Shown: positions 1 to 64,000 of the stretch, one piece after another | How positions within the stretch are numbered: the first letter of the stretch is position 1 | Layout: every line of letters begins with the position of its first letter | Source of the DNA: Rhodococcus sp. ARC_M6 | Lineage (GTDB): Bacteria > Actinomycetota > Actinomycetes > Mycobacteriales > Mycobacteriaceae | Assembly: GCF_022810305.1 (NCBI RefSeq) | Contig: NZ_JALGQH010000032.1 | Location: 1-64,000 of the forward strand | Reading direction: 5' to 3' | DNA: 64,000 bases | Position numbers and translations under genes: made by a program | Notes under the pieces: generated by a model | What the model saw: only the letters and a program-made list of their open reading frames with translations | What the model was told of the DNA's origin: nothing | Database searches by the model: none

Positions 1-127
1 TACGCGGTGAAGGTCAATGCGGATGTTGCCGGTGGCACCGTCCTGAACAACTCGGTGACGGGTTCGGCGACGCCTCCGGGCACCGAGACTCCGATCACGA
101 CGCCTCCGGTGGAGACCGAGCATCCGG
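1..127 (+). repeat. First copy of a 127-bp identical segment (period 417 bp)
   Basis: Bases 1-127 recur identically at 418-544 inside the surface-protein gene, an offset of 417 bp (139 codons). They encode the end of one DUF11 repeat plus its Pro/Thr linker. Confidence 0.9.
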
Positions 128-2919
128 TGACGGCTGCCCCCGGTTTCGCAGTCACCAAGACCGCTGCACCCGTTTCGGGTTCGACGGTCAAGGGCGGCGA
201 CACCATCACCTACACGGTCACCGGTTCCAACACCGGTAATACCGTGCTCGATCCGATGGTTCTGACCGATGATCTCTCGAAGGTCCTCAACAACGCTGTC
301 ATCGACGGTGCTTTGTCGGCGACGATCGACGGTGCGGCGCAGGCTGTTCCGACGCTGACGGGTACCACGTTGACGTGGTCCGGTGCGGTGCCGGCAGGTA
401 AGAGTGTTGTTCTCACCTACGCGGTGAAGGTCAATGCGGATGTTGCCGGTGGCACCGTCCTGAACAACTCGGTGACGGGTTCGGCGACGCCTCCGGGCAC
501 CGAGACTCCGATCACGACGCCTCCGGTGGAGACCGAGCATCCGGCGGTGGCACCGGACATCGAGGTCGAGAAGATCTCGAATCCGGCTTCCGGTACCAGT
601 GTCGTTACCGGCAACACGATTACGTACACGTTGAAGTTCACGAACAACGGAACCGGTGACGGTGTCGTCTCGTACTTCGATGATCTGCGTGGTCTGGTCG
701 ACGATGCGACGTTCAACAACGATCTGGTGGCTCAGCCTGACCTGACGGCGACTGCGAATGCAGCGTCGGACGGCTTCACGGTTGCGGGTCCGATCAAGGC
801 CGGCGACAGCCGCACGGTCACGTACACGGCGACGGTCAAGGCTGACGGCGCACGTGGCGACAGCAAGGTGCTCAACGTGGTGATTCCGGGGACCACTCCT
901 CCGGTTGATCCTCCGGTCACTTGTGATCCGTTGACTCAGGTCTGCACCGAACACCCGGTTGTCTCGCCGAACCTCGAGGTCGTCAAGACCGCGAACCCGG
1001 CAACCGGAACGACAGTGACCGCGGGTCAGAACATCGACTACACGCTCACCTTCCGCAACACCGGAACCGCTTCTGCGGTAGTCGATTACACCGACTTCCT
1101 GAGCCGTGTTCTCGATGATGCAACTCTGGTCTCGGATCAGCCGGTGTCTTCGGATGCTGCGTTGACCGCTGATCAGATCGTCGACAAGAAGTTCCGTGTC
1201 CACGGCGATCTCGCTGCGGGCGCAACGGTGACCGTCACCTATTCGGTGAAGGTCAATGCCGCGGACTTCGTTCCCGCTGGTGACAATCTGCTCGCCAACT
1301 TCGTGGTCAAGCAGGATCCGACCACACCCGAGGTGCCGCCGACCGAGCCTCCGACCACGACTCCGTGTGTCGCCGGCGATGCTCTGTGCACCGAACACCC
1401 GGTTGTCTCGCCGAACCTCGAGGTCGTCAAGACCGCGAACCCGGCAACCGGAACGACAGTGACCGCGGGTCAGAACATCGACTACACGCTCACCTTCCGC
1501 AACACCGGAACCGCTTCTGCGGTAGTCGATTACACCGACTTCCTGAGCCGTGTTCTCGATGATGCAACTCTGGTCTCGGATCAGCCGGTGTCTTCGGATG
1601 CTGCGTTGACCGCTGATCAGATCGTCGACAAGAAGTTCCGTGTCCACGGCGATCTCGCTGCGGGCGCAACGGTGACCGTCACCTATTCGGTGAAGGTCAA
1701 TGCCGCGGACTTCGTTCCCGCTGGTGACAATCTGCTCGCCAACTTCGTGGTCAAGCAGGATCCGACCACACCCGAGGTGCCGCCGACCGAGCCTCCGACC
1801 ACGACTCCGTGTGTCGCCGGCGATGCTCTGTGCACCGAACACCCGGTTGTCGGAACACCCGCTATCGAGGTACTGAAGTCCTCTGACCCGGCCACCACGA
1901 CGCATGTCGAGGCCGGCGACGAGATCAAGTACACGCTCACCTTCAAGAATGTGGGCACGGCAGCCGGCCAGATCGATTTCTTCGACGATCTGACTGACGT
2001 TCTCGATGATGCTGAGATCAAGGATGCTCCGAAGACCGAGGATTCCACTCTGGTGGTTTCCCCGATCGTGGAAAAGAAGTTCACTGTCACAGGTGAGCTT
2101 GCAGCGGGTGCAACTGCGACGGTGACGTACACCGTTAAGGTCAATCCCGAGATCGGTACGGAGACAGGCCCCGGATTCAACCCCGGCGTTCTGATCAACT
2201 ACCTGGTGGTTGGTGGCGAGAACCCGCCGACCGAGTGTGTTCCGGGTAACGCTCTCTGCACCGAGCATCCGGTGGATCCGCCGACGACGACCACCACTAC
2301 GGTGCCGCCGACGACCACCACGACTCCGCCGGTTACGACGGATCCGTGTGTGCCGACGACGACCACCACTACGGTGCCGCCGACGACCACCACGTCCACT
2401 ACGACGGAAACCTCCACGGATGCAACATCCACGGAGACAACGGAATCCACCAGCACCACGGAGGAGACCACCACGGAGGAAACAACTACCCCCGAGGTAA
2501 CTGTGGATCGGTGTATCCCGACGACAACCACGCCGCCGGTTACAACAGATCCGACCACGACGGATCCGACCACAACGGTTCCGCCGGTTACGACGACTGT
2601 TCCGGTTACTCCGACGATCATTGTTCCGCCGATCGTCATTGTTCCGCCGGTTGTTGTTCCTCCGGTTGTCATTGTTCCGACGACTGTTCCGGGTCAGCCG
2701 AAGCCGACGACGGTGAACCCCGGTCAGCCGGGTGGCGCAGGTCAGCCGAAGCCGACGACCGCGCCGCCTAAGGGTGGAACGATCAACTCCGGTGGAGGCG
2801 CTGGTGAGAGTGGCGTAGACACCACCTTGCTGGTCGCTGGTGGACTGGTTCTGATGTTGGGACTGGGTACCGGAATTGTTCTCCTGATGCGCAAGCGTCG
2901 CGAGGAGGGCGAAGGCTGA
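1..2919 (+). CDS. DUF11-repeat cell-surface protein, 3' part (5' end outside window)
   Basis: The reading frame is open from base 1, so the gene begins upstream; 972 codons are visible. The product is a chain of beta-sandwich repeats of the DUF11/conserved-repeat type, each about 140-150 residues, with recurring motifs such as TITYTVTGSNTGN and TYAVKVNADV and joined by short Pro/Thr linkers ending in TEHP. Two neighbouring repeats are identical at the DNA level. From about residue 755 follows a Thr/Pro-rich stalk (runs of TTTTTVPP), then a single hydrophobic segment (LLVAGGLVLMLGLGTGIVLLM) and a basic tail RKRREEGEG, which should anchor it in the membrane with the stalk crossing the wall. No LPxTG motif is visible. 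Paired Cys in the CVAGDALCTEHP linkers could form disulfides. An adhesin or surface-layer role is inference; no enzymatic domain is seen. Confidence 0.85.
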   Translation, partial: YAVKVNADVAGGTVLNNSVTGSATPPGTETPITTPPVETEHPVTAAPGFAVTKTAAPVSGSTVKGGDTITYTVTGSNTGNTVLDPMVLTDDLSKVLNNAVIDGALSATIDGAAQAVPTLTGTTLTWSGAVPAGKSVVLTYAVKVNADVAGGTVLNNSVTGSATPPGTETPITTPPVETEHPAVAPDIEVEKISNPASGTSVVTGNTITYTLKFTNNGTGDGVVSYFDDLRGLVDDATFNNDLVAQPDLTATANAASDGFTVAGPIKAGDSRTVTYTATVKADGARGDSKVLNVVIPGTTPPVDPPVTCDPLTQVCTEHPVVSPNLEVVKTANPATGTTVTAGQNIDYTLTFRNTGTASAVVDYTDFLSRVLDDATLVSDQPVSSDAALTADQIVDKKFRVHGDLAAGATVTVTYSVKVNAADFVPAGDNLLANFVVKQDPTTPEVPPTEPPTTTPCVAGDALCTEHPVVSPNLEVVKTANPATGTTVTAGQNIDYTLTFRNTGTASAVVDYTDFLSRVLDDATLVSDQPVSSDAALTADQIVDKKFRVHGDLAAGATVTVTYSVKVNAADFVPAGDNLLANFVVKQDPTTPEVPPTEPPTTTPCVAGDALCTEHPVVGTPAIEVLKSSDPATTTHVEAGDEIKYTLTFKNVGTAAGQIDFFDDLTDVLDDAEIKDAPKTEDSTLVVSPIVEKKFTVTGELAAGATATVTYTVKVNPEIGTETGPGFNPGVLINYLVVGGENPPTECVPGNALCTEHPVDPPTTTTTTVPPTTTTTPPVTTDPCVPTTTTTTVPPTTTTSTTTETSTDATSTETTESTSTTEETTTEETTTPEVTVDRCIPTTTTPPVTTDPTTTDPTTTVPPVTTTVPVTPTIIVPPIVIVPPVVVPPVVIVPTTVPGQPKPTTVNPGQPGGAGQPKPTTAPPKGGTINSGGGAGESGVDTTLLVAGGLVLMLGLGTGIVLLMRKRREEGEG
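418..544 (+). repeat. Second copy of the 127-bp segment
   Basis: Identical to 1-127 by eye; the sequences diverge immediately after the CATCCGG that codes the end of the TEHP linker. The copy probably marks an older tandem duplication whose other parts have diverged or lie outside the window. Confidence 0.9.
943..1386 (+). repeat. Tandem duplication unit A, 444 bp
   Basis: One 148-codon DUF11 repeat plus linker, starting at TGCACCGAACACCC. It is followed directly by an apparently identical unit. The number 444 is divisible by three, so gain or loss of a unit keeps the frame. Confidence 0.93.
1387..1830 (+). repeat. Tandem duplication unit B, 444 bp
   Basis: Directly abuts unit A; reading both copies side by side I found no difference, including third codon positions. 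A third start of the unit (TGCACCGAACACCCGGTTGTC) follows at 1831 but then diverges. Confidence 0.93.
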
Positions 2920-2946
2920 TCCTCGTGAGGGTCTGATGTAAACGAT

Positions 2947-2983
2947 GTGGGGCAGGTCGCAGTTCGTAGGCGATCTGCCCCAC
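2947..2983 (+). terminator. Hairpin terminator after the surface-protein gene
   Basis: 14-bp arms GTGGGGCAGGTCGC and GCGATCTGCCCCAC (one G-T wobble) around a 9-nt loop. Followed by ATTTCC rather than a true T run. A nearly identical copy sits exactly 900 bp downstream after the lysozyme gene. Confidence 0.7.
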
Positions 2984-3073
2984 AGTCATTTCCGAAGCAG
3001 CTATTCCGTTACTCGCGTATCAACCTTCAGCGAATAGCCGACAAAACAGACTCAATGCTCTTACTCTCGATGA

Positions 3074-3820
3074 ATGGCCAAGCGACGGATCGTCAGGAAA
3101 CTGAGTAAGTTCACACCGATCGTGATGGCTGCGGCCATCGCATTGACTGCCCCGGGGCTCGCTGCAGCGGATGCGCCTCGCGGGCCCGATGTGTCGTCCT
3201 GGCAGCACGTGAATGGCGTGGGGATCGACTGGTTCCAGGTCCGAGCATCGGGGCATGAGTTCGCGATGGTCAAGGCAACAGAGTCGTTGAACTACGTGAA
3301 TCCGTATTTTATTCAGGATTGCCTGCGTATGAGGACGGCCGGCGTTGCACGCGGGGCGTACCACTACGCCGATGTAACTCAGTCTCCTGAGGCCCAGGCG
3401 GCGTTCTATTCAGCGATGGTCCTGGGTATCAACGGCCCCGGTGATCTGCCTCCGGTCCTGGATCTCGAGGACGGAAAAGGTCTGCCGGCTTCCCAGGTGA
3501 TTGACTGGACACACCGGTACCTGAATACGGTTCAGGCATTAACCGGGCGTCAGCCGATCATCTACACGTATCCGAATTTTTGGCGTACGCAGATGGCCAA
3601 CACCACGGAGTTCAACAACTACCCGCTGTGGATTGCCGATTACAACGGGCAGAATGCTCCGGGTCCGTTGCCGGGCGGTTGGTCGAACTGGACTTTTTGG
3701 CAGTACACGAGCACTGGACGCATCCCGGGGATCGAGGGGAACACGGACATCAATGTCTACAGCGGAGCTCAGGGTGATTTCGGTCGATATTCCAACAGCG
3801 TCGGGTTCGGCAGCAGTTAG
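3074..3820 (+). CDS. Secreted GH25 lysozyme (N-acetylmuramidase)
   Basis: A 248-residue protein that should cleave the MurNAc-GlcNAc bond of peptidoglycan outside the membrane. Residues 1-32 form a signal peptide (basic start, hydrophobic core, AAA-D cleavage region). The mature part is one GH25 barrel: PDVSSWQ at 38-44 carries the first conserved Asp, and PPVLDLED at 126-133 supplies the DxE pair (D130, E132). The C-terminal WTFWQYTSTG and DINVYSG blocks are also typical. There is no separate wall-binding domain, so substrate recognition must come from the barrel. It lies alone between two near-identical hairpin terminators, suggesting its own promoter in the 154-bp gap upstream. A housekeeping autolysin is likelier than a phage endolysin, since no phage genes are nearby. 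Confidence 0.88.
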   Translation: MAKRRIVRKLSKFTPIVMAAAIALTAPGLAAADAPRGPDVSSWQHVNGVGIDWFQVRASGHEFAMVKATESLNYVNPYFIQDCLRMRTAGVARGAYHYADVTQSPEAQAAFYSAMVLGINGPGDLPPVLDLEDGKGLPASQVIDWTHRYLNTVQALTGRQPIIYTYPNFWRTQMANTTEFNNYPLWIADYNGQNAPGPLPGGWSNWTFWQYTSTGRIPGIEGNTDINVYSGAQGDFGRYSNSVGFGSS

Positions 3821-3846
3821 TGCTGTGAGGATTTGAGGTAAATGAC

Positions 3847-3883
3847 GTGGGGCAGATCGCAGTTCGCCGGCGATCTGCCCCAC
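3847..3883 (+). terminator. Hairpin terminator after the lysozyme gene
   Basis: Perfect 14-bp arms GTGGGGCAGATCGC and GCGATCTGCCCCAC with a 9-nt loop, followed by GTCGTTTTCG. It lies between the lysozyme gene and the convergent phoX gene and could act on both strands. Confidence 0.75.
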
Positions 3884-3902
3884 AGTCGTTTTCGCGACAG
3901 CG

Positions 3903-5987
3903 CTAGGAGCCGATCCGCGAGCCGTCCTTCTTCCAGGCCGCAATTACCGACGGGCGAGGCTGCGACGACCCACCGTCGGGCCAATGCGATGCCGGGCTCT
4001 CGATGCTCGCACCATCGGTCTCACCGGGATGCTGGACGCACACGATGACGCGCTTCTCGTCGACGATGGGGCCGCAGGTCTCGGCTCCGATGGGGACGGT
4101 GAGGAACTGCTTTGTCTCACCGCGGTTTTCGCCTTCGAGAACAACACTGAACAGTCCGTCGTTGGATTTCAGGGCATTGCCGTCGGTGGAGATCCACAGG
4201 TTGCCGTGGGAATCGAAGGCAAGATTATCGGGGCAGGAGATGGGGCTGACCTTGGTCTTGTCGAATCCGCCGAAGTAGGTGTCGGCTGTAGCCGGATCTC
4301 CGCACACAAGAAGTAGATTCCAGTTGAAGGTGGTTCCGGCGTGGTTGTCCGTGATCTCGAGAACTTGACCGTTCTTGTTGTTGTTGCGGGGGTTCGGCTC
4401 GTCGGCGGCAGCGCCACTGTCGACTCCACGCTTGGTGTTGTTGGTCAGTGCGACATACACTTTGCCGCTCTTCGGGTTTGCTTCGAAGTCCTCGGGACGG
4501 TCCATCTTGGTGGCCCCGACTTTGTCGCCGGCCTGACGGGTGAAGACGGCGACCTCTTCGGGGCTCATGCCGTCGACCAGCGATTCGCCCTTGCCGTCTT
4601 CGTCGGTACGCAGGATGGCAACCCATTCGCCGCTGCCGTCGAACTTACCGTCGGCGGGGAGCTTGCCGGTTCCGTCGATCTCGGCGGCCGAATTTCCGCT
4701 GAGTTTGGCGACGTACAGTGTGCCGGCGTCGAGCAGAGTCATGTTGTGCCGCATGGCCGCCTGGCTCTTGCCGGCCTGCATCTTTCGGCTGGAGACGAAC
4801 TTGTACATGTAGTCGAAGCGCTCGTCGTCGCCGCTGTAGGCGACAACTGTTCCATCGGAAGTGATGTAGATGGTGGCGGCTTCGTGCTTGAAGCGGCCGA
4901 GCGCGGTGTGCTTGATCGGGGTAGACGTCGGATCCCACGGGTCAACCTCGACGACGTAGCCGAAGCGATTCACTTCGTTGGGCTCTGCCACCAGATCGAA
5001 GCGCTTGTCGAACCGTTCCCACTTGCGTTCGGAAGCGCCGCCGGCGAGGCCGTAGCGCTTCAAGCGGGCCGCGACAACAGGATCGGTGACGGCTTCGGCG
5101 TTCGCGAAATACTGGTTGAAGTTTTCTTCACCGGAAAGGACGGTGCCCCAAGGGGTTACGCCACCGGCACAGTTGTTGAGGGTACCCAGGACTTTGGTAC
5201 CGGTGGGATCTGCGCTGGTCTTGAGGAAGTTGCTCCCGGCGGCGGGTCCGGTGACGACAAATTCGGTGGTCGCGGTGATGCGTCGGTTGTTGGATCCGAT
5301 CTCGGGAACCAGCTTGCCGCTGCCGGATTCGCCCTTGACCTGGACGACGGAAAGTCCGTGGCTGGCCCAACCGATCTTGACCTGCTCTTCGGTGGGATTC
5401 TGGGCGTCGTATCCACGGAACATTGCCGGCTCGGTGGAGTACTCGTGATTGACCACCAGCAAGTAGGCGTTGGGTGCTCCGTCGACGGGAAGCAGCCCAG
5501 CGAAGTCGTTGTTGAAACCGAACTGCAGTTCCTGCGCTGCGGCAGTTTGGTTTTCGAAGTCGAAAGCGGGAGCTCCCGCGAGTACTGCATCGCCCCAGCG
5601 GATGACGACGCTCTCTTCGTAGCCGGTGGGGACAGTGACTGCGTCCGCTTTGTTGGGGGCGACGGCGGAGAAGTTGGTGCCGGCAGGCGTACTGCCGGTG
5701 CTGCCATCACTACTGCCCGCAGAGCCGGTTCCCGGCGCTGCTTCTGCACTGTCGGAACAGGCGACGAGTGCGCTACCGGCACCCACTGCCAGAACTGCCA
5801 TGCCACTTCCGCGCAGCATGCCGCGTCGGCTCAGAGCCGTGCGGGCGATATCGCGGAAGTACTCGCCCTGCGAGTTGTTGGGTACCTCGTGCGAGCAGGC
5901 ATTCCCACACTTGTACTGGCACGTGATCGACGCGCGTGAAGACATGCCGTCATGTTTGACGAACAAAGCCAAAGGCTTGATAGCCAC
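3903..5987 (-). CDS. phoX: PhoX family alkaline phosphatase (DUF839), Tat lipoprotein
   Basis: PhoX enzymes are calcium- and iron-dependent phosphomonoesterases that act outside the membrane to free phosphate. The GTG start at 5987 has GGGAG six to eight bases upstream and gives 694 residues, the usual size; the frame stays open further upstream but without a better start. A Tat motif SRRGMLRGSG begins at residue 53, followed by a hydrophobic stretch and a lipobox-like LVAC. The 50 residues before it contain a CQYKCGNACSHE block (C23, C27, C31), which I recall from other actinobacterial PhoX proteins. The catalytic body shows TPWGTVLSGEENFNQYF and DRPEDFEANP, typical of the family. A Ser/Gly-rich linker follows the lipid anchor. 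Phosphate-starvation control is expected, but I did not identify a pho box. Confidence 0.85.
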   Translation of the reverse strand: MAIKPLALFVKHDGMSSRASITCQYKCGNACSHEVPNNSQGEYFRDIARTALSRRGMLRGSGMAVLAVGAGSALVACSDSAEAAPGTGSAGSSDGSTGSTPAGTNFSAVAPNKADAVTVPTGYEESVVIRWGDAVLAGAPAFDFENQTAAAQELQFGFNNDFAGLLPVDGAPNAYLLVVNHEYSTEPAMFRGYDAQNPTEEQVKIGWASHGLSVVQVKGESGSGKLVPEIGSNNRRITATTEFVVTGPAAGSNFLKTSADPTGTKVLGTLNNCAGGVTPWGTVLSGEENFNQYFANAEAVTDPVVAARLKRYGLAGGASERKWERFDKRFDLVAEPNEVNRFGYVVEVDPWDPTSTPIKHTALGRFKHEAATIYITSDGTVVAYSGDDERFDYMYKFVSSRKMQAGKSQAAMRHNMTLLDAGTLYVAKLSGNSAAEIDGTGKLPADGKFDGSGEWVAILRTDEDGKGESLVDGMSPEEVAVFTRQAGDKVGATKMDRPEDFEANPKSGKVYVALTNNTKRGVDSGAAADEPNPRNNNKNGQVLEITDNHAGTTFNWNLLLVCGDPATADTYFGGFDKTKVSPISCPDNLAFDSHGNLWISTDGNALKSNDGLFSVVLEGENRGETKQFLTVPIGAETCGPIVDEKRVIVCVQHPGETDGASIESPASHWPDGGSSQPRPSVIAAWKKDGSRIGS

Positions 5988-6198
5988 GTGAACTCCCGAG
6001 TTTCGATGTACAGACTCGGGAACCGTAGAAGCCTTAAGCGAGGGTAAAGGAACGTGAATATGAACATGAGAACAACGAGGTGACCCTAACCGTGCAAATC
6101 GCCCATGACATTTGTCATCGCCGACTCGTGAGGGTGTCACCTCAACCGATGACACCACGCACTGTTTTCGATCGACTGTTCCGACAAAACTTGGAAGC

Positions 6199-6435
6199 AT
6201 GAGAGAACCACACGAAGGAACCTTCCTGACCGACCTGATGGAGTTCGGCCCCGCACCGACTATGGGCCGCGAACTCGTGGTGATCGTGCTCAACGTTGCG
6301 GTCGTGGCGGTGTTGTTCGCGATTGTCGGGCCGACCACGGTGGTCTGGATCGCGATAGCCGTGATCGGCGTTGCCATGGGGGTTCGATTCCTGATCGGGC
6401 TGCGAGGATGGAACCGAGCGGCGGCACAGCGATGA
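6199..6435 (+). CDS. Small membrane protein of an ABC/two-component locus
   Basis: A 78-residue protein with two hydrophobic segments (LVVIVLNVAVVAVLFAIVG and VVWIAIAVIGVAMGVRFLIG) joined by a short turn, and an Arg-rich end. It matches no family I recognise. Its stop codon overlaps the ATG of the following ABC ATPase gene (ATGA at 6432-6435), so the two are translationally coupled and the protein probably belongs to that transporter or its sensing system. GGAAG lies only one base before the ATG, so the start could be a few codons off, or the message could be nearly leaderless. Confidence 0.6.
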   Translation: MREPHEGTFLTDLMEFGPAPTMGRELVVIVLNVAVVAVLFAIVGPTTVVWIAIAVIGVAMGVRFLIGLRGWNRAAAQR

Positions 6436-7370
6436 AGGGTGATCCGGCAATCACAGTGGACGGTATGTCCCGGCGCTACAGTTCAGGGAAGGATGCGTTT
6501 TACGCAGTCCGTGATCTGAATCTGAGTGTGAATGAAGGTCAACTGTTCGGACTCCTCGGAACAAACGGTGCCGGAAAGACTTCCAGCCTCGAAGTGATTC
6601 AGGGGCTCTCGCGGGCAACCGAGGGAACTGTACGCGTTCTGGGCATGGATCCGGTGCGCGAGCGTAGGGATCTTCGGCCGAGTCTGGGCATCATGCTTCA
6701 AAAAGGCGGTCTACCACAGGATCTCACCGCACGGGAGAGTCTGTCTATGTGGGCGGGAACTTGCTCGAATTCACTACCCGTCGACGAAGTGCTCGAGCGA
6801 GTGGGCATGCGTGATCGCGGCGACATCCGCGTGAAGTTCCTCTCCGGCGGCGAAGCGCGTCGTCTCGACTTGGCTTGCGCGATCATCGGTCAACCACTGG
6901 TGCTGTTCCTGGACGAGCCGACGACGGGACTGGACCCCGAAAGCCGCCGTAACACCTGGCAATTGATTGCTGATCTGAAGGCGTCCGGTGTCACGATCAT
7001 GTTGACGACGCACTATCTCGACGAGGCTGAGTCTCTGTGTGATCAGTTGGCGATCATGCACCGGGGATCGGTGGTGCGGCGTGGGACGGTTGCGGAAGTG
7101 GTCGCGGATCATCCGGCTCAGATCAAAGTGAACCGACCTTCTCTTGCGCTTCCCACACTGCCGGGAGCCGATATACATACTGAAGGCGACAGCGTTGTGA
7201 TCACGACGGCCACTGTGCAGGAAACACTCACCGAACTCCTGGTCTGGGCCCAGCGAAACAACGTGACGCTGTCTGGGTTGGACGCTCGGGCAGCATCGCT
7301 GGAAACCGTATTTCTCTCCATTGCAGATCAATTCGATCAGCAGGTGAAGTTTGAAGGGGCGTCGGTATGA
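6432..7370 (+). CDS. ABC exporter ATP-binding subunit (DrrA/CcmA type)
   Basis: The 312-residue cytoplasmic ATPase powers the ABC-2 permease encoded next. Walker A GTNGAGKT is at 43-50, the signature is LSGGEARRLDLA, and Walker B is LVLFLDEPTTGLDPES; the H-loop is TTHYLDEAE. A C-terminal extension of about 80 residues follows the nucleotide-binding domain, as in drug and lipid exporters. ATG 6432 overlaps the previous stop (ATGA) and is preferred to an in-frame ATG at 6408 inside the upstream gene. Downstream, the permease ATG overlaps this stop. The histidine kinase and response regulator that follow suggest induction by the exported compound or by membrane stress; the substrate is unknown. 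Confidence 0.87.
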   Translation: MKGDPAITVDGMSRRYSSGKDAFYAVRDLNLSVNEGQLFGLLGTNGAGKTSSLEVIQGLSRATEGTVRVLGMDPVRERRDLRPSLGIMLQKGGLPQDLTARESLSMWAGTCSNSLPVDEVLERVGMRDRGDIRVKFLSGGEARRLDLACAIIGQPLVLFLDEPTTGLDPESRRNTWQLIADLKASGVTIMLTTHYLDEAESLCDQLAIMHRGSVVRRGTVAEVVADHPAQIKVNRPSLALPTLPGADIHTEGDSVVITTATVQETLTELLVWAQRNNVTLSGLDARAASLETVFLSIADQFDQQVKFEGASV

Positions 7371-8146
7371 ACCGCATAGCAACACTTTCCCGCGCAGAGT
7401 TCACTCTTCTCGGCCGAAATCGACTGCTGCTCTTCAATGCAATCGTCTTGCCGCTCATCTTCCCCATCGGAATGCTGATCCTCTCGCGTGACGACGGACT
7501 CTCCGATGCGGCGGTGGCGTCGGGCCTGGAAATCTTTGCGCTCTTCCTACTCGTGTTCGTCGTCTTCTACAACCTGCTTTCCGTGTACTCGACGCGGCGG
7601 GATGAATTGGTGTTCAAGCGTTTGCGCACCGGCGAGTGCAGCGACGCCGAGATTCTGGCCGGCCCCGCTGTCCCGTCGTGGGTATTGACAGGGCTGCTGA
7701 CGGTGCTCGTCGGCGTCGCAGTCGTCGTTCTGGGTGGCCGTACCCCGGTCAATCCCATCCTGGTGTTTGTGGCATTCATCGGCGGTGCGGCAGTGTTCAC
7801 CGCATTAGCGCTCATCACATCGGCAGTGACCCGCAATGCCGAAGCTGCACAGATCACGTGCATGCCGATCCTGATCCTGGCTTCGGCCGGGATGTCGAGT
7901 ATCAGAAACATGGTGCCGGACAACATCGCTCGTATTCTCGATTTCACACCGATGGCAGCAATACTGGACCTCGTAAATTTGGGATGGGTGGGACGCACGT
8001 CATCCGAGCTGACCGAAACCGGTGCTGCGGCAAGTTTTGCGGACACCTTCGGTGCAGCGGGTCAACCGCTGCTCGTCATGGTTGTGTGGATCGTCGGGTC
8101 CGTGTTGATCGCCAACGTGCATTTCCGCTGGGAACCGCGCTCGTAG
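7367..8146 (+). CDS. ABC-2 type permease
   Basis: A 259-residue integral membrane protein with about six hydrophobic segments (for example LFNAIVLPLIFPIGMLIL, IFALFLLVFVVFYNLL, LTGLLTVLVGVAVVVLG and LLVMVVWIVGSVLIANV near the end). It pairs with the ATPase encoded just upstream, whose stop overlaps this ATG. The conserved region TCMPILILASAGMSSIRNMVP before the fifth segment is typical of ABC-2 drug/lipid exporters. One copy of permease and ATPase each implies a dimer of both. The substrate cannot be told from sequence. Confidence 0.85.
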   Translation: MNRIATLSRAEFTLLGRNRLLLFNAIVLPLIFPIGMLILSRDDGLSDAAVASGLEIFALFLLVFVVFYNLLSVYSTRRDELVFKRLRTGECSDAEILAGPAVPSWVLTGLLTVLVGVAVVVLGGRTPVNPILVFVAFIGGAAVFTALALITSAVTRNAEAAQITCMPILILASAGMSSIRNMVPDNIARILDFTPMAAILDLVNLGWVGRTSSELTETGAAASFADTFGAAGQPLLVMVVWIVGSVLIANVHFRWEPRS

Positions 8147-8168
8147 AAACTCTGAGAAGGTAGTAGCC

Positions 8169-9311
8169 ATGATTGCGGAAAACTTCGGACGCTGGAATCC
8201 GACCCGGGCATGGCGAACTGCGTCGAATGTCGACAAGGTTCGTCTCTACACGCGCCAGTCATTTTTTGCCATCGGTCTGTTCTTCGGTGGTTTCGGGGTT
8301 TTCACCGAAGTGATGGCGGATCAGTACCTGGTGGCGATCTTCCTCGGAATCAGCGCGGTGGCTGCCATCGTTGCGATTGCTCGGATTCCAGACCTGGGCG
8401 GCGTTGTAGCGGAACCGGTTCGGGTTCCATTGGCGGTGATGACTGTGGCCACGCTCGCCGCGACAGGAATTGCGTTGGTTCGCGGCGACGATTCCGGCCC
8501 CTATTTCTGGCTCGCTGCCGTTGTCGCCGTACCATTCGCGGCGTTAGTCGAACTGCGATGGCTGATCCTGGCAGCAGCGGCGATTACCGTCGGATTCGTG
8601 ATTGCGGGGCGGGCAGACATCGGTGTCTTCGTGGGCAGTGCCGTCGCATTCATGACCGTGACGGTGCAGATGTCCGTGTGGCTTCTGCGCATGGTCACCG
8701 AACTCGACGAGGCACGAGGCGCGGCAGCGGCGTTGTCGGTAGCCGAAGAGCGTCTACGCTTTTCGCGCGATCTCCACGATGTAGTGGGTCGCGCATTGTC
8801 GGCAATCGCGGTGAAAAGTGATCTGGCAGCTACATTGTCGCGCCGCGGCGACGATCGTGCAGCTCAGCAGATGGACGAAGTTCGTGATCTGGCACAGGAA
8901 TCCCTCGTCGAGGCGCGGGAATTGGTGCGTGGCTACCGATCCATTGCGTTGGCGTCTGAATTGGCGGGAGCCCGGTCATTGCTCGAGGCGGCGGGAATCG
9001 CGACAGATATTCGTGGATCCGCAGATGCATTGCCGATCGAATTGGCCGAATCCGCAGCCTGGGTCGTTCGTGAAGGCGTGACCAACATTCTGCGACATTC
9101 GTCCGCTCAGCACGCCGTGATCGAAGTGACCGGTGGATCGGTCTCGATCACCAACGACGGCGCCGGACGACAACGGGACAGCGACGGTACAGGTGTGAAC
9201 GGCCTGCGTGAGCGCGTCGAAGCGGTAGGTGGCACGCTTGAAGTGACGCGTGGCGGCGAAGATTTCACGCTCACCGCATACTTTTCACACCCGATGAAGG
9301 AGTCTCGGTGA
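8169..9311 (+). CDS. Sensor histidine kinase, HisKA_3 (NarL/DesK) type
   Basis: A 380-residue membrane kinase. The first 175 residues hold about five hydrophobic segments with almost no extracellular loops, as in DesK-like and LiaS-like kinases that sense the membrane itself. A coiled linker (LDEARGAAAALSVAEERLRF) leads to the phospho-acceptor motif FSRDLHDVVGRAL with His203. The ATPase part shows an N box REGVTNILRHS, then NDGAG and GVNGLRERV. GAAGG precedes ATG 8169. The stop overlaps the start of the response regulator gene (GTGA at 9308), fixing them as a pair; the ABC exporter upstream is the probable target and signal source. Confidence 0.88.
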   Translation: MIAENFGRWNPTRAWRTASNVDKVRLYTRQSFFAIGLFFGGFGVFTEVMADQYLVAIFLGISAVAAIVAIARIPDLGGVVAEPVRVPLAVMTVATLAATGIALVRGDDSGPYFWLAAVVAVPFAALVELRWLILAAAAITVGFVIAGRADIGVFVGSAVAFMTVTVQMSVWLLRMVTELDEARGAAAALSVAEERLRFSRDLHDVVGRALSAIAVKSDLAATLSRRGDDRAAQQMDEVRDLAQESLVEARELVRGYRSIALASELAGARSLLEAAGIATDIRGSADALPIELAESAAWVVREGVTNILRHSSAQHAVIEVTGGSVSITNDGAGRQRDSDGTGVNGLRERVEAVGGTLEVTRGGEDFTLTAYFSHPMKESR

Positions 9312-9922
9312 CCGAGCCGATCAAGGTACTGCTGGCCGACGACGAAAATCTCATCCGCTCTGCCCTCGCGATGATGTTGTCCCTCGAGGACGACATCGTT
9401 GTTGTGGCGGAAGCGGAATCGGGTGAAGCGGCTGTAGTTGCCGCGACAAAATTTCGGCCTGACGTGGCTGTTCTGGACCTGCAGATGGCCGGTATCGACG
9501 GCATCGAAACAGCGCAGGAGATTGCAAAATCCGTGCCGGGATGTAGGTCGATCATCGTGACCAGTCACGGCCGTCCGGGTTATCTGAAAAAGGCGCTTGC
9601 AGCGGGGGTTCGAGGATTTCTTCCCAAGACAACGTCCGCAACCACTCTCGCCGAGGTTGTTCGTAGCGTTCATTCCGGGGGACGGTACGTCGACCCGTCC
9701 CTGGCCGCGGAGGCCATCGGTGCGGGTGACTCACCGCTCACGCCGCGCGAAGCAGATGTGCTCGAGTATGCGGCCGATGGGGCCTCAATCGAGCAGATAG
9801 CTTCCCGCGCGCACCTGTCGGCCGGGACCACGCGCAACTACTTGTCCTCGGCCGTCACCAAACTCGGTGCGGCAAATCGACATGAAGCTGCGGTGGTCGC
9901 CCGCCGGCAGGGTTGGATTTAG
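9308..9922 (+). CDS. NarL/LuxR-family response regulator
   Basis: A 204-residue DNA-binding regulator. The receiver domain (1-120) has the acidic pair DDE near residue 11, phospho-acceptor Asp57 in VLDLQM, Thr in IIVTS and Lys in FLPKT. The C-terminal LuxR-type helix-turn-helix spans [22 protein letters not shown] and the recognition helix region [18 protein letters not shown]. It starts with GTG overlapping the kinase stop and should control the exporter operon upstream. Its stop overlaps the convergent amino-acid transporter gene by four bases. Confidence 0.9.
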
Positions 9923-10662
9923 AGCACCTGTGACAAGAACGCCTGCAAACGATCCGTGGCCGGATCATCGAAAAGCTGCTCCGGCGTGCCTGTTTCGACA
10001 ACGGCGCCACGGTCCATGAACAACACCTTGTCGGAAACCGAACGCGCGAAGCCCATTTCGTGGGTTACGACCACCATCGTCATGCCAGATTTTGCAAGGT
10101 CCGCCATCAGTGCCAGGACTCCCTTGACCAGTTCGGGATCCAGGGCCGAGGTGGCCTCGTCGAAGAACATGACCTCGGGCTTCATGGCCAATGCCCGGGC
10201 GATTGCCACCCTCTGCTGCTGGCCGCCGGACAGATTGCCCGGACGCGAATCGGCCTTCTCTCGCAGGCCCACCAACTCGAGTTGTTCGAGAGCCAGGGAG
10301 CGAGCGGCCTCCTTGGACAGTCCCTTGAGTTTGCGGGGTCCCAAAGCGATGTTCTCGGCCACGGTCTTGTGTGGAAACAGATTGAAGTGTTGAAACACCA
10401 TGCCGATCCGTTGGCGCAGGTGATCCGGATTATCTTGCAGCACAGACTTTCCGCCGAGCAGCACGTCGCCCTTCTCAGGCTCGTGCAGACGGTTCAGCAC
10501 GCGTAGGAGGGTCGATTTGCCCGAACCCGACGGGCCGATGACAGTGACGGTATTGCCGGCGTCGACGTGCAGGTTGACGCCGCGAAGCACCTTGTTGGCG
10601 CCGAAGGACAGGTGCAGATTCTGGCCGGTGAGGGATACGGATTTCAGTTCTGAGCTGGTCAT
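9919..10662 (-). CDS. Polar amino-acid ABC transporter ATP-binding protein (GlnQ type)
   Basis: A 247-residue ATPase with Walker [11 protein letters not shown]-loop [10 protein letters not shown], signature [16 protein letters not shown], Walker [18 protein letters not shown] and switch His in [10 protein letters not shown]. The [12 protein letters not shown] stretch and the ATSALDPE form are diagnostic of the polar amino-acid uptake family. The gene starts four bases after the fused binding protein-permease gene ends, so the two make a complete importer. Glutamine, glutamate or another polar amino acid is the probable substrate, but sequence alone does not decide. Confidence 0.9.
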
Positions 10663-10666
10663 GTCC

Positions 10667-12478
10667 TCAGCCCCTTTCCACGACGATGGACTGCTCGAGC
10701 GGATCCAACGTGCCGGAAGTATCGGCGCGCCCCGTTCGGAGTCGATGGTCGATGTAGTTGACGAGGTGTGTCAGCGGGATCGTCAGTGCGAGGTAGAAGA
10801 GCCCGGCCGCGACCAGCGGGGACAAGCTGCCGGTTTGGGCATTGAGATCGCGTCCCACGGCAAAGAGTTCACGCTGAGTGACGAGCAAACCGAGGAAGTA
10901 GATCAGCGACGAGTCTTTGATCAGTGCGATGAACTGATTCATCAGCGCGGGCAGAACGCGTCGTACGCCCTGCGGAATGACCACCAGCGACATGGATTTG
11001 CGGTAGCTGAAGCCCAACGCGCGAGAGGCCTCGAGCTGACCCGGCTCGACGCTCTGGATGCCTGATCGGAAGATTTCACCGATATATGCCGATGCGAGTA
11101 GCGACAGCGCCGCGACGCCCAGCCAGTACGGATTGCTGCCGGTGATGCCCTTGACGATGGGGCCTACCCCCAAACCGATGATCAAGATGATGACGACGGC
11201 AGGCAGTCCGCGGAAAATGTCGGTGTAGATGCGGGCCGGCCAACGCAGCCAACGAGTTCGCGAGAGTCCGGCGACGGCCAGGAGCATGCCCAATGCAGTG
11301 CCGATGACACCCGACGCGAGGGCCAGGATGAGGGTGTTGGGAAGGCCTGTTTTGAGTAGATCAGGGAAGGCTTTCTTGTACAGCTCCCAGTTGAAGAACG
11401 TGTCTTTGAGCTGCTCGAGTGTCGATTTGGGCTGGTAGGTCGCAGTCTCGGTCCCATCGGCCGGATTTGCCGCAGCGATCGCAGCGAAGTCAGGCAGCTC
11501 CGGTGCAACTGCCGCTTTGGATCCTGGCTTCCAACCTTCGGGGAGCTCACGCGGCACCCACTCGGCGTACAGCTGAGCCCAGGTCCCGTCGTCGATGACG
11601 GCGTCCAGGCCAGAGTTGAGAGCGTCGATAAGTGGCTGATTTTCCTTGTTCACAGCCCAGCCGACAAAGTTGTTGACGGAAAATGTGTTCTCGACGATCG
11701 AGGCGGGATCACCGGGTGCGATAGTGCCTTCGGCCTGCTGCGACGGCGCGATCCAGGCGTCGATCTGGCCGGTTTTGAGGTTCGCGTAGGCGGTCGCGTA
11801 GTCGGGGAACTTCACAGGATCGAGCTTCAAGGTATTGACGACGTAGTCGTCCTGAACCGTGCCCTGCACAACCCCGATGCGCGTCGACGCATTCAGATCG
11901 CCGAAGCCGGTGATAGGACTCCCGTTGGGAACAACCAGGGAGAAGTAGCCGAAGTCGTAGCCGTTGGTGAAGCCGACGGTGTTGCGACGCTCGTCGGTCG
12001 TCGTGATGGAGGAGGATCCGACGTCGAAGCGCCGGCCCGCCACCTGGGAGAGCAGACCGGCAAATTCGGTGCCGACGAACTCGACCTTCAATCCCAGTTT
12101 GTCGGCGACGGCTTTGAGCAGTTCGTTGTCGTATCCGGTGTACTGATTCTCGGAGTTGACGCAGATGCTCGGCGGTGCGTCGCCGAGAGTGCCGACGGTG
12201 ATGACTCCCGGTTTGATCAGGTTCAGTTTCGCGGTGTCGATTTGATCGATCGGGGTAACTGTGGCCGTGGTGTACCGGTCTTCGGCACCGGCTCCGGAGG
12301 CCGCATCGAGGTTGGTGGGCGCCGCTGTAGCCGCGCCCACCCCGGGTGGTGAGCAGTGATCGGTCGAAGCTGTGGGCGAATCGGAGCTACTCGAGCATGC
12401 AGACACGGTCAGTGCCAGCAAAACGATGAGAAGCAGTGCCGCCACTGAGCGGATCTTCGCTGAGACGGAGGAAAGCAT
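10667..12478 (-). CDS. Fused substrate-binding protein and permease of amino-acid ABC importer
   Basis: A single 603-residue polypeptide. Residues 1-27 form a lipoprotein-type signal with lipobox SAC (Cys28). Residues about 65-330 are a family-3 solute-binding domain ([58 protein letters not shown]). After a linker, residues about 370-590 are a HisM-type permease ([30 protein letters not shown] as EAA loop). The fusion tethers one receptor to each permease, as in Firmicutes GlnPQ. ATG 12478 gives the lipoprotein signal; the frame continues upstream to 12625 but that part would spoil the signal. The ATPase follows after four bases. Confidence 0.88.
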
Positions 12479-12636
12479 GCAAAAAGCGTAGTCCAAAAGG
12501 TAGCTGCACCTGGGGGTGAAGCCGATGCCACGATTCGGACTTGGTGTGATTGCGCTGCGGTCACGCATTCGAATCCGCCTGATCGAAAATGTCGCTGGGT
12601 AAAGGAATTGCTTGCCATCCAACAAATGCCAAGTTA

Positions 12637-12655
12637 TTGTTTGTCATACAAACAA
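12637..12655. promoter_or_regulatory. Palindromic operator before the tetR - acyl-CoA genes
   Basis: TTGTTTGT - CAT - ACAAACAA, a perfect 8-bp inverted repeat with a 3-bp spacer, ending 15 bp before the tetR ATG. Size and place fit autoregulation by the TetR protein; the site lies where a -10 element and start of transcription are expected. Confidence 0.75.
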
Positions 12656-12669
12656 GTAGGAGTGCGTTG

Positions 12670-13305
12670 ATGGTTACCGAGCCAGTACCGGCAGCGCGTG
12701 CGACGCGTGAATCCGGCAAGCAGACCCGTCAGGCACTGTTCGACGCTGCCACCGCACTGTTTCTCGAGCATGGCGAGTGCGTGTCCATCGCCCAGATCTG
12801 CGCGTCCGCCGGTGCCCACCCCAACCAGGTGACCTACTACTACGGCTCCAAAGAAAAGCTCTTCGTCGAGGTTGCCTGCTCCGCCGTCCTGCGCGTTGGC
12901 AAGCGAGCAGAGATCGATGCCGCCGACGCCCATACAGTTGGGGACTACACCGAAAAGCTGGTTGGTTCCCTACTCGGTCCGGGCGCTCCGAGCGTCGAAA
13001 TTTTTGTCGAAGCCATGATCATGACGGGCCGCCGCGGCGAACTGCGCACCCTCATCTCCGATACTTTGCGGACGCTGCACGCCTCGGGCGAAACCGCCCT
13101 GCTCCGCACTTTGGTCCGCACCGGTTGGCAACTGCGTGCGGGCATCGACGTCGAATCGAAGGCCTTCTGGTCTGCGATCTTCGGCCTCGTCATCCAGAAG
13201 ACGGCCACCGGCGAGAGTTTCGGCTACTCGCTCGAGGAAGCGGTTGCCGTTATTTTTGCCACCCTTCAGATCCCTGATGCCGTACTCAACAGCTCAATGG
13301 GTTGA
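12670..13305 (+). CDS. TetR-family regulator of the acyl-CoA operon
   Basis: A 211-residue repressor. The N-terminal helix-turn-helix spans about 20-65 (ALFDAATALFLEHGECVSIAQI, then QVTYYYGSKEKLFVE). The remainder is an all-helical ligand domain. ATG 12670 has AGGAG eight bases upstream, better than the ATG at 12589, which would place the operator palindrome within the coding part. The neighbours suggest that an acyl-CoA or fatty acid relieves repression; that is inference. No membrane segment or extra domain. Confidence 0.86.
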   Translation: MVTEPVPAARATRESGKQTRQALFDAATALFLEHGECVSIAQICASAGAHPNQVTYYYGSKEKLFVEVACSAVLRVGKRAEIDAADAHTVGDYTEKLVGSLLGPGAPSVEIFVEAMIMTGRRGELRTLISDTLRTLHASGETALLRTLVRTGWQLRAGIDVESKAFWSAIFGLVIQKTATGESFGYSLEEAVAVIFATLQIPDAVLNSSMG

Positions 13306-13342
13306 ATCTCCTTTCCCGACAAGAACTTCTAAGGATCTTCAG

Positions 13343-14848
13343 ATGAACATCGTTCGTGTATTCGACAGTAATGTCACCAAGTCGCCGGACAAACCGTTCT
13401 TGATCTCGGGCGGCCGGGGGCACACGTATCAGCAGGTTCACGACGGAAGTCGTCGTGCTGCCGGGTATCTGGCAACTCTGGGTGTCAAGCGTGGCGACCG
13501 AGTTGCGTTGATGTGCTTCAACACTCCGGGTTTTGTGTACGCGATGCTCGGCGCCTGGCGTCTGGGCGCTGTAGTGGTTCCGATCAACCACAAGATGCAG
13601 ACACCTGAAGTTGCGTACGTTCTCGAACACGCGAAGGTGTCGGTGTGTGTTTTCGACGGTGAACTGGCGCCGATTGTCAGCCGCCTCGAAACGACGGCCA
13701 AGCTGGTCAGTACTGACTCCGCAGCCAAGGGCTTCGAATTCTTCGACGACGCCATTGTTGTTGCCGACGCAGTGGACGGTGTCGAGATCGACGAAAATGA
13801 TCCCGCTGAAATCCTCTACACCTCGGGGACTACCGGCGCACCCAAGGGTTGCGTGCACAGTCACCGAAATGTAGTGGGAGTAGCCATCACTGCCGGTTTG
13901 GCAGTCTCGACCACTCGCGACGAGCGGCTGCTGATGGCCGTGCCGATCTGGCACGCCTCACCACTGAACAACTGGTTCATGTCGACGCTGTACATGGGTG
14001 GAACCGTTGTTCTGCTGCGCGAATACCATCCGGTCAAGTTTCTGGAAACGGTTCAGGAACAGCGGATTACGCTGTGCTTCGGTCCGCCCGTCATCTACAC
14101 CACCGCACTGAACATGGTGCCCAATTTTGCCGACTACAACCTCGGAAGCGTCCGCGCCTGGCTGTACGGAGGCGGTCCCATCGGCGCCGATGTTGCACGG
14201 CGACTGGTGGAGTCCTACGGCACCACCGAGTTCCGTCAGGTGTACGGCATGACCGAAACCGGCCCCGTCGGAACTGTGCTGTACCCCGAAGAGCAGTTGA
14301 CCAAGGCCGGCTCCATCGGAAAGTTTGCCCTCGCCGCTGTGGATCTGCGCTTGGTCGGCGAAGACGGCGAAGACGTTGCCCCCGAGCAGATCGGCGAGAT
14401 CTGGCTGCGCGCCGACACTGTCATGCAGGGCTACCTCGACGATCCCGAAGCCACTGCAGCGGCCTTCGCGGACGGCGGTTGGTACCGCACCGGTGATCTC
14501 GCTCGTGCCGACGCCGACGGCTACCTCTTCATCGTGGACCGTGCCAAGGACATGATCATCACGGGCGGCGAGAACGTCTACTCCAAGGAAGTGGAGGACG
14601 TGATCTCGGGCCACCCCGACGTGATCGATGTGGCGGTAGTCGGAAAGCCCAACGTGGAATGGGGCGAAACCGTTGTCGCGCACGTCGTGTGGCGTGAACC
14701 CGGCGTCATCGATGCCGACGACATCAAGACCTACCTCTCGGACAAGCTGGCGCGCTACAAGATTCCGCGTGAAGTTGTCTTCACGTCGGTTCTCCCGCGT
14801 ACACCCACCGGCAAGATCCAGAAGCACCTCATCCGCAGTGCGAGCTGA
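13343..14848 (+). CDS. Acyl-CoA synthetase (AMP-forming, class I adenylate-forming)
   Basis: The 501-residue enzyme should activate a carboxylic acid to acyl-AMP and then acyl-CoA. Motifs visible: P-loop YTSGTTGAPKGC near residue 155, QVYGMTETGP (A5), GWYRTGDLA (A7), VDRAKDMIITGGENVYSKEVE (A8) and the C-terminal catalytic Lys in PTGKIQK. The start ATG 13343 has AAGGA upstream. Placed between a TetR gene and an AidB-like dehydrogenase, it probably feeds the latter with acyl-CoA. Chain-length or substrate class cannot be told; relatives act on medium/long-chain or branched acids. Confidence 0.88.
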   Translation: MNIVRVFDSNVTKSPDKPFLISGGRGHTYQQVHDGSRRAAGYLATLGVKRGDRVALMCFNTPGFVYAMLGAWRLGAVVVPINHKMQTPEVAYVLEHAKVSVCVFDGELAPIVSRLETTAKLVSTDSAAKGFEFFDDAIVVADAVDGVEIDENDPAEILYTSGTTGAPKGCVHSHRNVVGVAITAGLAVSTTRDERLLMAVPIWHASPLNNWFMSTLYMGGTVVLLREYHPVKFLETVQEQRITLCFGPPVIYTTALNMVPNFADYNLGSVRAWLYGGGPIGADVARRLVESYGTTEFRQVYGMTETGPVGTVLYPEEQLTKAGSIGKFALAAVDLRLVGEDGEDVAPEQIGEIWLRADTVMQGYLDDPEATAAAFADGGWYRTGDLARADADGYLFIVDRAKDMIITGGENVYSKEVEDVISGHPDVIDVAVVGKPNVEWGETVVAHVVWREPGVIDADDIKTYLSDKLARYKIPREVVFTSVLPRTPTGKIQKHLIRSAS

Positions 14849-14858
14849 AAGGCCAATC

Positions 14859-16550
14859 ATGACTGAAATTTCCGAGAAGACCGTCACGCACCCGGCTCCG
14901 CATCGCACGCATGCTGTGCTCAATCAGTCCGTACCCCGGACCGACGTCAACGAGTACCTCCTCGATCCGGTGCTCGCCGAAGGCGTAGTCCGCCACGATG
15001 CCGGCTGGGCTGCAGACGAACTCACCGATATCGGCGAACTGGTCGGCAGTGCAGGATTCCAACACGACGCCGAGCTCGCCAACACCGTCATCCCCGAGCT
15101 TCACACGTTCGACCGCTGGGGCAACCGCATCGACGAGGTGGAATACCACCCGTCGTACCACCGCATCATCTCGGCGGCCGTAGCGCACGGCGCGCACACC
15201 TCGGCCTGGGAAAACCCGAAGCCGGGCGCCAATGTTGCGCGCGCAGCAGCATTTATGTTGTTCTCTCAGGTCGAACCAGGCCATGCGTGCCCCATCTCCA
15301 TGACGCATGCCGTCATTCCTTCGCTGGAGCTGCAACCCGACGTCGCTGCTATCTGGAAGCCCCGCGCACTCTCTCGTAGCTACACCCCCGAGTTGGATGC
15401 TCCCGGAAAGGCATCCGCGATCTTCGGTATGTCCATGACGGAGAAGCAGGGCGGCTCCGACGTGCGGGCCAACACCACCGTCGCCAAGCCTGCCGGCCGC
15501 GGTGGCCCGGGCGCCGATTACCTGCTCACCGGCCACAAATGGTTCTGCTCGGCACCGATGTCCGACGCGTTTCTCGTTCTGGCCCAGGCCGAAGGTGCTG
15601 CCGGCGAAGGACTTTCCTGCTTCCTTCTCCCCCGCATCCTGGCCGACGGAACTCGCAACGTCTTCCGTATCCAGCGGCTGAAGAACAAGCTCGGCAACAA
15701 GTCCAACGCATCCTCCGAGATCGAGCTCGACGGTACCGTCGGCATCATGATCGGTGAACCCGGCCGCGGAGTGCGAACCATCATCGAGATGGTGTCGCAG
15801 ACACGCCTCGACTGCATCCTCGGCAGCGCCGCCGGTATGCGCCAGTCCGTCGCCGAGGCCGTGTGGCATGCCCGCCACCGCAGCGCATTCGGTGCAGTCC
15901 TGGCCGATCAGCCGGCCATGACGTCCGTCCTGGCAGACCTGTCACTCGAGTCCGAAGCCGCCACCATCACCGGTCTTCGGTTGGCGCGCGCTCAGGACAA
16001 CGACGCCGACGACCAGGAAAAGGCGTTCCGTCGTCTCGCGACCGCTGTCGCGAAGTACTGGGTCTGCAAGCGCGGACCGCACCACTCCTACGAGGCCCTC
16101 GAATGCCTCGGTGGCAACGGATACACCGAAGACTTCCCGCTGGCTCGCCGCTACCGCGAACAGCCCGTCATGGCGGTCTGGGAGGGTTCCGGCAACGTCA
16201 TCGCGCTCGACGTCTTGCGCGCCATGACCCGTGAATCCGATTCCGTCGCAGCCTTCGACCACGAAGTGAATCTGGCTCGCGGCAACAACCCCGTTCTCGA
16301 TCAGCACCTCGACCGGGTGCGTCGTCAACTCGGCGAACTTGCCACGATGGCACCCGCCGACGCGCAGTTCCGCGCTCGTACCGTCGTCGAAGCCATGGCC
16401 TTGGCGCTGCAGGCTTCGCTGATGGTGCGCTACTCACCGGCCGCGTCGTCCGATGCGTTCATCGCTGGACGCTTGGGAGCCGATCGTGGCCACGAGTACG
16501 GAACCCTTCCGGTGGGAACAGATTTCGCCGGGATCCTTGCTCGCGCTTAA
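14859..16550 (+). CDS. AidB-like acyl-CoA dehydrogenase
   Basis: A 563-residue FAD enzyme, longer than ordinary acyl-CoA dehydrogenases (about 380-400). The extended N-terminal domain begins with THAVLNQSVPRTDVNEYLLD, as in E. coli AidB. The core shows FGMSMTEKQGGSDVRANTT (FAD/substrate region), GHKWFCSAPMSD and EALECLGGNGYTEDFPLARRYR. It follows the acyl-CoA synthetase by 10 bp with AAAGG before its ATG. AidB of E. coli binds DNA and shows weak isovaleryl-CoA dehydrogenase activity; here the context favours acyl-CoA oxidation, while a protective role in alkylation stress remains possible. The stop overlaps the convergent gene by four bases. Confidence 0.87.
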   Translation: MTEISEKTVTHPAPHRTHAVLNQSVPRTDVNEYLLDPVLAEGVVRHDAGWAADELTDIGELVGSAGFQHDAELANTVIPELHTFDRWGNRIDEVEYHPSYHRIISAAVAHGAHTSAWENPKPGANVARAAAFMLFSQVEPGHACPISMTHAVIPSLELQPDVAAIWKPRALSRSYTPELDAPGKASAIFGMSMTEKQGGSDVRANTTVAKPAGRGGPGADYLLTGHKWFCSAPMSDAFLVLAQAEGAAGEGLSCFLLPRILADGTRNVFRIQRLKNKLGNKSNASSEIELDGTVGIMIGEPGRGVRTIIEMVSQTRLDCILGSAAGMRQSVAEAVWHARHRSAFGAVLADQPAMTSVLADLSLESEAATITGLRLARAQDNDADDQEKAFRRLATAVAKYWVCKRGPHHSYEALECLGGNGYTEDFPLARRYREQPVMAVWEGSGNVIALDVLRAMTRESDSVAAFDHEVNLARGNNPVLDQHLDRVRRQLGELATMAPADAQFRARTVVEAMALALQASLMVRYSPAASSDAFIAGRLGADRGHEYGTLPVGTDFAGILARA

Positions 16551-18106
16551 TCGACTGTCAGTAGTACTGCGCTCGGTGCGTCAATTCGTACTCGGTACCG
16601 TCCGTCGGTACCGAGTACGTTTTCGTTCGAACTCGGTGTGAAGGTGCCGTTTTTCGCGACCGTGGAATTGGCGACCATAACACCGTCGACGGCGTCGGGC
16701 GAAGCTGCGGTCAATCGTTCGACAGAGGCGGAAGCGCCGTCGTCTCCAACGATTTCGACGTTGACATCACCGTTGAATGCCCGATCCATACTGTTGACGA
16801 TCACCTTGACGGTGCCGTCGGACAGGCGGACCGCATACGCCGAAACATTGGCTGTGCCGGATTCGACTGTGGTGGGCAAGATCTGGCCACCGACAAGCTG
16901 GCTGAGCATGAGCAGGCCGTAGTAGTTCGGGTTGGCCTGAGCCTGACCGGCCTGGCGAGCGGTGTCGTCGGCAAAGCAGATGAGTGAGTAGCTTTCACAA
17001 TCGTCGGGCTGATTGTGCAGGTTGACACCGGTGACACCCTCACGCGCTGCGGTCATCAGATAATCGACTGTCCACAATGCCGCGCCGAAGGAGTTGGTGA
17101 CGCCTTCCTTTCCTTCTTTTGCTACCGAGTTTGTTTCGGCCAGTTTCGGTTCGAGTCCGGCATGTTCGGCCTTGGCGACGAAGTCTCGAATGAACGTTGT
17201 TTGTTTCATGGAGTTTTCGCGCGACATCAGTTTGTCGACGCTGGGGAGTCCGCCGATGAGATCGGAACTGGCGGAAGTGAATCCGACCCTCGCAGTGTTC
17301 ACGTACGGGTAGTAGTGCTGATTGAGGTACTTGCTCTCCGAACCGAATGCGGAAATGTAGGTATCAAGCCACGGATTCACCACGGCTGAGGCGATCGCCG
17401 GATCAATGAGTTGGTTGCCGATTCCGGCACCGGCAGTGTTCGGCCCTTCGATCGGTACTCCCGGAGCGGCGGCGCGGATCGCGTCGCGGTAGGCCCGGGC
17501 ATCCGGTACGTAGGTCGCCGGAAGTAGGGGACGGCGATCTCCAGCTTTGCTGATGGGCGCGATGAGATAGAAGTTGGGCTCGTTTCCGATCTGAATTGAC
17601 CGGAGAGAGTTACCGATTCGCTCCTGAGCCTCGCGCGCCTGATTCCCGGCCGCAGCGGGATCGAAGTGTGCAAAATTCACGCCGAGGTCGACGCTCCATC
17701 CTGTTGCCTCAGCGAGCTTTCCGACTCGTGACAGGTCGTCGGGAGTGATGTGCTGGCCCTCTTTGGCCCAAGCCGGGACCGGAGCATCGGGATCCGGCAT
17801 CCACGCGGTGTTGTCCACCTGATTGGCGCTGAAGCGCAGATTGCCGGTGCCGAGGTTCTCGAGCAGAGTATCGACGTTCCCGGCCGCTGGATCGATCCAC
17901 GCCTGATGCATGAGGTTGGCTTCGAAGGACAGGCCGATGAAGTCTTGCGGAATGACGCGACCCGGCTTCGTGGCGTCGACTCGAATCGTTACCGAAGGGC
18001 CGGGAACTTCTGCTGCCGCCGGCATAACGGATAGTGAGAGCGGTAGGGCGACGCAGATCCCGAGAATCGAGATTCGGTAGTTCCGGACCAACTTCGAGCG
18101 CGTCAA
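16547..18106 (-). CDS. Secreted glycoside hydrolase, GH79-like
   Basis: A 519-residue exported protein with a signal peptide (residues 1-32, ending PAAAE). The body reads as a clan GH-A barrel: FIGLSFEANLMHQAW near the start, IQIGNEPNFY carries the presumed acid/base Glu, and PKLAETNSVAKEG carries the presumed nucleophile Glu; the C-terminal 120 residues look like the beta-domain found after GH79 barrels (heparanase/beta-glucuronidase group). The start is a TTG at 18106 behind a strong GGAGG six bases upstream. Its 3' end overlaps the convergent dehydrogenase gene and holds a hairpin that probably terminates that gene. The substrate, perhaps a glucuronic-acid polymer, is inferred. Confidence 0.72.
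   Translation of the reverse strand: MTRSKLVRNYRISILGICVALPLSLSVMPAAAEVPGPSVTIRVDATKPGRVIPQDFIGLSFEANLMHQAWIDPAAGNVDTLLENLGTGNLRFSANQVDNTAWMPDPDAPVPAWAKEGQHITPDDLSRVGKLAEATGWSVDLGVNFAHFDPAAAGNQAREAQERIGNSLRSIQIGNEPNFYLIAPISKAGDRRPLLPATYVPDARAYRDAIRAAAPGVPIEGPNTAGAGIGNQLIDPAIASAVVNPWLDTYISAFGSESKYLNQHYYPYVNTARVGFTSASSDLIGGLPSVDKLMSRENSMKQTTFIRDFVAKAEHAGLEPKLAETNSVAKEGKEGVTNSFGAALWTVDYLMTAAREGVTGVNLHNQPDDCESYSLICFADDTARQAGQAQANPNYYGLLMLSQLVGGQILPTTVESGTANVSAYAVRLSDGTVKVIVNSMDRAFNGDVNVEIVGDDGASASVERLTAASPDAVDGVMVANSTVAKNGTFTPSSNENVLGTDGRYRVRIDAPSAVLLTVD
16588..16624 (+). terminator. Intrinsic terminator for the acyl-CoA operon inside the GH79-like gene
   Basis: Perfect 13-bp arms CGTACTCGGTACC and GGTACCGAGTACG with a 7-nt loop, followed by TTTT on the + strand. 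It lies 38 bp after the dehydrogenase stop, in sequence that codes the last residues of the opposite-strand hydrolase. Confidence 0.75.
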
Positions 18107-18214
18107 TTGGTGCCTCCAATAGATGTCCTGGCGAGGCGACCAAGTGAACCGCGCTTCGCAATCAGGACACTACGGAGTTGGCCGGTGGGGAATTCCGGTT
18201 TTCGCGAAATGCAG

Positions 18215-19009
18215 TCAGGCCAGCCCACTCAGCGAGGGGGCCGTGTTGTCATCTCGCCACCCGATGGCCTCGATGAGCGTCGTGAGGTCATAATCGGGTC
18301 CGCTCGCGCTGACGGTGAACAACGTAACGCCGTCGGAAACCAGGTCCGACGCGTTCTCCAACCCGGGCCACGGCGCAGAATGCTCCACTTCCAGGGGATT
18401 GCGTCCGACCGCAGCGCAATGGTCGGTCAGGATTCCGGACTTGCGCAAGTGCGTCTCACGGTCCCCGAAGCTGTGCCAGACGTCGGCGTACTCGGCTACC
18501 AGGCGCAGTGTCTTCTTCTCTCCGCCACCACCGATCAGAACCGGAATATCGCGCGTCGGCGACGGATTGCCCCTGGCCAGGCGCTTTGTGATCCGCGGTA
18601 GATATTCTCCGAGCAGTTTCAGGCGCGAGCCGGGAGTGCCGAAGTCGTAACCGAATTGGTCGTAGTCCTTCTCGAACCATCCGGCTCCGATACCGAGGAT
18701 CAAGCGCCCGCCGCTCAGGTGGTCGACGGTGCGTGCCATATCGGCCAGCAGATCGGGATTGCGGTAGCCGCCGCCGGTCACCAAGGCACCGATCTCCACG
18801 TTCGATGTCTGCTCCGCCCAGGCCCCGAGCATGGTCCAGCACTCGAAATGCGCGCCGTCCGGATCTCCCGTCAGCGGGTAGAAATGGTCCCAGTTGAAGA
18901 CGATATCGACGCCCGCATCCTCCGATCGCAGGACTGCATCGCGGATCAGCCCGTAATTGGGCGCGTGCTGAGGTTGGAGTTGAATACCGATGCGTACCGG
19001 ACGAGTCAT
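18215..19009 (-). CDS. LLM-class F420-dependent oxidoreductase
   Basis: A 264-residue TIM-barrel enzyme of the luciferase-like family. Seen: VRIGIQLQPQH at the start, DHFYPLTG, ARTVDHLSGGRLILGIGAGW (the usual SGGR...GVG.GW cofactor-site block) and RDIPVLIGGGGEKKTLRLVAEYAD. The TIGR03560-like actinobacterial group using F420 is the closest I can name. It stands alone between a secreted hydrolase and the clp locus; the substrate is unknown. Confidence 0.82.
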   Translation of the reverse strand: MTRPVRIGIQLQPQHAPNYGLIRDAVLRSEDAGVDIVFNWDHFYPLTGDPDGAHFECWTMLGAWAEQTSNVEIGALVTGGGYRNPDLLADMARTVDHLSGGRLILGIGAGWFEKDYDQFGYDFGTPGSRLKLLGEYLPRITKRLARGNPSPTRDIPVLIGGGGEKKTLRLVAEYADVWHSFGDRETHLRKSGILTDHCAAVGRNPLEVEHSAPWPGLENASDLVSDGVTLFTVSASGPDYDLTTLIEAIGWRDDNTAPSLSGLA

Positions 19010-19131
19010 GCCACGCTCCTGCCGAGAGGAAATGGTTGTCTTTACTCATCATGACCGGAGATACGTGTTGGCCGCTACGTTCCTGCCGGTTTTGGCCATT
19101 TGTGTTGCATCTTGTCTAGAGGCCCCATTCC

Positions 19132-19182
19132 GAGCGAACGGTACGTCGATCGCCTTAGATCGACCGAAAGGTACGTTCGCTC
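19132..19182. promoter_or_regulatory. Nested inverted repeat upstream of the clpP pair
   Basis: Outer arms GAGCGAACG (19132-19140) and CGTTCGCTC (19174-19182); inner arms GTCGAT (19145-19150) and ATCGAC (19159-19164); GGTACGT also occurs as a direct repeat at 19140 and 19170. The element sits about 70 bp before the first clpP start, a plausible place for a regulator such as the HTH protein encoded at 20453-20821. Confidence 0.5.
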
Positions 19183-19249
19183 AGAAAGGGGATCTGCCCA
19201 CAGCAGACAATCAGGAGCCGAGCCGCACACCGCCGGTAGGAATGACCGC

Positions 19250-19858
19250 ATGACTACTTCAGCACCCACCGATACCGGCTACCGTGACCTGTTGACAGAT
19301 AGGCTCTTCCGCCAACGCACCATCTTACTTACCGGCGAAGTCAACGACGCCATGGCCGAACGCGTGTGTTCCGAACTGGTGCTTCTTGCGACCACCGACC
19401 CCAAGCGTGACATCGTCCTCTACATCAATTCGCCCGGAGGTTCGGTATTCGCGGGCCTTGCCATCTACGACACCATGAAGCTCGTTCCCAACGACGTGGT
19501 GACGGTCGCAATGGGATTCGCCGCCAGTATGGGTCAGGTACTGCTCTGCTCGGGTACAAAAGGCAAACGAATAAGCTTGGCGCACAGCCGAATCATGATG
19601 CACCAGCCCTCCGCGGGGATCGGCGGTACGGCGGTAGACATCGCGATTCAGGCCGAGAGTCTCGAGATGATGAAGCGTCAATCCCAGGAAATTCTTGCCG
19701 CTGAAACCGGGCGGACCGTAGAAGAGATCGAGACCGACAGTGATCGTGATCGGTGGTTCACCGCCGATCAAGCACGTGAGTACGGAATTGTCGATCGCGT
19801 CGTGACGGCGTTCGCCGAAATCGCGCCGCAGGCAATGTTCCCCAAGATCGGACTGTGA
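19250..19858 (+). CDS. clpP: ATP-dependent Clp protease proteolytic subunit, first of an extra pair
   Basis: A 202-residue serine peptidase subunit that forms a barrel and degrades proteins delivered by a Clp ATPase. The catalytic triad is present: Ser93 in GFAASMG, His118 in RIMMHQP, and the Asp of the [12 protein letters not shown] block. [19 protein letters not shown] marks the oxyanion region. The ATG at 19250 follows GGTAGGA. It overlaps the second clpP gene by four bases (GTGA). The pair is separate from the usual clpP1-clpP2-clpX locus and recalls clpP3-clpP4 of Streptomyces; that assignment is inference. Confidence 0.9.
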
Positions 19859-20451
19859 ATATCATGTCCCAGTACACGATTCCCAGCGTTATCGAACGAA
19901 CACCCACGGGCGAGCGGTCTTTCGACATCTTCAGCCGGTTGCTCAACGAACGTATCGTCTTTCTCGGCACGGAGATCGACGACGGAGTCGCGAACGTTGT
20001 GATGGCTCAGCTGCTGCATCTGCAGGCAGACAACCCGGACCGCGAAATCGGTTTGTACATAAACTCTCCCGGTGGTTCTACCACTGCGATGCTGGCAATT
20101 TACGACACTATGCAGTTCTTGAAACCCACGATCGCCAGCTACTGCATGGGGCAGGCGTCGTCGGCTGCTGCGGTGCTGCTCGCTGCCGGCACGCCGGGGC
20201 ACCGGCATGTTCTCGCCCATTCGCGGGTGCTGCTGCATCAACCGTCGACGCAAGGCAGTGGAACCATCTCGGATCTGGCGCTTCAGGCAGCTGAGATTAT
20301 GAGAATCCGCGAGCAAACCGAGACGATCTTGAGCAAGCACACCGGTCAGAGCGTCGAGCGACTCCGGAAGGATACTGACCGAGACCGGATCTTCACGGCA
20401 CGTGACGCGATCGCTTACGGCTTGGCCGACGTGCTTATTGAAGGGAATTGA
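19855..20451 (+). CDS. clpP: ATP-dependent Clp protease proteolytic subunit, second of the pair
   Basis: A 198-residue ClpP (GTG start at 19855 overlapping the previous stop; ATG 19864 is an alternative). Catalytic Ser103 in [11 protein letters not shown], His in RVLLHQPS, Asp in [32 protein letters not shown] matches the family well. The two subunits differ strongly from each other, as expected for a hetero-ring pair. The gene stops two bases before the end of a convergent HTH regulator gene. Confidence 0.9.
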
Positions 20452-20452
20452 C

Positions 20453-20821
20453 TCAGGCCGCCATCAGGACGGGCCCGGATATCGGCCGCGGCGTGTGTCC
20501 GAAGGAGATTGAATTGAGTGCCACGATTTTGTTTCCCGAGCGGAAGAGTAAGTGTTCCAACGGCATTCCGAGTGCATCACAGATAGAGCGCAAGATCTCC
20601 GAGGACGGTTCCTTCTTGCCTCGTTCGACCTCGGACAAGTATTGCTTCGACATTCCGACTTCGGCAGCAACATCGCCTAAGGTTCGATCCTGATCGCGCC
20701 TGACCTCACGCAGTACGCGTCCGTAAGCTTCTCGAATCAGCGGGGCCTTCTGTGCGGGCACCGCAGTTCCGGAATGCTCAGAAGCATTCCTGACCAGGGT
20801 AAACTTGTGCGGCGTGTCCAT
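20453..20821 (-). CDS. XRE-family regulator of the ClgR/PopR type with Ala-Ala C terminus
   Basis: A 122-residue protein with a Cro/C1 helix-turn-helix at about 30-85 (GRVLREVRRDQDRTLGDVAAE, VGMSKQYLSEVERGKKEPS). The VERGKKEPSSEILRSICDALG stretch is characteristic of ClgR-type activators of clp genes. The last residues are PVLMAA. In Streptomyces, ClgR and PopR end in two alanines that make them ClpP substrates, giving feedback control; the same end here next to a clpP pair supports that role. The gene is convergent with clpP and ends two bases from it. Target sites are not proven; the inverted repeat at 19132-19182 is one candidate. Confidence 0.82.
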   Translation of the reverse strand: MDTPHKFTLVRNASEHSGTAVPAQKAPLIREAYGRVLREVRRDQDRTLGDVAAEVGMSKQYLSEVERGKKEPSSEILRSICDALGMPLEHLLFRSGNKIVALNSISFGHTPRPISGPVLMAA

Positions 20822-20881
20822 GTGCTGAGTATTCCAGGCGTCCGGCCAGGTTGCCAGGAGATTCGCCGAGGGCTGACATGG

Positions 20882-21373
20882 TCAGCCGGTCTTGACGCCG
20901 CCGGCCAGGTACATGGCCCGCAGCACGAATGCCGCCTCGGGGCCGATGATTTCCCCGACCAAAGTCAGATAACGGTCGACGAAAGCTGCTCCATGGCCAG
21001 GCTCGTCATCCTTGCCGAGATGATGCGCAAGTTCGTGCAGGACAACAAGTTCCCGCATCGCCCACCGGCCGCCACGATCAATCGGAACGGCGATAACCTC
21101 ATTCGAGTAGTGGGCAGCAGTGTTGCCGGCGCGGGGGCGCACGGAAACCGAAACGCATGCACGGGGCCAGGTTTCAGCTACCCAATTCATTCTGAGAACC
21201 TGATCGCAATATGCCTGAACCGATTCCACGGATCCGAATTTGCGCTCCACCGGCAGGGTGATGGCGGAGCCCATTACCTCGACGGTCCGGAGGTTGCGTT
21301 CATCGGCACGATCGAACATACCGCGCACCAAAGTTTCTGCGTCGTAGACCGCGCTGCGCTGAGAATCTCTCAC
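20882..21373 (-). CDS. Zinc metallopeptidase-like protein (TIGR04338 type)
   Basis: A 163-residue protein with the zinc motif HELAHHLG (about 120-127) followed by GHGAAFVDRYLTLV, which resembles the third ligand region of SprT/WLM-type peptidases. The first half (VYDAETLVRGMFDRADERN) and the W-P-R-A-C-V-S-V-S-V-R-P-R segment fit the actinobacterial family named TIGR04338 as I remember it. Its GTG start overlaps the stop of the upstream DUF2786 gene (GTGA at 21370-21373), so the two are coupled. No signal peptide; a cytoplasmic role. Substrate unknown. Confidence 0.72.
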   Translation of the reverse strand: MRDSQRSAVYDAETLVRGMFDRADERNLRTVEVMGSAITLPVERKFGSVESVQAYCDQVLRMNWVAETWPRACVSVSVRPRAGNTAAHYSNEVIAVPIDRGGRWAMRELVVLHELAHHLGKDDEPGHGAAFVDRYLTLVGEIIGPEAAFVLRAMYLAGGVKTG

Positions 21374-22185
21374 GAGCTCAATTGTCCTCGCGCTCCGCCG
21401 ATTTCCGGCAGATTTCCCAGTCGAGCGGACTGGGCGGCGCGATCTCCGGCCTTACGCGCATGCGACGAATGCCCGGCGTCGGCGCGTCCACCGCCTTTCC
21501 AGGTTCCGCGAGCTTTGGAGTTGGAGGAGTAGTAGTTCTTGAGTTCAATTTCCTTGTTACGTAACACTAAAGCAGTTTCCGAAGACGACTCGGCGACTAC
21601 TTTTGTCTCCGTTTCCTGTTTGGTTTCCGTCAACCGTGCACCGATTCGCGACGCATACGCCATCTGAAAGTTGAGGCGAGCCGTCACTCCTGCTACCGGT
21701 TTACGAACTTGCGAGCTGACGCGACGACGCCCGCGAGTTTCGACGACAGTCCGGATCGTCGTCTCGCCTCGATATGCGCCCGAGCGAATGTAGGCGTCGG
21801 AATCACGCACCATTTGGAACAGCAGGCTCGAGTACAGGGCCTCACACACGTCGATGTCGCCGGCAAATCCGTACGCGAAGATCACCGCGCCGGTCTGCGC
21901 GATATCGCACTGCACGTCGTTGGCGGCGGCGATGGAGATGAACAACTGCGCGTAGGTACGCAGTCCGCGCTTGCCGGGTTCGCCGATGGTGATGAGCCGT
22001 TGAGTGGGCGTCGCACGTTTTTCCGACGACGCGGTGTGTGCCCGAGCAACCGCTAAGTCGATGGCGGAACTGGTGGCCAACCGCTGCGCGGCTGCCATGA
22101 AGGCTTCGCCCTCATGTGGATTGTCGGTGGATTCTGCTTGGCGAAGCAGCGCACCGACGCGGGTCAACATCTTCTCCGAACTCAC
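21370..22185 (-). CDS. DUF2786 domain protein
   Basis: A roughly 271-residue protein starting at GTG 22185 (VSSEKMLTRVGALLRQAESTDNP); ATG 22170 and an upstream GTG/ATG frame to 22251 are possible alternatives. Residues 5-45 are the DUF2786 helical motif (VGALLRQAESTDNPHEGEAF..AAQRLA), the middle is a predicted alpha/beta domain, and the last 60 residues are Lys/Ser/Gly-rich and probably nucleic-acid binding (KARGTWKGGGRADAGHSSHARKAGDRAA). It is coupled to the metallopeptidase gene by a 4-bp overlap. DUF2786 proteins are common in actinobacteria and phages, and have no settled function. Confidence 0.72.
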   Translation of the reverse strand: MSSEKMLTRVGALLRQAESTDNPHEGEAFMAAAQRLATSSAIDLAVARAHTASSEKRATPTQRLITIGEPGKRGLRTYAQLFISIAAANDVQCDIAQTGAVIFAYGFAGDIDVCEALYSSLLFQMVRDSDAYIRSGAYRGETTIRTVVETRGRRRVSSQVRKPVAGVTARLNFQMAYASRIGARLTETKQETETKVVAESSSETALVLRNKEIELKNYYSSNSKARGTWKGGGRADAGHSSHARKAGDRAAQSARLGNLPEIGGARGQLSS

Positions 22186-22261
22186 CGCCGCAGAGTACGC
22201 CCGCAGACCGACACGGCAGCTTATGCTGCTGGGGCACACGCTCACCCTCAACTCGGATCGT

Positions 22262-22279
22262 CCGGCACGTTCCTGCCGG
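22262..22279. promoter_or_regulatory. Short inverted repeat in the leader of the sugar ABC ATPase gene
   Basis: CCGGCA - CGTTCC - TGCCGG, 6-bp arms, ending 19 bp before the ATG at 22299 and just ahead of the AAGGGA ribosome site. It could be a small operator or leader hairpin; unproven. Confidence 0.35.
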
Positions 22280-22298
22280 TAGAAGGGATTTATCAGTC

Positions 22299-23372
22299 AT
22301 GGCTTCAGTGACATTCGAGGGCACAACCTGCCTGTTCCCCGGCTCGAACACCCCCGCGGTGGACAACTTGGACCTCGAAATCGAGAACGGCGAATTCCTT
22401 GTTCTCGTCGGCCCGTCGGGCTGCGGAAAGTCGACAACCTTGCGCATGCTCGCCGGCCTCGAGGATGTCCACAGCGGGCGCATCCTCATTGGTGACCGCG
22501 ACGTGACGGGCCAGGAACCCAAAGAACGCGACATCGCGATGGTATTCCAGAACTACGCGCTCTACCCACACATGTCGGTGGCCGAGAACATGGGATTTGC
22601 GCTCAAGTTGGCGGGCACGAACAAGACAGAAATCCGCGCTCGCGTCGAAGAAGTTGCCAAGATGCTCGATCTCGAGCCGTACTTGGATCGCAAGCCGAAG
22701 GCACTTTCCGGTGGTCAGCGTCAGCGAGTTGCCATGGGCCGCGCGATTGTTCGTCAGCCGCAGGTCTTCCTGATGGATGAGCCGCTTTCCAACCTCGACG
22801 CAAAACTGCGCGTCCAGACGCGTACGCAGATCGCTCAGCTGCAGCGACGCCTCGAGACCACGATGGTCTACGTCACTCACGACCAGGTTGAGGCCATGAC
22901 CATGGGTGACCGCGTCGCCGTCCTCGAAAAGGGAATCCTGCAGCAGTGTGCGTCGCCGCGTGAGCTGTACAACAGGCCGAAGAATGTGTTCGTAGCCGGC
23001 TTTATGGGTTCGCCCGCAATGAACCTGTTCACCCTCCCGCTTGTCGACGGTGGTGTGGCGTTCGGTGACGTGATTGTGCCGGTTTCCCGTGAAACATTGA
23101 ACGGGACACCCGAGACCGAGGTAGTGCTCGGAATTCGCCCCGAACACCTCGACGTCGCGCCCGACGGCCTGCCGATGGAGGTCGACGTCGTCGAAGAGCT
23201 TGGTTCCGACGCCTACGTCTACGGCCGCACCACCATCGGGGGCGTGTCGCAGCAGATCGTTTCGCGTGGCGACTGGCGAAATCCGCCCGAGAAGGGTGAT
23301 CGAGTAAATCTGCGTGTTGATCCCGAAAAGGTGCATATTTTCGCAGCCAGCGACGGTCGGCGCTTGGGCTAG
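22299..23372 (+). CDS. Carbohydrate ABC transporter ATP-binding protein (MsmK/UgpC type)
   Basis: A 357-residue ATPase of CUT1 importers. Walker A GPSGCGKST, Q-loop VFQNYALYPH, signature ALSGGQRQRVAMGRAI, Walker B VFLMDEPLSNLDAKLR, switch His in YVTHDQVEAMTMGDR; the last 120 residues form the TOBE regulatory domain (FMGSPAMNLFTLP, LGIRPEHLDV). ATG 22299 has AAGGGA upstream. It precedes the binding protein and two permeases, together a full importer, although a 191-bp gap suggests the rest has its own promoter. A single such ATPase often serves several sugar transporters. Confidence 0.9.
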   Translation: MASVTFEGTTCLFPGSNTPAVDNLDLEIENGEFLVLVGPSGCGKSTTLRMLAGLEDVHSGRILIGDRDVTGQEPKERDIAMVFQNYALYPHMSVAENMGFALKLAGTNKTEIRARVEEVAKMLDLEPYLDRKPKALSGGQRQRVAMGRAIVRQPQVFLMDEPLSNLDAKLRVQTRTQIAQLQRRLETTMVYVTHDQVEAMTMGDRVAVLEKGILQQCASPRELYNRPKNVFVAGFMGSPAMNLFTLPLVDGGVAFGDVIVPVSRETLNGTPETEVVLGIRPEHLDVAPDGLPMEVDVVEELGSDAYVYGRTTIGGVSQQIVSRGDWRNPPEKGDRVNLRVDPEKVHIFAASDGRRLG

Positions 23373-23563
23373 ACAATCCGGACAACCCGGGTCGAGGAAC
23401 CTCGCATACGACACATGAACGATTCAGCTTCGTCGTAATACCCACAAGTAGGGGTGTCTCGTGCCACAGTAAGGGCCGACGCCGGGAGCCGGTACTCATG
23501 GCGCATGCCGTGAGCCGACTCTCGGTGACCGTCTATTTGTCGTATACAACGGGGAGCGAATCC

Positions 23564-24853
23564 ATGGTTCTGAACTCGAAGGCGATACGCCGAGCTGCAA
23601 TTGCAGCATCGGCAGTGTCGATGCTGGTACTGGCAGGCTGCTCGTCCGACAACGGAAGCAGTGACACCAGCACCACCACAGCTGCCGCAGGAGGGTCGAC
23701 CTCGAGCGAAGGCCGCGGCCCGATCACGATCGTCGAAGGTCAGGATGCCCTGAACGAGGCGCTCGAAAACATCATCACCGACTGGAATGCTGCGCATCCG
23801 GACGAGAAGGTCACCCTGAAGCCGCTGGCAAAGGAAGCCAACGCGCAGGTCGACGACATCACGCAGCGTATGCAGGCCAAGAGCGACGAGTACGACCTCA
23901 TCGGCGTCGACGTCGTCAACACCGCACAGTTCGCTGCAAACGGTTGGCTGAAGCCACTCGAAGGTGACCTGAAGATCGACGAGTCCGGCCTCCTGCCGTC
24001 GACCGTCGCCTCGGGTACCTACAACGGCAAGCTCTACGCCGCGCCCAAGAACACCAACGCCGCGTTCCTGTACTACCGCAAGGACCTCGTCGAGAAGGCT
24101 CCGACCACACTGGCCGAGCTCAAGGAAAACTGCCCGAAGGCCGTCGAAGCTGGTATCGACTGCTACATCGGCCAGTTCAAGAACTACGAAGGCCTGACGG
24201 TCAACACCACCGAGATCACCAACGCATACGGTGGACCGTGGGTCGGCCCGGACGGAATCACCCCGGCCATTGACGACAAGACGCAGGCCGGCGTGCAGTT
24301 CATCGTCGATTCGTTTGCCGACAAGACCATTCCGCAGTCGGCCCTGACCTACTCGGAGGGCGAGTCGCAGAGCTCCTTCGGCGACGGCAAGGCACTCTTC
24401 ATGCGCAGCTGGTCAGGCTTCTCGGTAGACGGTGAAAAGACCTCCGTCGCCGGCAAGTACGGCTACGCAGTTCTGCCGGGTGTCGACGGACCGGGTGCTT
24501 CGACCGTCGGCGGTTACAACGTCGGCATCAGCGCGTTCTCGGATGCACCACTGACTGCTCGTGACTTCCTGGAGTTCATGCAGACCAAGAAGTCGCAGAC
24601 GTACTTCACCGCGGTCGGCGGCGCGCCCGTCCTCGCGGCTGTTTACGACGACCCGGCAGTGCTCGCACAGTTCCCGTACTTCGCGACGCTGAAGGAAGCA
24701 CTGGCCACGGCTCAGCCGCGTCCCGTCACGCCGTACTACACGCAGGTGTCCAAGTCGATTTCCGACAACACCTACGCTGCTATCCGCGGCGAGAAGACCG
24801 TCGAGCAGGCTTTGGCGGACACCAAGGCCGGCATCGAAACCGCCGGTAACTGA
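23564..24853 (+). CDS. Sugar ABC transporter substrate-binding lipoprotein (family 1)
   Basis: A 429-residue lipoprotein: signal segment ending MLVLAGC (Cys26), a Ser/Thr linker, then a family-1 binding domain (ITIVEGQDALNEALENIITDWN, EYDLIGVDVVNTAQFAANGWL, LYAAPKNTNAAFLYYRKDL, GGYNVGISAFSD). This resembles the trehalose/maltose group (LpqY, ThuE). ATG 23564 follows GGGGAGCGAATCC. It captures the sugar outside and delivers it to the two permeases encoded next. Trehalose is a reasonable guess in a mycolic-acid bacterium, not shown by sequence. Confidence 0.86.
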   Translation: MVLNSKAIRRAAIAASAVSMLVLAGCSSDNGSSDTSTTTAAAGGSTSSEGRGPITIVEGQDALNEALENIITDWNAAHPDEKVTLKPLAKEANAQVDDITQRMQAKSDEYDLIGVDVVNTAQFAANGWLKPLEGDLKIDESGLLPSTVASGTYNGKLYAAPKNTNAAFLYYRKDLVEKAPTTLAELKENCPKAVEAGIDCYIGQFKNYEGLTVNTTEITNAYGGPWVGPDGITPAIDDKTQAGVQFIVDSFADKTIPQSALTYSEGESQSSFGDGKALFMRSWSGFSVDGEKTSVAGKYGYAVLPGVDGPGASTVGGYNVGISAFSDAPLTARDFLEFMQTKKSQTYFTAVGGAPVLAAVYDDPAVLAQFPYFATLKEALATAQPRPVTPYYTQVSKSISDNTYAAIRGEKTVEQALADTKAGIETAGN

Positions 24854-24873
24854 TCTACCAGGAGCAATAGGCA

Positions 24874-26073
24874 ATGGCAGAACCGCAGGATCCTTCCGCG
24901 GCTGTGCCTGCCAACCCCGCGGTCGGGGCCGGGTCAACCGGCTCCGACCGTTCGGGCGTTGGCGGGAGGCATCGCGCACCGGATTTTTCTCTGGAAAAAA
25001 CTCCGACTCTGGAAAAAACCTTGGAGCCACAGGCGCCGGGTTCGGCCCTGACCGAGGTTCTGCCTGACCTTGTCGACACGCCGCCACCGGGTCCGCCCGC
25101 CGTGCCGGGGAAATCGACGGACAAGCCGAAGAAGCGGCGCAAGATTCCCGTGTGGGCGTTTGTCGCTCCGTCGTTGATCGTGCTCGCGATCATCATCGTG
25201 TACCCGCTCGGGCGCGCGATCTGGATGTCGATGCACAGTGACGCCAAGAAGCTCGATCCCGAGACGGGGATGTTCGTCAGCGGTTCATTCACGTGGTTCG
25301 ACAACTACAAGAACTGGATCACCGAGTCCTGCAACACGGCCGCGGGTTCCATTCCGTGCCCGCCCGGCACGCTCGGCTCGCAGTTCTGGCAGTCGATCGG
25401 CAATACCTTCGGATTCACCGTCGTCACTGTCCTTCTCGAGACGGTTATCGGTCTCTCGATGGCGTTGATCATGGCCAAGACGTTCCGTGGCCGCGGTCTG
25501 CTGCGCGCATCCGTCCTGATTCCGTGGGCCATCCCCACCGCAGTCACCGCGAAGCTGTGGTTCTTCATCTTCGCCAACGACGGCATTGCCAACAAGATTC
25601 TCGGAACCAACATCCTGTGGACGGCCGACCCCTGGCCGGCGCGATTCGCGATCGTCGTTGCAGACGTCTGGAAGACAGCGCCGTTCATGGCCCTGCTCAT
25701 CCTCGCGGGCTTGCAGATGATTCCCGCCGACGTCTACGAAGCCGCCAAGGTGGACGGTGCCACGGCGTGGCAGCGCTTCCGCATGATCACCCTTCCGCTG
25801 GTCAAACCCGCGCTGATGGTGGCCGTGCTCTTCCGTGTGATGGACGCACTGCGTATGTACGATCTGCCCGCCATCATGATGGGCTCCAACCCCGCAACGT
25901 CCACCATCTCGGTTCTGGTGGTCGATCAAATGCGCGTCGGCGCCAATTCCGCGTCGGCACTCTCGACCATCACATTCCTCATCATCTTCGCTGTGGCCTT
26001 CATCCTGGTCCGATTCCTCGGAGCCAACGCGGTCAGCACGCAGGAAAAGCAGCGAAAGGGGGAGCCGGTATGA
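24874..26073 (+). CDS. Sugar ABC permease (MalF type) with long cytosolic N terminus
   Basis: A 399-residue membrane protein. Residues 1-90 are a Pro/Ser/charged, probably disordered, cytoplasmic extension with an internal short repeat (LEKTPTLEKTLE), unusual in length for the family. Then six transmembrane segments start at WAFVAPSLIVLAIIIVYPLG, with the EAA loop DVYEAAKVDGATAWQRFRMITLPL before the last two. It pairs with the next permease, whose ATG overlaps this stop. AGGAG precedes the ATG at 24874. Confidence 0.88.
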   Translation: MAEPQDPSAAVPANPAVGAGSTGSDRSGVGGRHRAPDFSLEKTPTLEKTLEPQAPGSALTEVLPDLVDTPPPGPPAVPGKSTDKPKKRRKIPVWAFVAPSLIVLAIIIVYPLGRAIWMSMHSDAKKLDPETGMFVSGSFTWFDNYKNWITESCNTAAGSIPCPPGTLGSQFWQSIGNTFGFTVVTVLLETVIGLSMALIMAKTFRGRGLLRASVLIPWAIPTAVTAKLWFFIFANDGIANKILGTNILWTADPWPARFAIVVADVWKTAPFMALLILAGLQMIPADVYEAAKVDGATAWQRFRMITLPLVKPALMVAVLFRVMDALRMYDLPAIMMGSNPATSTISVLVVDQMRVGANSASALSTITFLIIFAVAFILVRFLGANAVSTQEKQRKGEPV

Positions 26074-26906
26074 ACAAGTCACTGCGCGGCAAGATCGGCA
26101 CCTACATCGGCGTCGTACTGATCATCGTGTGGGGACTCGCGCCCTGCTACTGGATGATCGTGACAGCTTTTCGCGACCCGTCGGAAACCTTTTCGACGTC
26201 ACTCTGGCCCAACAATTTCACGTGGTCCAACTTCACCGCAGCGCTTGATCCCGACGCCAAAGTGAACTTCACGCGGGCACTGATGAACAGCCTCATCATC
26301 GCTGGCGCGACCACCCTGATCGCCCTGGTCATCGGTGTCTTCACGGCGTACGCGCTCTCGCGTTTCCAGTTCCGTGGCAAATACTTCGTCACCGGAATCA
26401 TCCTCGGTGCGTCGATGTTTCCCGTCGTCGCCCTGGTGACGCCGCTGTTCCAACTGTTCACCGACATCGGCTGGATCGGCACCTACAAAGCGCTGATCAT
26501 CCCGAACATTTCCTTCGTTCTGCCGCTGACGGTCTACACGCTGACGTCGTTCTTCTCCGAACTTCCCTGGGAACTCGAAGAAGCCGCACGCATCGACGGC
26601 GCTACCCGCGGCCAGGCCTTCCGGCTGATCATGCTCCCGCTCGCGGCGCCGGCACTGTTTACGACCGCGATCCTGGCATTCATCGCGACGGTCAACGAGT
26701 ATCTGCTCTCGCTCCAACTCTCGAGTGACAAAACTGCTCCCGTCACCGTGGCAATGGCCAAGTTCTCCGGAACCGATCCGTTTGTCACGCCATATACGTC
26801 GATCATGGCTGGTGGAACCCTCGTCATGGTCCCGCTGGTGATCATGGTGCTCATCTTCCAGCGACGCATCATCGCCGGTCTGACAGCAGGCGGCGTCAAG
26901 TCGTGA
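26070..26906 (+). CDS. Sugar ABC permease (MalG type)
   Basis: A 278-residue permease with six segments and the EAA loop PWELEEAARIDGATRGQAFR. It begins with an ATG overlapping the previous stop (ATGA) and is followed, again with overlap, by a small membrane protein gene. It completes the CUT1 importer with 22299-23372, 23564-24853 and 24874-26073. The FRDPSETF motif after the first segment and the FVTPYTSIMAGGTL stretch are typical of MalG-type subunits. Confidence 0.9.
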   Translation: MNKSLRGKIGTYIGVVLIIVWGLAPCYWMIVTAFRDPSETFSTSLWPNNFTWSNFTAALDPDAKVNFTRALMNSLIIAGATTLIALVIGVFTAYALSRFQFRGKYFVTGIILGASMFPVVALVTPLFQLFTDIGWIGTYKALIIPNISFVLPLTVYTLTSFFSELPWELEEAARIDGATRGQAFRLIMLPLAAPALFTTAILAFIATVNEYLLSLQLSSDKTAPVTVAMAKFSGTDPFVTPYTSIMAGGTLVMVPLVIMVLIFQRRIIAGLTAGGVKS

Positions 26907-27124
26907 TGCGGGCTTCCAAGTCCCAGCGTATGGAGTTGATCGCCGGCTTCATTTCCGTCTTCACGCTCATGGCATTGATCGGTGCGGTTGTCGCCATCGC
27001 CAAGGGCGATTCCGGAGTCATGCAGTCGCTGGTGCTGCTGGGTTGCGTGATTGCGCTCGGATTCGCGTTCCGTGGATATCGGAAAGCAGTCCGAGCCGAG
27101 CGTCCGAAGGAGACCGACCGGTAG
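26903..27124 (+). CDS. Small two-segment membrane protein at the end of the sugar ABC operon
   Basis: 73 residues (GTG 26903 or ATG 26906) with hydrophobic segments LIAGFISVFTLMALIGAVVAIA and LVLLGCVIALGFAF and a basic tail. The GTG overlaps the permease stop (GTGA), so it is translated with the importer. I recognise no family; it may stabilise the transporter complex. Confidence 0.65.
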   Translation: MMRASKSQRMELIAGFISVFTLMALIGAVVAIAKGDSGVMQSLVLLGCVIALGFAFRGYRKAVRAERPKETDR

Positions 27125-27224
27125 TGTGACGTTTCGGTATCGCAGTTGCCGGGAGTTATCTGATCGAGACAACGCCCTGGTGAAATGGTGCCGGTAGGTC
27201 AGGTCCACGACCGGGAGTGTGTGA

Positions 27225-29396
27225 GTGAGTCCATCGAACAGATCGAACGCGGCAGGTGGCGGCGCGTCGTCTTCGCGTCGCCCCAGTAATGCGGCCAATC
27301 CGGCCAAGAAGAAGCGTTCCAAGTGGCGGTTCGTCCGGCGGACGATTTACGTACTCGTACTCCTGATGGTCATCGTGCCGGCGTCGGTTTTTGCTGTTGC
27401 CTACTCCCGCACCGAGGTTCCGCGGCCGTCCGACATGCAGACCAACCAGGTATCCACCATTTACATGGCCGACGGCACCACGGTGCTCGGCAAGGTGGTG
27501 CCCCCGGAGGGCAATCGCACCGAGGTTGCGTTGTCAGCTATCCCGATTCATGTTCGCGACGCAGTTCTTTCTGCCGAGGATCGCAATTTCTACACCAACC
27601 CCGGCTTCTCGGTTTCGGGGTTCGCACGCGCGGCCCGAGACAACATCATGGGCAAGGAAAGCGCCGGCGGCGGATCCACCATCACCCAGCAGTACGTGAA
27701 GAACGTGTTGGTCGGTGATGAACGAAGCATCGACCGAAAGCTCCGTGAGCTGGTTATCTCCGCCAAAATGGCTCGCGAGTGGCCCAAGGACGACATCCTT
27801 GCGGCGTATCTGAACACCATCTACTTCGGTCGCGGCGCTTACGGCATCGCGGCCGCGTCGAATGCGTATTTCGACAAGCCGGTCAGTGATCTGACCGTCA
27901 GTGAAGGCGCAGTTCTCGCGTCGGTGATCCAGAGTCCGTCGTTCCTCGACCCCGAAACGAATCTCTCGGCGCTCGAGGCGCGATGGAGCTACGTGCTGAA
28001 CGGAATGGCAGAGTTGGGGACGCTCACCAAATCCGATCGCGAGGCGATGACGTTTCCCGTCGTCGCGGCGGCCAATCGTCCGACGGATCTGAATCAGGCG
28101 CCGGGCCCCGAAGGGCACATCAAGACACAGGTCCTCAAGGAGCTTGCAGACGCCGGGATCAGTGACGAGACGTTGAACACGGCCGGTCTGAAGATCACCA
28201 CCACGATCAACCCACAAGCTCAGGCCGCCGCCCTCAACGCCGTCAGCAAGAACATGGACGGCGAACCGGAGGAACTGCGCACCGCCGCTGTGTCCATCGA
28301 CCCGCACACCGGTGGAGTGTCCTCCTACTACGGCGGCGAGGACGGCGCTGGATTCGACTACGCGCAGGCACCGCTTCAGACGGGTTCGGCGTTCAAGGTC
28401 TTCGGGCTCGTCGCAGCCTTGAAGGAAGACATCCCGCTCTCCGCCCGCTTCGACAGCTCGCCCTTGACCATCAACGGTGTCACCATCGGCAACGTCGGCG
28501 GTGAATCCTGCGGCACCTGCACCATCGCCGAGGCCTTGAAGCGTTCCCTGAACACCAGCTTCTACCGGCTGATGCTCTCGATGGAGGACGGTCCGCAGAA
28601 GATCGCCGACGCGGCCCATCTCTCCGGAATCCCGGAGCGCATCCCCGGCCTCGACTACCCGACGCTCACGCAAGCCGGTGACCCGCCGGAAAACGGCATC
28701 GTGCTCGGTCAGTATCAGTCCCGCGTTATCGACATGGCGTCCGCGTACGCAACTCTCGCCAACTCGGGGATCTACCAGCAGCCGCACTTCATCCAGAAGG
28801 TGGTCACAGCCGACGGTGAGGTCCTCCTCGACCGCCCGGAATCCCCCGGTGAGCGTCGACTGGACGCAGCTGTCGCAGAAAATGTCACGCAGGCGATGCT
28901 GCCGATCGCGTCGTACTCCAATGGTCACGCACTGGCCGGTAGCCGTCCCGTCGCAGCCAAGACCGGCACCGCTCAGCTCGGTGACACCGGCGAGAACAAG
29001 GACGCCTGGATGGTCGGTTACACGCCCTCGCTGTCCACTGCAGTGTGGATGGGCACCTCCGACGCGCAGTCCATCACCAACTCCTACGGTGGTCTGATCT
29101 ACGGATCCGGGCTGCCGGCCGACATCTGGAAGAGCACGATGGACGGCGCCTTGAAGGGCTCGGACGTCGAGACCTTCCCGTGGCCCGACCCGATCGGTGG
29201 ACAGGCCGGTGTCCCGTCCAACTCGGGCGCCACCTCACCCAACAGCGGGGGTGGCAGGACCAATAATGCGGATCCCTCCAACACGATCACGATTCCCGGA
29301 TTACCGCCGGTACAGATTCCGCAGATCCCGCAGGCTCCGCAGCGGCCTCGCTCGATCGAAATTCTTCCGGGCATCGTTATTCCGCTGCCTGGCTGA
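27225..29396 (+). CDS. Class A penicillin-binding protein (transglycosylase/transpeptidase)
   Basis: A 723-residue bifunctional wall synthase. A Ser/Lys-rich cytoplasmic start, one membrane anchor (TIYVLVLLMVIVPASVFAVAYS), a GT51 domain with [14 protein letters not shown] and [13 protein letters not shown] (catalytic Glu in the first), then the transpeptidase: SxxK in TGSAFKVFGL, SxN in [11 protein letters not shown] in [10 protein letters not shown]. The C terminus is Ser/Gly/Pro-rich. It starts at GTG 27225 behind GGGAG. It is a paralogue of the ponA gene at 48492-51179; that one has the conserved genomic location, while this one stands alone and may have a condition-specific role. Confidence 0.9.
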   Translation: MSPSNRSNAAGGGASSSRRPSNAANPAKKKRSKWRFVRRTIYVLVLLMVIVPASVFAVAYSRTEVPRPSDMQTNQVSTIYMADGTTVLGKVVPPEGNRTEVALSAIPIHVRDAVLSAEDRNFYTNPGFSVSGFARAARDNIMGKESAGGGSTITQQYVKNVLVGDERSIDRKLRELVISAKMAREWPKDDILAAYLNTIYFGRGAYGIAAASNAYFDKPVSDLTVSEGAVLASVIQSPSFLDPETNLSALEARWSYVLNGMAELGTLTKSDREAMTFPVVAAANRPTDLNQAPGPEGHIKTQVLKELADAGISDETLNTAGLKITTTINPQAQAAALNAVSKNMDGEPEELRTAAVSIDPHTGGVSSYYGGEDGAGFDYAQAPLQTGSAFKVFGLVAALKEDIPLSARFDSSPLTINGVTIGNVGGESCGTCTIAEALKRSLNTSFYRLMLSMEDGPQKIADAAHLSGIPERIPGLDYPTLTQAGDPPENGIVLGQYQSRVIDMASAYATLANSGIYQQPHFIQKVVTADGEVLLDRPESPGERRLDAAVAENVTQAMLPIASYSNGHALAGSRPVAAKTGTAQLGDTGENKDAWMVGYTPSLSTAVWMGTSDAQSITNSYGGLIYGSGLPADIWKSTMDGALKGSDVETFPWPDPIGGQAGVPSNSGATSPNSGGGRTNNADPSNTITIPGLPPVQIPQIPQAPQRPRSIEILPGIVIPLPG

Positions 29397-29404
29397 GTTC
29401 CGCT

Positions 29405-30688
29405 CTAGATCGGTTCGTCGAAAAGGCCTAGTTGCTTTGCGCTGCCGCCGTTTTCCGGAAGCACAACAGTGCGGAGTGCACGACGTAAGTGTTGGATCGT
29501 CTGGGTCCAGGCAAGTTTTTCGCCGGTGCACAGCTCTACGTCGTCGCCGCTGCGGCCGATTGCATCGGTCAGGGCCTGGTGCCACGACGCTTCCTGCTCC
29601 TGGCTGATGCGCAGGTATTCGAGGATGGTGTCGCGGTCGCGTCCACAGATTTCTGCGACTTCGTCCGGGGTGAGAGCACCGGTGACGTCGGCATCGAGTT
29701 CGAGAATGGACATGAGTGCCGGTGGAAACTCATGGCACTCGTGTGAATCGAAGTCGCTGAACGGATCTTCTGAGTCGGACAGGCTCGGATCGGTGTTGTC
29801 CTCGACACGAATCGGTTGCCCACCCAATTCTGCGGCGAGTTGGTCCGAAACTTCGGACAGATCCGCGAGGGAGCGCAGTGCCCGTAGGAGATGCTCGGAT
29901 ACGAAGGGTGCTCCGTCGACTCGGATAACACCGAGAACGCTCTGCTCCACCAGGATCAGCTTGAGCGTGGGCCATTGGCGGTTCAGTTGCGCCAGAACAA
30001 CAGCCGCCTGATCGAGGTCGGCGATGGAATGAACCACGCGTGAGAAGACCTCGACGTAACCATCGTCGCCGAGAACTCGGACGTACGTGACCTGCTCGCC
30101 TCCGACGAGGGGGATATCGCCGTCGCCGTCACGCTCCGGTGCATGCCCCAGGAGTTGTTCAAGTGCGGCGTCGACCAAAATGCTCAACGAATTTCCCGCG
30201 TTGATTCGCTGCGGGCCCACGGTGAATGCGGGGATATCCTCGCGGCCGCTGCTTTTCGCAAGGAGGAAACTTGGGTGAGTGATGCTCCAGACTTCGTCGA
30301 GAATTCGAAGCGCTTTGGATACCAGTACTTCGGGCTTGCTGCGATCGGAGTCAATGTAGAACGACATCGAACCGTTGCCGGAATCGTCATGCTCGCCCGG
30401 ATCGGGACGATGAAAACCCAGCGCGACCAACTTGTCGTGATCCCTGGGATCGAGCGTCCGCAATGGGTGCAGGAATTGATTGGACCGCACTTCAGTGCGG
30501 ACCCGCGTCTTGTTCCACGCGAAAAACTGGACACAGGCGGGTGCGTCGGCGAGGTTGTCCATGGAGTCGTACTGCGATTCGATTACCAGAGAGTCGTTGT
30601 CGACCATCGCCGTAATGTAGGCGGACAAGCGCTTGCCGAACGCAGTCCACGCAGAAGTGATTTCGAGATCGAATGTGTTTTCGGGCAT
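29405..30688 (-). CDS. Actinobacterial protein with YbjN/type III chaperone-like features
   Basis: A 427-residue soluble protein with no signal or membrane segments. The first half reads as two alpha/beta modules (WTAFGKRLSAYITAM, FFAWNKTRVRTEVRSN, then LSILVDAALEQLLG and QVTYVRVLGDDGYVEVFS) that resemble the T3SS chaperone/YbjN-like (TY-Chap) proteins of mycobacteria and rhodococci. The C-terminal 110 residues are helical and acidic. GGAGG stands six bases before the ATG. Folding or secretion assistance is only a family-level guess. Confidence 0.6.
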   Translation of the reverse strand: MPENTFDLEITSAWTAFGKRLSAYITAMVDNDSLVIESQYDSMDNLADAPACVQFFAWNKTRVRTEVRSNQFLHPLRTLDPRDHDKLVALGFHRPDPGEHDDSGNGSMSFYIDSDRSKPEVLVSKALRILDEVWSITHPSFLLAKSSGREDIPAFTVGPQRINAGNSLSILVDAALEQLLGHAPERDGDGDIPLVGGEQVTYVRVLGDDGYVEVFSRVVHSIADLDQAAVVLAQLNRQWPTLKLILVEQSVLGVIRVDGAPFVSEHLLRALRSLADLSEVSDQLAAELGGQPIRVEDNTDPSLSDSEDPFSDFDSHECHEFPPALMSILELDADVTGALTPDEVAEICGRDRDTILEYLRISQEQEASWHQALTDAIGRSGDDVELCTGEKLAWTQTIQHLRRALRTVVLPENGGSAKQLGLFDEPI

Positions 30689-30788
30689 CGAGCCTCCAAC
30701 CTTTCGAGGGCCGAGACGACGCTGCTCAACCTCTCGAGGTCAACCTTAGTGGTGGGCCCGGACAGGTTGCCGAACTACCGCTGCCGGC

Positions 30789-31517
30789 TCAACTGCGATG
30801 TCTTTCGGTTTGAGCCACGAATCGGGAGTCATAAGCGTTCGCCAGTTCGCGCAGCGCCTCGACGCAGTTTCCGGAGTATGCAGGCCCGTGCATCAGGGCG
30901 AGAATCTTCGGTTCGAGTTCGGCGAGTGCGCAGATAGTGGGACTGAGTTCCGGCGTCAGGGCGGTGGCATGTGCCAGATCCTCCGCGCTGAGTGCGGGAG
31001 CGATGATCTCCTCGTCCGTCGACGCAGGATGATGGCCGAATGCAGTGAACAGGTCGCCGCAGAACAACGTCGACGTCGTTTCCTCGAACATCAGACCCGC
31101 ATCCCACCCGTGGGGAACGTGCGGTGTGTCGATATGTCGGACCTGTCGACTGCCGGTCTCGAGGACATCGCCGTCCTGCAACGGAACCGGAAGTCGGTCG
31201 GCAAGGTCGTTGACTTGGACGAAGCACCCCATCGCGCCATGAGCCACCTGTGCGTTCGGTGCGGCAGCCAGCCAGGAATTCATCGATCCGCACTCGTCAG
31301 CCTCGACGTGCCCGAAGGTAATCCACTTCAGCTTGTCCAGGCTGATCAGGCGCGAGATCGCATCGGAGACAGACGGGAACAATGCTCGCTGGCCTGCGTG
31401 GAAAAGCAGTGGCTCTTCGCCGTCGACGAGAAACTGGTTCATCACCAGATTGGCTTCCTCGACGAAGGTCGACAGTCGGTAGATGTCCGGTGCGATCTCG
31501 CTGATCGTGGTGCTCAT
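30789..31517 (-). CDS. Metallo-beta-lactamase-fold protein of the flavodiiron/oxygen-binding type
   Basis: A 242-residue protein whose metal motif is FGHVEADECGSMN, that is HxExD rather than the hydrolytic HxHxDH. This is the di-iron form of flavodiiron proteins; further ligands are in HIDTPHVPHGWDAG, LFCGDLFT and ALMHGPAYSG. The flavodoxin domain of true flavodiiron reductases is absent, so it should depend on a partner or act as an oxygen/NO sensor (ODP-like). GGAG precedes the ATG at 31517. No redox partner lies adjacent. Role in O2 or NO handling is inference from the fold. Confidence 0.8.
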   Translation of the reverse strand: MSTTISEIAPDIYRLSTFVEEANLVMNQFLVDGEEPLLFHAGQRALFPSVSDAISRLISLDKLKWITFGHVEADECGSMNSWLAAAPNAQVAHGAMGCFVQVNDLADRLPVPLQDGDVLETGSRQVRHIDTPHVPHGWDAGLMFEETTSTLFCGDLFTAFGHHPASTDEEIIAPALSAEDLAHATALTPELSPTICALAELEPKILALMHGPAYSGNCVEALRELANAYDSRFVAQTERHRS

Positions 31518-31550
31518 TGCTGCGCTCCGCTCGAAGGTAGAACTCCCCCG

Positions 31551-32456
31551 TTACAGCGTGCTCGTCTGGCGCGACTCCGACAAGTGGATGCGCGTGACGC
31601 TCGCGGCCGAACTGCCCGATGAGTTCGCGATGTACGCGTAGCGACCGTCGGGGGTGATTGCCACACCGTCCGGGCACATTCGCGACTGCGTCGAAGGGGA
31701 CATTCTTAGCGGCGTCGACTTCACCACGATGTTGGTTGTCAGCTCGATCGCGTCGGTGGAGATATCGGTGACGGCGTAAACATGACTTTCGTCGGCTGCG
31801 AGGAACACGGACCTCACCCCGTCTGCAAGCGTGATGGTGTCGACGACCATGTGAATTGCGGTGTCGATCACCGTAACTGAACCGCTAGGGTCTTTTGAAG
31901 CGGAATCTGTCCCGACATAGGCGAGCCCACTGCTGCGCGCGATGGTGATGCTTTGTGGCGCCTGATCGAGTGCGATGGTGGCTGCAATTGCCCGGGTGGA
32001 GGTTCTGATCACCAGAATCTCGTTGAACACGTTGTCGAGGGCGTAGACGTATCGACCGTCCGGTGTGACGGCGACGTCCTTGCCGGGGTAGTTCGCCGAT
32101 GTGATGACCGTGGTCAGGGCGAATGTGGAGGTATTCATCGCGTAGACGTTGCCGTGGCCTTCGCCGATGTACAGGGATTTGCCGTCGGGTGTCACCGACA
32201 CTCCTGTCGTGATTCCGCCGACATGGACGGATGTCACCACGGAGTCGGTGGCCGCGTCGATCACTTCGACGGTGCCACTGAAGAGGGTCGTCACATAAAC
32301 GCGGGTGCCGTCCGGAGAAACGGCGATTCCGTACGGTTTCCGGTTATCGTCGAGTTCAATCGCACTGGTTGTGTTCACGTAGTCGGCAGCGTGATTGCGG
32401 ACGGCGCTCGTGTAGTGCGAAATCCTGGTCGGTGCAACCGCATAGGTAGAGCGCAT
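31551..32456 (-). CDS. YVTN-family beta-propeller protein
   Basis: A 301-residue protein of about six repeats with the signature (V/I)xPDGxxxYVxx, e.g. GIAVSPDGTRVYVTT, GVSVTPDGKSLYIG, DVAVTPDGRYVYALD, GVAITPDGRYAYIANS. It forms a seven-bladed-type propeller. No signal peptide is visible, in contrast with the secreted YVTN protein at 62721-64000. AAGGA lies nine bases before the ATG. Function unknown; such propellers bind partners or small ligands and few are enzymes. Confidence 0.82.
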   Translation of the reverse strand: MRSTYAVAPTRISHYTSAVRNHAADYVNTTSAIELDDNRKPYGIAVSPDGTRVYVTTLFSGTVEVIDAATDSVVTSVHVGGITTGVSVTPDGKSLYIGEGHGNVYAMNTSTFALTTVITSANYPGKDVAVTPDGRYVYALDNVFNEILVIRTSTRAIAATIALDQAPQSITIARSSGLAYVGTDSASKDPSGSVTVIDTAIHMVVDTITLADGVRSVFLAADESHVYAVTDISTDAIELTTNIVVKSTPLRMSPSTQSRMCPDGVAITPDGRYAYIANSSGSSAASVTRIHLSESRQTSTL

Positions 32457-32725
32457 CGAGTGAAATCCTTCTGCTGAATCCGAATGCCAAGAGTTAGCCG
32501 AAGGGTAGCAGTATTTGTGCTGAATATAACGAATGTGAAATATTTTGCATTCAATCAGATGACAGCGATTGGTCCGCTACCCATCGATGACGGGACTTCG
32601 GCGAGCTTTTGTAGGTCGGTGGCAGTTCCCTCCGAACGTGATTACCGTTGATGTCGAGGGTCCGATCGCGAGATGGCTACGCGAAGCGACCGTGCCCTCG
32701 CAAGCGTGATCGTGGGAGACGAGTG

Positions 32726-33199
32726 ATGACGACGTTGGGCGTCGTGGCCCTGCTGTTGGGTGTCTTGTTGATCGTGGTCGAGGCGCATGCCCCGACTGCG
32801 GGGGTGCTCGGCGGCTTGGGGGCCCTCATTTTTGCGGCCGGCGTCTGGCTGCTCTTCACATCCGGTGACGCCGGTCAGTTGATCGCGATCCCGGTGACGG
32901 CGGGGGTCGCAGTGGCTGGTCTGGGTGTGGCGGCGGTCGCGAGCCGGAAAGTGCTGACCGCCCGGCACTCACCCGTACGTACCGGAGTGCAATCCCTGAT
33001 CGGTTCTGATGCAACGGTTCGCAGTTGGGCCGGATCGCACGGGCAGGTCGAGATGGCCGGTGAATTATGGAGGGCTCGAATGGAGTTCGGGTATGAGGAA
33101 GATCCCGCGCCGACCATGGGTGAATCCGTTGTAGTCGAGCGGATCCGGGGTCTGACGTTGTCGGTGCGCCGTCGTGAACCGTGGGAGTCGTCGCTATGA
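32726..33199 (+). CDS. NfeD family membrane protein
   Basis: A 157-residue protein with three to four hydrophobic segments ([58 protein letters not shown]) and a C-terminal OB-fold domain (SDATVRSW...GELWRARME...[15 protein letters not shown]). This is the NfeD layout that goes with SPFH proteins. GGGAG precedes the ATG. The slipin gene follows with a 4-bp overlap (ATGA at 33196). The pair likely organises membrane microdomains or membrane-protein quality control. Confidence 0.85.
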
Positions 33200-34065
33200 C
33201 CACCTTGCTTATCGTCTTGTCCATGATCGTCTTGTTCGCCGTGGTGCTCGTGGGCATGTCGGTCCGCGTCCTGCGCGAGTATGAGCGCGCCGTCGTGTTC
33301 CGCCTCGGCCGGTTGATCACATCGAAGGGCCCGGGTCTAGTGGTGCTGATTCCCGCGGTTGACCGGATGGAGCGTGTCAGCCTGCGGACAGTGACACTGA
33401 AAATTCCTGTCCAGGAAGTGATTACCCGTGACAACGTGCCGGCTAAGGTCACCGCGGTCACCTACTTCCGAGTGGTCGATGCAGACCGTGCAATCGTCGA
33501 GGTCGAAGATTTCCTCGCCGCGACCTCGCAGATTGCGCAGACGACGCTGCGTTCCATCCTGGGTAAGGCGGAACTCGATGCCCTTCTCTCCGAACGTGAA
33601 CGACTCAACGAAGATCTGCAGAAGGTGATCGATCAGCAGACCGAACCCTGGGGAGTCAAGGTCACCACAGTGGAGATCAAGGACGTCGAAATTCCGGCAA
33701 ACATGCAGCGCGCCATTGCAAGACAGGCTGAGGCCGAACGTGAGCGGCGAGCCAAGATCATCAACGCCGAAGCCGAATTCCAGGCGTCGACGAAGCTTGC
33801 TGACGCGGCTGAGGTGATCAGTCGTAATCCGACCACCCTGCAGTTGCGTTATCTGCAGACGCTGCACGAGATCGGTAACGAGAACAGTTCCACTATCGTG
33901 TTCCCGCTACCTCTCGACCTGGTTCGACCGTTTCTCGAGAGCCGCGGCAGAGCAGCGGATTCCGGTGAAGCGGCGCCGCGAACTCCGGCCATGATCGTTC
34001 CGCCGCACCGAGACGGTCGCGTGAACGGCTCTCGCACGCTAGCGCGTCGCCACTCGCTCAGATGA
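33196..34065 (+). CDS. Slipin / SPFH (band 7) protein
   Basis: A 289-residue stomatin-like protein: one N-terminal membrane segment ([18 protein letters not shown]), then the SPFH domain ([67 protein letters not shown]) and a coiled coil rich in Ala/Glu/Arg. ATG 33196 overlaps the nfeD stop; an upstream GTG at 33181 is less likely. The protein should form large oligomers on the membrane with NfeD. Confidence 0.88.
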
Positions 34066-34804
34066 GTTGCGAGACATGTTCGGGCAGTTCGATATCCGCT
34101 GCCAAATCTGTGGCACCAACCGGTTCGCCGAACCGAGTAGATACCGGAATCACTCCCGCCCAAACTTTTTCGACGCCGATGTCAGCGGCATCGTCGCCGG
34201 GGCCGCCGGTGCGGGTCTTCACGGATGCTTCGTGCAGCGGAAGTGCAAGCACCAGTGTTGCCGCGAGTTCCTTGCGTGTGGAGGCGCGCAGGTGGCCGGA
34301 GCGCTCGGGAACTACTTGGTCGACAATCAGATTCAGTGCTGTAAGGCGTTCTTCTGTATCCGTCACGATGCGAGGAGTCCCGAGAATTACGGCGCTGCGG
34401 TAGTTCATCGAGTGGTGAAAGCTGGACCGCGCGAGGACTAGTCCGTCGAGAAGAGTGATGGTGACGCAGATTTCACCGTCGTCCGCGAGGCTGCGTGACG
34501 CTACTGAACCGTGCAGATAGAGGGTACCGCCTTGGTCCGGACCGTTTGGATCGAAGCCGTAGGCCGTGGGCAACACCAGGGGCACCCCGTCCATGGCCAC
34601 ACCCAGGTGGCACAACTTGGCGCAACGCAGGACGTCGAAGAGTGCATTCCGCTCCGCGACACCGTGATGACGTCCCCGCTTGTGCGTCGTACGTGGTGTT
34701 GGAGACAGCGGTGTTGGAGACAGCGGTGTTGGGGACAACTGTTCGGCGAGTGCGACGGTATCGGTCATGCCAGCAATACTCTTAGCCAAGTGGCTCGTTG
34801 TCAT
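34058..34804 (-). CDS. PNPOx-like FMN-binding (split barrel) protein
   Basis: A 248-residue protein with a pyridoxamine 5'-phosphate oxidase-like split barrel ([71 protein letters not shown]). The start is uncertain: ATG 34804, or ATG 34768 which removes 12 residues. Near the start three 15-bp repeats code [15 protein letters not shown], a likely flexible tail. The gene is divergent from a MocR regulator, a common pairing: MocR proteins bind PLP and often control vitamin-B6-related genes next door. A flavin reductase or B6 role is inferred from family and context. Confidence 0.8.
34695..34739 (-). repeat. 15-bp tandem repeat, three copies, inside the PNPOx-like gene
   Basis: GGTGTTGGAGACAGC at 34695-34709 and 34710-34724 identical, third copy 34725-34739 with two changes (GGTGTTGGGGACAAC). 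Each unit codes five residues, so copy number can change in frame. Confidence 0.9.
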
Positions 34805-34851
34805 GGTCCAATTGACAGTGAATTTGGTAGGCCACTTTTGAAAGGGGTGAC

Positions 34852-36237
34852 ATGTTTCTGCCTTCAGCGGTTTCCGTCGTGCTTGATCGGACGGATCGCC
34901 GGTCGCTTCCGATTCAGATTGCCGATCACCTCAGGGCAGATATTCGTTGCGGGCAGGCGGCTGTGGGTCTGCGGCTACCCAGTTCGCGGAAGTTGGCTGC
35001 CGAACTGAACGTTGCGCGCGGCGTCGTGGAACGTGCTTATGAGCAGTTGATCGCCGAGGGCTGGCTGGCGACGGCGCAAGGGTCGGGAACCTTTGTGGCC
35101 GAAGCGCCGTCGTCCGTCGTCATGCCGATTGTGAAAGCCGCAAGAACTATCGCGCCCACCATTTCCCGGGTGGAGCTACGTCCGGGAGTCCCCTGGACTC
35201 CCCCGCGTGCAACCGCGGCGTGGCGCCGAGCCTGGCGAGACGTCGGAGTGCTGCCACCGCCTTTCAAGGATCCGGATCCGGCCGGCGATTTCGAACTGCG
35301 TTCTGCTCTTTCGCAATTGCTGGCGCGAGCGCGCGGAATGTCCGTCGAGCCGGAGAGGATCATGATCACGTCCGGCGCCACGCACGGGCTCGGTCTTGCC
35401 TTGTCGGCACTGCGATCCCCCGACGCCATACTGGCACTGGAAGATCCGGGCTACCGGTCCGCTGCGTCGGCGGCTCGTGCAAGTGGATGGTCACTTTTCG
35501 ATGTGCCGGTGGATGCCCACGGACTTCGCGTCAACATCCTTGGTGAGTCATCGCAGAACATTCGCGGTGTGTATGTGACTCCCTCACACCAGTATCCGAC
35601 GGGCGGCTTGCTCCCGGTAAGTAGACGCAACCAGCTGATCGACTTCGCGCGCGCTCGTGACGTGCTTCTGTTCGAAGACGACTACGATTCCGAATTCCGT
35701 TACGATGTAGCACCTTTACCTGCACTCGCGCAGCTTGCTCCCGATCGGGTGGTGTACCTCGGGACTGTCGCCAAGACTCTCGGATCGGGAATTCGCCTGG
35801 GCTGGTTGGTTGCTCCGACAGAACTGGTCGAGATAATCACGGCGCATCGTGAAAGTATCGGCGACTTCCCTTCGGTTCCGCTGCAGCGGGCACTGCTCTC
35901 GCTACTGAGGGACGGCGAGTGGGATCGGGCAGTCCGCACTGCTCGTCGTCGATACCGGGAGCGAGATCGGTCCGTCGAAAATGCTTTGTCCAGGTTCGGA
36001 GAATTACGTGGCCTGGGCGCCGGCATGCACACGACGCTCATGCTGGACACGAGTGTGGCCGAGGCCGTCGCATCCGAGGCGCTTCGGAGTGGCGTGGAGG
36101 TACCTAGCGTCGCGGAGTCTGCCCGTACCCACACGACGCCGGGTGGTCTGGTGATCGGGTACGGCAGAGTCGACGCCGCGGATCTGGAATATGCACTGGA
36201 GGTAATTGCGGATTGTCTCGAGGATCACGCTGGGTAG
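34852..36237 (+). CDS. MocR-type regulator (GntR helix-turn-helix + aminotransferase domain)
   Basis: A 461-residue PLP-dependent regulator. N-terminal GntR-type wHTH (LPIQIADHLRADIRCGQAAVGLRLPSSRKLAAELNVARGVVERAYEQL) is joined to a fold-type I aminotransferase-like domain: DYDSEFRYDV holds the PLP-contacting Asp, and GTVAKTLGSGIRLGW holds the presumed Schiff-base Lys. GAAAGGGG stands before the ATG. It diverges from the PNPOx-like gene; the 47-bp spacer must hold the control sites of both, and contains AGTGGC (34790) and GCCACT (34831), an inverted repeat straddling it. PdxR-like control of B6 metabolism is possible; no pdxST is nearby. Confidence 0.88.
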   Translation: MFLPSAVSVVLDRTDRRSLPIQIADHLRADIRCGQAAVGLRLPSSRKLAAELNVARGVVERAYEQLIAEGWLATAQGSGTFVAEAPSSVVMPIVKAARTIAPTISRVELRPGVPWTPPRATAAWRRAWRDVGVLPPPFKDPDPAGDFELRSALSQLLARARGMSVEPERIMITSGATHGLGLALSALRSPDAILALEDPGYRSAASAARASGWSLFDVPVDAHGLRVNILGESSQNIRGVYVTPSHQYPTGGLLPVSRRNQLIDFARARDVLLFEDDYDSEFRYDVAPLPALAQLAPDRVVYLGTVAKTLGSGIRLGWLVAPTELVEIITAHRESIGDFPSVPLQRALLSLLRDGEWDRAVRTARRRYRERDRSVENALSRFGELRGLGAGMHTTLMLDTSVAEAVASEALRSGVEVPSVAESARTHTTPGGLVIGYGRVDAADLEYALEVIADCLEDHAG

Positions 36238-36294
36238 ATCCCGTTGATCGGGAACCGTGCAATGCGACGTTGCAATGAGATTTAGCGTCTACCC

Positions 36295-38409
36295 GTGATC
36301 CGCAACCAGACGTTCTCGCACCTGCTCGCTCCCGGGACCATTGGTCCCATCACCATCCCCAACCGCGTTGTTCTGCCCGCAATGGACATGAACCTCTGCG
36401 AAGACGGTGAGATCGAGAAGGGCGACATCGATCATTTCTTGGCCCGCGCGGCCGGCGGAACCGGGCTGATCATCACCGGTTGCTGCGCTGTTGCGTATCC
36501 GATGGGCTGCACCAGCCGCAAGGAACCGGGGCTCTCGGAAGACCGGTTCATCCCCGGAATCAAGGCTCTCGCCGACGCGGTGCACGCCACTGGCAGCAAG
36601 CTGTGTGTGCAGATGACGCACCACGGCAAGGTGGCGCGCATCGACACCCTCGACGGCCGACCGCAGTTGGTGCCGTCCATGCCGAAGCCGCCGAGTGACA
36701 TGAGTGCGATGATCGATTGCACACCCGAAGAACTGGGCAAGATGGGTGCCATCAACGAGGGCAAGAAGGCGACTTACCACGAGGCCACCAAGGAAGATCT
36801 TGATTGGCTGGTCCGCATGTTCGGCGAGGCTGCCGGACGAGTGAAGGCCGCGGGCGGCGACGCCGTCGAGATTCACTGTGCCCACAACTACGTCCTCGGG
36901 GCTTTCCTGAGTCGGTACACGAATCAGCGCAGCGACGAGTACGGCGGTTCCATGGAGAATCGGGCTCGCCTGTCTTGTGAAGTTATTCGCGCGGTCAAGG
37001 AGGAGGTCGGCGATTCGCTTGCCGTCATCGTGCGTCTGGCCGGTCAAGAGTATGGCGAAACCGACGGGCTAACCGTCGACGAGGCAGTTGCGGCCGCGAA
37101 GATGTTCGAGGAGGCCGGCGCTGACGCCATCCACGTCACCGGTACCGCACTGAATGCTTTTGCCAACTTCACCGACGGACCCCTGCCGGACAAGGTCGGC
37201 TTTTACACCGACAATGCAACGCAAATCAAGCAGGCGATATCGATTCCCGTGATCACCGTCGGACGTATGCTCCCCGAGGTCGGCGAGAAGATGATCGCGG
37301 AAGGGCGCACGGACTTCGCGGCGATGGGTCGCCAGCTGCTCGCTGATCCGGACTTGGTGAACAAGCTCAACGCCGGAACGCCGGAGCGCGTCCGTCCCTG
37401 CATCAATTGTTATGTGTGCGTTCAGGAAAACTTCTGGGACGAGACTCCGCTGTGTGCGGTGAACCCCGCCTTGGGTAATGAAACATTGCTTCCGCTCGTG
37501 CGCACCGCTACTCCGAAGCACGTTGTTGTTGTCGGCGCGGGTCCCGGCGGACTCGAGGTTGCTCGCGTGGCCAGCGAGCGTGGACACCGAGTTACGGTGC
37601 TGGACAAGTCCGATCGTCTTGGCGGCACACTCTGGTTCTCCAGCCTCACGACGCCGGACAACGGTCGTTTGCTGAAGTGGCTGAAGGTCGAGGTCGAGCG
37701 TTTGGGTGTCGATATTCGGTTGAACACCGAGGCCACCGTCGCTTCGATCAAGGCGCTCGACGCCGACGTGGTTGTGGTGGCCACGGGCGCAGTTCGTGAT
37801 CGGCCCAGTGTTCCGGGTGGCGACTTGCCGCACGTGCACACCGGTGATACGTTGCGCGCCTTGATGACCGGTGCCGGTGACACGTCGCAGGTGCCGCCTT
37901 TCCTTCGGATCATGGCCAAGCTGGGTAAGCTCTCCGGCATCACCAAGAGCCCTGCCGCAATCCGAACCGTGACTCGCAAGTTCCTGCCGATGGGCAAGAA
38001 CGTCGTTGTCATCGGTGGTTCTCTTGTCGGGCTGGAACTTTCGGAGTTCCTGGCTGAGCGTGGCCGTAACGTGACGTTGCTCGAGGAAGGCCAGCAGTTG
38101 GGTGTGCCGATGGCTATGCCGCGTCGCTGGACTGCTGTGCGCCACGCCAAGGAAGTGGGTGTGACCATCCACCGCAATGCGACCGTGCAGCGAATCACCA
38201 AGGAACACGTCGAGTTCCGTGTCGGCGATGAGACTCTTACGGCACCGGCCGACATGGTTGTCGTCGCATCGGGTGTTTCGGCGCAGGCGCCGCTCGCCGA
38301 CGCGCTGGTGGGTGTGGTTTCCGATGTGCAGGTTGTGGGTGACGCCGTCGAGGTCGATTACATCGAGGGTGCAATCCACACTGCGTGGAAGGTTGCCGCA
38401 GCACTGTAA
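36295..38409 (+). CDS. Iron-sulfur flavoenzyme of the 2,4-dienoyl-CoA reductase / old yellow enzyme family
   Basis: A 704-residue NAD(P)H oxidoreductase. Residues 1-370 form an OYE-type FMN barrel (GPITIPNRVVLPAMDMN, QMTHHGKVAR, HCAHNYVLGAFLSRYTNQRSD, PVITVGRM). The iron-sulfur site is CINCYVC then CAVNP after a spacer (a C-x2-C-x3-C-x11-12-C pattern). The C-terminal half has two dinucleotide-binding folds: VVVVGAGPGGLEVARVASERG for FAD and VVVIGGSLVGLELSEFLAERG for NAD(P)H. Domain order and size match FadH-like enzymes and trimethylamine dehydrogenase relatives. GTG start at 36295. A strong terminator follows at 38419. The substrate is not certain: enoyl-CoA or another enoate. Confidence 0.85.
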   Translation: MIRNQTFSHLLAPGTIGPITIPNRVVLPAMDMNLCEDGEIEKGDIDHFLARAAGGTGLIITGCCAVAYPMGCTSRKEPGLSEDRFIPGIKALADAVHATGSKLCVQMTHHGKVARIDTLDGRPQLVPSMPKPPSDMSAMIDCTPEELGKMGAINEGKKATYHEATKEDLDWLVRMFGEAAGRVKAAGGDAVEIHCAHNYVLGAFLSRYTNQRSDEYGGSMENRARLSCEVIRAVKEEVGDSLAVIVRLAGQEYGETDGLTVDEAVAAAKMFEEAGADAIHVTGTALNAFANFTDGPLPDKVGFYTDNATQIKQAISIPVITVGRMLPEVGEKMIAEGRTDFAAMGRQLLADPDLVNKLNAGTPERVRPCINCYVCVQENFWDETPLCAVNPALGNETLLPLVRTATPKHVVVVGAGPGGLEVARVASERGHRVTVLDKSDRLGGTLWFSSLTTPDNGRLLKWLKVEVERLGVDIRLNTEATVASIKALDADVVVVATGAVRDRPSVPGGDLPHVHTGDTLRALMTGAGDTSQVPPFLRIMAKLGKLSGITKSPAAIRTVTRKFLPMGKNVVVIGGSLVGLELSEFLAERGRNVTLLEEGQQLGVPMAMPRRWTAVRHAKEVGVTIHRNATVQRITKEHVEFRVGDETLTAPADMVVVASGVSAQAPLADALVGVVSDVQVVGDAVEVDYIEGAIHTAWKVAAAL

Positions 38410-38418
38410 GTGCTGGAT

Positions 38419-38450
38419 TCGGCCGACCCGAGTGTGCTCGGGTCGGCCGA
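38419..38450 (+). terminator. Strong hairpin terminator after the flavoenzyme gene
   Basis: Perfect 14-bp arms TCGGCCGACCCGAG and CTCGGGTCGGCCGA with a 4-nt loop TGTG, then TGTCGAGTTT. It lies between the flavoenzyme gene and the pseudogene and could serve both strands. Confidence 0.8.
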
Positions 38451-38464
38451 TGTCGAGTTTCATG

Positions 38465-39065
38465 GGTTCAGTGGGCGGTCACCGAGTAGGCGCCGTCGGT
38501 GCCCGCGGTCAGACGCCAGCCGCCGGCCACCTGTGTCAGGACCGGGTCCGAGACATTGGTGGTGGCCAGCACGGGACGGCCGAGGCCGGGGCACCAGGCC
38601 TCCAGGCGTCCGGATCCGGTCCCCGTGAAGCCGGCTGCGGTGATCTCTGTCAGCGTTCCGGGGGTCGCGCGCGGGTAGGCCCGAGACAGCGGCTTGGCGA
38701 AGCCCTCGACCAGCCCCAACTGCTCGCCGGACGGGCAGTCGATGCGGTGAGGTTGCCCATCGGCTTGCCGGTGTTGCCGTCCCGGACGGCGTGCGGGTCA
38801 CCGCACGCCTGCGACCACGACCACCAGGCTCCGCCCATCTTGTGGGCGTCCATCGCATCCATGAACCGCTCGACCTGGTTCGCGTCGTCCTCGGGTTCAC
38901 CGAACCAGGCCCACTCGCCGGTCCAGAGCGGCGCGTCGTAGACCGCGGCTGCACCTGGTCGAAGGCGCCCGGGGTGGGTTCGAGGGCGGACCACGCGATG
39001 GTGAGCCGCACGACGTTGAAACCGAGTGTGCCCATCCGGGCGAAGTCGGTCGCGCTCAGTCGCTA
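38465..39065 (-). pseudogene. Decayed GH5 (endoglycoceramidase-like) gene fragment
   Basis: No single frame is intact, yet three frames on the minus strand read as one glycosidase in order. Near 39060-38950: LSATDFARMGTLGFNVVRLTIAWSALEP (shown in parts) with the GFNVVRL.I.WS block of GH5 enzymes. Then, in another frame near 38955-38740: APLWTGEWAWFGE, whose Glu fits the GH5 nucleophile, followed by MDAMDAHKMGGAWWSWSQACG. Then in a third frame 38719-38468: GLVEGFAKPLSRAYPRATPG and VLTQVAGGWRLTAGTDGAYSVTAH as a C-terminal beta domain. About 200-250 residues between the first two parts are missing, so a large internal deletion plus a frameshift occurred. Endoglycoceramidases are known from Rhodococcus; the match is from memory. 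Confidence 0.7.
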
Positions 39066-39751
39066 CTACTAGTGCTGCTACTGCTGCTCGATGGCATCCG
39101 GGTGCGAAGCCAGTCGACCAGATCTGTTGCGCTGCGGGTCTGCATCCAGACTCGGCCTGGTCCCGTGAATTCGGTGACGATGCCTTCGCCGCCGAGGATC
39201 ATCGACTTCCAGCCGCCGGCCTTGCGGATGCGGTATTGGACGGACTCGTCGAACGCGACGACGTGACCGGAATCGAGTGTCATGGTTTCTTCCGCGGCGA
39301 GTGTCACAGGCCGGATGGCGCCGTAGCTGGAGAGCAGGATCTCGCCTCTTCCGCTGCACCGCAGCAGAACAAGTCCGGCTCCGCTGAAGAATCCTTTGCT
39401 GCCGCCCCACTTGGAGTCGACGTCGACGGTTGCATCGGATGCGAGCCAGCAGCCGGACTGGACGAGCAGTGGTGTCCCTTCGTCGATGGTGGTTTCGACT
39501 ATGTCGCCCGGCAGTGCGCCGGCGACGCCAACGACACCACCACGATCGCTGCTGAAGTCGTTGACAAAGAAGCTCGACCCACCCAGGGAGCGGCGGAGAC
39601 CTTTCATGAAGCCACCTCGGGTCGAAGTGGTGATGGCGATGTCGCCCCGCATCATCGCCATTGCTCCGGCTTCGACGCGGACTGATCCGCCGGCGGGAAC
39701 ACTGATCTCGGCTATCGCGAATGCAGGCCCGCAACTGATTTCTGTTTTCAC
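39056..39751 (-). CDS. AIM24/TIGR00266 family protein
   Basis: A 231-residue soluble beta-rich protein with the family blocks VEAGAMAMMRGDI, GGFMKGLRRSLGGSSFFVNDF, GCWLASDATVDVDSKWGG, GEILLSSYGAIRP and VQYRIRKAGGWKS. GTG 39751 is chosen because AGAGG stands five bases upstream; the frame runs further up but without a site. The C terminus ends in a Ser run (MPSSSSSSTSSSD) whose last codons overlap the 5' edge of the GH5 pseudogene, suggesting that the deletion there altered the tail. AIM24 in yeast is mitochondrial; bacterial members have no assigned role. Confidence 0.82.
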   Translation of the reverse strand: MKTEISCGPAFAIAEISVPAGGSVRVEAGAMAMMRGDIAITTSTRGGFMKGLRRSLGGSSFFVNDFSSDRGGVVGVAGALPGDIVETTIDEGTPLLVQSGCWLASDATVDVDSKWGGSKGFFSGAGLVLLRCSGRGEILLSSYGAIRPVTLAAEETMTLDSGHVVAFDESVQYRIRKAGGWKSMILGGEGIVTEFTGPGRVWMQTRSATDLVDWLRTRMPSSSSSSTSSSD

Positions 39752-39952
39752 GGTTTCCTCTCGATGAGAATTCTCAGGGTCGATGATGAGCGTCATATTC
39801 GGCTGAAACGATGTCCGGTACCGGTTCTCGATCGAATCATTGCTTGCGGCGATTAGTCCGGTTCGGGTATTCGGGAGTTCTCCATCTGATCGTTGTATTG
39901 CTCTGTCGGTCGTGAGCGACGGGACAGCTCGAGTGGTCGCTACCCTCGTGTG

Positions 39953-41461
39953 ATGGCTGCAATCCAAGATTCCACAGTAGGCACCGACCCAGCGGTGGGC
40001 GGCCTCGAGAGCACCTTCGCTGACGAGCTGGGCGTTTTGACGGTGCCGTGGCAAGGCGCTCAGGCGCCGGATCCCCAGTTGCTCGTTGTGAACGAGCAAC
40101 TCGCAGCGACGCTGCGGTTGGAAGTCGAGGCACTGCGAAGTGAGGACGGGATTGGCGTCCTGTCCGGATCGACGGCGCCGGTCGGGGCGAAACCCGTCGC
40201 GATGGCGTATGCGGGTCATCAGTTCGGTGGGTACGCACCAATCCTCGGGGATGGCCGGGCGTTGCTGCTCGGAGAACTGGTGAACAGTGATGGTCGGCGA
40301 GTGGATCTGCATCTCAAGGGCTCGGGGCGCACGCCGTTCTCTCGGGGCGGTGACGGCTTTGCGGTTGTCGGCCCGATGCTGCGCGAATACCTGGTCAGCG
40401 AGGCGATGTATGCCCTCGGCAGTCCCACGACGCGGGCGCTGTCGGTGATCGCAACAGGCCAGAATGTACGCCGCAGCGGCGCCGAACCCGGTGCTGTGCT
40501 CGCACGGATCGCGTCCAGTCACCTTCGGGTGGGCACCTTTGAATACGCGGCCCGGCAGGGTGAGGTCTTGCAGTCGCTCGCCGACTACGCGATCGCCCGC
40601 CACTACCCGGAGCTGATCGCACTGCCGACAACGGGTGAAAGCAATCGCTACCTGAGGTTCTTCGAGGCGGTGGTCGAGTCGCAGGCGTCACTGGTGGCGA
40701 GGTGGATGCTCATCGGTTTTGTTCACGGGGTGATGAACACCGACAACACGACCATTTCTGGGGAGACCATCGATTACGGTCCGTGTGCCTTCCTCGACGC
40801 GTTCGATCCGTCGGCTGTGTTCAGTTCGATCGATCGCGGCGGCCGCTATGCGTTCGGCAATCAGCCCGCCGTCCTGAAGTGGAATCTGGCGCGATTGGCG
40901 GAAACACTGTTGATGCTGATCGATTCCACACCCGATGACGCGATTGCCGCGGTGTCAGCAGTTCTCGACACCTTCGACGAGCGGTACGAGGGCCACTACG
41001 CGGCCGGTCTGGCGGCAAAGCTCGGCCTGTCCGGTCAGCACATCGATCAGGCGCTGATCGACGATCTGCTGACGTTGATGGCGGAACACGGTGCCGACTG
41101 GACGGGCAGCTTCCGTGCTCTCGCGGACGAACTGCGCGGACATTCGGAGCCCCTCGACGGCCTCGTCCCACGGGAGTACATCGGGCCCTGGTTGGAACGG
41201 TGGCACGGCGCCCTGACGAAGCTGGGGCGCGGGGCAGCGGAGACCGCGGACGCGATGGACTGTGTCAACCCGTTGTACATCCCGCGCAATCATCAGCTCG
41301 ATGCTGCCTTGCGCGCCGCGACCGACGGCGACCTCGTCCCTTTCGAGAAGCTATTGGAGGTGGTCACGCATCCGTTCGGCCGACGCGACGAGTGGTCCGA
41401 CTACACAACAGCTGCCCCGCAGTCATTCAGTGAGACCTTCCAAACCTTCTGTGGCACTTAA
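39953..41461 (+). CDS. selO: SelO/YdiU protein adenylyltransferase
   Basis: A 502-residue pseudokinase that transfers AMP from ATP to proteins. Motifs: MAYAGHQFGGYAPILGDGRA, HLKGSGRTPFSRGGDGFA with the ATP-contacting Lys and Arg, GPMLREYLVSEAM with the conserved Glu, and GFVHGVMNTDNTTISGETIDYGP with metal-binding Asn/Asp. The C terminus is TFCGT: a Cys as third-last residue, the place of selenocysteine in animal SelO. ATG 39953 gives the expected start. In E. coli and yeast SelO modifies redox proteins under oxidative stress. Divergent from the AIM24 gene with a 200-bp gap. Confidence 0.92.
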   Translation: MAAIQDSTVGTDPAVGGLESTFADELGVLTVPWQGAQAPDPQLLVVNEQLAATLRLEVEALRSEDGIGVLSGSTAPVGAKPVAMAYAGHQFGGYAPILGDGRALLLGELVNSDGRRVDLHLKGSGRTPFSRGGDGFAVVGPMLREYLVSEAMYALGSPTTRALSVIATGQNVRRSGAEPGAVLARIASSHLRVGTFEYAARQGEVLQSLADYAIARHYPELIALPTTGESNRYLRFFEAVVESQASLVARWMLIGFVHGVMNTDNTTISGETIDYGPCAFLDAFDPSAVFSSIDRGGRYAFGNQPAVLKWNLARLAETLLMLIDSTPDDAIAAVSAVLDTFDERYEGHYAAGLAAKLGLSGQHIDQALIDDLLTLMAEHGADWTGSFRALADELRGHSEPLDGLVPREYIGPWLERWHGALTKLGRGAAETADAMDCVNPLYIPRNHQLDAALRAATDGDLVPFEKLLEVVTHPFGRRDEWSDYTTAAPQSFSETFQTFCGT

Positions 41462-42540
41462 TTTCTAAACGAGCGACGGTCGCGCCGACGAGTGCTGTCA
41501 GTTGATCTCGGCGACGGCTGAGACGTATAACCCTGGGCTGCAACGATTTCCGGCCACCACCGCGCCGCCACGTCAGGATGTGCCCGTAAGCGACTCTTGA
41601 GCGCGTTGGCGCCGTAGGAATCGTGGATGGGATTGTTTGCGTCCACGGTGACTCCGGTGGCGCGCGTTGCGAGTTCCGGTGGGAGATCGAATTCCGGGAT
41701 CTGAGCTGCGTAGTTCGGGTTGAAGAAGAACGGCACCGAGATTCGCTCACCGCCGCCTTCCGGTGAAATAACCCGGTGCACCGTGGCTTTCAGGTATCCA
41801 CCGGTTGCTACCTCGAGTAGTTCGCCGATATTGACCACCAGTGCGCCGTCGATCGGCGGCGCATCGATCCACTCGCCGTCGTGCTCTACTTGTAGGCCGC
41901 CTTTGCGGGGTTCGATGTACAGCAGGGTCAGCACTCCGGCATCCTTGTGTCCGCCGACGCCTTGAGTTCCCGCACCGGGCGGCCTGCCCGGGTAGCGCAC
42001 CACTTTGATCAGGATGGACGGGTCTTCGGCGAACGCCTCGTCGAAGATGTGCGGATCCTGGCCCAAGGAAACGGCCCACTCCCGCAGCAGCTTCAGTGCT
42101 ACGGACGTGAGTGCGTCGTTCCATTCGGTGATGACTTCGCGGAGTTCGGGAAGCGCGTCCGGCCACAGGTTGGGACCCTGCAGGATCTCCCACGCCGGCG
42201 AATCGTCGGTGAGTTGGGCAGCGGGTTGATCGGTGCCGATGTCGATCTGTTCGCGCCAGTCCTGTTTACCTTCGGTGAGTTCTCCGCCGAGGCGGGTGTA
42301 TCCACGAAAGTGTGGGCTGCGGACGTTCTCGATGGCCAGTTTCTCGGCAGTCGGTAGAGCGAAGAATTCACGGGCGACGCTCAGTAGGCGTCGTTGCAGG
42401 TCATCGGAGATTTCGTGGCCCACTAGATAGAAGAAACCCATCTCGTGCGTCGCATCGCGGAGTTGCTTGCGGAACAGTTCGGCGGTGTCCGGATTCTCGG
42501 ACAGTGCGAGGTCGAGCACGGGGAGCGATGACATCGACAT
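41458..42540 (-). CDS. 2-oxoglutarate/Fe(II) oxygenase, isopenicillin N synthase-like family
   Basis: A 360-residue enzyme of the IPNS/flavone synthase-like group. N-terminal DIOX_N block (LRDATHEMGFFYLVGHEI, AREFFALPTAEKLAIEN), then the iron site HxD in GGHKDAGVLTLL, the distal His in ATVHRVISP and the 2OG-binding RxS in ERISVPFFFNP. The presence of R-x-S is usual for both 2OG enzymes and IPNS. GAGG lies six bases before ATG 42540. Its stop overlaps that of selO. The gene diverges from a TetR gene and shares a 103-bp gap with it, so TetR control of it is possible. Substrate unknown. Confidence 0.83.
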   Translation of the reverse strand: MSMSSLPVLDLALSENPDTAELFRKQLRDATHEMGFFYLVGHEISDDLQRRLLSVAREFFALPTAEKLAIENVRSPHFRGYTRLGGELTEGKQDWREQIDIGTDQPAAQLTDDSPAWEILQGPNLWPDALPELREVITEWNDALTSVALKLLREWAVSLGQDPHIFDEAFAEDPSILIKVVRYPGRPPGAGTQGVGGHKDAGVLTLLYIEPRKGGLQVEHDGEWIDAPPIDGALVVNIGELLEVATGGYLKATVHRVISPEGGGERISVPFFFNPNYAAQIPEFDLPPELATRATGVTVDANNPIHDSYGANALKSRLRAHPDVAARWWPEIVAAQGYTSQPSPRSTDSTRRRDRRSFRN

Positions 42541-42607
42541 GGGAGCCTCGATTCACGTGTGAGCGTTCATCCAAAGTCTATCGGTGTAACCCACGTCTCA
42601 AATTTCA

Positions 42608-42636
42608 TTGACTTTTAATGCCCTGCATCATATGGT
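42608..42636 (+). promoter_or_regulatory. Promoter of a leaderless tetR gene
   Basis: TTGACT (42608-42613), 17-bp spacer, TATGGT (42631-42636). Expected transcription start is about 42643-42644, i.e. at the ATG itself; no ribosome-binding site is seen before the ATG, consistent with a leaderless message. Confidence 0.6.
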
Positions 42637-42643
42637 CCATTAC

Positions 42644-43270
42644 ATGAGCAAGCCGAGTCCAGCGCGAGACGCAATCACCGATGTAGCAGATCGGATGTTT
42701 GCCGAACGAGGTGTCGACGAGGTTTCTCTGCGTGAGATCGTGATCGAATCCGGACAGAAGAACGTGTCCGCCGTGCAGTACTACTTCGGCGGCCGCGACG
42801 GATTGTTCCTTGCAGTCTTCCGTCGTCGTCTGGCCAAGCTGAACGAAGCGCGCAGTGCGTATCTCGAAGTCGTCGACAGTGAAGGGCGCGGAGAAGACAT
42901 CCGTTCGCTCATCGAAGTGTCGATCGTCCCACTCGCCGACTATCTCCGAAGTGCCACGGACGGTTCGCATTACGCACGATTCTCGGCACGTATGACACCG
43001 CGGGTCGACTTCACGAGCCGTGATTTTGCGGATATCAGTGACGTCAGTCGCGAGATCATCGTCAGGCTCCGCCGTGCGCTGGTGCATCTCCCGGAAGATG
43101 CGGCTGCGACTCGGGTGGATCTGATCATGAACATGATGGTCGCGGCTTTCGCGGCCTACGAGCAACGCCAGGAAGAGGGGTTGCTTGCCGGCGCCGCTTC
43201 TTTCGACGACATGGTTACTCATCTGATCGAAATGGCCGTCGGTGCGCTGACGGCTCCGCATAATCCCTGA
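42644..43270 (+). CDS. TetR-family regulator
   Basis: A 208-residue repressor: helix-turn-helix at about 10-55 (AITDVADRMFAERGVDEVSLREIV, then NVSAVQYYFGGRDGLFLAVF), followed by a helical ligand domain. ATG 42644 is preferred to ATG 42608, which overlaps the -35 element. The gene diverges from the 2OG oxygenase gene and precedes a second oxygenase (TauD-like) and a binding protein gene; these neighbours are the natural targets. Confidence 0.85.
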   Translation: MSKPSPARDAITDVADRMFAERGVDEVSLREIVIESGQKNVSAVQYYFGGRDGLFLAVFRRRLAKLNEARSAYLEVVDSEGRGEDIRSLIEVSIVPLADYLRSATDGSHYARFSARMTPRVDFTSRDFADISDVSREIIVRLRRALVHLPEDAAATRVDLIMNMMVAAFAAYEQRQEEGLLAGAASFDDMVTHLIEMAVGALTAPHNP

Positions 43271-43438
43271 CACCAACTTTTATCATCGAAGATTCGTAGT
43301 ATCGAAACTTCCACCGGAACAACATCATTGGCGCTGTCTCTGTCGAGACCGCCAGTCTCGTCGGCGTACCCGAAGCGCTACGCCGGTCCGTTTGTCGTCT
43401 CTGCCACTGGGCAGATCTATCACCTTCAGGAGATCGTC

Positions 43439-44281
43439 ATGGAATACGAAACCATCTCAGTTGCACCTGTTACGCGGAGTCTCGGTGCCGTGATCAGTGG
43501 CATCGACCTGGCCCAGCCGCTTTCGGGACAGCAATTCGAGGATATTTCGCGAGCAATTCGCGAACATTTGGTGGTGTTTTTCCGCGACCAGGACCTCACA
43601 GATCAACAGCATCTCGATTTTGCGTCCAACTTCGGTATTCCGAACGTCTACCCCACTACTCGGGCGCGCGGTCTCGATCGTCCGATGGAATTCATCGAGG
43701 ACGGCCCCAACAGTTCGCCCAAGGCGGACCTCTGGCACACCGATGTCGCGATTCTCGAGACGCCACCCGATTTCGGTGTTCTCTCGATGCGCCACACCCC
43801 CGATGCGGGCGGAGATACCATGTGGCTCAACCTGTATGACGTTTACAGCAATCTCTCCGAACCGATGAAGCGCCTGGTCCTCGAACTCGAGCAGTTCGTA
43901 CATCCGGGTGAACTGATGGAACAGATCACCATCGAGAAGTTCGGACAGGAAGTGTGGGAAAAGGTTTCGGCAGAATTCTCCGGCGTCTACCACCCGCTCG
44001 TTCGCAAGCATCCGGAAACCGGCCGCCCAGCTCTGTTCATGTGCGGATCGAATGTTCGGAACCTCGTCGGTATGACGCCCCGGGAAAGTGACACCATTCT
44101 GGATCTGCTTCGCCGCGGACTCGAGGAGCCCAGCCTCCAATTGCGTTGGCGCTGGCAGAATAACGACATTGCCCTGTGGGACGAGCGCTGCACAAACCAC
44201 CGGGCACTCAGCGACCATGCCGGTTTGGTTCGCAAGGTTCGTCGCTGCACGGTCGGCGCGGGCCGGCCTGCACCGATGTAA
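43439..44281 (+). CDS. TauD/TfdA-family 2-oxoglutarate dioxygenase
   Basis: A 280-residue enzyme with the iron ligands HxD in LWHTDVAILETPP and distal His in TNHRALSDHA, and the 2OG-binding Arg in VRKVRRCTVGAG. GAVISGIDLAQPLS and VVFFRDQDLTDQQHLDFASNFG are typical of the TauD family (taurine, sulfonate or phenoxyacid oxidation). AGGAG precedes ATG 43439. It lies 44 bp ahead of a substrate-binding lipoprotein gene, suggesting that the oxygenase acts on the compound imported or sensed by that protein; the true substrate is unknown. Confidence 0.86.
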   Translation: MEYETISVAPVTRSLGAVISGIDLAQPLSGQQFEDISRAIREHLVVFFRDQDLTDQQHLDFASNFGIPNVYPTTRARGLDRPMEFIEDGPNSSPKADLWHTDVAILETPPDFGVLSMRHTPDAGGDTMWLNLYDVYSNLSEPMKRLVLELEQFVHPGELMEQITIEKFGQEVWEKVSAEFSGVYHPLVRKHPETGRPALFMCGSNVRNLVGMTPRESDTILDLLRRGLEEPSLQLRWRWQNNDIALWDERCTNHRALSDHAGLVRKVRRCTVGAGRPAPM

Positions 44282-44325
44282 GTTCGACGTCCGAAATTCT
44301 GCAAGTCCACTGTGAGGGAACAGAT

Positions 44326-45945
44326 ATGACTCGAACAAAACGGGTGAGGTTCGGAAAGTTGGTGGTAGCTACGGTCACAAGCGGAATGTTGCTTGCCGGC
44401 TGTGCGGGGGGAGCGAATCAAGAAGCTGAAAATGCCGGTAGTTCAAAGGAATCCGGAAGCGTTCAAGTTTCCGGGATTCTCGGAGGTCAAGGAAATGGGG
44501 GTACGTCCGTCGCCGGTGGCGCCCTGACATATGCGTCGTATGCTCCGGTGGTCAGCCTGGACCCGGCCAAGACGCAGGTCACCGGCGCTACCGGTGGTAC
44601 CGAATTGGCGGCGATCTACGACCTGTTGATGCGGTACAACGCAGAAACCGGAAAGTACGATCCGCAGCTGGCGAAGGGCCTGGACGAGAGTGCCGACAAC
44701 CTCACGTGGACGTTGACTCTGCGCGAGAACGTCAAGTTCAGTGACGGCACCCCGCTCGACAGTGCCGCGGTGGTGGCAAGTATCAATCGGTACAACACGA
44801 AACGTGGTGCCAACAACGAAATCTGGACGTCCACTGTCAAGAGTGCCGAGGCGGCCGGTCCGTCGTCGGTGGTATTCACGCTGAATCGGCCGTGGGCTGA
44901 GTTCCCGGCGATGCTGAGCTTCGGCCACGGCGTCATCGTTGCGCCGAGTTCGTATGCAGCGGAACCGTTCACGCCGGTCGGTGCGGGCGCGTTCACGGTG
45001 GAACGCTTCTCGCCGCCAGATGAGTTGGTTCTGGCGTCGAAGCCCGATTATTGGGGTGGCGCACCGAAATTGGATCAGGTGAAGTTCGTATCCATTCAAG
45101 GTGAGCAGGCCAAGATCGACTCCCTCGCCACCGGCGGCGTTCAGATGGCGTATCTGCGCAACTCCGAGACGGTCGAGGTAGCCAAGGGCAAATTCCCCGG
45201 ATATGCCGAGTTCATCAGTCTGTCGATGGTCGGCCAGATCAACAATCGTGTCGGACATCCGGGCGCAGACGTACGGGTTCGTCAAGCGATGAACTACGCG
45301 ATCGACCCGGCCGTTCTCGATCAGCGCGCTCGCGGCGGAAAGGGAATGCCGGGAAGCGAGATATTCCAGCGGTGGTCCATGTGGCACAACGGCATCGCGC
45401 CAATCGGCCTTGATCCCGCGAAGTCCCGTGAACTGCTCGACGCTGCAAAGAAGGACGGCTACGACGGGCACGTCACCTATCTCGGCACGCAGGATCCCAA
45501 CGGTCAAGCTGCAGCTCTGGCAGTGCAGGCGATGCTGCAGTCGGTGGGATTCACCGTCACCGTCGAGTACGCGGCGAGTACCGCCGACATGGTGAAGCGC
45601 CTCTACGCCGATCACAACTACGACTTGGCCCTCGGGGGCAACGGACTCCTCGACGCTGCGCCGTTCCTACGTCTCTACTCGGCGCTGCACAGCACCTCGG
45701 CGAATAACACTGTCGGCGTTGCCAGCCCGGAGGTAGATGCCATGCTGGATGCGATTCAGGCAGCCGGCAATGGTGAGGACAAGAAGGCCGCGTTGGCTGA
45801 TCTGCAGACGCTGTTCAACGAACAGGTGCCGATCATGGTCTGGGGAGCCGGTGCCAACTTCGTGCCGTGGAGTGAGAACGTCTACGGACTCATGCCGAGC
45901 CTGGACAGCATCATTCTGCTGGACGAGGCCTGGATCAAGAAGTAG
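44326..45945 (+). CDS. Family-5 ABC substrate-binding lipoprotein without adjacent permeases
   Basis: A 539-residue lipoprotein: basic start, hydrophobic core and lipobox LLAGC (Cys26), then the peptide/opine/nickel-type binding domain (LTYASYAPVVSLDPAK, LAKGLDESADNLTWTLTLRENVKFSDGTPL, KPDYWGGAPKLDQVKF, VRQAMNYAIDPAVL, and YDLALGGNGLLDAAPFLRLY). GAGGGA precedes the ATG. No permease or ATPase gene follows; a strong terminator closes the unit. It follows a TauD-type oxygenase gene, so the ligand may be an amino- or sulfonate-like compound. The permease must be encoded elsewhere. Confidence 0.85.
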   Translation: MTRTKRVRFGKLVVATVTSGMLLAGCAGGANQEAENAGSSKESGSVQVSGILGGQGNGGTSVAGGALTYASYAPVVSLDPAKTQVTGATGGTELAAIYDLLMRYNAETGKYDPQLAKGLDESADNLTWTLTLRENVKFSDGTPLDSAAVVASINRYNTKRGANNEIWTSTVKSAEAAGPSSVVFTLNRPWAEFPAMLSFGHGVIVAPSSYAAEPFTPVGAGAFTVERFSPPDELVLASKPDYWGGAPKLDQVKFVSIQGEQAKIDSLATGGVQMAYLRNSETVEVAKGKFPGYAEFISLSMVGQINNRVGHPGADVRVRQAMNYAIDPAVLDQRARGGKGMPGSEIFQRWSMWHNGIAPIGLDPAKSRELLDAAKKDGYDGHVTYLGTQDPNGQAAALAVQAMLQSVGFTVTVEYAASTADMVKRLYADHNYDLALGGNGLLDAAPFLRLYSALHSTSANNTVGVASPEVDAMLDAIQAAGNGEDKKAALADLQTLFNEQVPIMVWGAGANFVPWSENVYGLMPSLDSIILLDEAWIKK

Positions 45946-45956
45946 TCCTGCACAGC

Positions 45957-45992
45957 AAAAGTGGCCCGCACCAATCGGTGCGGGCCACTTTT
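45957..45992. terminator. Bidirectional intrinsic terminator
   Basis: Perfect 16-bp arms AAAAGTGGCCCGCACC and GGTGCGGGCCACTTTT with a 4-nt loop AATC; T runs on both strands. Located between the convergent binding-protein and ino1 genes, so it can serve both. Confidence 0.92.
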
Positions 45993-46027
45993 GTGTCGAG
46001 ACTTAAGCTCGTCGGCGCGGCGTCTGG

Positions 46028-47131
46028 CTACGCCTCATCGGCTCCGATGATGAACGCTTCGAGCTCGATGCGAGCCTTGTCGTCAGCCATCTGGACCGGC
46101 GGGGACTTCATCAGGTAAGCGGAAGCCGGGTAAACCGGTCCACCGATGCCGCGGTCCTGGGCGATCTTGGCTGCGCGGACGGCGTCGATGATGATGCCGG
46201 CAGAGTTGGGCGAATCCCAGACCTCGAGCTTGTACTCCAGGTTCAGGGGAGCGTCGCCGAAGGCGCGGCCTTCGAGGCGGACGTATGCCCACTTGCGGTC
46301 GTCGAGCCACTCCACGTAGTCCGAGGGACCGATGTGGACGTTGCGGTCGTGAACCTTGCCGGCGAGAGCGCCGGTGAGGTTCGAGGTGACGGCCTGGGTC
46401 TTGGAGACCTTCTTGGATTCCAGACGCTCACGCTCGAGCATGTTCTTGAAGTCCATGTTGCCGCCGACGTTGAGCTGGTACGTGCGGTCCAGTACGACGC
46501 CACGGTCTTCGAACAGCTTCGCCATCACGCGGTGGGTGATGGTTGCGCCGACCTGGCTCTTGATGTCGTCGCCGACGATCGGGACGCCGGCGTCCTTGAA
46601 CTTGGCAGCCCACTCCGGGTCGGAGGCGATGAAGACGGGCAGTGCGTTGACGAAGGCGACGCCTGCGTCGATGCAGCACTGAGCGTAGAACTTGTCAGCA
46701 GCTTCGGAACCGACGGGCAGGTAGGACACGAGGACGTCGACCTTGGCGTCCTTGAGTGCCTGAACTACGTCGACGGGCTCGGCGTCGGACAGTTCGATGG
46801 TCTCGGAGTAGTACTTTCCGATGCCGTCGAGTGTCGGGCCGCGCAGGACGGGGATGTCGAGCGGCGGGACGTCAGCGATCTTGATGGTGTTGTTCTCGCT
46901 GGCGAGGATTGCCTCGGAGAGGTCGAAGCCGACCTTCTTGGCGTCCACGTCGAAAGCGGCAACAAACTGCACGTCGCGGACGTGGTATTTGCCGAACTTG
47001 ACGTGCATGAGGCCGGGAACGGTGGCCGTCTCGTCCGCATCCTTGTAGTACTCGACGCCCTGAACCAGGGACGAGGCACAGTTACCCACGCCCACAATTG
47101 CTACGCGCACCGCGGTGCTGTTCTCACCCAT
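46028..47131 (-). CDS. ino1: Inositol-3-phosphate synthase
   Basis: A 367-residue enzyme converting glucose-6-phosphate to inositol-3-phosphate with NAD, the first step to phosphatidylinositol, lipoarabinomannan and mycothiol. It has the NAD fold [16 protein letters not shown], then [45 protein letters not shown] (catalytic Lys region) and [16 protein letters not shown]. The size matches the short actinobacterial form. Its start lies within the end of the PadR gene (8-bp overlap), so the two are co-transcribed; the same pair occurs in M. tuberculosis as Rv0046c-Rv0047c. Confidence 0.95.
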
Positions 47132-47687
47132 GGTCGGGCTCTCCTTCTTTCTGGGAAATTCCTGTTGTCGATTGCTCAGCTGCGATCAGTTCGTTGAGCC
47201 AACGCACTTCGCGTTCACTCGACTCGAGTCCGAGCTGGTGGAGCTGGCGGGTATATCGGTCCAGCGATCCGCTGGCCCGGCCGACGGCGTCGCGAAGCCC
47301 TTCGCGGCGCTCTTCGACCTGGCGTCGCCTGCCTTCGAGGATCCGCATCCGCGCTTCTGCGGGGGTGCGACTGAAGAAGGCGAGGTGAACGCCGAAGCCG
47401 TCGTCGGTGTAGTTCTGCGGTCCCGTGTCGGCGACCAATTCAGTGAACCGCTGCCGGCCTTCCGGAGTGAGCTTGTAGACGCGACGCGCCCGACGCTTGA
47501 GCGTGCCGGTGGCGTTGTCGACGTCTTCCGAGATCAATCCGTCGGCCTGCATGCGCCGAAGCGCTGGGTACAGCGATCCGTACGAAAACGCACGGAATGC
47601 GCCGAGCAGACCGGTGAGCCGCTTGCGCAGCTCGTATCCGTGCATCGGTGACTCGAGGAGCAGCCCGAGAATTGCGAGTTCGAGCAA
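47124..47687 (-). CDS. PadR-family transcriptional regulator
   Basis: A 187-residue regulator. Winged helix at 1-90 ([54 protein letters not shown]) with the PadR wing; the C-terminal half is a helical dimerisation part ([20 protein letters not shown]). The start is TTG 47687 behind GGGAGG. It overlaps ino1 by eight bases and probably controls it and itself, through the palindrome at 47737-47753. The signal is unknown. Confidence 0.87.
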
Positions 47688-47736
47688 CTGACACCTCCCG
47701 AGTCTGTGGACCTAACCGCTTGATGCGATGTCTAAC

Positions 47737-47753
47737 TATATCGCGCCGATATA
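47737..47753. promoter_or_regulatory. Palindromic operator before padR-ino1
   Basis: TATATCG - CGC - CGATATA, perfect 7-bp arms, 50 bp upstream of the padR start. On the minus strand it overlaps a plausible -10 TATAGT (47740-47735) with a weak -35 TGTGGT 17 bp upstream, so bound PadR would block transcription. Confidence 0.65.
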
Positions 47754-47980
47754 TAAAACCACACACTTGGCCGCTATGTGTACCAAGTTGTCACGGATAG
47801 ATCCGTAACAAATGTGTGATTTTGGGGGGTTTTCCGTACGTTTGGCCGCGAACGCGATTGTGGAGAACTCACAGGTGGACTTCATCTCCGCTGGTAGCGC
47901 CCAATCGTCGAGTGAAAATGTGTTCATCGTGACCCTCCCGAACAGTCCGCTGCCTCCCCGACGCACGTACTCTGGTCAGG

Positions 47981-48421
47981 GTGCGGATACAGCGGCAAGT
48001 TGTGGACTACGCGCTCGCGCGTCGGTCCGTGCTGGCTGAGGTGTCTGCGGGTAGGACCGGTGTCAAGCAGGTGTGTGACGCCGATCCGTACCTACTCAGA
48101 GCCGCGAAGTTCCACGGCCGGGGCAGTGATGTTCTCTGTCCCATTTGCCGTAAGGAACAGTTGACGCTCGTGTCCTGGGTGTTCGGCGAGAAGCTCGGCC
48201 AAGTTTCGGGATCAGCCCGTACGACGGACGAGCTCGCTCGGCTTGCGGAGACAGCAGAGGAGTTCACGGTGCACGACGTAGAAGTGTGCCGTTCCTGCAG
48301 CTGGAACCACTTGGTGCAGTCCTATGTGCTCGGCGCAGTCCCTGCGCCGCCGCGACCGCGGCGAGCACGTCCACCGAGCAGACGAGAGCAGTCTGTGAGC
48401 CGGCGCACCGCCAGCGAGTAA
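47981..48421 (+). CDS. DUF5318 family protein (Rv0049-like)
   Basis: A 146-residue protein with two Cys pairs, CPIC (in DVLCPICRKEQ) and CRSC (in VEVCRSCSWNHL), which probably bind zinc as a small ribbon. The last 30 residues are Pro/Arg-rich. GTG start at 47981. It precedes the PonA gene by 70 bp, the same order as Rv0049-Rv0050 in M. tuberculosis. Function unknown. Confidence 0.82.
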   Translation: MRIQRQVVDYALARRSVLAEVSAGRTGVKQVCDADPYLLRAAKFHGRGSDVLCPICRKEQLTLVSWVFGEKLGQVSGSARTTDELARLAETAEEFTVHDVEVCRSCSWNHLVQSYVLGAVPAPPRPRRARPPSRREQSVSRRTASE

Positions 48422-48461
48422 CGCCACACCCGACGAAGGGCCCGATCTAAGTCTCATGTGA

Positions 48462-51179
<2,718 letters not shown>

Positions 51180-51200
51180 TTGAGGCGGTAGCCTCGCGGA

Positions 51201-52811
51201 GTGGCCGCCAATGTAGATGACGCCGATCCGACAACTCCGGCAGAACTTCGGACTTCCGAATCCCCTGCCCCGTTGGCGGAGGATGCGCGGTCAGCTGATT
51301 GGCGTGATGTTCCGAGTCGGAACGATCCGATGGTGTCTGCACTGTCGGGAACCGTCGGTGGTCCGGTCGGTCGGCATGCGCTGATCGGCCGGACCCGTTT
51401 TTTTACGCCGATGCGGGTAATCCTGCTGTTGGCCGTGGTGTTTTTGGCGATGGGTTGGTCGACGAAAGCTGCGTGTATTCAGCAGGCGCCGTTCGGTGAT
51501 CAGGGCCAGATGGGTCTGGACTGGAGTGGCTCCCGTCAGTACGTCGCGTTGTGTTATTCGGACACGGTGCCGTTGTATGGCGCGGAGCGACTCGATCAGG
51601 GCGCGTTCCCGTACAAGAAATCGTGGGAAGAGACTCGCGGCGACGGTTCGATTCAGACGCGGTACATGGAGTATCCGGTGTTGTCGGGGCTCTATCAGTA
51701 CGGCTCGATGAAGGTCGCGAAGGCGTGGGATTCGATCACGTGGCTGCCGGGCGCAATTCAGGTGGCGCTGTACTTCAACGTGGTCGCTTTCGGTTTGGCT
51801 TTGGCATGGTTGGTGACGGTGTGGGCGAGCACGCTCCTGGCGGGCCGACGCGTGTGGGACGGCGCGATGGTCGCGTGTTCGCCGTTGGTGATCGTGCATG
51901 TCTTCACGAACTTCGATCCTTTGGCGACGGCGTTCGCGATGGGTGGTTTGTTGGCGTGGGCGCGTAAGCGGCCTGTTCTGGCGGGCATCTTGTTGGGGTT
52001 GGGTGGCGCGGCCAAGCTGTATCCGCTGTTGTTGCTCGGACCGTTGTTGGTCTTGTGTCTGCGTACCGGCAAAACTCGTGAGTGGCTGGTGACGGCGCTC
52101 AGTGCCGTCGCGGCGTGGCTTGCGGTGAACCTGCCGATCGCGGCTTTGTTCCCCAATGGGTGGTACGAATTCTTCCGTCTCAATTCGGAGCGCGGGGCCG
52201 ATCCCGATTCGATTTACAACGTCATCATGTCGTTTACGCCCTGGACGGGTCTGGACGGTCCGCTTGCGCAGGGTGAGTCACCGTCGAACCTCAACGCAGT
52301 CTCGTTCGTTCTGTTTGCCGTGGTGTGCGTCGGCGTCGGATATGTCGCTTTGACGGCGCAACGACGCCCTCGCGTCGCGCAATTGTGCTTCTTGTTGGTT
52401 GCGGGCTTCCTGCTGACCAACAAGGTGTGGAGCCCGCAGTACTCACTGTGGCTGGTTCCGCTGGCCGTTCTGGCCTTGCCACATCGTCGGTTGCTTCTTG
52501 CTTGGATGACTATCGACGCGTTGGTGTGGGTTCCGCGGATGATGTATTACCTCGGTGTCTCCAACAAGGGACTGCCCGAGCAGTGGTTCACCGGAACAGT
52601 CGTGATCCGAGATATTGCCGTTCTGGTTCTGTGCGCGGTGGTGCTGCGCCAGATCTACCGTCCGGACGAGGACTTGGTGCGGTACGGGTTCATCGACGAT
52701 CCGGCCGGCGGCGTCCTCGATCAGGCGCCCGACAAGCAGCCGTCGTGGTTCCCACGTTGGTTGCGTCCGGCACAGCCGCAAGTGAAAGAGGCCGAGCTTC
52801 AGCCGGCGTAA
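51201..52811 (+). CDS. GT87-type membrane glycosyltransferase (Rv0051-like)
   Basis: A 536-residue polytopic protein of the GT-C fold (DUF2029/GT87), which uses polyprenyl-phosphate sugars for cell-envelope glycans. After a cytoplasmic start of about 65 residues there are some ten membrane segments. The first loop carries conserved Asp and Arg/Glu residues (GLDWSGSRQYVALCYSD, TRYMEYPVLSGLYQYG). The block LLTNKVWSPQYSLWLVPL near the end is shared with the paralogue at 54490-55827. GTG 51201 follows ponA by 21 bp, so both are likely one transcript, as in mycobacteria. The sugar is probably mannose or arabinose; unproven. Confidence 0.86.
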   Translation: MAANVDDADPTTPAELRTSESPAPLAEDARSADWRDVPSRNDPMVSALSGTVGGPVGRHALIGRTRFFTPMRVILLLAVVFLAMGWSTKAACIQQAPFGDQGQMGLDWSGSRQYVALCYSDTVPLYGAERLDQGAFPYKKSWEETRGDGSIQTRYMEYPVLSGLYQYGSMKVAKAWDSITWLPGAIQVALYFNVVAFGLALAWLVTVWASTLLAGRRVWDGAMVACSPLVIVHVFTNFDPLATAFAMGGLLAWARKRPVLAGILLGLGGAAKLYPLLLLGPLLVLCLRTGKTREWLVTALSAVAAWLAVNLPIAALFPNGWYEFFRLNSERGADPDSIYNVIMSFTPWTGLDGPLAQGESPSNLNAVSFVLFAVVCVGVGYVALTAQRRPRVAQLCFLLVAGFLLTNKVWSPQYSLWLVPLAVLALPHRRLLLAWMTIDALVWVPRMMYYLGVSNKGLPEQWFTGTVVIRDIAVLVLCAVVLRQIYRPDEDLVRYGFIDDPAGGVLDQAPDKQPSWFPRWLRPAQPQVKEAELQPA

Positions 52812-52849
52812 TTCACCATTCTTCGAGATCGCGTCCACAGTCTGCAGTT

Positions 52850-53092
52850 GTGGAATGTGAGAATCCGTTTGCTCAGCTGACGGCCTATCCCGTGCGTGTC
52901 AACGACGCTCAGTTCGCGGGCAGTGCCAACATGATTGCCGGCAGTGGCCCCGACAAGACAATTCGCTTGTGGGGCACCGATCCGGACGCTGTTTCCGCAG
53001 GGATCTGCAGCAGCGCCGGAACCCTCATCGCCGAGAAGGAGTGGGAGCGTTATCTTCCCGGTGTGCCGTACCGAGATCTGTGTGGGTCCTGA
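52850..53092 (+). CDS. Small hypothetical protein
   Basis: An 80-residue frame from GTG 52850. It contains a protein-like composition (NPFAQLTAYPVRVNDAQF, GSANMIAGSGPDKTIRLWG, EKEWERYLPGVPYRDLCGS) with three Cys, no membrane segment, and no family I recognise. It lies between two convergent genes with no overlap. No convincing ribosome site was seen, so its reality is uncertain. Confidence 0.45.
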   Translation: MECENPFAQLTAYPVRVNDAQFAGSANMIAGSGPDKTIRLWGTDPDAVSAGICSSAGTLIAEKEWERYLPGVPYRDLCGS

Positions 53093-53098
53093 CGGAAC

Positions 53099-53860
53099 TC
53101 AGTTCAGCCACACTTCGACGGCCGATTCGCTTCCCAGCTCAGATCCACCGTCCAGGATCACTAATCCGTTGGGACTGAGCTGGTAGGTGACATCGCCGTT
53201 GCGGACGGCGAAACCTTCTCGGGTGCGGATCGGATCGTCGAGTTCGATTACTGCTCCGTCACTGAGCCTCTCGCCCTTGTAGTAGTAGCGGCCGACGCCG
53301 GTTTCACAAACCACGATTCGTGAACCGGTGGTGATCGCAACAGCGACGGCCGGGTTGTTCGCGTTGCAACTCGGTCCGTTGGAGATGAATCCCTGACGGT
53401 CCGAGCCGGTGACGGTGGGTAGCGGGCCGGAGGCGGTGGTTGCGCGTGGCGCAGTTGTTGTTGCTCGCGGCACAGTCGTCGTCGCGCGGGGCGGAGTTGT
53501 GGTCGCGCGGGGCGCTTGCGGCGTGGTCGCAGAGTAGGAGAGGGCCCTGCTGCTGGGCCGGTTGTTGTTTGAGTTTGCATCATCGACGACCGCGGCAAAG
53601 ATGGCGATCCACAGGATGAAGAAAAGTATGCCGAGCCCCGTGAAGATGTATCCGAGGATCAGGCCGGCGAGCGCGAGCCCGTCGCCCTGTTCACCGGTTC
53701 GTTTGATCTGACTGCGCGCGATGTGTCCGAAAACTATGCCCAGGGGGGCGAACAGGAACGCGAACACCATCGCCAGGATGGCAAGCGTGTTCATCGGTCG
53801 GGGTTGCCAATTCTGGGGGTACTGCTGCTGCGGGTATCCGTATCCGCCCTGTTCGCTCAT
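53099..53860 (-). CDS. DUF4190 membrane protein with PRATTT repeats
   Basis: A 253-residue protein. A short Gly/Tyr/Gln N terminus (GGYGYPQQQYPQ) leads to two membrane segments (LAILAMVFAFLFAPLGIVFGHIA and LALAGLILGYIFTGLGILFFILWIAIF) that match DUF4190. A Thr/Ala/Pro linker with four PRATTT-like units follows, then a soluble domain of about 90 residues with one Cys pair. ATG 53860 with CAGGG is preferred over an in-frame ATG 39 bases up. Topology suggests an outside domain; role unknown. Confidence 0.75.
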   Translation of the reverse strand: MSEQGGYGYPQQQYPQNWQPRPMNTLAILAMVFAFLFAPLGIVFGHIARSQIKRTGEQGDGLALAGLILGYIFTGLGILFFILWIAIFAAVVDDANSNNNRPSSRALSYSATTPQAPRATTTPPRATTTVPRATTTAPRATTASGPLPTVTGSDRQGFISNGPSCNANNPAVAVAITTGSRIVVCETGVGRYYYKGERLSDGAVIELDDPIRTREGFAVRNGDVTYQLSPNGLVILDGGSELGSESAVEVWLN

Positions 53861-53908
53861 GCCCTGATTTTGCGACACGAAGCCCGGCAAAGCGGGCAAC
53901 CGGGCTGA

Positions 53909-54493
53909 TTAGGTGCGGACGCGTCGTTCCAATTGCGGTGCGATTGCCGGCCAATCCTCGTCCGTCATCGCAAACAAGGCAGTTGTACGCCAGCTTCCGT
54001 CCAGGCGCTGGCGGTGCTTGCGCAGGAGGCCTTCGAGCTGCGCACCTAGCTTCGCGATTGCTGCGCGTGACTGTTTGTTGAACTCGTCGGTGTGCCATTC
54101 GACGCGGACGGCCGCCAGATCGTCGAAGGCCCGGCGCAGCAGAAGTAGCTTCGATTCGGGGTTGATGCCGGTTCCCTGAGTGGCCTTCGACAGCCAGGTG
54201 TAGCCGATTGCGAGACTGCGATGAGTGGGGTCGATCTGGTAGAACGACGTTGTACCCACTACTGCGCCCGTCTTGACTGCTACCTGCGCAAAAGCCACGC
54301 GGTCCGGGTTTTCCGACGCGGCATTGATGTACGCGATTGCGTCGGCGCGAGTGTCGATCGGTGCGGCCGTCCACTGGAAGATGCTCGGGTCGTCCGACGC
54401 GATCACCAGAGCGTCGGCGTGCTCGTGGCCCAACGGTTCGAGGCGAACGTGCTCGCCCGTCAACGTCGGTGATCCGAACCAGGATTCGGTCAT
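53909..54493 (-). CDS. GNAT-family N-acetyltransferase
   Basis: A 194-residue acetyltransferase of the RimJ/RimL-like group: GEHVRLEPLGHEHADALV at the start, VGTTSFYQIDPTHRSLAIGYTWL, QGTGINPESKLLLLRRAFDDL (acetyl-CoA loop is Q-G-T-G-I rather than the usual R/Q-G-x-G-x-A form) and RVEWHTDEFNKQSRAAIAKLGAQ. Its ATG at 54493 overlaps the upstream GT87 stop (ATGA). The acceptor is unknown; a ribosomal protein or antibiotic are options. Confidence 0.8.
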   Translation of the reverse strand: MTESWFGSPTLTGEHVRLEPLGHEHADALVIASDDPSIFQWTAAPIDTRADAIAYINAASENPDRVAFAQVAVKTGAVVGTTSFYQIDPTHRSLAIGYTWLSKATQGTGINPESKLLLLRRAFDDLAAVRVEWHTDEFNKQSRAAIAKLGAQLEGLLRKHRQRLDGSWRTTALFAMTDEDWPAIAPQLERRVRT

Positions 54494-55827
54494 CGTGCGT
54501 GCTCCAAGGTTGGTTGATCCGTGTCGGCTCCTGTCCCGGCCAACGGATAGCGCAGCGGCACCCGCAGGAACAGGAAGAAGAACACGATAAGCAATACGAC
54601 GTGGCCCCACACACTTGCCTGTACGACGGCCTCGTATTTACTCGGATCGAAGTTCATGTCCAGTTGGTAGAAGTAGCGGAAGATGCCGATTCCCAGCGCC
54701 GCATCCGCCAGCAGATATGCCGCAATCCAGAACCAGCGAATCTTGAACAACACCAGGAATGGCAGCAGCCACAGCGTGTACTGGGGTGAATTCACCTTGT
54801 GCAGCAAGATGAATCCACACAGCATTGCGGCGCTCACGGCGATCCACGGGAAATAGCCGTCGCGAAGGTACCGTCGCCAACCCAGGTACATCGCCAACGC
54901 GAACGACGCCAGGACCATCAGTGGGGACGCGATGTTCACCAGAGCGTCGTAATCCGCATTGAGCTCACGGACGCCGAAGCCGTAGAACGGTCGCAACCCC
55001 CAGAACCACACCGAGTTGGTGGTGATGTCGGCGCTGCGTTTCTCCTGGAAACTGAACGACGCCCGCCACCCGTCGTAAGAGATGAGAGCGAACGGGAGGT
55101 TGACGAGGACGACGGTCATCACTGCCGCGCCCGCCGTCATCAAGGCACCGCGGACGTCGTATTTCTTGCCTTCGGTCCCACGCAGCAGTACATAGGCGAC
55201 GAGTGGGAGAACAAAGATCCCCGGATACAGCTTCAAGCAGAACCCGACGGCCAGGATGATCGACGCCAGAATCGCTCGCGTTCGAAAAGGAATGCGCTCG
55301 AAGGTCATCAGGAAAATCGCACCGACGGTCGTCGCCACCACCGGCAGGTCCCAGTTGTGGAACGAGTACAGCACCAACGGCGGTGTGGCCGACCAGATCA
55401 GGGCGTACCCACCGCTCATCCGGCCCAGCATCCAGGCGGTCAGGAGGCCGAACGGTGCCAGGATCAACGCCGAATGGAGGAGGAACTCAGCGTCGTTGTG
55501 GGAGCCGATTCCGCCCAGCCACATCAGGATTCCGCTCAGTACCGGATATTCGACGGTTCCGCCGTAGAGGAAACCTTCGGGCGTGATGCCGCCGGTGATG
55601 AAGGGGAAGAGGTGTTGGTCGATGCCGCGTCCGAGCCACAGCAGCTGGATGTCGGAGTAACAAACATCGACGTTCTTGTTGATGTCGAAGCTCGAGCTTC
55701 GACCGTCCGGCGCGAAGGGCGCGCCGGCGCATCGTGCCTTGTTGAAGTAGCCCAGGGTCATGGCCAGTCCGCAGAGACCGACGACGAGCGTCAGGATCGA
55801 CGCCGATGTTTTTCGGTCCGTTCGCAT
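54490..55827 (-). CDS. GT87-type membrane glycosyltransferase, second copy
   Basis: A 445-residue GT-C polytopic protein with about eleven membrane segments. VDVCYSDIQLLWLGRGIDQHLFPF and VEYPVLSGILMWLGG match the loop motifs of the paralogue at 51201-52811, and LLHKVNSPQYTLWLLPFLVLF matches its terminal block. It faces away from rpsF, sharing a 137-bp gap that must hold both promoters. The GNAT gene overlaps its stop. It should transfer a sugar to envelope glycans; the sugar is unknown. Confidence 0.83.
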   Translation of the reverse strand: MRTDRKTSASILTLVVGLCGLAMTLGYFNKARCAGAPFAPDGRSSSFDINKNVDVCYSDIQLLWLGRGIDQHLFPFITGGITPEGFLYGGTVEYPVLSGILMWLGGIGSHNDAEFLLHSALILAPFGLLTAWMLGRMSGGYALIWSATPPLVLYSFHNWDLPVVATTVGAIFLMTFERIPFRTRAILASIILAVGFCLKLYPGIFVLPLVAYVLLRGTEGKKYDVRGALMTAGAAVMTVVLVNLPFALISYDGWRASFSFQEKRSADITTNSVWFWGLRPFYGFGVRELNADYDALVNIASPLMVLASFALAMYLGWRRYLRDGYFPWIAVSAAMLCGFILLHKVNSPQYTLWLLPFLVLFKIRWFWIAAYLLADAALGIGIFRYFYQLDMNFDPSKYEAVVQASVWGHVVLLIVFFFLFLRVPLRYPLAGTGADTDQPTLEHAR

Positions 55828-55964
55828 AGGCCAACCCTAGGTGGTGCGATTTCCCTGGTCAGCGGCACCTCGTGTAACCTACGAGGGTTGCTGACGCAAC
55901 GACCCTCCTGCCACGGATAGTCCGTGGCCGTTTTCACTTAGTCCACAGGAGGTGATGAGGTCTT

Positions 55965-56252
55965 ATGCGTCATTACGAATTGATGGTCATCCTTGACCCC
56001 AGCCTGGACGAGCGCACTGTCGCTCCTTCACTGGATACGTTCCTCAATGTTGTGCGCCAGCACGGCGGCACGATCGACAAGGTCGATGTCTGGGGTAAGC
56101 GTCGTCTCGCCTACGAGATCCTGAAGCATGCTGAAGGTATCTACGCGGTGATCGACATCAACGCCACTCCCGCCACCGTCGCTGAGCTCGATCGTCAGCT
56201 CGGTCTGAACGAGTCGGTTCTGCGCACGAAGGTTCTGCGCCACAACAAGTAA
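55965..56252 (+). CDS. rpsF: 30S ribosomal protein bS6
   Basis: 95 residues with the S6 fold: [19 protein letters not shown] start, then [33 protein letters not shown] stands before the ATG at 55965, a strong ribosome site. It binds S18 in the small subunit and leads the rpsF-ssb-rpsR-rplI cluster. Confidence 0.97.
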
Positions 56253-56317
56253 TTTCTGTCGGTAGCGGGCTCTAACCTCGCACCCAACAGACTTACATCA
56301 AATGCAGGAGGAACCAC

Positions 56318-56851
56318 ATGGCTGGCGACACCATCATCACCGTCATCGGAAACCTGACGGCTGATCCTGAGCTTCGTTTCACCCCGGCGGGTGCTGCGGT
56401 TGCAAACTTCACGGTTGCATCCACACCCCGCACCTTCGACCGTAATTCCAATGAATGGAAAGACGGCGATGCGCTGTTCATGCGTTGCAACATCTGGCGC
56501 GAAGCAGCCGAGAACGTCGCGGAGAGCTTGACCCGTGGTTCACGAGTAATCGTGAGCGGTCGGCTCAAGCAGCGTTCGTACGAAACTCGTGAGGGCGAAA
56601 AGCGAACAGTCGTCGAGCTCGAAGTTGACGAGATCGGTCCTTCCCTGAAGTACGCCACGGCAAAGGTCAACAAGGCCAACCGTGGTGGCGGCAGTGGTGG
56701 GGGCGCGGGCGGCAACTTCGGAGGTTCCTCCGGCGGATCGGGTGGCGGACGTCCGGCTGCTGCACCTTCCGGTGGAGACGATCCTTGGGGCAGTGCGCCT
56801 CAGGCTTCGGGCTCCTTCGGTGGCGGCGGCAACGACGAACCGCCTTTCTGA
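56318..56851 (+). CDS. ssb: Single-stranded DNA-binding protein
   Basis: 177 residues. OB fold with [52 protein letters not shown] and [20 protein letters not shown]. The middle tail is Gly-rich, and the C terminus ends DEPPF, the acidic tip that recruits replication and repair partners. GGAGG precedes the ATG. Second gene of the rpsF-ssb-rpsR-rplI cluster. Confidence 0.97.
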
Positions 56852-56890
56852 TCCGTACCTGATCAGGGACATCCAGAAAAGAGCAAAGAC

Positions 56891-57133
56891 ATGCCGAAGC
56901 CGCCCTTGCGCGACAAGGTTATGAAGAAGAAGGTCTGCACCTTCTGTAAAGAGAAGAACACGCAGATCAACTACAAGGACACGACGTTGCTGCGTAAGTA
57001 CGTCAGCGACCGCGGAAAGATCCGTGCTCGTCGTGTCACCGGCAATTGCGTCCAGCATCAGCGCGACGTTGCCATTGCCGTCAAGAACTCACGTGAGGTA
57101 GCACTGCTGCCTTACGCCACCGTGGCTCGCTAA
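56891..57133 (+). CDS. rpsR: 30S ribosomal protein bS18, zinc-type
   Basis: 80 residues, including [20 protein letters not shown], the S18 core. CTFC at the start and CVQH later give the metal ligands of the zinc-dependent (C+) form. Many mycolic-acid actinobacteria have a zinc-free copy in a Zur-controlled cluster elsewhere; it is not in this window. Confidence 0.95.
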
Positions 57134-57151
57134 GGAAAGGGAGGAAAGAAC

Positions 57152-57604
57152 ATGAAGCTCATCCTCACCGCTGACGTGGACAACCTCGGTGCGCCTGGCG
57201 ACACCGTCGAGGTCAAGGACGGCTACGGCCGTAACTACTTGCTCCCCCGCCGGCTGGCAATTGTCGCTACCCGTGGCGCCGAGAAGCAGGTCGAAGGCAT
57301 CCGTCGTGCACAGGAACTGCGCGCAGTGCGCGGCCTGGATCACGCCAAGGAGCTCAAGGCTGCAATTGAAGCACTCGATGTTTCGCTGACGGTCAAGACC
57401 GCCAGTGGCTCGGGCAAGCTCTTCGGTTCGGTTACCGCTGCTGACGTCGCTGCTGCGATCAAGGCTGCCGGTGGACCGGTCCTGGACAAGCGCACCCTCG
57501 TGTTGCCGAAGGCTCACATCAAGAACACGGGCAAGCATGCCGTGGTCGTGAACCTGCACCCCGATGTGGTTGCCAAGTTCAACCTGAACGTCGTTGGCGC
57601 ATAG
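57152..57604 (+). CDS. rplI: 50S ribosomal protein bL9
   Basis: 150 residues: N-terminal rRNA-binding part ([32 protein letters not shown]), long connecting helix, and C-terminal domain ([37 protein letters not shown]). GGGAGG precedes the ATG. Followed by a terminator. Confidence 0.97.
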
Positions 57605-57618
57605 TCAACTGGTTCTTC

Positions 57619-57661
57619 GGTCGAGCTCTGCACATTTCGGTGTGCGGGGCTCGACCTTTTT
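57619..57661 (+). terminator. Intrinsic terminator of the rpsF-rplI cluster
   Basis: GGTCGAGC (57619-57626) pairs with GCTCGACC (57649-57656), and inner GCACA with TGTGC; TTTTT follows at 57657-57661. A good rho-independent structure. Confidence 0.9.
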
Positions 57662-58107
57662 GTGCCGCGTCTTTGTGGCGGACGGCTCGAAATCGGGTTG
57701 GGGATAACCGTCACAGTGTGACGTTCAGCTTCGGCGATCGGTGATGATTCGGGCTCCGCAACACGCCCGACACGCCGACGCGCCGACTGTGGAGAAAATT
57801 TTTTCACTAACAGGTGTGCGAATTTGCTCACATACATCTACCTGGTGTTATGAGAGAAACTTACAAAGTTGTCCCCAGGTTATCCACAGATCGTGCACAC
57901 AGTTTTTCAGGAGTTTCCACAATTACTCCACAGATTTATCCACAGGCCGGTTTGTTTGTGGGTTGACGAGTCCCTAACGTCGTCTCGGCGTCTATCTACA
58001 GACCGGCCGGTCTCCGGCCTTGGATGTCGGTCGGGGCGGGTACAAATAGAGGGGACGCTGCGATTTTCTTGCAGCGTTGTCGAGTGTTTTACGGGAAGGT
58101 CTCTCTG
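57662..58107. promoter_or_regulatory. Gene-free region before dnaB with a cluster of DnaA-box-like sites
   Basis: About 450 bp with no credible gene. It contains two exact TTATCCACA sequences on the + strand (57880-57888 and 57936-57944), TTGTCCCCA at 57869-57877 two bases before the first, and on the - strand TTCTCCACA (57788-57796) and TTATCCCCA (57699-57707). An AT-rich stretch (57790-57870) lies among them. It should carry the dnaB promoter; the boxes suggest DnaA binding for control or titration. Confidence 0.6.
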
Positions 58108-59499
58108 ATGGCTGTTGTAGATGATCGAGGACCTTCCGACTACCCCGGTCCCCCCGAATCCGAGCCGGATCAGGAATTCGGGCGCCAGCCACCCCAGGAC
58201 ATGGTGGCCGAGCAGTCCGTTCTCGGCGGCATGCTCCTCAGTAAGGACGCCATCGCTGACGTCCTCGAGGTGCTGAGGCCGGGCGACTTCTACCGGCCCG
58301 CCCACCAGTCCGTCTACGACGTGATCCTGGACCTTTACAGCCGTGGTGAGCCTGCCGACCCCGTCACTGTCTCCGCCGAGTTGGACCGTCGCGGCGAACT
58401 GCGCAAAATCGGTGGCGCTTCCTATCTGGTGACGCTCACCCAGACAGTGCCCACCGCAGCCAACGCTGCCTTCTATGCCGAGATCGTGGCCGAAAAATCG
58501 GTGCTACGACGCCTCGTCGACGCCGGCACCCGCATCGTTCAATACGGTTACGCCGGCACCGACGGCCAGGATGTTGCCGAGGTTGTCGACCGTGCGCAGG
58601 CCGAAATCTTCGAGGTCACCGAGCGTCGCACTACCGAAGACTTCGTGCCCCTCACCGAACTCCTGCAGCCGACGATGGACGAGATCGACTCCATCGCCAG
58701 CCGCGGCGGCATCTCGCTCGGTGTGCCCACCGGGTTCAAGGATCTCGACGAAATCACCAACGGTCTGCACCCGGGTCAGATGATCATCGTGGCGGCCCGA
58801 CCTGGAGTCGGGAAAAGTACGCTTGGAATGGATTTTTTGCGATCCTGCTCCATTACGCACGGCATGGCCAGCGTTATGTTCTCGCTGGAAATGAGCAAAA
58901 CCGAGATCGTGATGCGTCTGCTTTCCGCAGAGGCGAAGATCAAGCTCGGTGACATGCGCTCCGGCAAGATGACCGACGACGACTGGACCAAGCTCGCGCG
59001 TCGCATGAGTGAGATCAGTGAAGCGCCGCTCTTCATTGACGACTCCCCCAACCTCACGATGATGGAAATTCGCGCAAAAGCGCGGCGGCTCAAGCAGAAA
59101 CACGATATTCGTCTGATCGTCATCGACTACCTGCAGCTGATGAGCTCGGGTAAAAAGGTCGAGTCGCGCCAGCAAGAAGTCTCGGAATTCTCGCGAAGCC
59201 TCAAGCTTCTGGCCAAAGAGCTCGAAGTTCCCGTGGTCGCGATCTGTCAGCTGAACCGTGGTCCGGAACAGCGAACTGACAAGCGCCCCATGGTATCTGA
59301 CCTTCGTGAATCGGGATCGCTCGAGCAGGATGCTGACATGGTGATCCTGCTGTATCGCCCCGATGCGACTGAGCGTGACGACCCTCGTGGTGGTGAAGCC
59401 GACCTGATTCTCGGTAAGCACCGTAACGGTCCGACCGCGACAATCACTGTGGCACACCAACTTCACCTGTCGAAGTTCGTGGATATGGCACGCGGCTAG
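58108..59499 (+). CDS. dnaB: Replicative DNA helicase DnaB
   Basis: 463 residues. N-terminal helical domain (PPQDMVAEQSVLGGMLLSKDAI), linker, then the RecA-like motor: Walker A RPGVGKST, SLEMSKTEIVMRLL, Walker B IRLIVIDYLQLM, arginine-finger region SDLRESGSLEQDADM and KHRNGPT. It unwinds DNA at the fork. No intein interrupts it, unlike the M. tuberculosis gene as I recall. ATG 58108 with GGAAGG eight bases upstream is chosen over earlier in-frame positions. Confidence 0.96.
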   Translation: MAVVDDRGPSDYPGPPESEPDQEFGRQPPQDMVAEQSVLGGMLLSKDAIADVLEVLRPGDFYRPAHQSVYDVILDLYSRGEPADPVTVSAELDRRGELRKIGGASYLVTLTQTVPTAANAAFYAEIVAEKSVLRRLVDAGTRIVQYGYAGTDGQDVAEVVDRAQAEIFEVTERRTTEDFVPLTELLQPTMDEIDSIASRGGISLGVPTGFKDLDEITNGLHPGQMIIVAARPGVGKSTLGMDFLRSCSITHGMASVMFSLEMSKTEIVMRLLSAEAKIKLGDMRSGKMTDDDWTKLARRMSEISEAPLFIDDSPNLTMMEIRAKARRLKQKHDIRLIVIDYLQLMSSGKKVESRQQEVSEFSRSLKLLAKELEVPVVAICQLNRGPEQRTDKRPMVSDLRESGSLEQDADMVILLYRPDATERDDPRGGEADLILGKHRNGPTATITVAHQLHLSKFVDMARG

Positions 59500-59532
59500 C
59501 TCGATCGATCGGTTCGGTCTCGTATCGTTCTC

Positions 59533-59567
59533 AAATGGCTCAACTCGTGAAGCGGGTTGGGCCATTT
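59533..59567 (+). terminator. Hairpin terminator after dnaB
   Basis: AAATGGCTCAACTCG pairs with CGGGTTGGGCCATTT (two G-T pairs), 5-nt loop, followed by CAATTTGC. Lies 34 bp after the dnaB stop. Confidence 0.65.
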
Positions 59568-59920
59568 CAATTTGCTGACTGGAGTTGGTGAGGGTCGTTT
59601 GGGTTCCAGATTGGTCGTCGTAAATTTCTAGTGGGAGCTGCACGTCTGGCTAGAACAGAGTCGCCAAACGCTCGAGGTCGCCACCGATGGTGCTGCCCCG
59701 GAGACCCCGGGATGCAATGCCGGCGGTAGCCTCGGCATTAACTTCGGAAGCGTGGGCAACGTGATCAGGTCCGCATCCTGACTGCCGGGCTGCGCTGAAG
59801 TGCCTCGATTGAGTCAGGATTGAGCAGCCCTTTCGCGGCGCTCGCTCGAGTGATGTGCTGGATATGTCATCCCCGGCCTTCGGAGCCGGATTGGACCATC
59901 CAAGTATCGAGGAAGGCGCC
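59568..59920. other. Gene-free stretch; possible gene remnant on the minus strand
   Basis: No convincing gene. On the minus strand, 59778-59650 codes a C-terminal-like piece (VAHASEVNAEATAGIASRGL, DLERLATLF) before a stop, but the upstream frame turns into low-quality sequence, so it could be a remnant or chance. AGGAAGG at 59909-59915 is the ribosome site of the next gene. The end of the conserved dnaB synteny is here. Confidence 0.35.
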
Positions 59921-60391
59921 ATGACCACGATCCATCTACACCAAACGACCACCGCGACGCCCGAACAGGTCCTTGCCGGCCTGACGGACTTCGGCCCCGG
60001 TCGCGAGGAAATCTTCGGCAATAGCGCAGACAGCTACCTCAAGGTGCACCACGAGGGCCCCCATGACGCGGATGTCACGGAGGGCTCGAGTGGCATCTGG
60101 GAACGGCTGCACTACGACTGGACCGACCCCCATCGTGTCCAGATGACGACCACCGACTCCAACTTGTGGGGCGGTGCGTCGGGCCACACCTACACTCTCA
60201 CGCAGCAACCGTCGGGTATGACCGAAGTCGACGCCGTTGTGGTCCGCGATGGCAAGAACGTCAAGGGGCGGATGCTCGCGGCCGTGCTCAGCCTCTTCGG
60301 CACCCGCGTCCTGGGAAAGCAGTTCAAGAAGTCCGTCGAGGCTATCGAAGCCCGCAACGGCGGCGCGAGTGGAAAGCGCCCGCAGGCGTGA
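59921..60391 (+). CDS. SRPBCC-family (START-like) protein
   Basis: 156 residues with a hydrophobic-ligand-binding fold: TTATPEQVLAGLTDFGPGREEI, WERLHYDWTDPHRVQMTTTDSN, HTYTLTQQPSGMTEVDAVVV, and a long C-terminal helix with KSVEAIEARN. GAGGAAGG precedes the ATG. No signal peptide. It may carry or modify a lipid or polyketide; function unknown. Confidence 0.78.
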   Translation: MTTIHLHQTTTATPEQVLAGLTDFGPGREEIFGNSADSYLKVHHEGPHDADVTEGSSGIWERLHYDWTDPHRVQMTTTDSNLWGGASGHTYTLTQQPSGMTEVDAVVVRDGKNVKGRMLAAVLSLFGTRVLGKQFKKSVEAIEARNGGASGKRPQA

Positions 60392-60500
60392 GAAGGCCGG
60401 AGTGAAGGGCTGCATGAAGATTCGTGCGAACCATCAACCGTGGGCAGCGGGATTGCATCGGTCGTGATGGGCGAAAGGTGCTGCACTGCAGCCTTTGACG

Positions 60501-61499
60501 TCAGCTGTCTCCGTCGTGAGTAAGGCTGCGTGCAGCGTTCCAAGCCACGCCGAGTGAGAATTGGTTCGAGGCGCCGTAGTACTGCATAGCTTCGGCTACT
60601 CGGCGGCGGCCTGTTCGGGGAGTCAATCCCAGAGCGACTGACGCGGCTTCCATCGTTATACCCGAATTCATCAGGTGCAGTATGGGGTCCCACGGGTTCT
60701 CCCATTTTTGGTCCTTATGTCCGGTGACCGGTACTGCTTCTTCCCAGAGGCGGTTGTAGATCCAGGTCATGGTGTCCGCGAGTGTGGGTGAGTGGATGGC
60801 CATCATGCCGGTAGGCCAGGCCTGGCCCCAGGAGAAGGGGATTCCGACGCTCTTGTGGTCGAGTATCCAGAAGAAGCTCGGCGGGTTCGGGTGCATCCGG
60901 ACTTGTGAACCGGCCTTGATTTCAATCGCGATTTGGTTGCGCCCCAACTCGGACGCGGCATCGGTAGTGCTGACGATGAGGCGGATGTCGTGGTTGGGTT
61001 GGGCGTTTTTCTCCCAGTACGATTCGGGGGCATTCTGGTCGCGGAGGATCGTGTACAGCGGGGTGGTGTCGGGCATGCATGTGTAGGAGGTTCGGGGCCT
61101 TGAGCGCGCGGCCTGCAGTCCGTACAGGTCCTGGGGTGCGCGCGGCCCACGTGTCACGTCGATGGGTAGACCTTGGACGTCGGAGTCGCCGTGCTGCCAG
61201 GCCTGGAGTAGCTGCGGCAGCGTGTCGAGTAGGTTTTGCGTCTTGGCGATCTTCTCGTCGAGGTCCTGCGTCATGCTGGTCAGCATGCGGTGGGTGGCGT
61301 CGGCGACGGTGGCGTCAGGGCGACGGTAGGTGATGACTCCGTCTGCGAGAGAGAGGAATCCGAGTTCTTCGAGGCGTGCTACTTCCTGCTCCGTCGTATC
61401 GACGGAACTGCCTGTGGCGTCGGCAAGTTCGGCGACGGTGTTTATCCGGCCGCGTAGCGCGATGTCGAGGAATTCTGCCAGTTCGGTGGGCATATTCAA
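60501..61499 (-). CDS. HTH regulator of a TrmB/LuxR-like actinobacterial type
   Basis: About 332 residues. N-terminal winged helix (MPTELAEFLDIALRGRINTVAELA, SSVDTTEQEVARLEELGFLSLADGVITYRR), a coiled linker (DLDEKIAKTQNLLDTLPQLL), a central domain, and a C-terminal LuxR-like helical part (GITMEAASVALGLTPRTGRRRVAEAM). TTG 61499 has GGAG seven bases upstream; the ATG at 61493 lacks one. The gene diverges from the AlkD-like gene with a 194-bp gap. Ligand and targets unknown. Confidence 0.68.
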   Translation of the reverse strand: MNMPTELAEFLDIALRGRINTVAELADATGSSVDTTEQEVARLEELGFLSLADGVITYRRPDATVADATHRMLTSMTQDLDEKIAKTQNLLDTLPQLLQAWQHGDSDVQGLPIDVTRGPRAPQDLYGLQAARSRPRTSYTCMPDTTPLYTILRDQNAPESYWEKNAQPNHDIRLIVSTTDAASELGRNQIAIEIKAGSQVRMHPNPPSFFWILDHKSVGIPFSWGQAWPTGMMAIHSPTLADTMTWIYNRLWEEAVPVTGHKDQKWENPWDPILHLMNSGITMEAASVALGLTPRTGRRRVAEAMQYYGASNQFSLGVAWNAARSLTHDGDS

Positions 61500-61693
61500 G
61501 TGAGGGCTCCTTCGTCGGGGTATTCTCCAGGCGCTGCCTGTGAACGACGTCTGGCCGAATGCGTCCATATCTGCATAATGGCCATAAAGTGCACTATAGC
61601 CGTATCGCCACCAAAATTGGCTGTTCCGCGGGCTCTGTGGTTGATCGTGATTTCCTTGTAGGCAACTCTCGCACGTATGGACAGGAGGCCGAG

Positions 61694-62365
61694 ATGACCG
61701 AGACGACAGTGTCCGAGGTGATGGCCGAGTTGGCTGCGCTCGAAGATCCGAAGGTACGCAAGGTAAATGAGAAACGCGGTGACGATCACGGTGTCAATCT
61801 CACTAAACTGCGTGGGCTCGCGAAGCGGCTGAAAACGCAGCAAGAACTTGCGCGCCGGCTTTGGGACACGAAGGACACCGCAGCCAGACTGCTGACGATT
61901 CTGATCTGCCGCCCCAAGTCGTTCACGCGGGACGAGTTGGACGCCATGTTGCGCGAGGCGCGCACCCCTAAGGTGCATGACTGGCTCGTGAACTACGTCG
62001 TGAAGAAGAACCCGTACGCGGAAGAGTTGCGCGTGGTCTGGTCGGCTGATCCGGACCCAGTGGTTGCGTCTGCCGGGTGGGCGCTGACCACCGAACGAGT
62101 GGCGAAAAAGCCTGAGGGCCTTGATCTTTCTGGACTTCTCGACGTGATCGAGACGGAGATGAAAGATGCGCCGGATCGCCTGCAGTGGGCGATGAATCAC
62201 TGCCTGGCTCAGATCGGGATCGAGCACCCCGAGTATCGCGCCCGTGCAGTCGATATCGGTGAACGTCTGAGGGTGCTCGAGGATTACCCGACTCCTCCGA
62301 ACTGCACTTCTCCGTTCGCGCCCATCTGGATCGCCGAGATGGTGCGTCGACAGAACGATAAGTAG
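61694..62365 (+). CDS. DNA alkylation repair protein (AlkD-like HEAT-repeat glycosylase)
   Basis: 223 residues of helical repeats: VSEVMAELAALEDPKVRKVNEKRG, NLTKLRGLAKRLKTQQELARRLWDT, DTAARLLTILICRPKSFT, VHDWLVNYVVKKNP and WSADPDPVVASAGWAL. This is the AlkD/YhaZ-type repeat scaffold which removes alkylated bases without flipping them. AGGAGG precedes the ATG. The segment PPNCTSPFAPIWIAEMV at the end is common in actinobacterial members. Catalytic residues could not be verified. Confidence 0.82.
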   Translation: MTETTVSEVMAELAALEDPKVRKVNEKRGDDHGVNLTKLRGLAKRLKTQQELARRLWDTKDTAARLLTILICRPKSFTRDELDAMLREARTPKVHDWLVNYVVKKNPYAEELRVVWSADPDPVVASAGWALTTERVAKKPEGLDLSGLLDVIETEMKDAPDRLQWAMNHCLAQIGIEHPEYRARAVDIGERLRVLEDYPTPPNCTSPFAPIWIAEMVRRQNDK

Positions 62366-62720
62366 AAAGGTTCGCGCGCCGCTATTGCGATTGTCACCGT
62401 CGAAATCTTCGGATTGGGCTCAGTGGCGGCGCTGGTGTGCTACGCGCAAGCGAAGCAATCATCGACGAAACACGTTCCACGCTAAGAGCTTTGGGATTGG
62501 ATGGTTCCGATGTTGTGATGTTGCAGTTAATTTCGGGCCTGGATGTGATTGGTGGACAACGTGATATCCCGACGAGATGGAGGACGGCACCCACGCCGAC
62601 GGCCGGGAGCTGTCGGCCGACAATTGTGGTCAATGTCCGATACATTCTGTGCGTGGTGACGTCTCGTGGCCATTGCGCACCTTGACAGGGCGCGAGGATG
62701 CACGAAAGGCGTAGCACCCT
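62366..62720. other. Gene-free stretch of 355 bp
   Basis: No gene, tRNA or clear terminator seen. Short inverted pieces occur but none with a long stem. The AAAGG at 62705 is the ribosome site of the following gene. A promoter for that gene should lie here. Confidence 0.4.
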
Positions 62721-64000
62721 ATGGTCACCATCGAACGGTTTCACCCGCCCACGCGCTGGTCTCGGGCTGCGGTGGCACTCGGAGCAACCGCTCTCGCTGT
62801 CACCATGACTCTCGGCTCTGCGGTTGGCCCGGCATCTGCGGATACCGTCACGGCCACCGTCCAGGTCGGTGAGGCTCCGCTCGGGATAGCGATCACGCCG
62901 GACGGTTCGCGCGCGTACGTCACCAACATGGACGACGGCACGGTGTCGGTGATCGATACGTCCACCAACGGGGTCATCGGCGAGCCCATCGAGGTCGGCG
63001 CGCTTCCGACGGGGATTGTGCTCAGCCCCGACGGTTCACATGCGTACGTCACCGACAATGGAAGTGACACGGTGTCGGTGGTCGAAACCGCCACGAACAC
63101 CGTCTCGGCCACCATCCGGGTCGGCGGGGGACCTTCAGGCGTAGCGATAACTCCCGACGGTTCCCGCGCGTACGTCACCAACATGGACGACGGCACTGTG
63201 TCGGTGATCAGGACTGTCGGCAACACCGTCATCCGCACGATTGGTGTCGGCTCTGCGCCGGTTGGGATCGCGATCACGCCGGACGGTTCGCGCGCGTACG
63301 TCACCAATATGGCGAACGGCACGGTGTCCGTGATCTGGACTGCCGGCAACACCGTCATCCGCACCATTGGTGTCGGCTCGGCGCCGGTCGGGATCGCGGT
63401 TGCCCCCGATGGCGCACATGCCTACCTCGCAGATGGACAACGCAACGTGGTGTCGGTCATCGATACCGCCAGGAATATCGTCACGGATACTGTCTGGGTG
63501 GGCGACCGGTCCGTCGGGGTGGCAATCACCCCGGATGGAGCACGCGCGTATGTCGCCGACCCGGAACGCAATTCGGTGTGGGTGATTGATACCGCCACGA
63601 ACAACTTCGTCGGCACCATCCCTGTCGGCGGTGATCCGGCCGGGGTGGCAATCACCCCCGATGGCGGGCGCGCTTACATCACCAACACTGACACCGACTC
63701 AGTGTCGGTGATCAGGATCGAGCAAGCGCCGACCTTGGCCGGTACGCCGCCCAACGGGGTCGTCGACAAGCCCTACAACTACGCCTTCGCCGTCACCGGG
63801 CAGCCCGCTCCCGTGACGGTCAGGGTCAGCGCCGGCGTATTGCCCACCGGACTCACACTGAGCGAGTCCGGTGTTCTGTCCGGAACCCCAATCAAGCGGG
63901 GGAAGTTCGGCTTCACTCTGACCGCAACGAACAGCATCGGCGTAGTGAATTTGACTACGGCACTCGAAGTCACCGATACGGCTTTGCCGACAGGATCATT
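62721..64000 (+). CDS. Secreted YVTN beta-propeller protein, 5' part (3' end outside window)
   Basis: 426 codons are visible. A signal peptide (residues 1-41, with AVALGATALAVTMTLGSAVG and cleavage near ASA-D) precedes seven repeats with GIAITPDGSRAYVTN-type signatures, one per 41-44 residues. From about residue 340 there follows an Ig-like putative domain of the He_PIG type (GVVDKPYNYAFAVTGQPAPVTVRVSAGVLPTGLTL in parts). The next domain begins at the window edge. Repeats are very similar to one another at the DNA level. It could bind a surface partner; function unknown. Confidence 0.83.
   Translation, partial: MVTIERFHPPTRWSRAAVALGATALAVTMTLGSAVGPASADTVTATVQVGEAPLGIAITPDGSRAYVTNMDDGTVSVIDTSTNGVIGEPIEVGALPTGIVLSPDGSHAYVTDNGSDTVSVVETATNTVSATIRVGGGPSGVAITPDGSRAYVTNMDDGTVSVIRTVGNTVIRTIGVGSAPVGIAITPDGSRAYVTNMANGTVSVIWTAGNTVIRTIGVGSAPVGIAVAPDGAHAYLADGQRNVVSVIDTARNIVTDTVWVGDRSVGVAITPDGARAYVADPERNSVWVIDTATNNFVGTIPVGGDPAGVAITPDGGRAYITNTDTDSVSVIRIEQAPTLAGTPPNGVVDKPYNYAFAVTGQPAPVTVRVSAGVLPTGLTLSESGVLSGTPIKRGKFGFTLTATNSIGVVNLTTALEVTDTALPTGS

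Follow-up and report, generated by a model that had tools for sequence, protein, structure and literature searches.

Does a clpP gene pair lying beside a ClgR/PopR-like regulator in Rhodococcus sp. ARC_M6 belong to a regulator/Clp feedback circuit of the Streptomyces type and, if so, where would the regulator act and which protease would destroy it? The window analyzed here is a 64,000 nt stretch (contig NZ_JALGQH010000032.1) of a 6.34 Mb genome, whose nearest named relatives are R. erythropolis, R. qingshengii, and other Rhodococcus (96–97% identity in ClpP-A). The initial annotation described an extra clpP pair facing a regulator that ends in MAA and proposed that the regulator turns on clpP while Clp destroys the regulator. 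The features on which this proposal rests are the following.

19250 to 19858, plus strand: ClpP-A, ClpP3-type within the ClpP1 lineage (PF00574, tree, catalytic triad, alignment).
19864 (ATG) to 20451, plus strand: ClpP-B, ClpP4-type of the ClpP2 lineage (PF00574, tree, catalytic triad).
20453 to 20821, minus strand: putative PopR-like activator of the ClgR family with a helix-turn-helix (HTH) domain (HTH_3 and ClgR model).
20456 to 20461, minus strand: the Ala-Ala end of the regulator (bases checked; present in 37 of 39 distinct tails).

Both ClpP proteins matched PF00574 in a profile search, each with an E value of about 1e-70, and clpP-B has an alternative GTG start at 19855 which overlaps the stop codon of clpP-A. 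The regulator is 122 residues long, ends in ISGPVLMAA, and lies tail-to-tail with the pair, the stop codons being 1 base apart. Its best NCBIfam match is ClgR (NF041677) at 82.4 bits, which is below the curated cut-off of 170, as are the matches of true ClgRs in the same six-frame search. The gene calls and the HTH_3 and ClgR matches thus agree with the regulator and the convergent arrangement first described. A TIGR04338 metallohydrolase and a DUF2786 protein adjoin the regulator at 20882–22251.

When the usual clpP1P2 was sought elsewhere in the genome, four ClpP genes in two pairs were counted, the second pair being on another contig with a ClpX-like gene (named by eye) about 1.3 kb beyond it. 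The pair at 19250–20451 is therefore the extra one, as had been supposed. A distinct ClgR is encoded on a third contig; it ends in RRLAAA and is 49% identical to the regulator over 76 residues.

The arrangement is not confined to this strain. The regulator (E 1e-24 or better) was found in 22 of 28 genomes of the genus and ClpP-A (E 1e-75 or better) in 21, the sole mismatch being a 74% complete assembly (G026) in which ClpP-A is cut. The same convergent order occurs in Antrihabitans, Nocardia colli, N. brasiliensis, Microbispora, Microtetraspora, and Streptomyces. In G027 (L227, contig C346) other genes, about 5.4 kb in all, stand between the regulator and the clpP pair, and the operator site described below remains before clpP-A. 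An order-wide search gave ClpP-A matches at E 1e-70 in 50 of 397 genomes; six of the 30 loci fetched from it hold the module (L041–L045 and L062) and the remainder resemble other ClpPs. The module is also borne on plasmids, in S. fungicidicus (L228, beside a gene for a SigB-type sigma factor) and, more distantly, in Prescottella equi (L229), so that it may move between strains. The plasmid search with ClpP-A gave a best Streptomyces match of 60%, and the best from Nocardiaceae among the matches listed was that of P. equi (47%). A different arrangement was seen in Micromonospora (L089–L093 and further loci), in which a lone clpP is immediately preceded, in the same orientation, by a ClgR-like HTH frame that does not end in Ala-Ala.

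Phylogenetic analysis tied the pair to the Streptomyces proteins. A ClpP tree of 79 rows placed ClpP-A together with Streptomyces ClpP3 inside the ClpP1 lineage (SH-aLRT 96, 26 rows) and ClpP-B with ClpP4 beside the ClpP2 lineage (SH-aLRT 80, 26 rows); the tree came from a short search and has several long branches. The names ClpP3, ClpP4, and PopR were given to the Streptomyces proteins from gene order and operator rather than from annotation. Among the regulators, 22 PopR-like rows stood apart from 15 ClgR and Micromonospora rows (93/81) in a core tree of 37 rows trimmed to about 78 residues. A larger tree of 49 rows, with additional columns and more divergent sequences, instead put Streptomyces PopR on the ClgR side (85/84). 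The two regulator trees disagree and lend only moderate support, and the regulator is likely, though not firmly, orthologous to PopR.

In Streptomyces, the two C-terminal alanines of PopR are required for its destruction by ClpP. The initial annotation had pointed to the same end on the Rhodococcus regulator, and comparison shows it to be conserved: among 39 distinct regulator tails from 47 module loci, the last residue is Ala in all 39 and the penultimate one in 37. Leu or Met precedes Ala-Ala in 33 tails, and residues further in are variable. A Val-Ala end is found in two of the three Streptomyces regulators seen, the third (S. fungicidicus) having Ala-Ala. None of 50 large non-overlapping open reading frames, taken mechanically from the window, ends in Ala-Ala. 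Ala-Ala is reported to be required for ClpXP degradation of Streptomyces sigma-AntA (PMC7142297) and, according to the accessible text of a review, likewise for ClgR and Lon (PMC9775585). Degradation of Streptomyces PopR in vitro by ClpX with ClpP1P2 has also been reported (PMC9765437). In the available text of two papers it is housekeeping ClpP1P2 that destroys PopR, and ClpP3P4 is a backup expressed on loss of ClpP1P2 (PMC9765437; PMC12607617).

The question of where the regulator acts concerns the region before clpP-A, in which three features were distinguished.

19123 to 19191, no strand assigned: nested inverted repeat with arms at 19123–19140 and 19174–19191.
19192 to 19208, no strand assigned: candidate conserved PopR-type operator, here ATCTGCCCACAGCAGAC, consensus GTCTGCCCACAGCAGAC.
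19237 to 19242, plus strand: possible -10 element TAGGAA of a putative leaderless promoter.

The nested inverted repeat noted earlier before the clpP pair is present; its arms are 18 nt long and 89% complementary, with a direct repeat inside. It had been taken, as segment 19132–19182, to be the site bound by the regulator, which together with the adjoining pair would then form a simple negative feedback loop. The repeat does lie before clpP-A, and both the erythropolis group and R. phenolicus retain it with half motifs 44 nt apart. Both half motifs were found in just 10 of 42 upstream stretches (the window, L012–L015, L018–L020, L088, and L082), nearly all of the erythropolis group, with L082 being R. 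phenolicus. They are missing from the other 32, including L016 and L017, although ClpP-A there is 94.6% identical, and where the repeat is missing a different site, 19192–19208, is conserved. Moreover, a near copy of the repeat lies elsewhere in the genome (L162, about 1500–1560, contig C17 of G000), 5' of a thiolase-like gene named by eye. The repeat was accordingly set aside as the operator of the module, and the reading built upon it is highly improbable. The repeat may well be the site of some other regulator. When up to 2 mismatches were allowed, its half motif was matched at 84 places, against 47 for the control, and a sample of 12 loci was inspected. A luciferase-like gene lies 5' of the repeat in the window and in R. 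erythropolis (L088); most other loci are too short upstream to test for this gene.

The conserved site, on which the initial annotation is silent, has the form GTCTGCC-N3-RGCAGAC and is centered about 50 nt 5' of the clpP-A start codon, most loci having A in place of G at one base of an arm. Operator scoring took in 39 of the 42 upstream stretches (without L075, L087, and L088). In all 32 close-family loci the best 17-mer match to GTCTGCC-N3-GGCAGAC within about 270 nt before clpP-A agreed at at least 12 of 14 arm bases, and seven more distant loci scored 9 to 12. Spacing was compared in a set of 29 distinct loci, from which same or nearly same strains (L015, L019, L020, L075, L087, and L088) and loci with a divergent operator or a longer leader (L035, L037, L040, L045, L062, L096, and L098) had been removed. 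The end of the site lies 41 nt (20 loci) or 40 nt (9 loci) from the ATG in every one. In the 60 columns 5' of the operator, the commonest base occurs in only 28–59% of rows at each column of these 29 loci. The operator columns of this set were found by pattern, which favors them, and none of the 29 failed; the 39-locus scoring is independent of the pattern.

Genome-wide searches point to the same site. A search of the 28 genus genomes for TCTGCC-N3-RGCAGAC-N40/41-ATG gave a single match in each of 22 and none in the other 6, and the reversed-pattern control gave no match in any of the 28. These 22 genomes are the same 22 that carry the regulator, and in 21 of them the ATG of the pattern is the ClpP-A start, G026 being the other. 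The PopR site of S. lividans is given in a review, in its accessible text, as TCTGCC-3N-GGCGAATCTGCC-3N-GGCAGA (PMC9775585), and exactly this site, in full, was found in S. fungicidicus with the same gene set. From these sequence comparisons, the operator of the module is most likely 19192–19208, which the segment 19132–19182 misses. The looser TCTGC-N5-GCAGA occurs at 12 places in the strain's own genome, equal to the reversed-pattern control, and no wider regulon is therefore claimed. On this contig its places are 19193 and 58917, neither of which precedes the regulator gene, so that no autoregulation through this site is claimed either.

The co-occurrence of operator and adjoining regulator across genomes also bears on the proposal that canonical ClgR, rather than the neighboring gene, controls the pair. 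ClgR is present in the genome and is related to the regulator. However, neither GTTCGC-N5-GCG nor CGC-N5-GCG, the ClgR site as given in the accessible part of PMC9775585, occurs on either strand of 19010–19249, and five near-complete genomes of the genus that lack the module (G002, G007, G012, G014, and G022) keep ClgR-like matches at E 1e-14 to 1e-16. Control of the pair by ClgR is very improbable.

Downstream of the operator, TAG or TAC begins 28–29 nt 3' of the site in 25 of the 29 loci, and neither was found at that spacing in the other four (R. phenolicus group). No convincing -35 element was seen when the region before clpP-A was searched by eye. A leaderless transcript would call for just such a constant distance from operator to ATG as is seen across several families, and the clpP-A transcript is probably leaderless, starting at or within 1–2 bases of the ATG.

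In Rhodococcus both active sites are kept, the Ser-His-Asp triad being intact in both proteins of the pair. It is kept in 47 of 47 ClpP-A rows (46 modules and the housekeeping protein) and in 42 of 47 ClpP-B rows (41 of 46 modules and the housekeeping protein). The ClpP-B losses are His to Gly in three Streptomyces (L096, L098, and L228), and both Ser and Asp in G036 (L040) and on the P. equi plasmid (L229). The alignment of ClpP-A shows no apparent N-terminal axial hairpin, and its other end carries a further feature.

19841 to 19855, plus strand: PKIGL, the C-terminus of ClpP-A, which resembles the unfoldase docking tripeptide IGF/LGF.

In 26 of 29 distinct ClpP-A tails the final 9 residues include [IVLMAF]G[LF], whereas none of 35 ClpP-B tails shows it. 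Of 176 other distinct ClpP tails, nine fit the less strict xG[LF], but only two once the seven that are themselves ClpP-A of truncated or distant modules are set aside. Variants of the PopR-linked tail are KIGL, RIGL, RMGL, and KMGF. In the unfoldases of the same genome the tripeptide is IGF in the ClpX-like protein and LGF in two ClpC-like ones. The second ClpC-like unfoldase (L232, contig C85 of G000) falls between the ClpA and ClpB models. It may belong to the ClpI class reported in the accessible text of PMC10149685, and is a possible partner of the backup pair. Among the solved structures listed as matches, M. tuberculosis ClpP1 was best by sequence, and four alignments end before the IGL tail. 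According to the available text of PMC9823225, the C-terminus covers the pocket in P. aeruginosa ClpP2 and has been modeled to do so in C. trachomatis ClpP1. By analogy of sequence, we tentatively consider that the ClpP-A tail might dock in the hydrophobic pocket of its own ring, confining unfoldases to the ClpP-B face and excluding ADEP-like antibiotics, a possibility that is rather doubtful at present. Such self-docking would account for the ADEP insensitivity reported for Streptomyces ClpP3P4 (PMC12607617, accessible text). If true, the backup core would be built to work when agents acting on the housekeeping pocket disable ClpP1P2.

An intact triad in both proteins and the further LGF-bearing ClpC-like unfoldase would also suit a specialized second Clp protease with its own substrates, responding to another signal such as a ligand or stress, in which Ala-Ala would serve ordinary turnover and no backup would be involved. 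The two Streptomyces pairs have indeed been called non-isofunctional in the available text of PMC12607617. Against this, the Streptomyces relatives are reportedly expressed upon ClpP1P2 loss, and the operator, found once only in each genome that has it in the genus search, speaks for a dedicated circuit, both of which are still compatible with extra substrates. Specialization to the exclusion of a backup role is therefore unlikely, and the module very probably represents a PopR/ClpP3-ClpP4-type backup protease system in Rhodococcus.

For Rhodococcus we infer a circuit of the following kind. Housekeeping ClpP1P2, with ClpX or another unfoldase, would constantly degrade the activator through its C-terminal LMAA, and this steady loss would keep the second clpP pair silent. 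Overloading, poisoning, or loss of ClpP1P2 would allow the activator to build up, bind GTCTGCC-N3-RGCAGAC, and bring RNA polymerase to a promoter that has no clear -35. ClpP-A and ClpP-B would then be switched on from a transcript probably starting at or within 1–2 bases of the ATG, and the new pair would take over and may assist in clearing the activator. Since ClpP1P2 is reported to destroy PopR in Streptomyces, such a circuit would sense the failure of ClpP1P2 and bring in a backup, rather than being a neighboring pair that limits itself. The feedback loop of the initial annotation is in this respect half sustained: PopR kinship, the extra pair, and, by comparison, the conserved Ala-Ala speak for it, while the place of the operator and the role of the neighboring pair as destroyer probably need correction.

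Judged by sequence, the locus is a conserved, authentic module of the PopR/ClpP3P4 type, a system already known from Streptomyces. No description of it in Rhodococcus was found in titles and abstracts of a mostly open-access literature, into which the 2000 and 2002 papers on PopR and the 2006 paper on ClgR entered through citations. The comparison extends the Streptomyces fail-safe circuit to Rhodococcus, Antrihabitans, Nocardia, Microbispora, and Microtetraspora, corrects the position of the operator, and offers a compact single-site version which is easily tested. It may bear on the response of such bacteria to Clp-directed antibiotics, and the docking-tripeptide tail would provide a simple, testable account of ClpP3P4 ADEP resistance.

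The module may finally be set beside the systems it resembles. Streptomyces PopR/clpP3-clpP4 shares with it the convergent order (S. fungicidicus), ClpP kinship, the operator arms TCTGCC-N3-GGCAGA, and, in S. fungicidicus PopR, the C-terminal Ala-Ala. Rhodococcus has one operator unit, whereas two are reported in S. lividans (PMC9775585, accessible text). In Rhodococcus the operator lies 40–41 nt from the ATG and there is probably no leader; the leader of S. fungicidicus is longer and includes a possible ribosome site. The catalytic His is kept in Rhodococcus ClpP-B but is Gly in the three Streptomyces ClpP4 seen; with the single operator unit, this suggests that the division of labor may differ from that in Streptomyces. 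ClgR (NF041677) has the HTH family and the Ala-Ala type of end in common with the regulator, and differs in its operator and in being a separate gene in the same genome. P. aeruginosa ClpP2 and C. trachomatis ClpP1, as far as described in PMC9823225, share with ClpP-A a short N-terminus without an apparent axial hairpin and a hydrophobic C-terminal tail; unlike theirs, the tail of ClpP-A ends in a near copy of the docking tripeptide.
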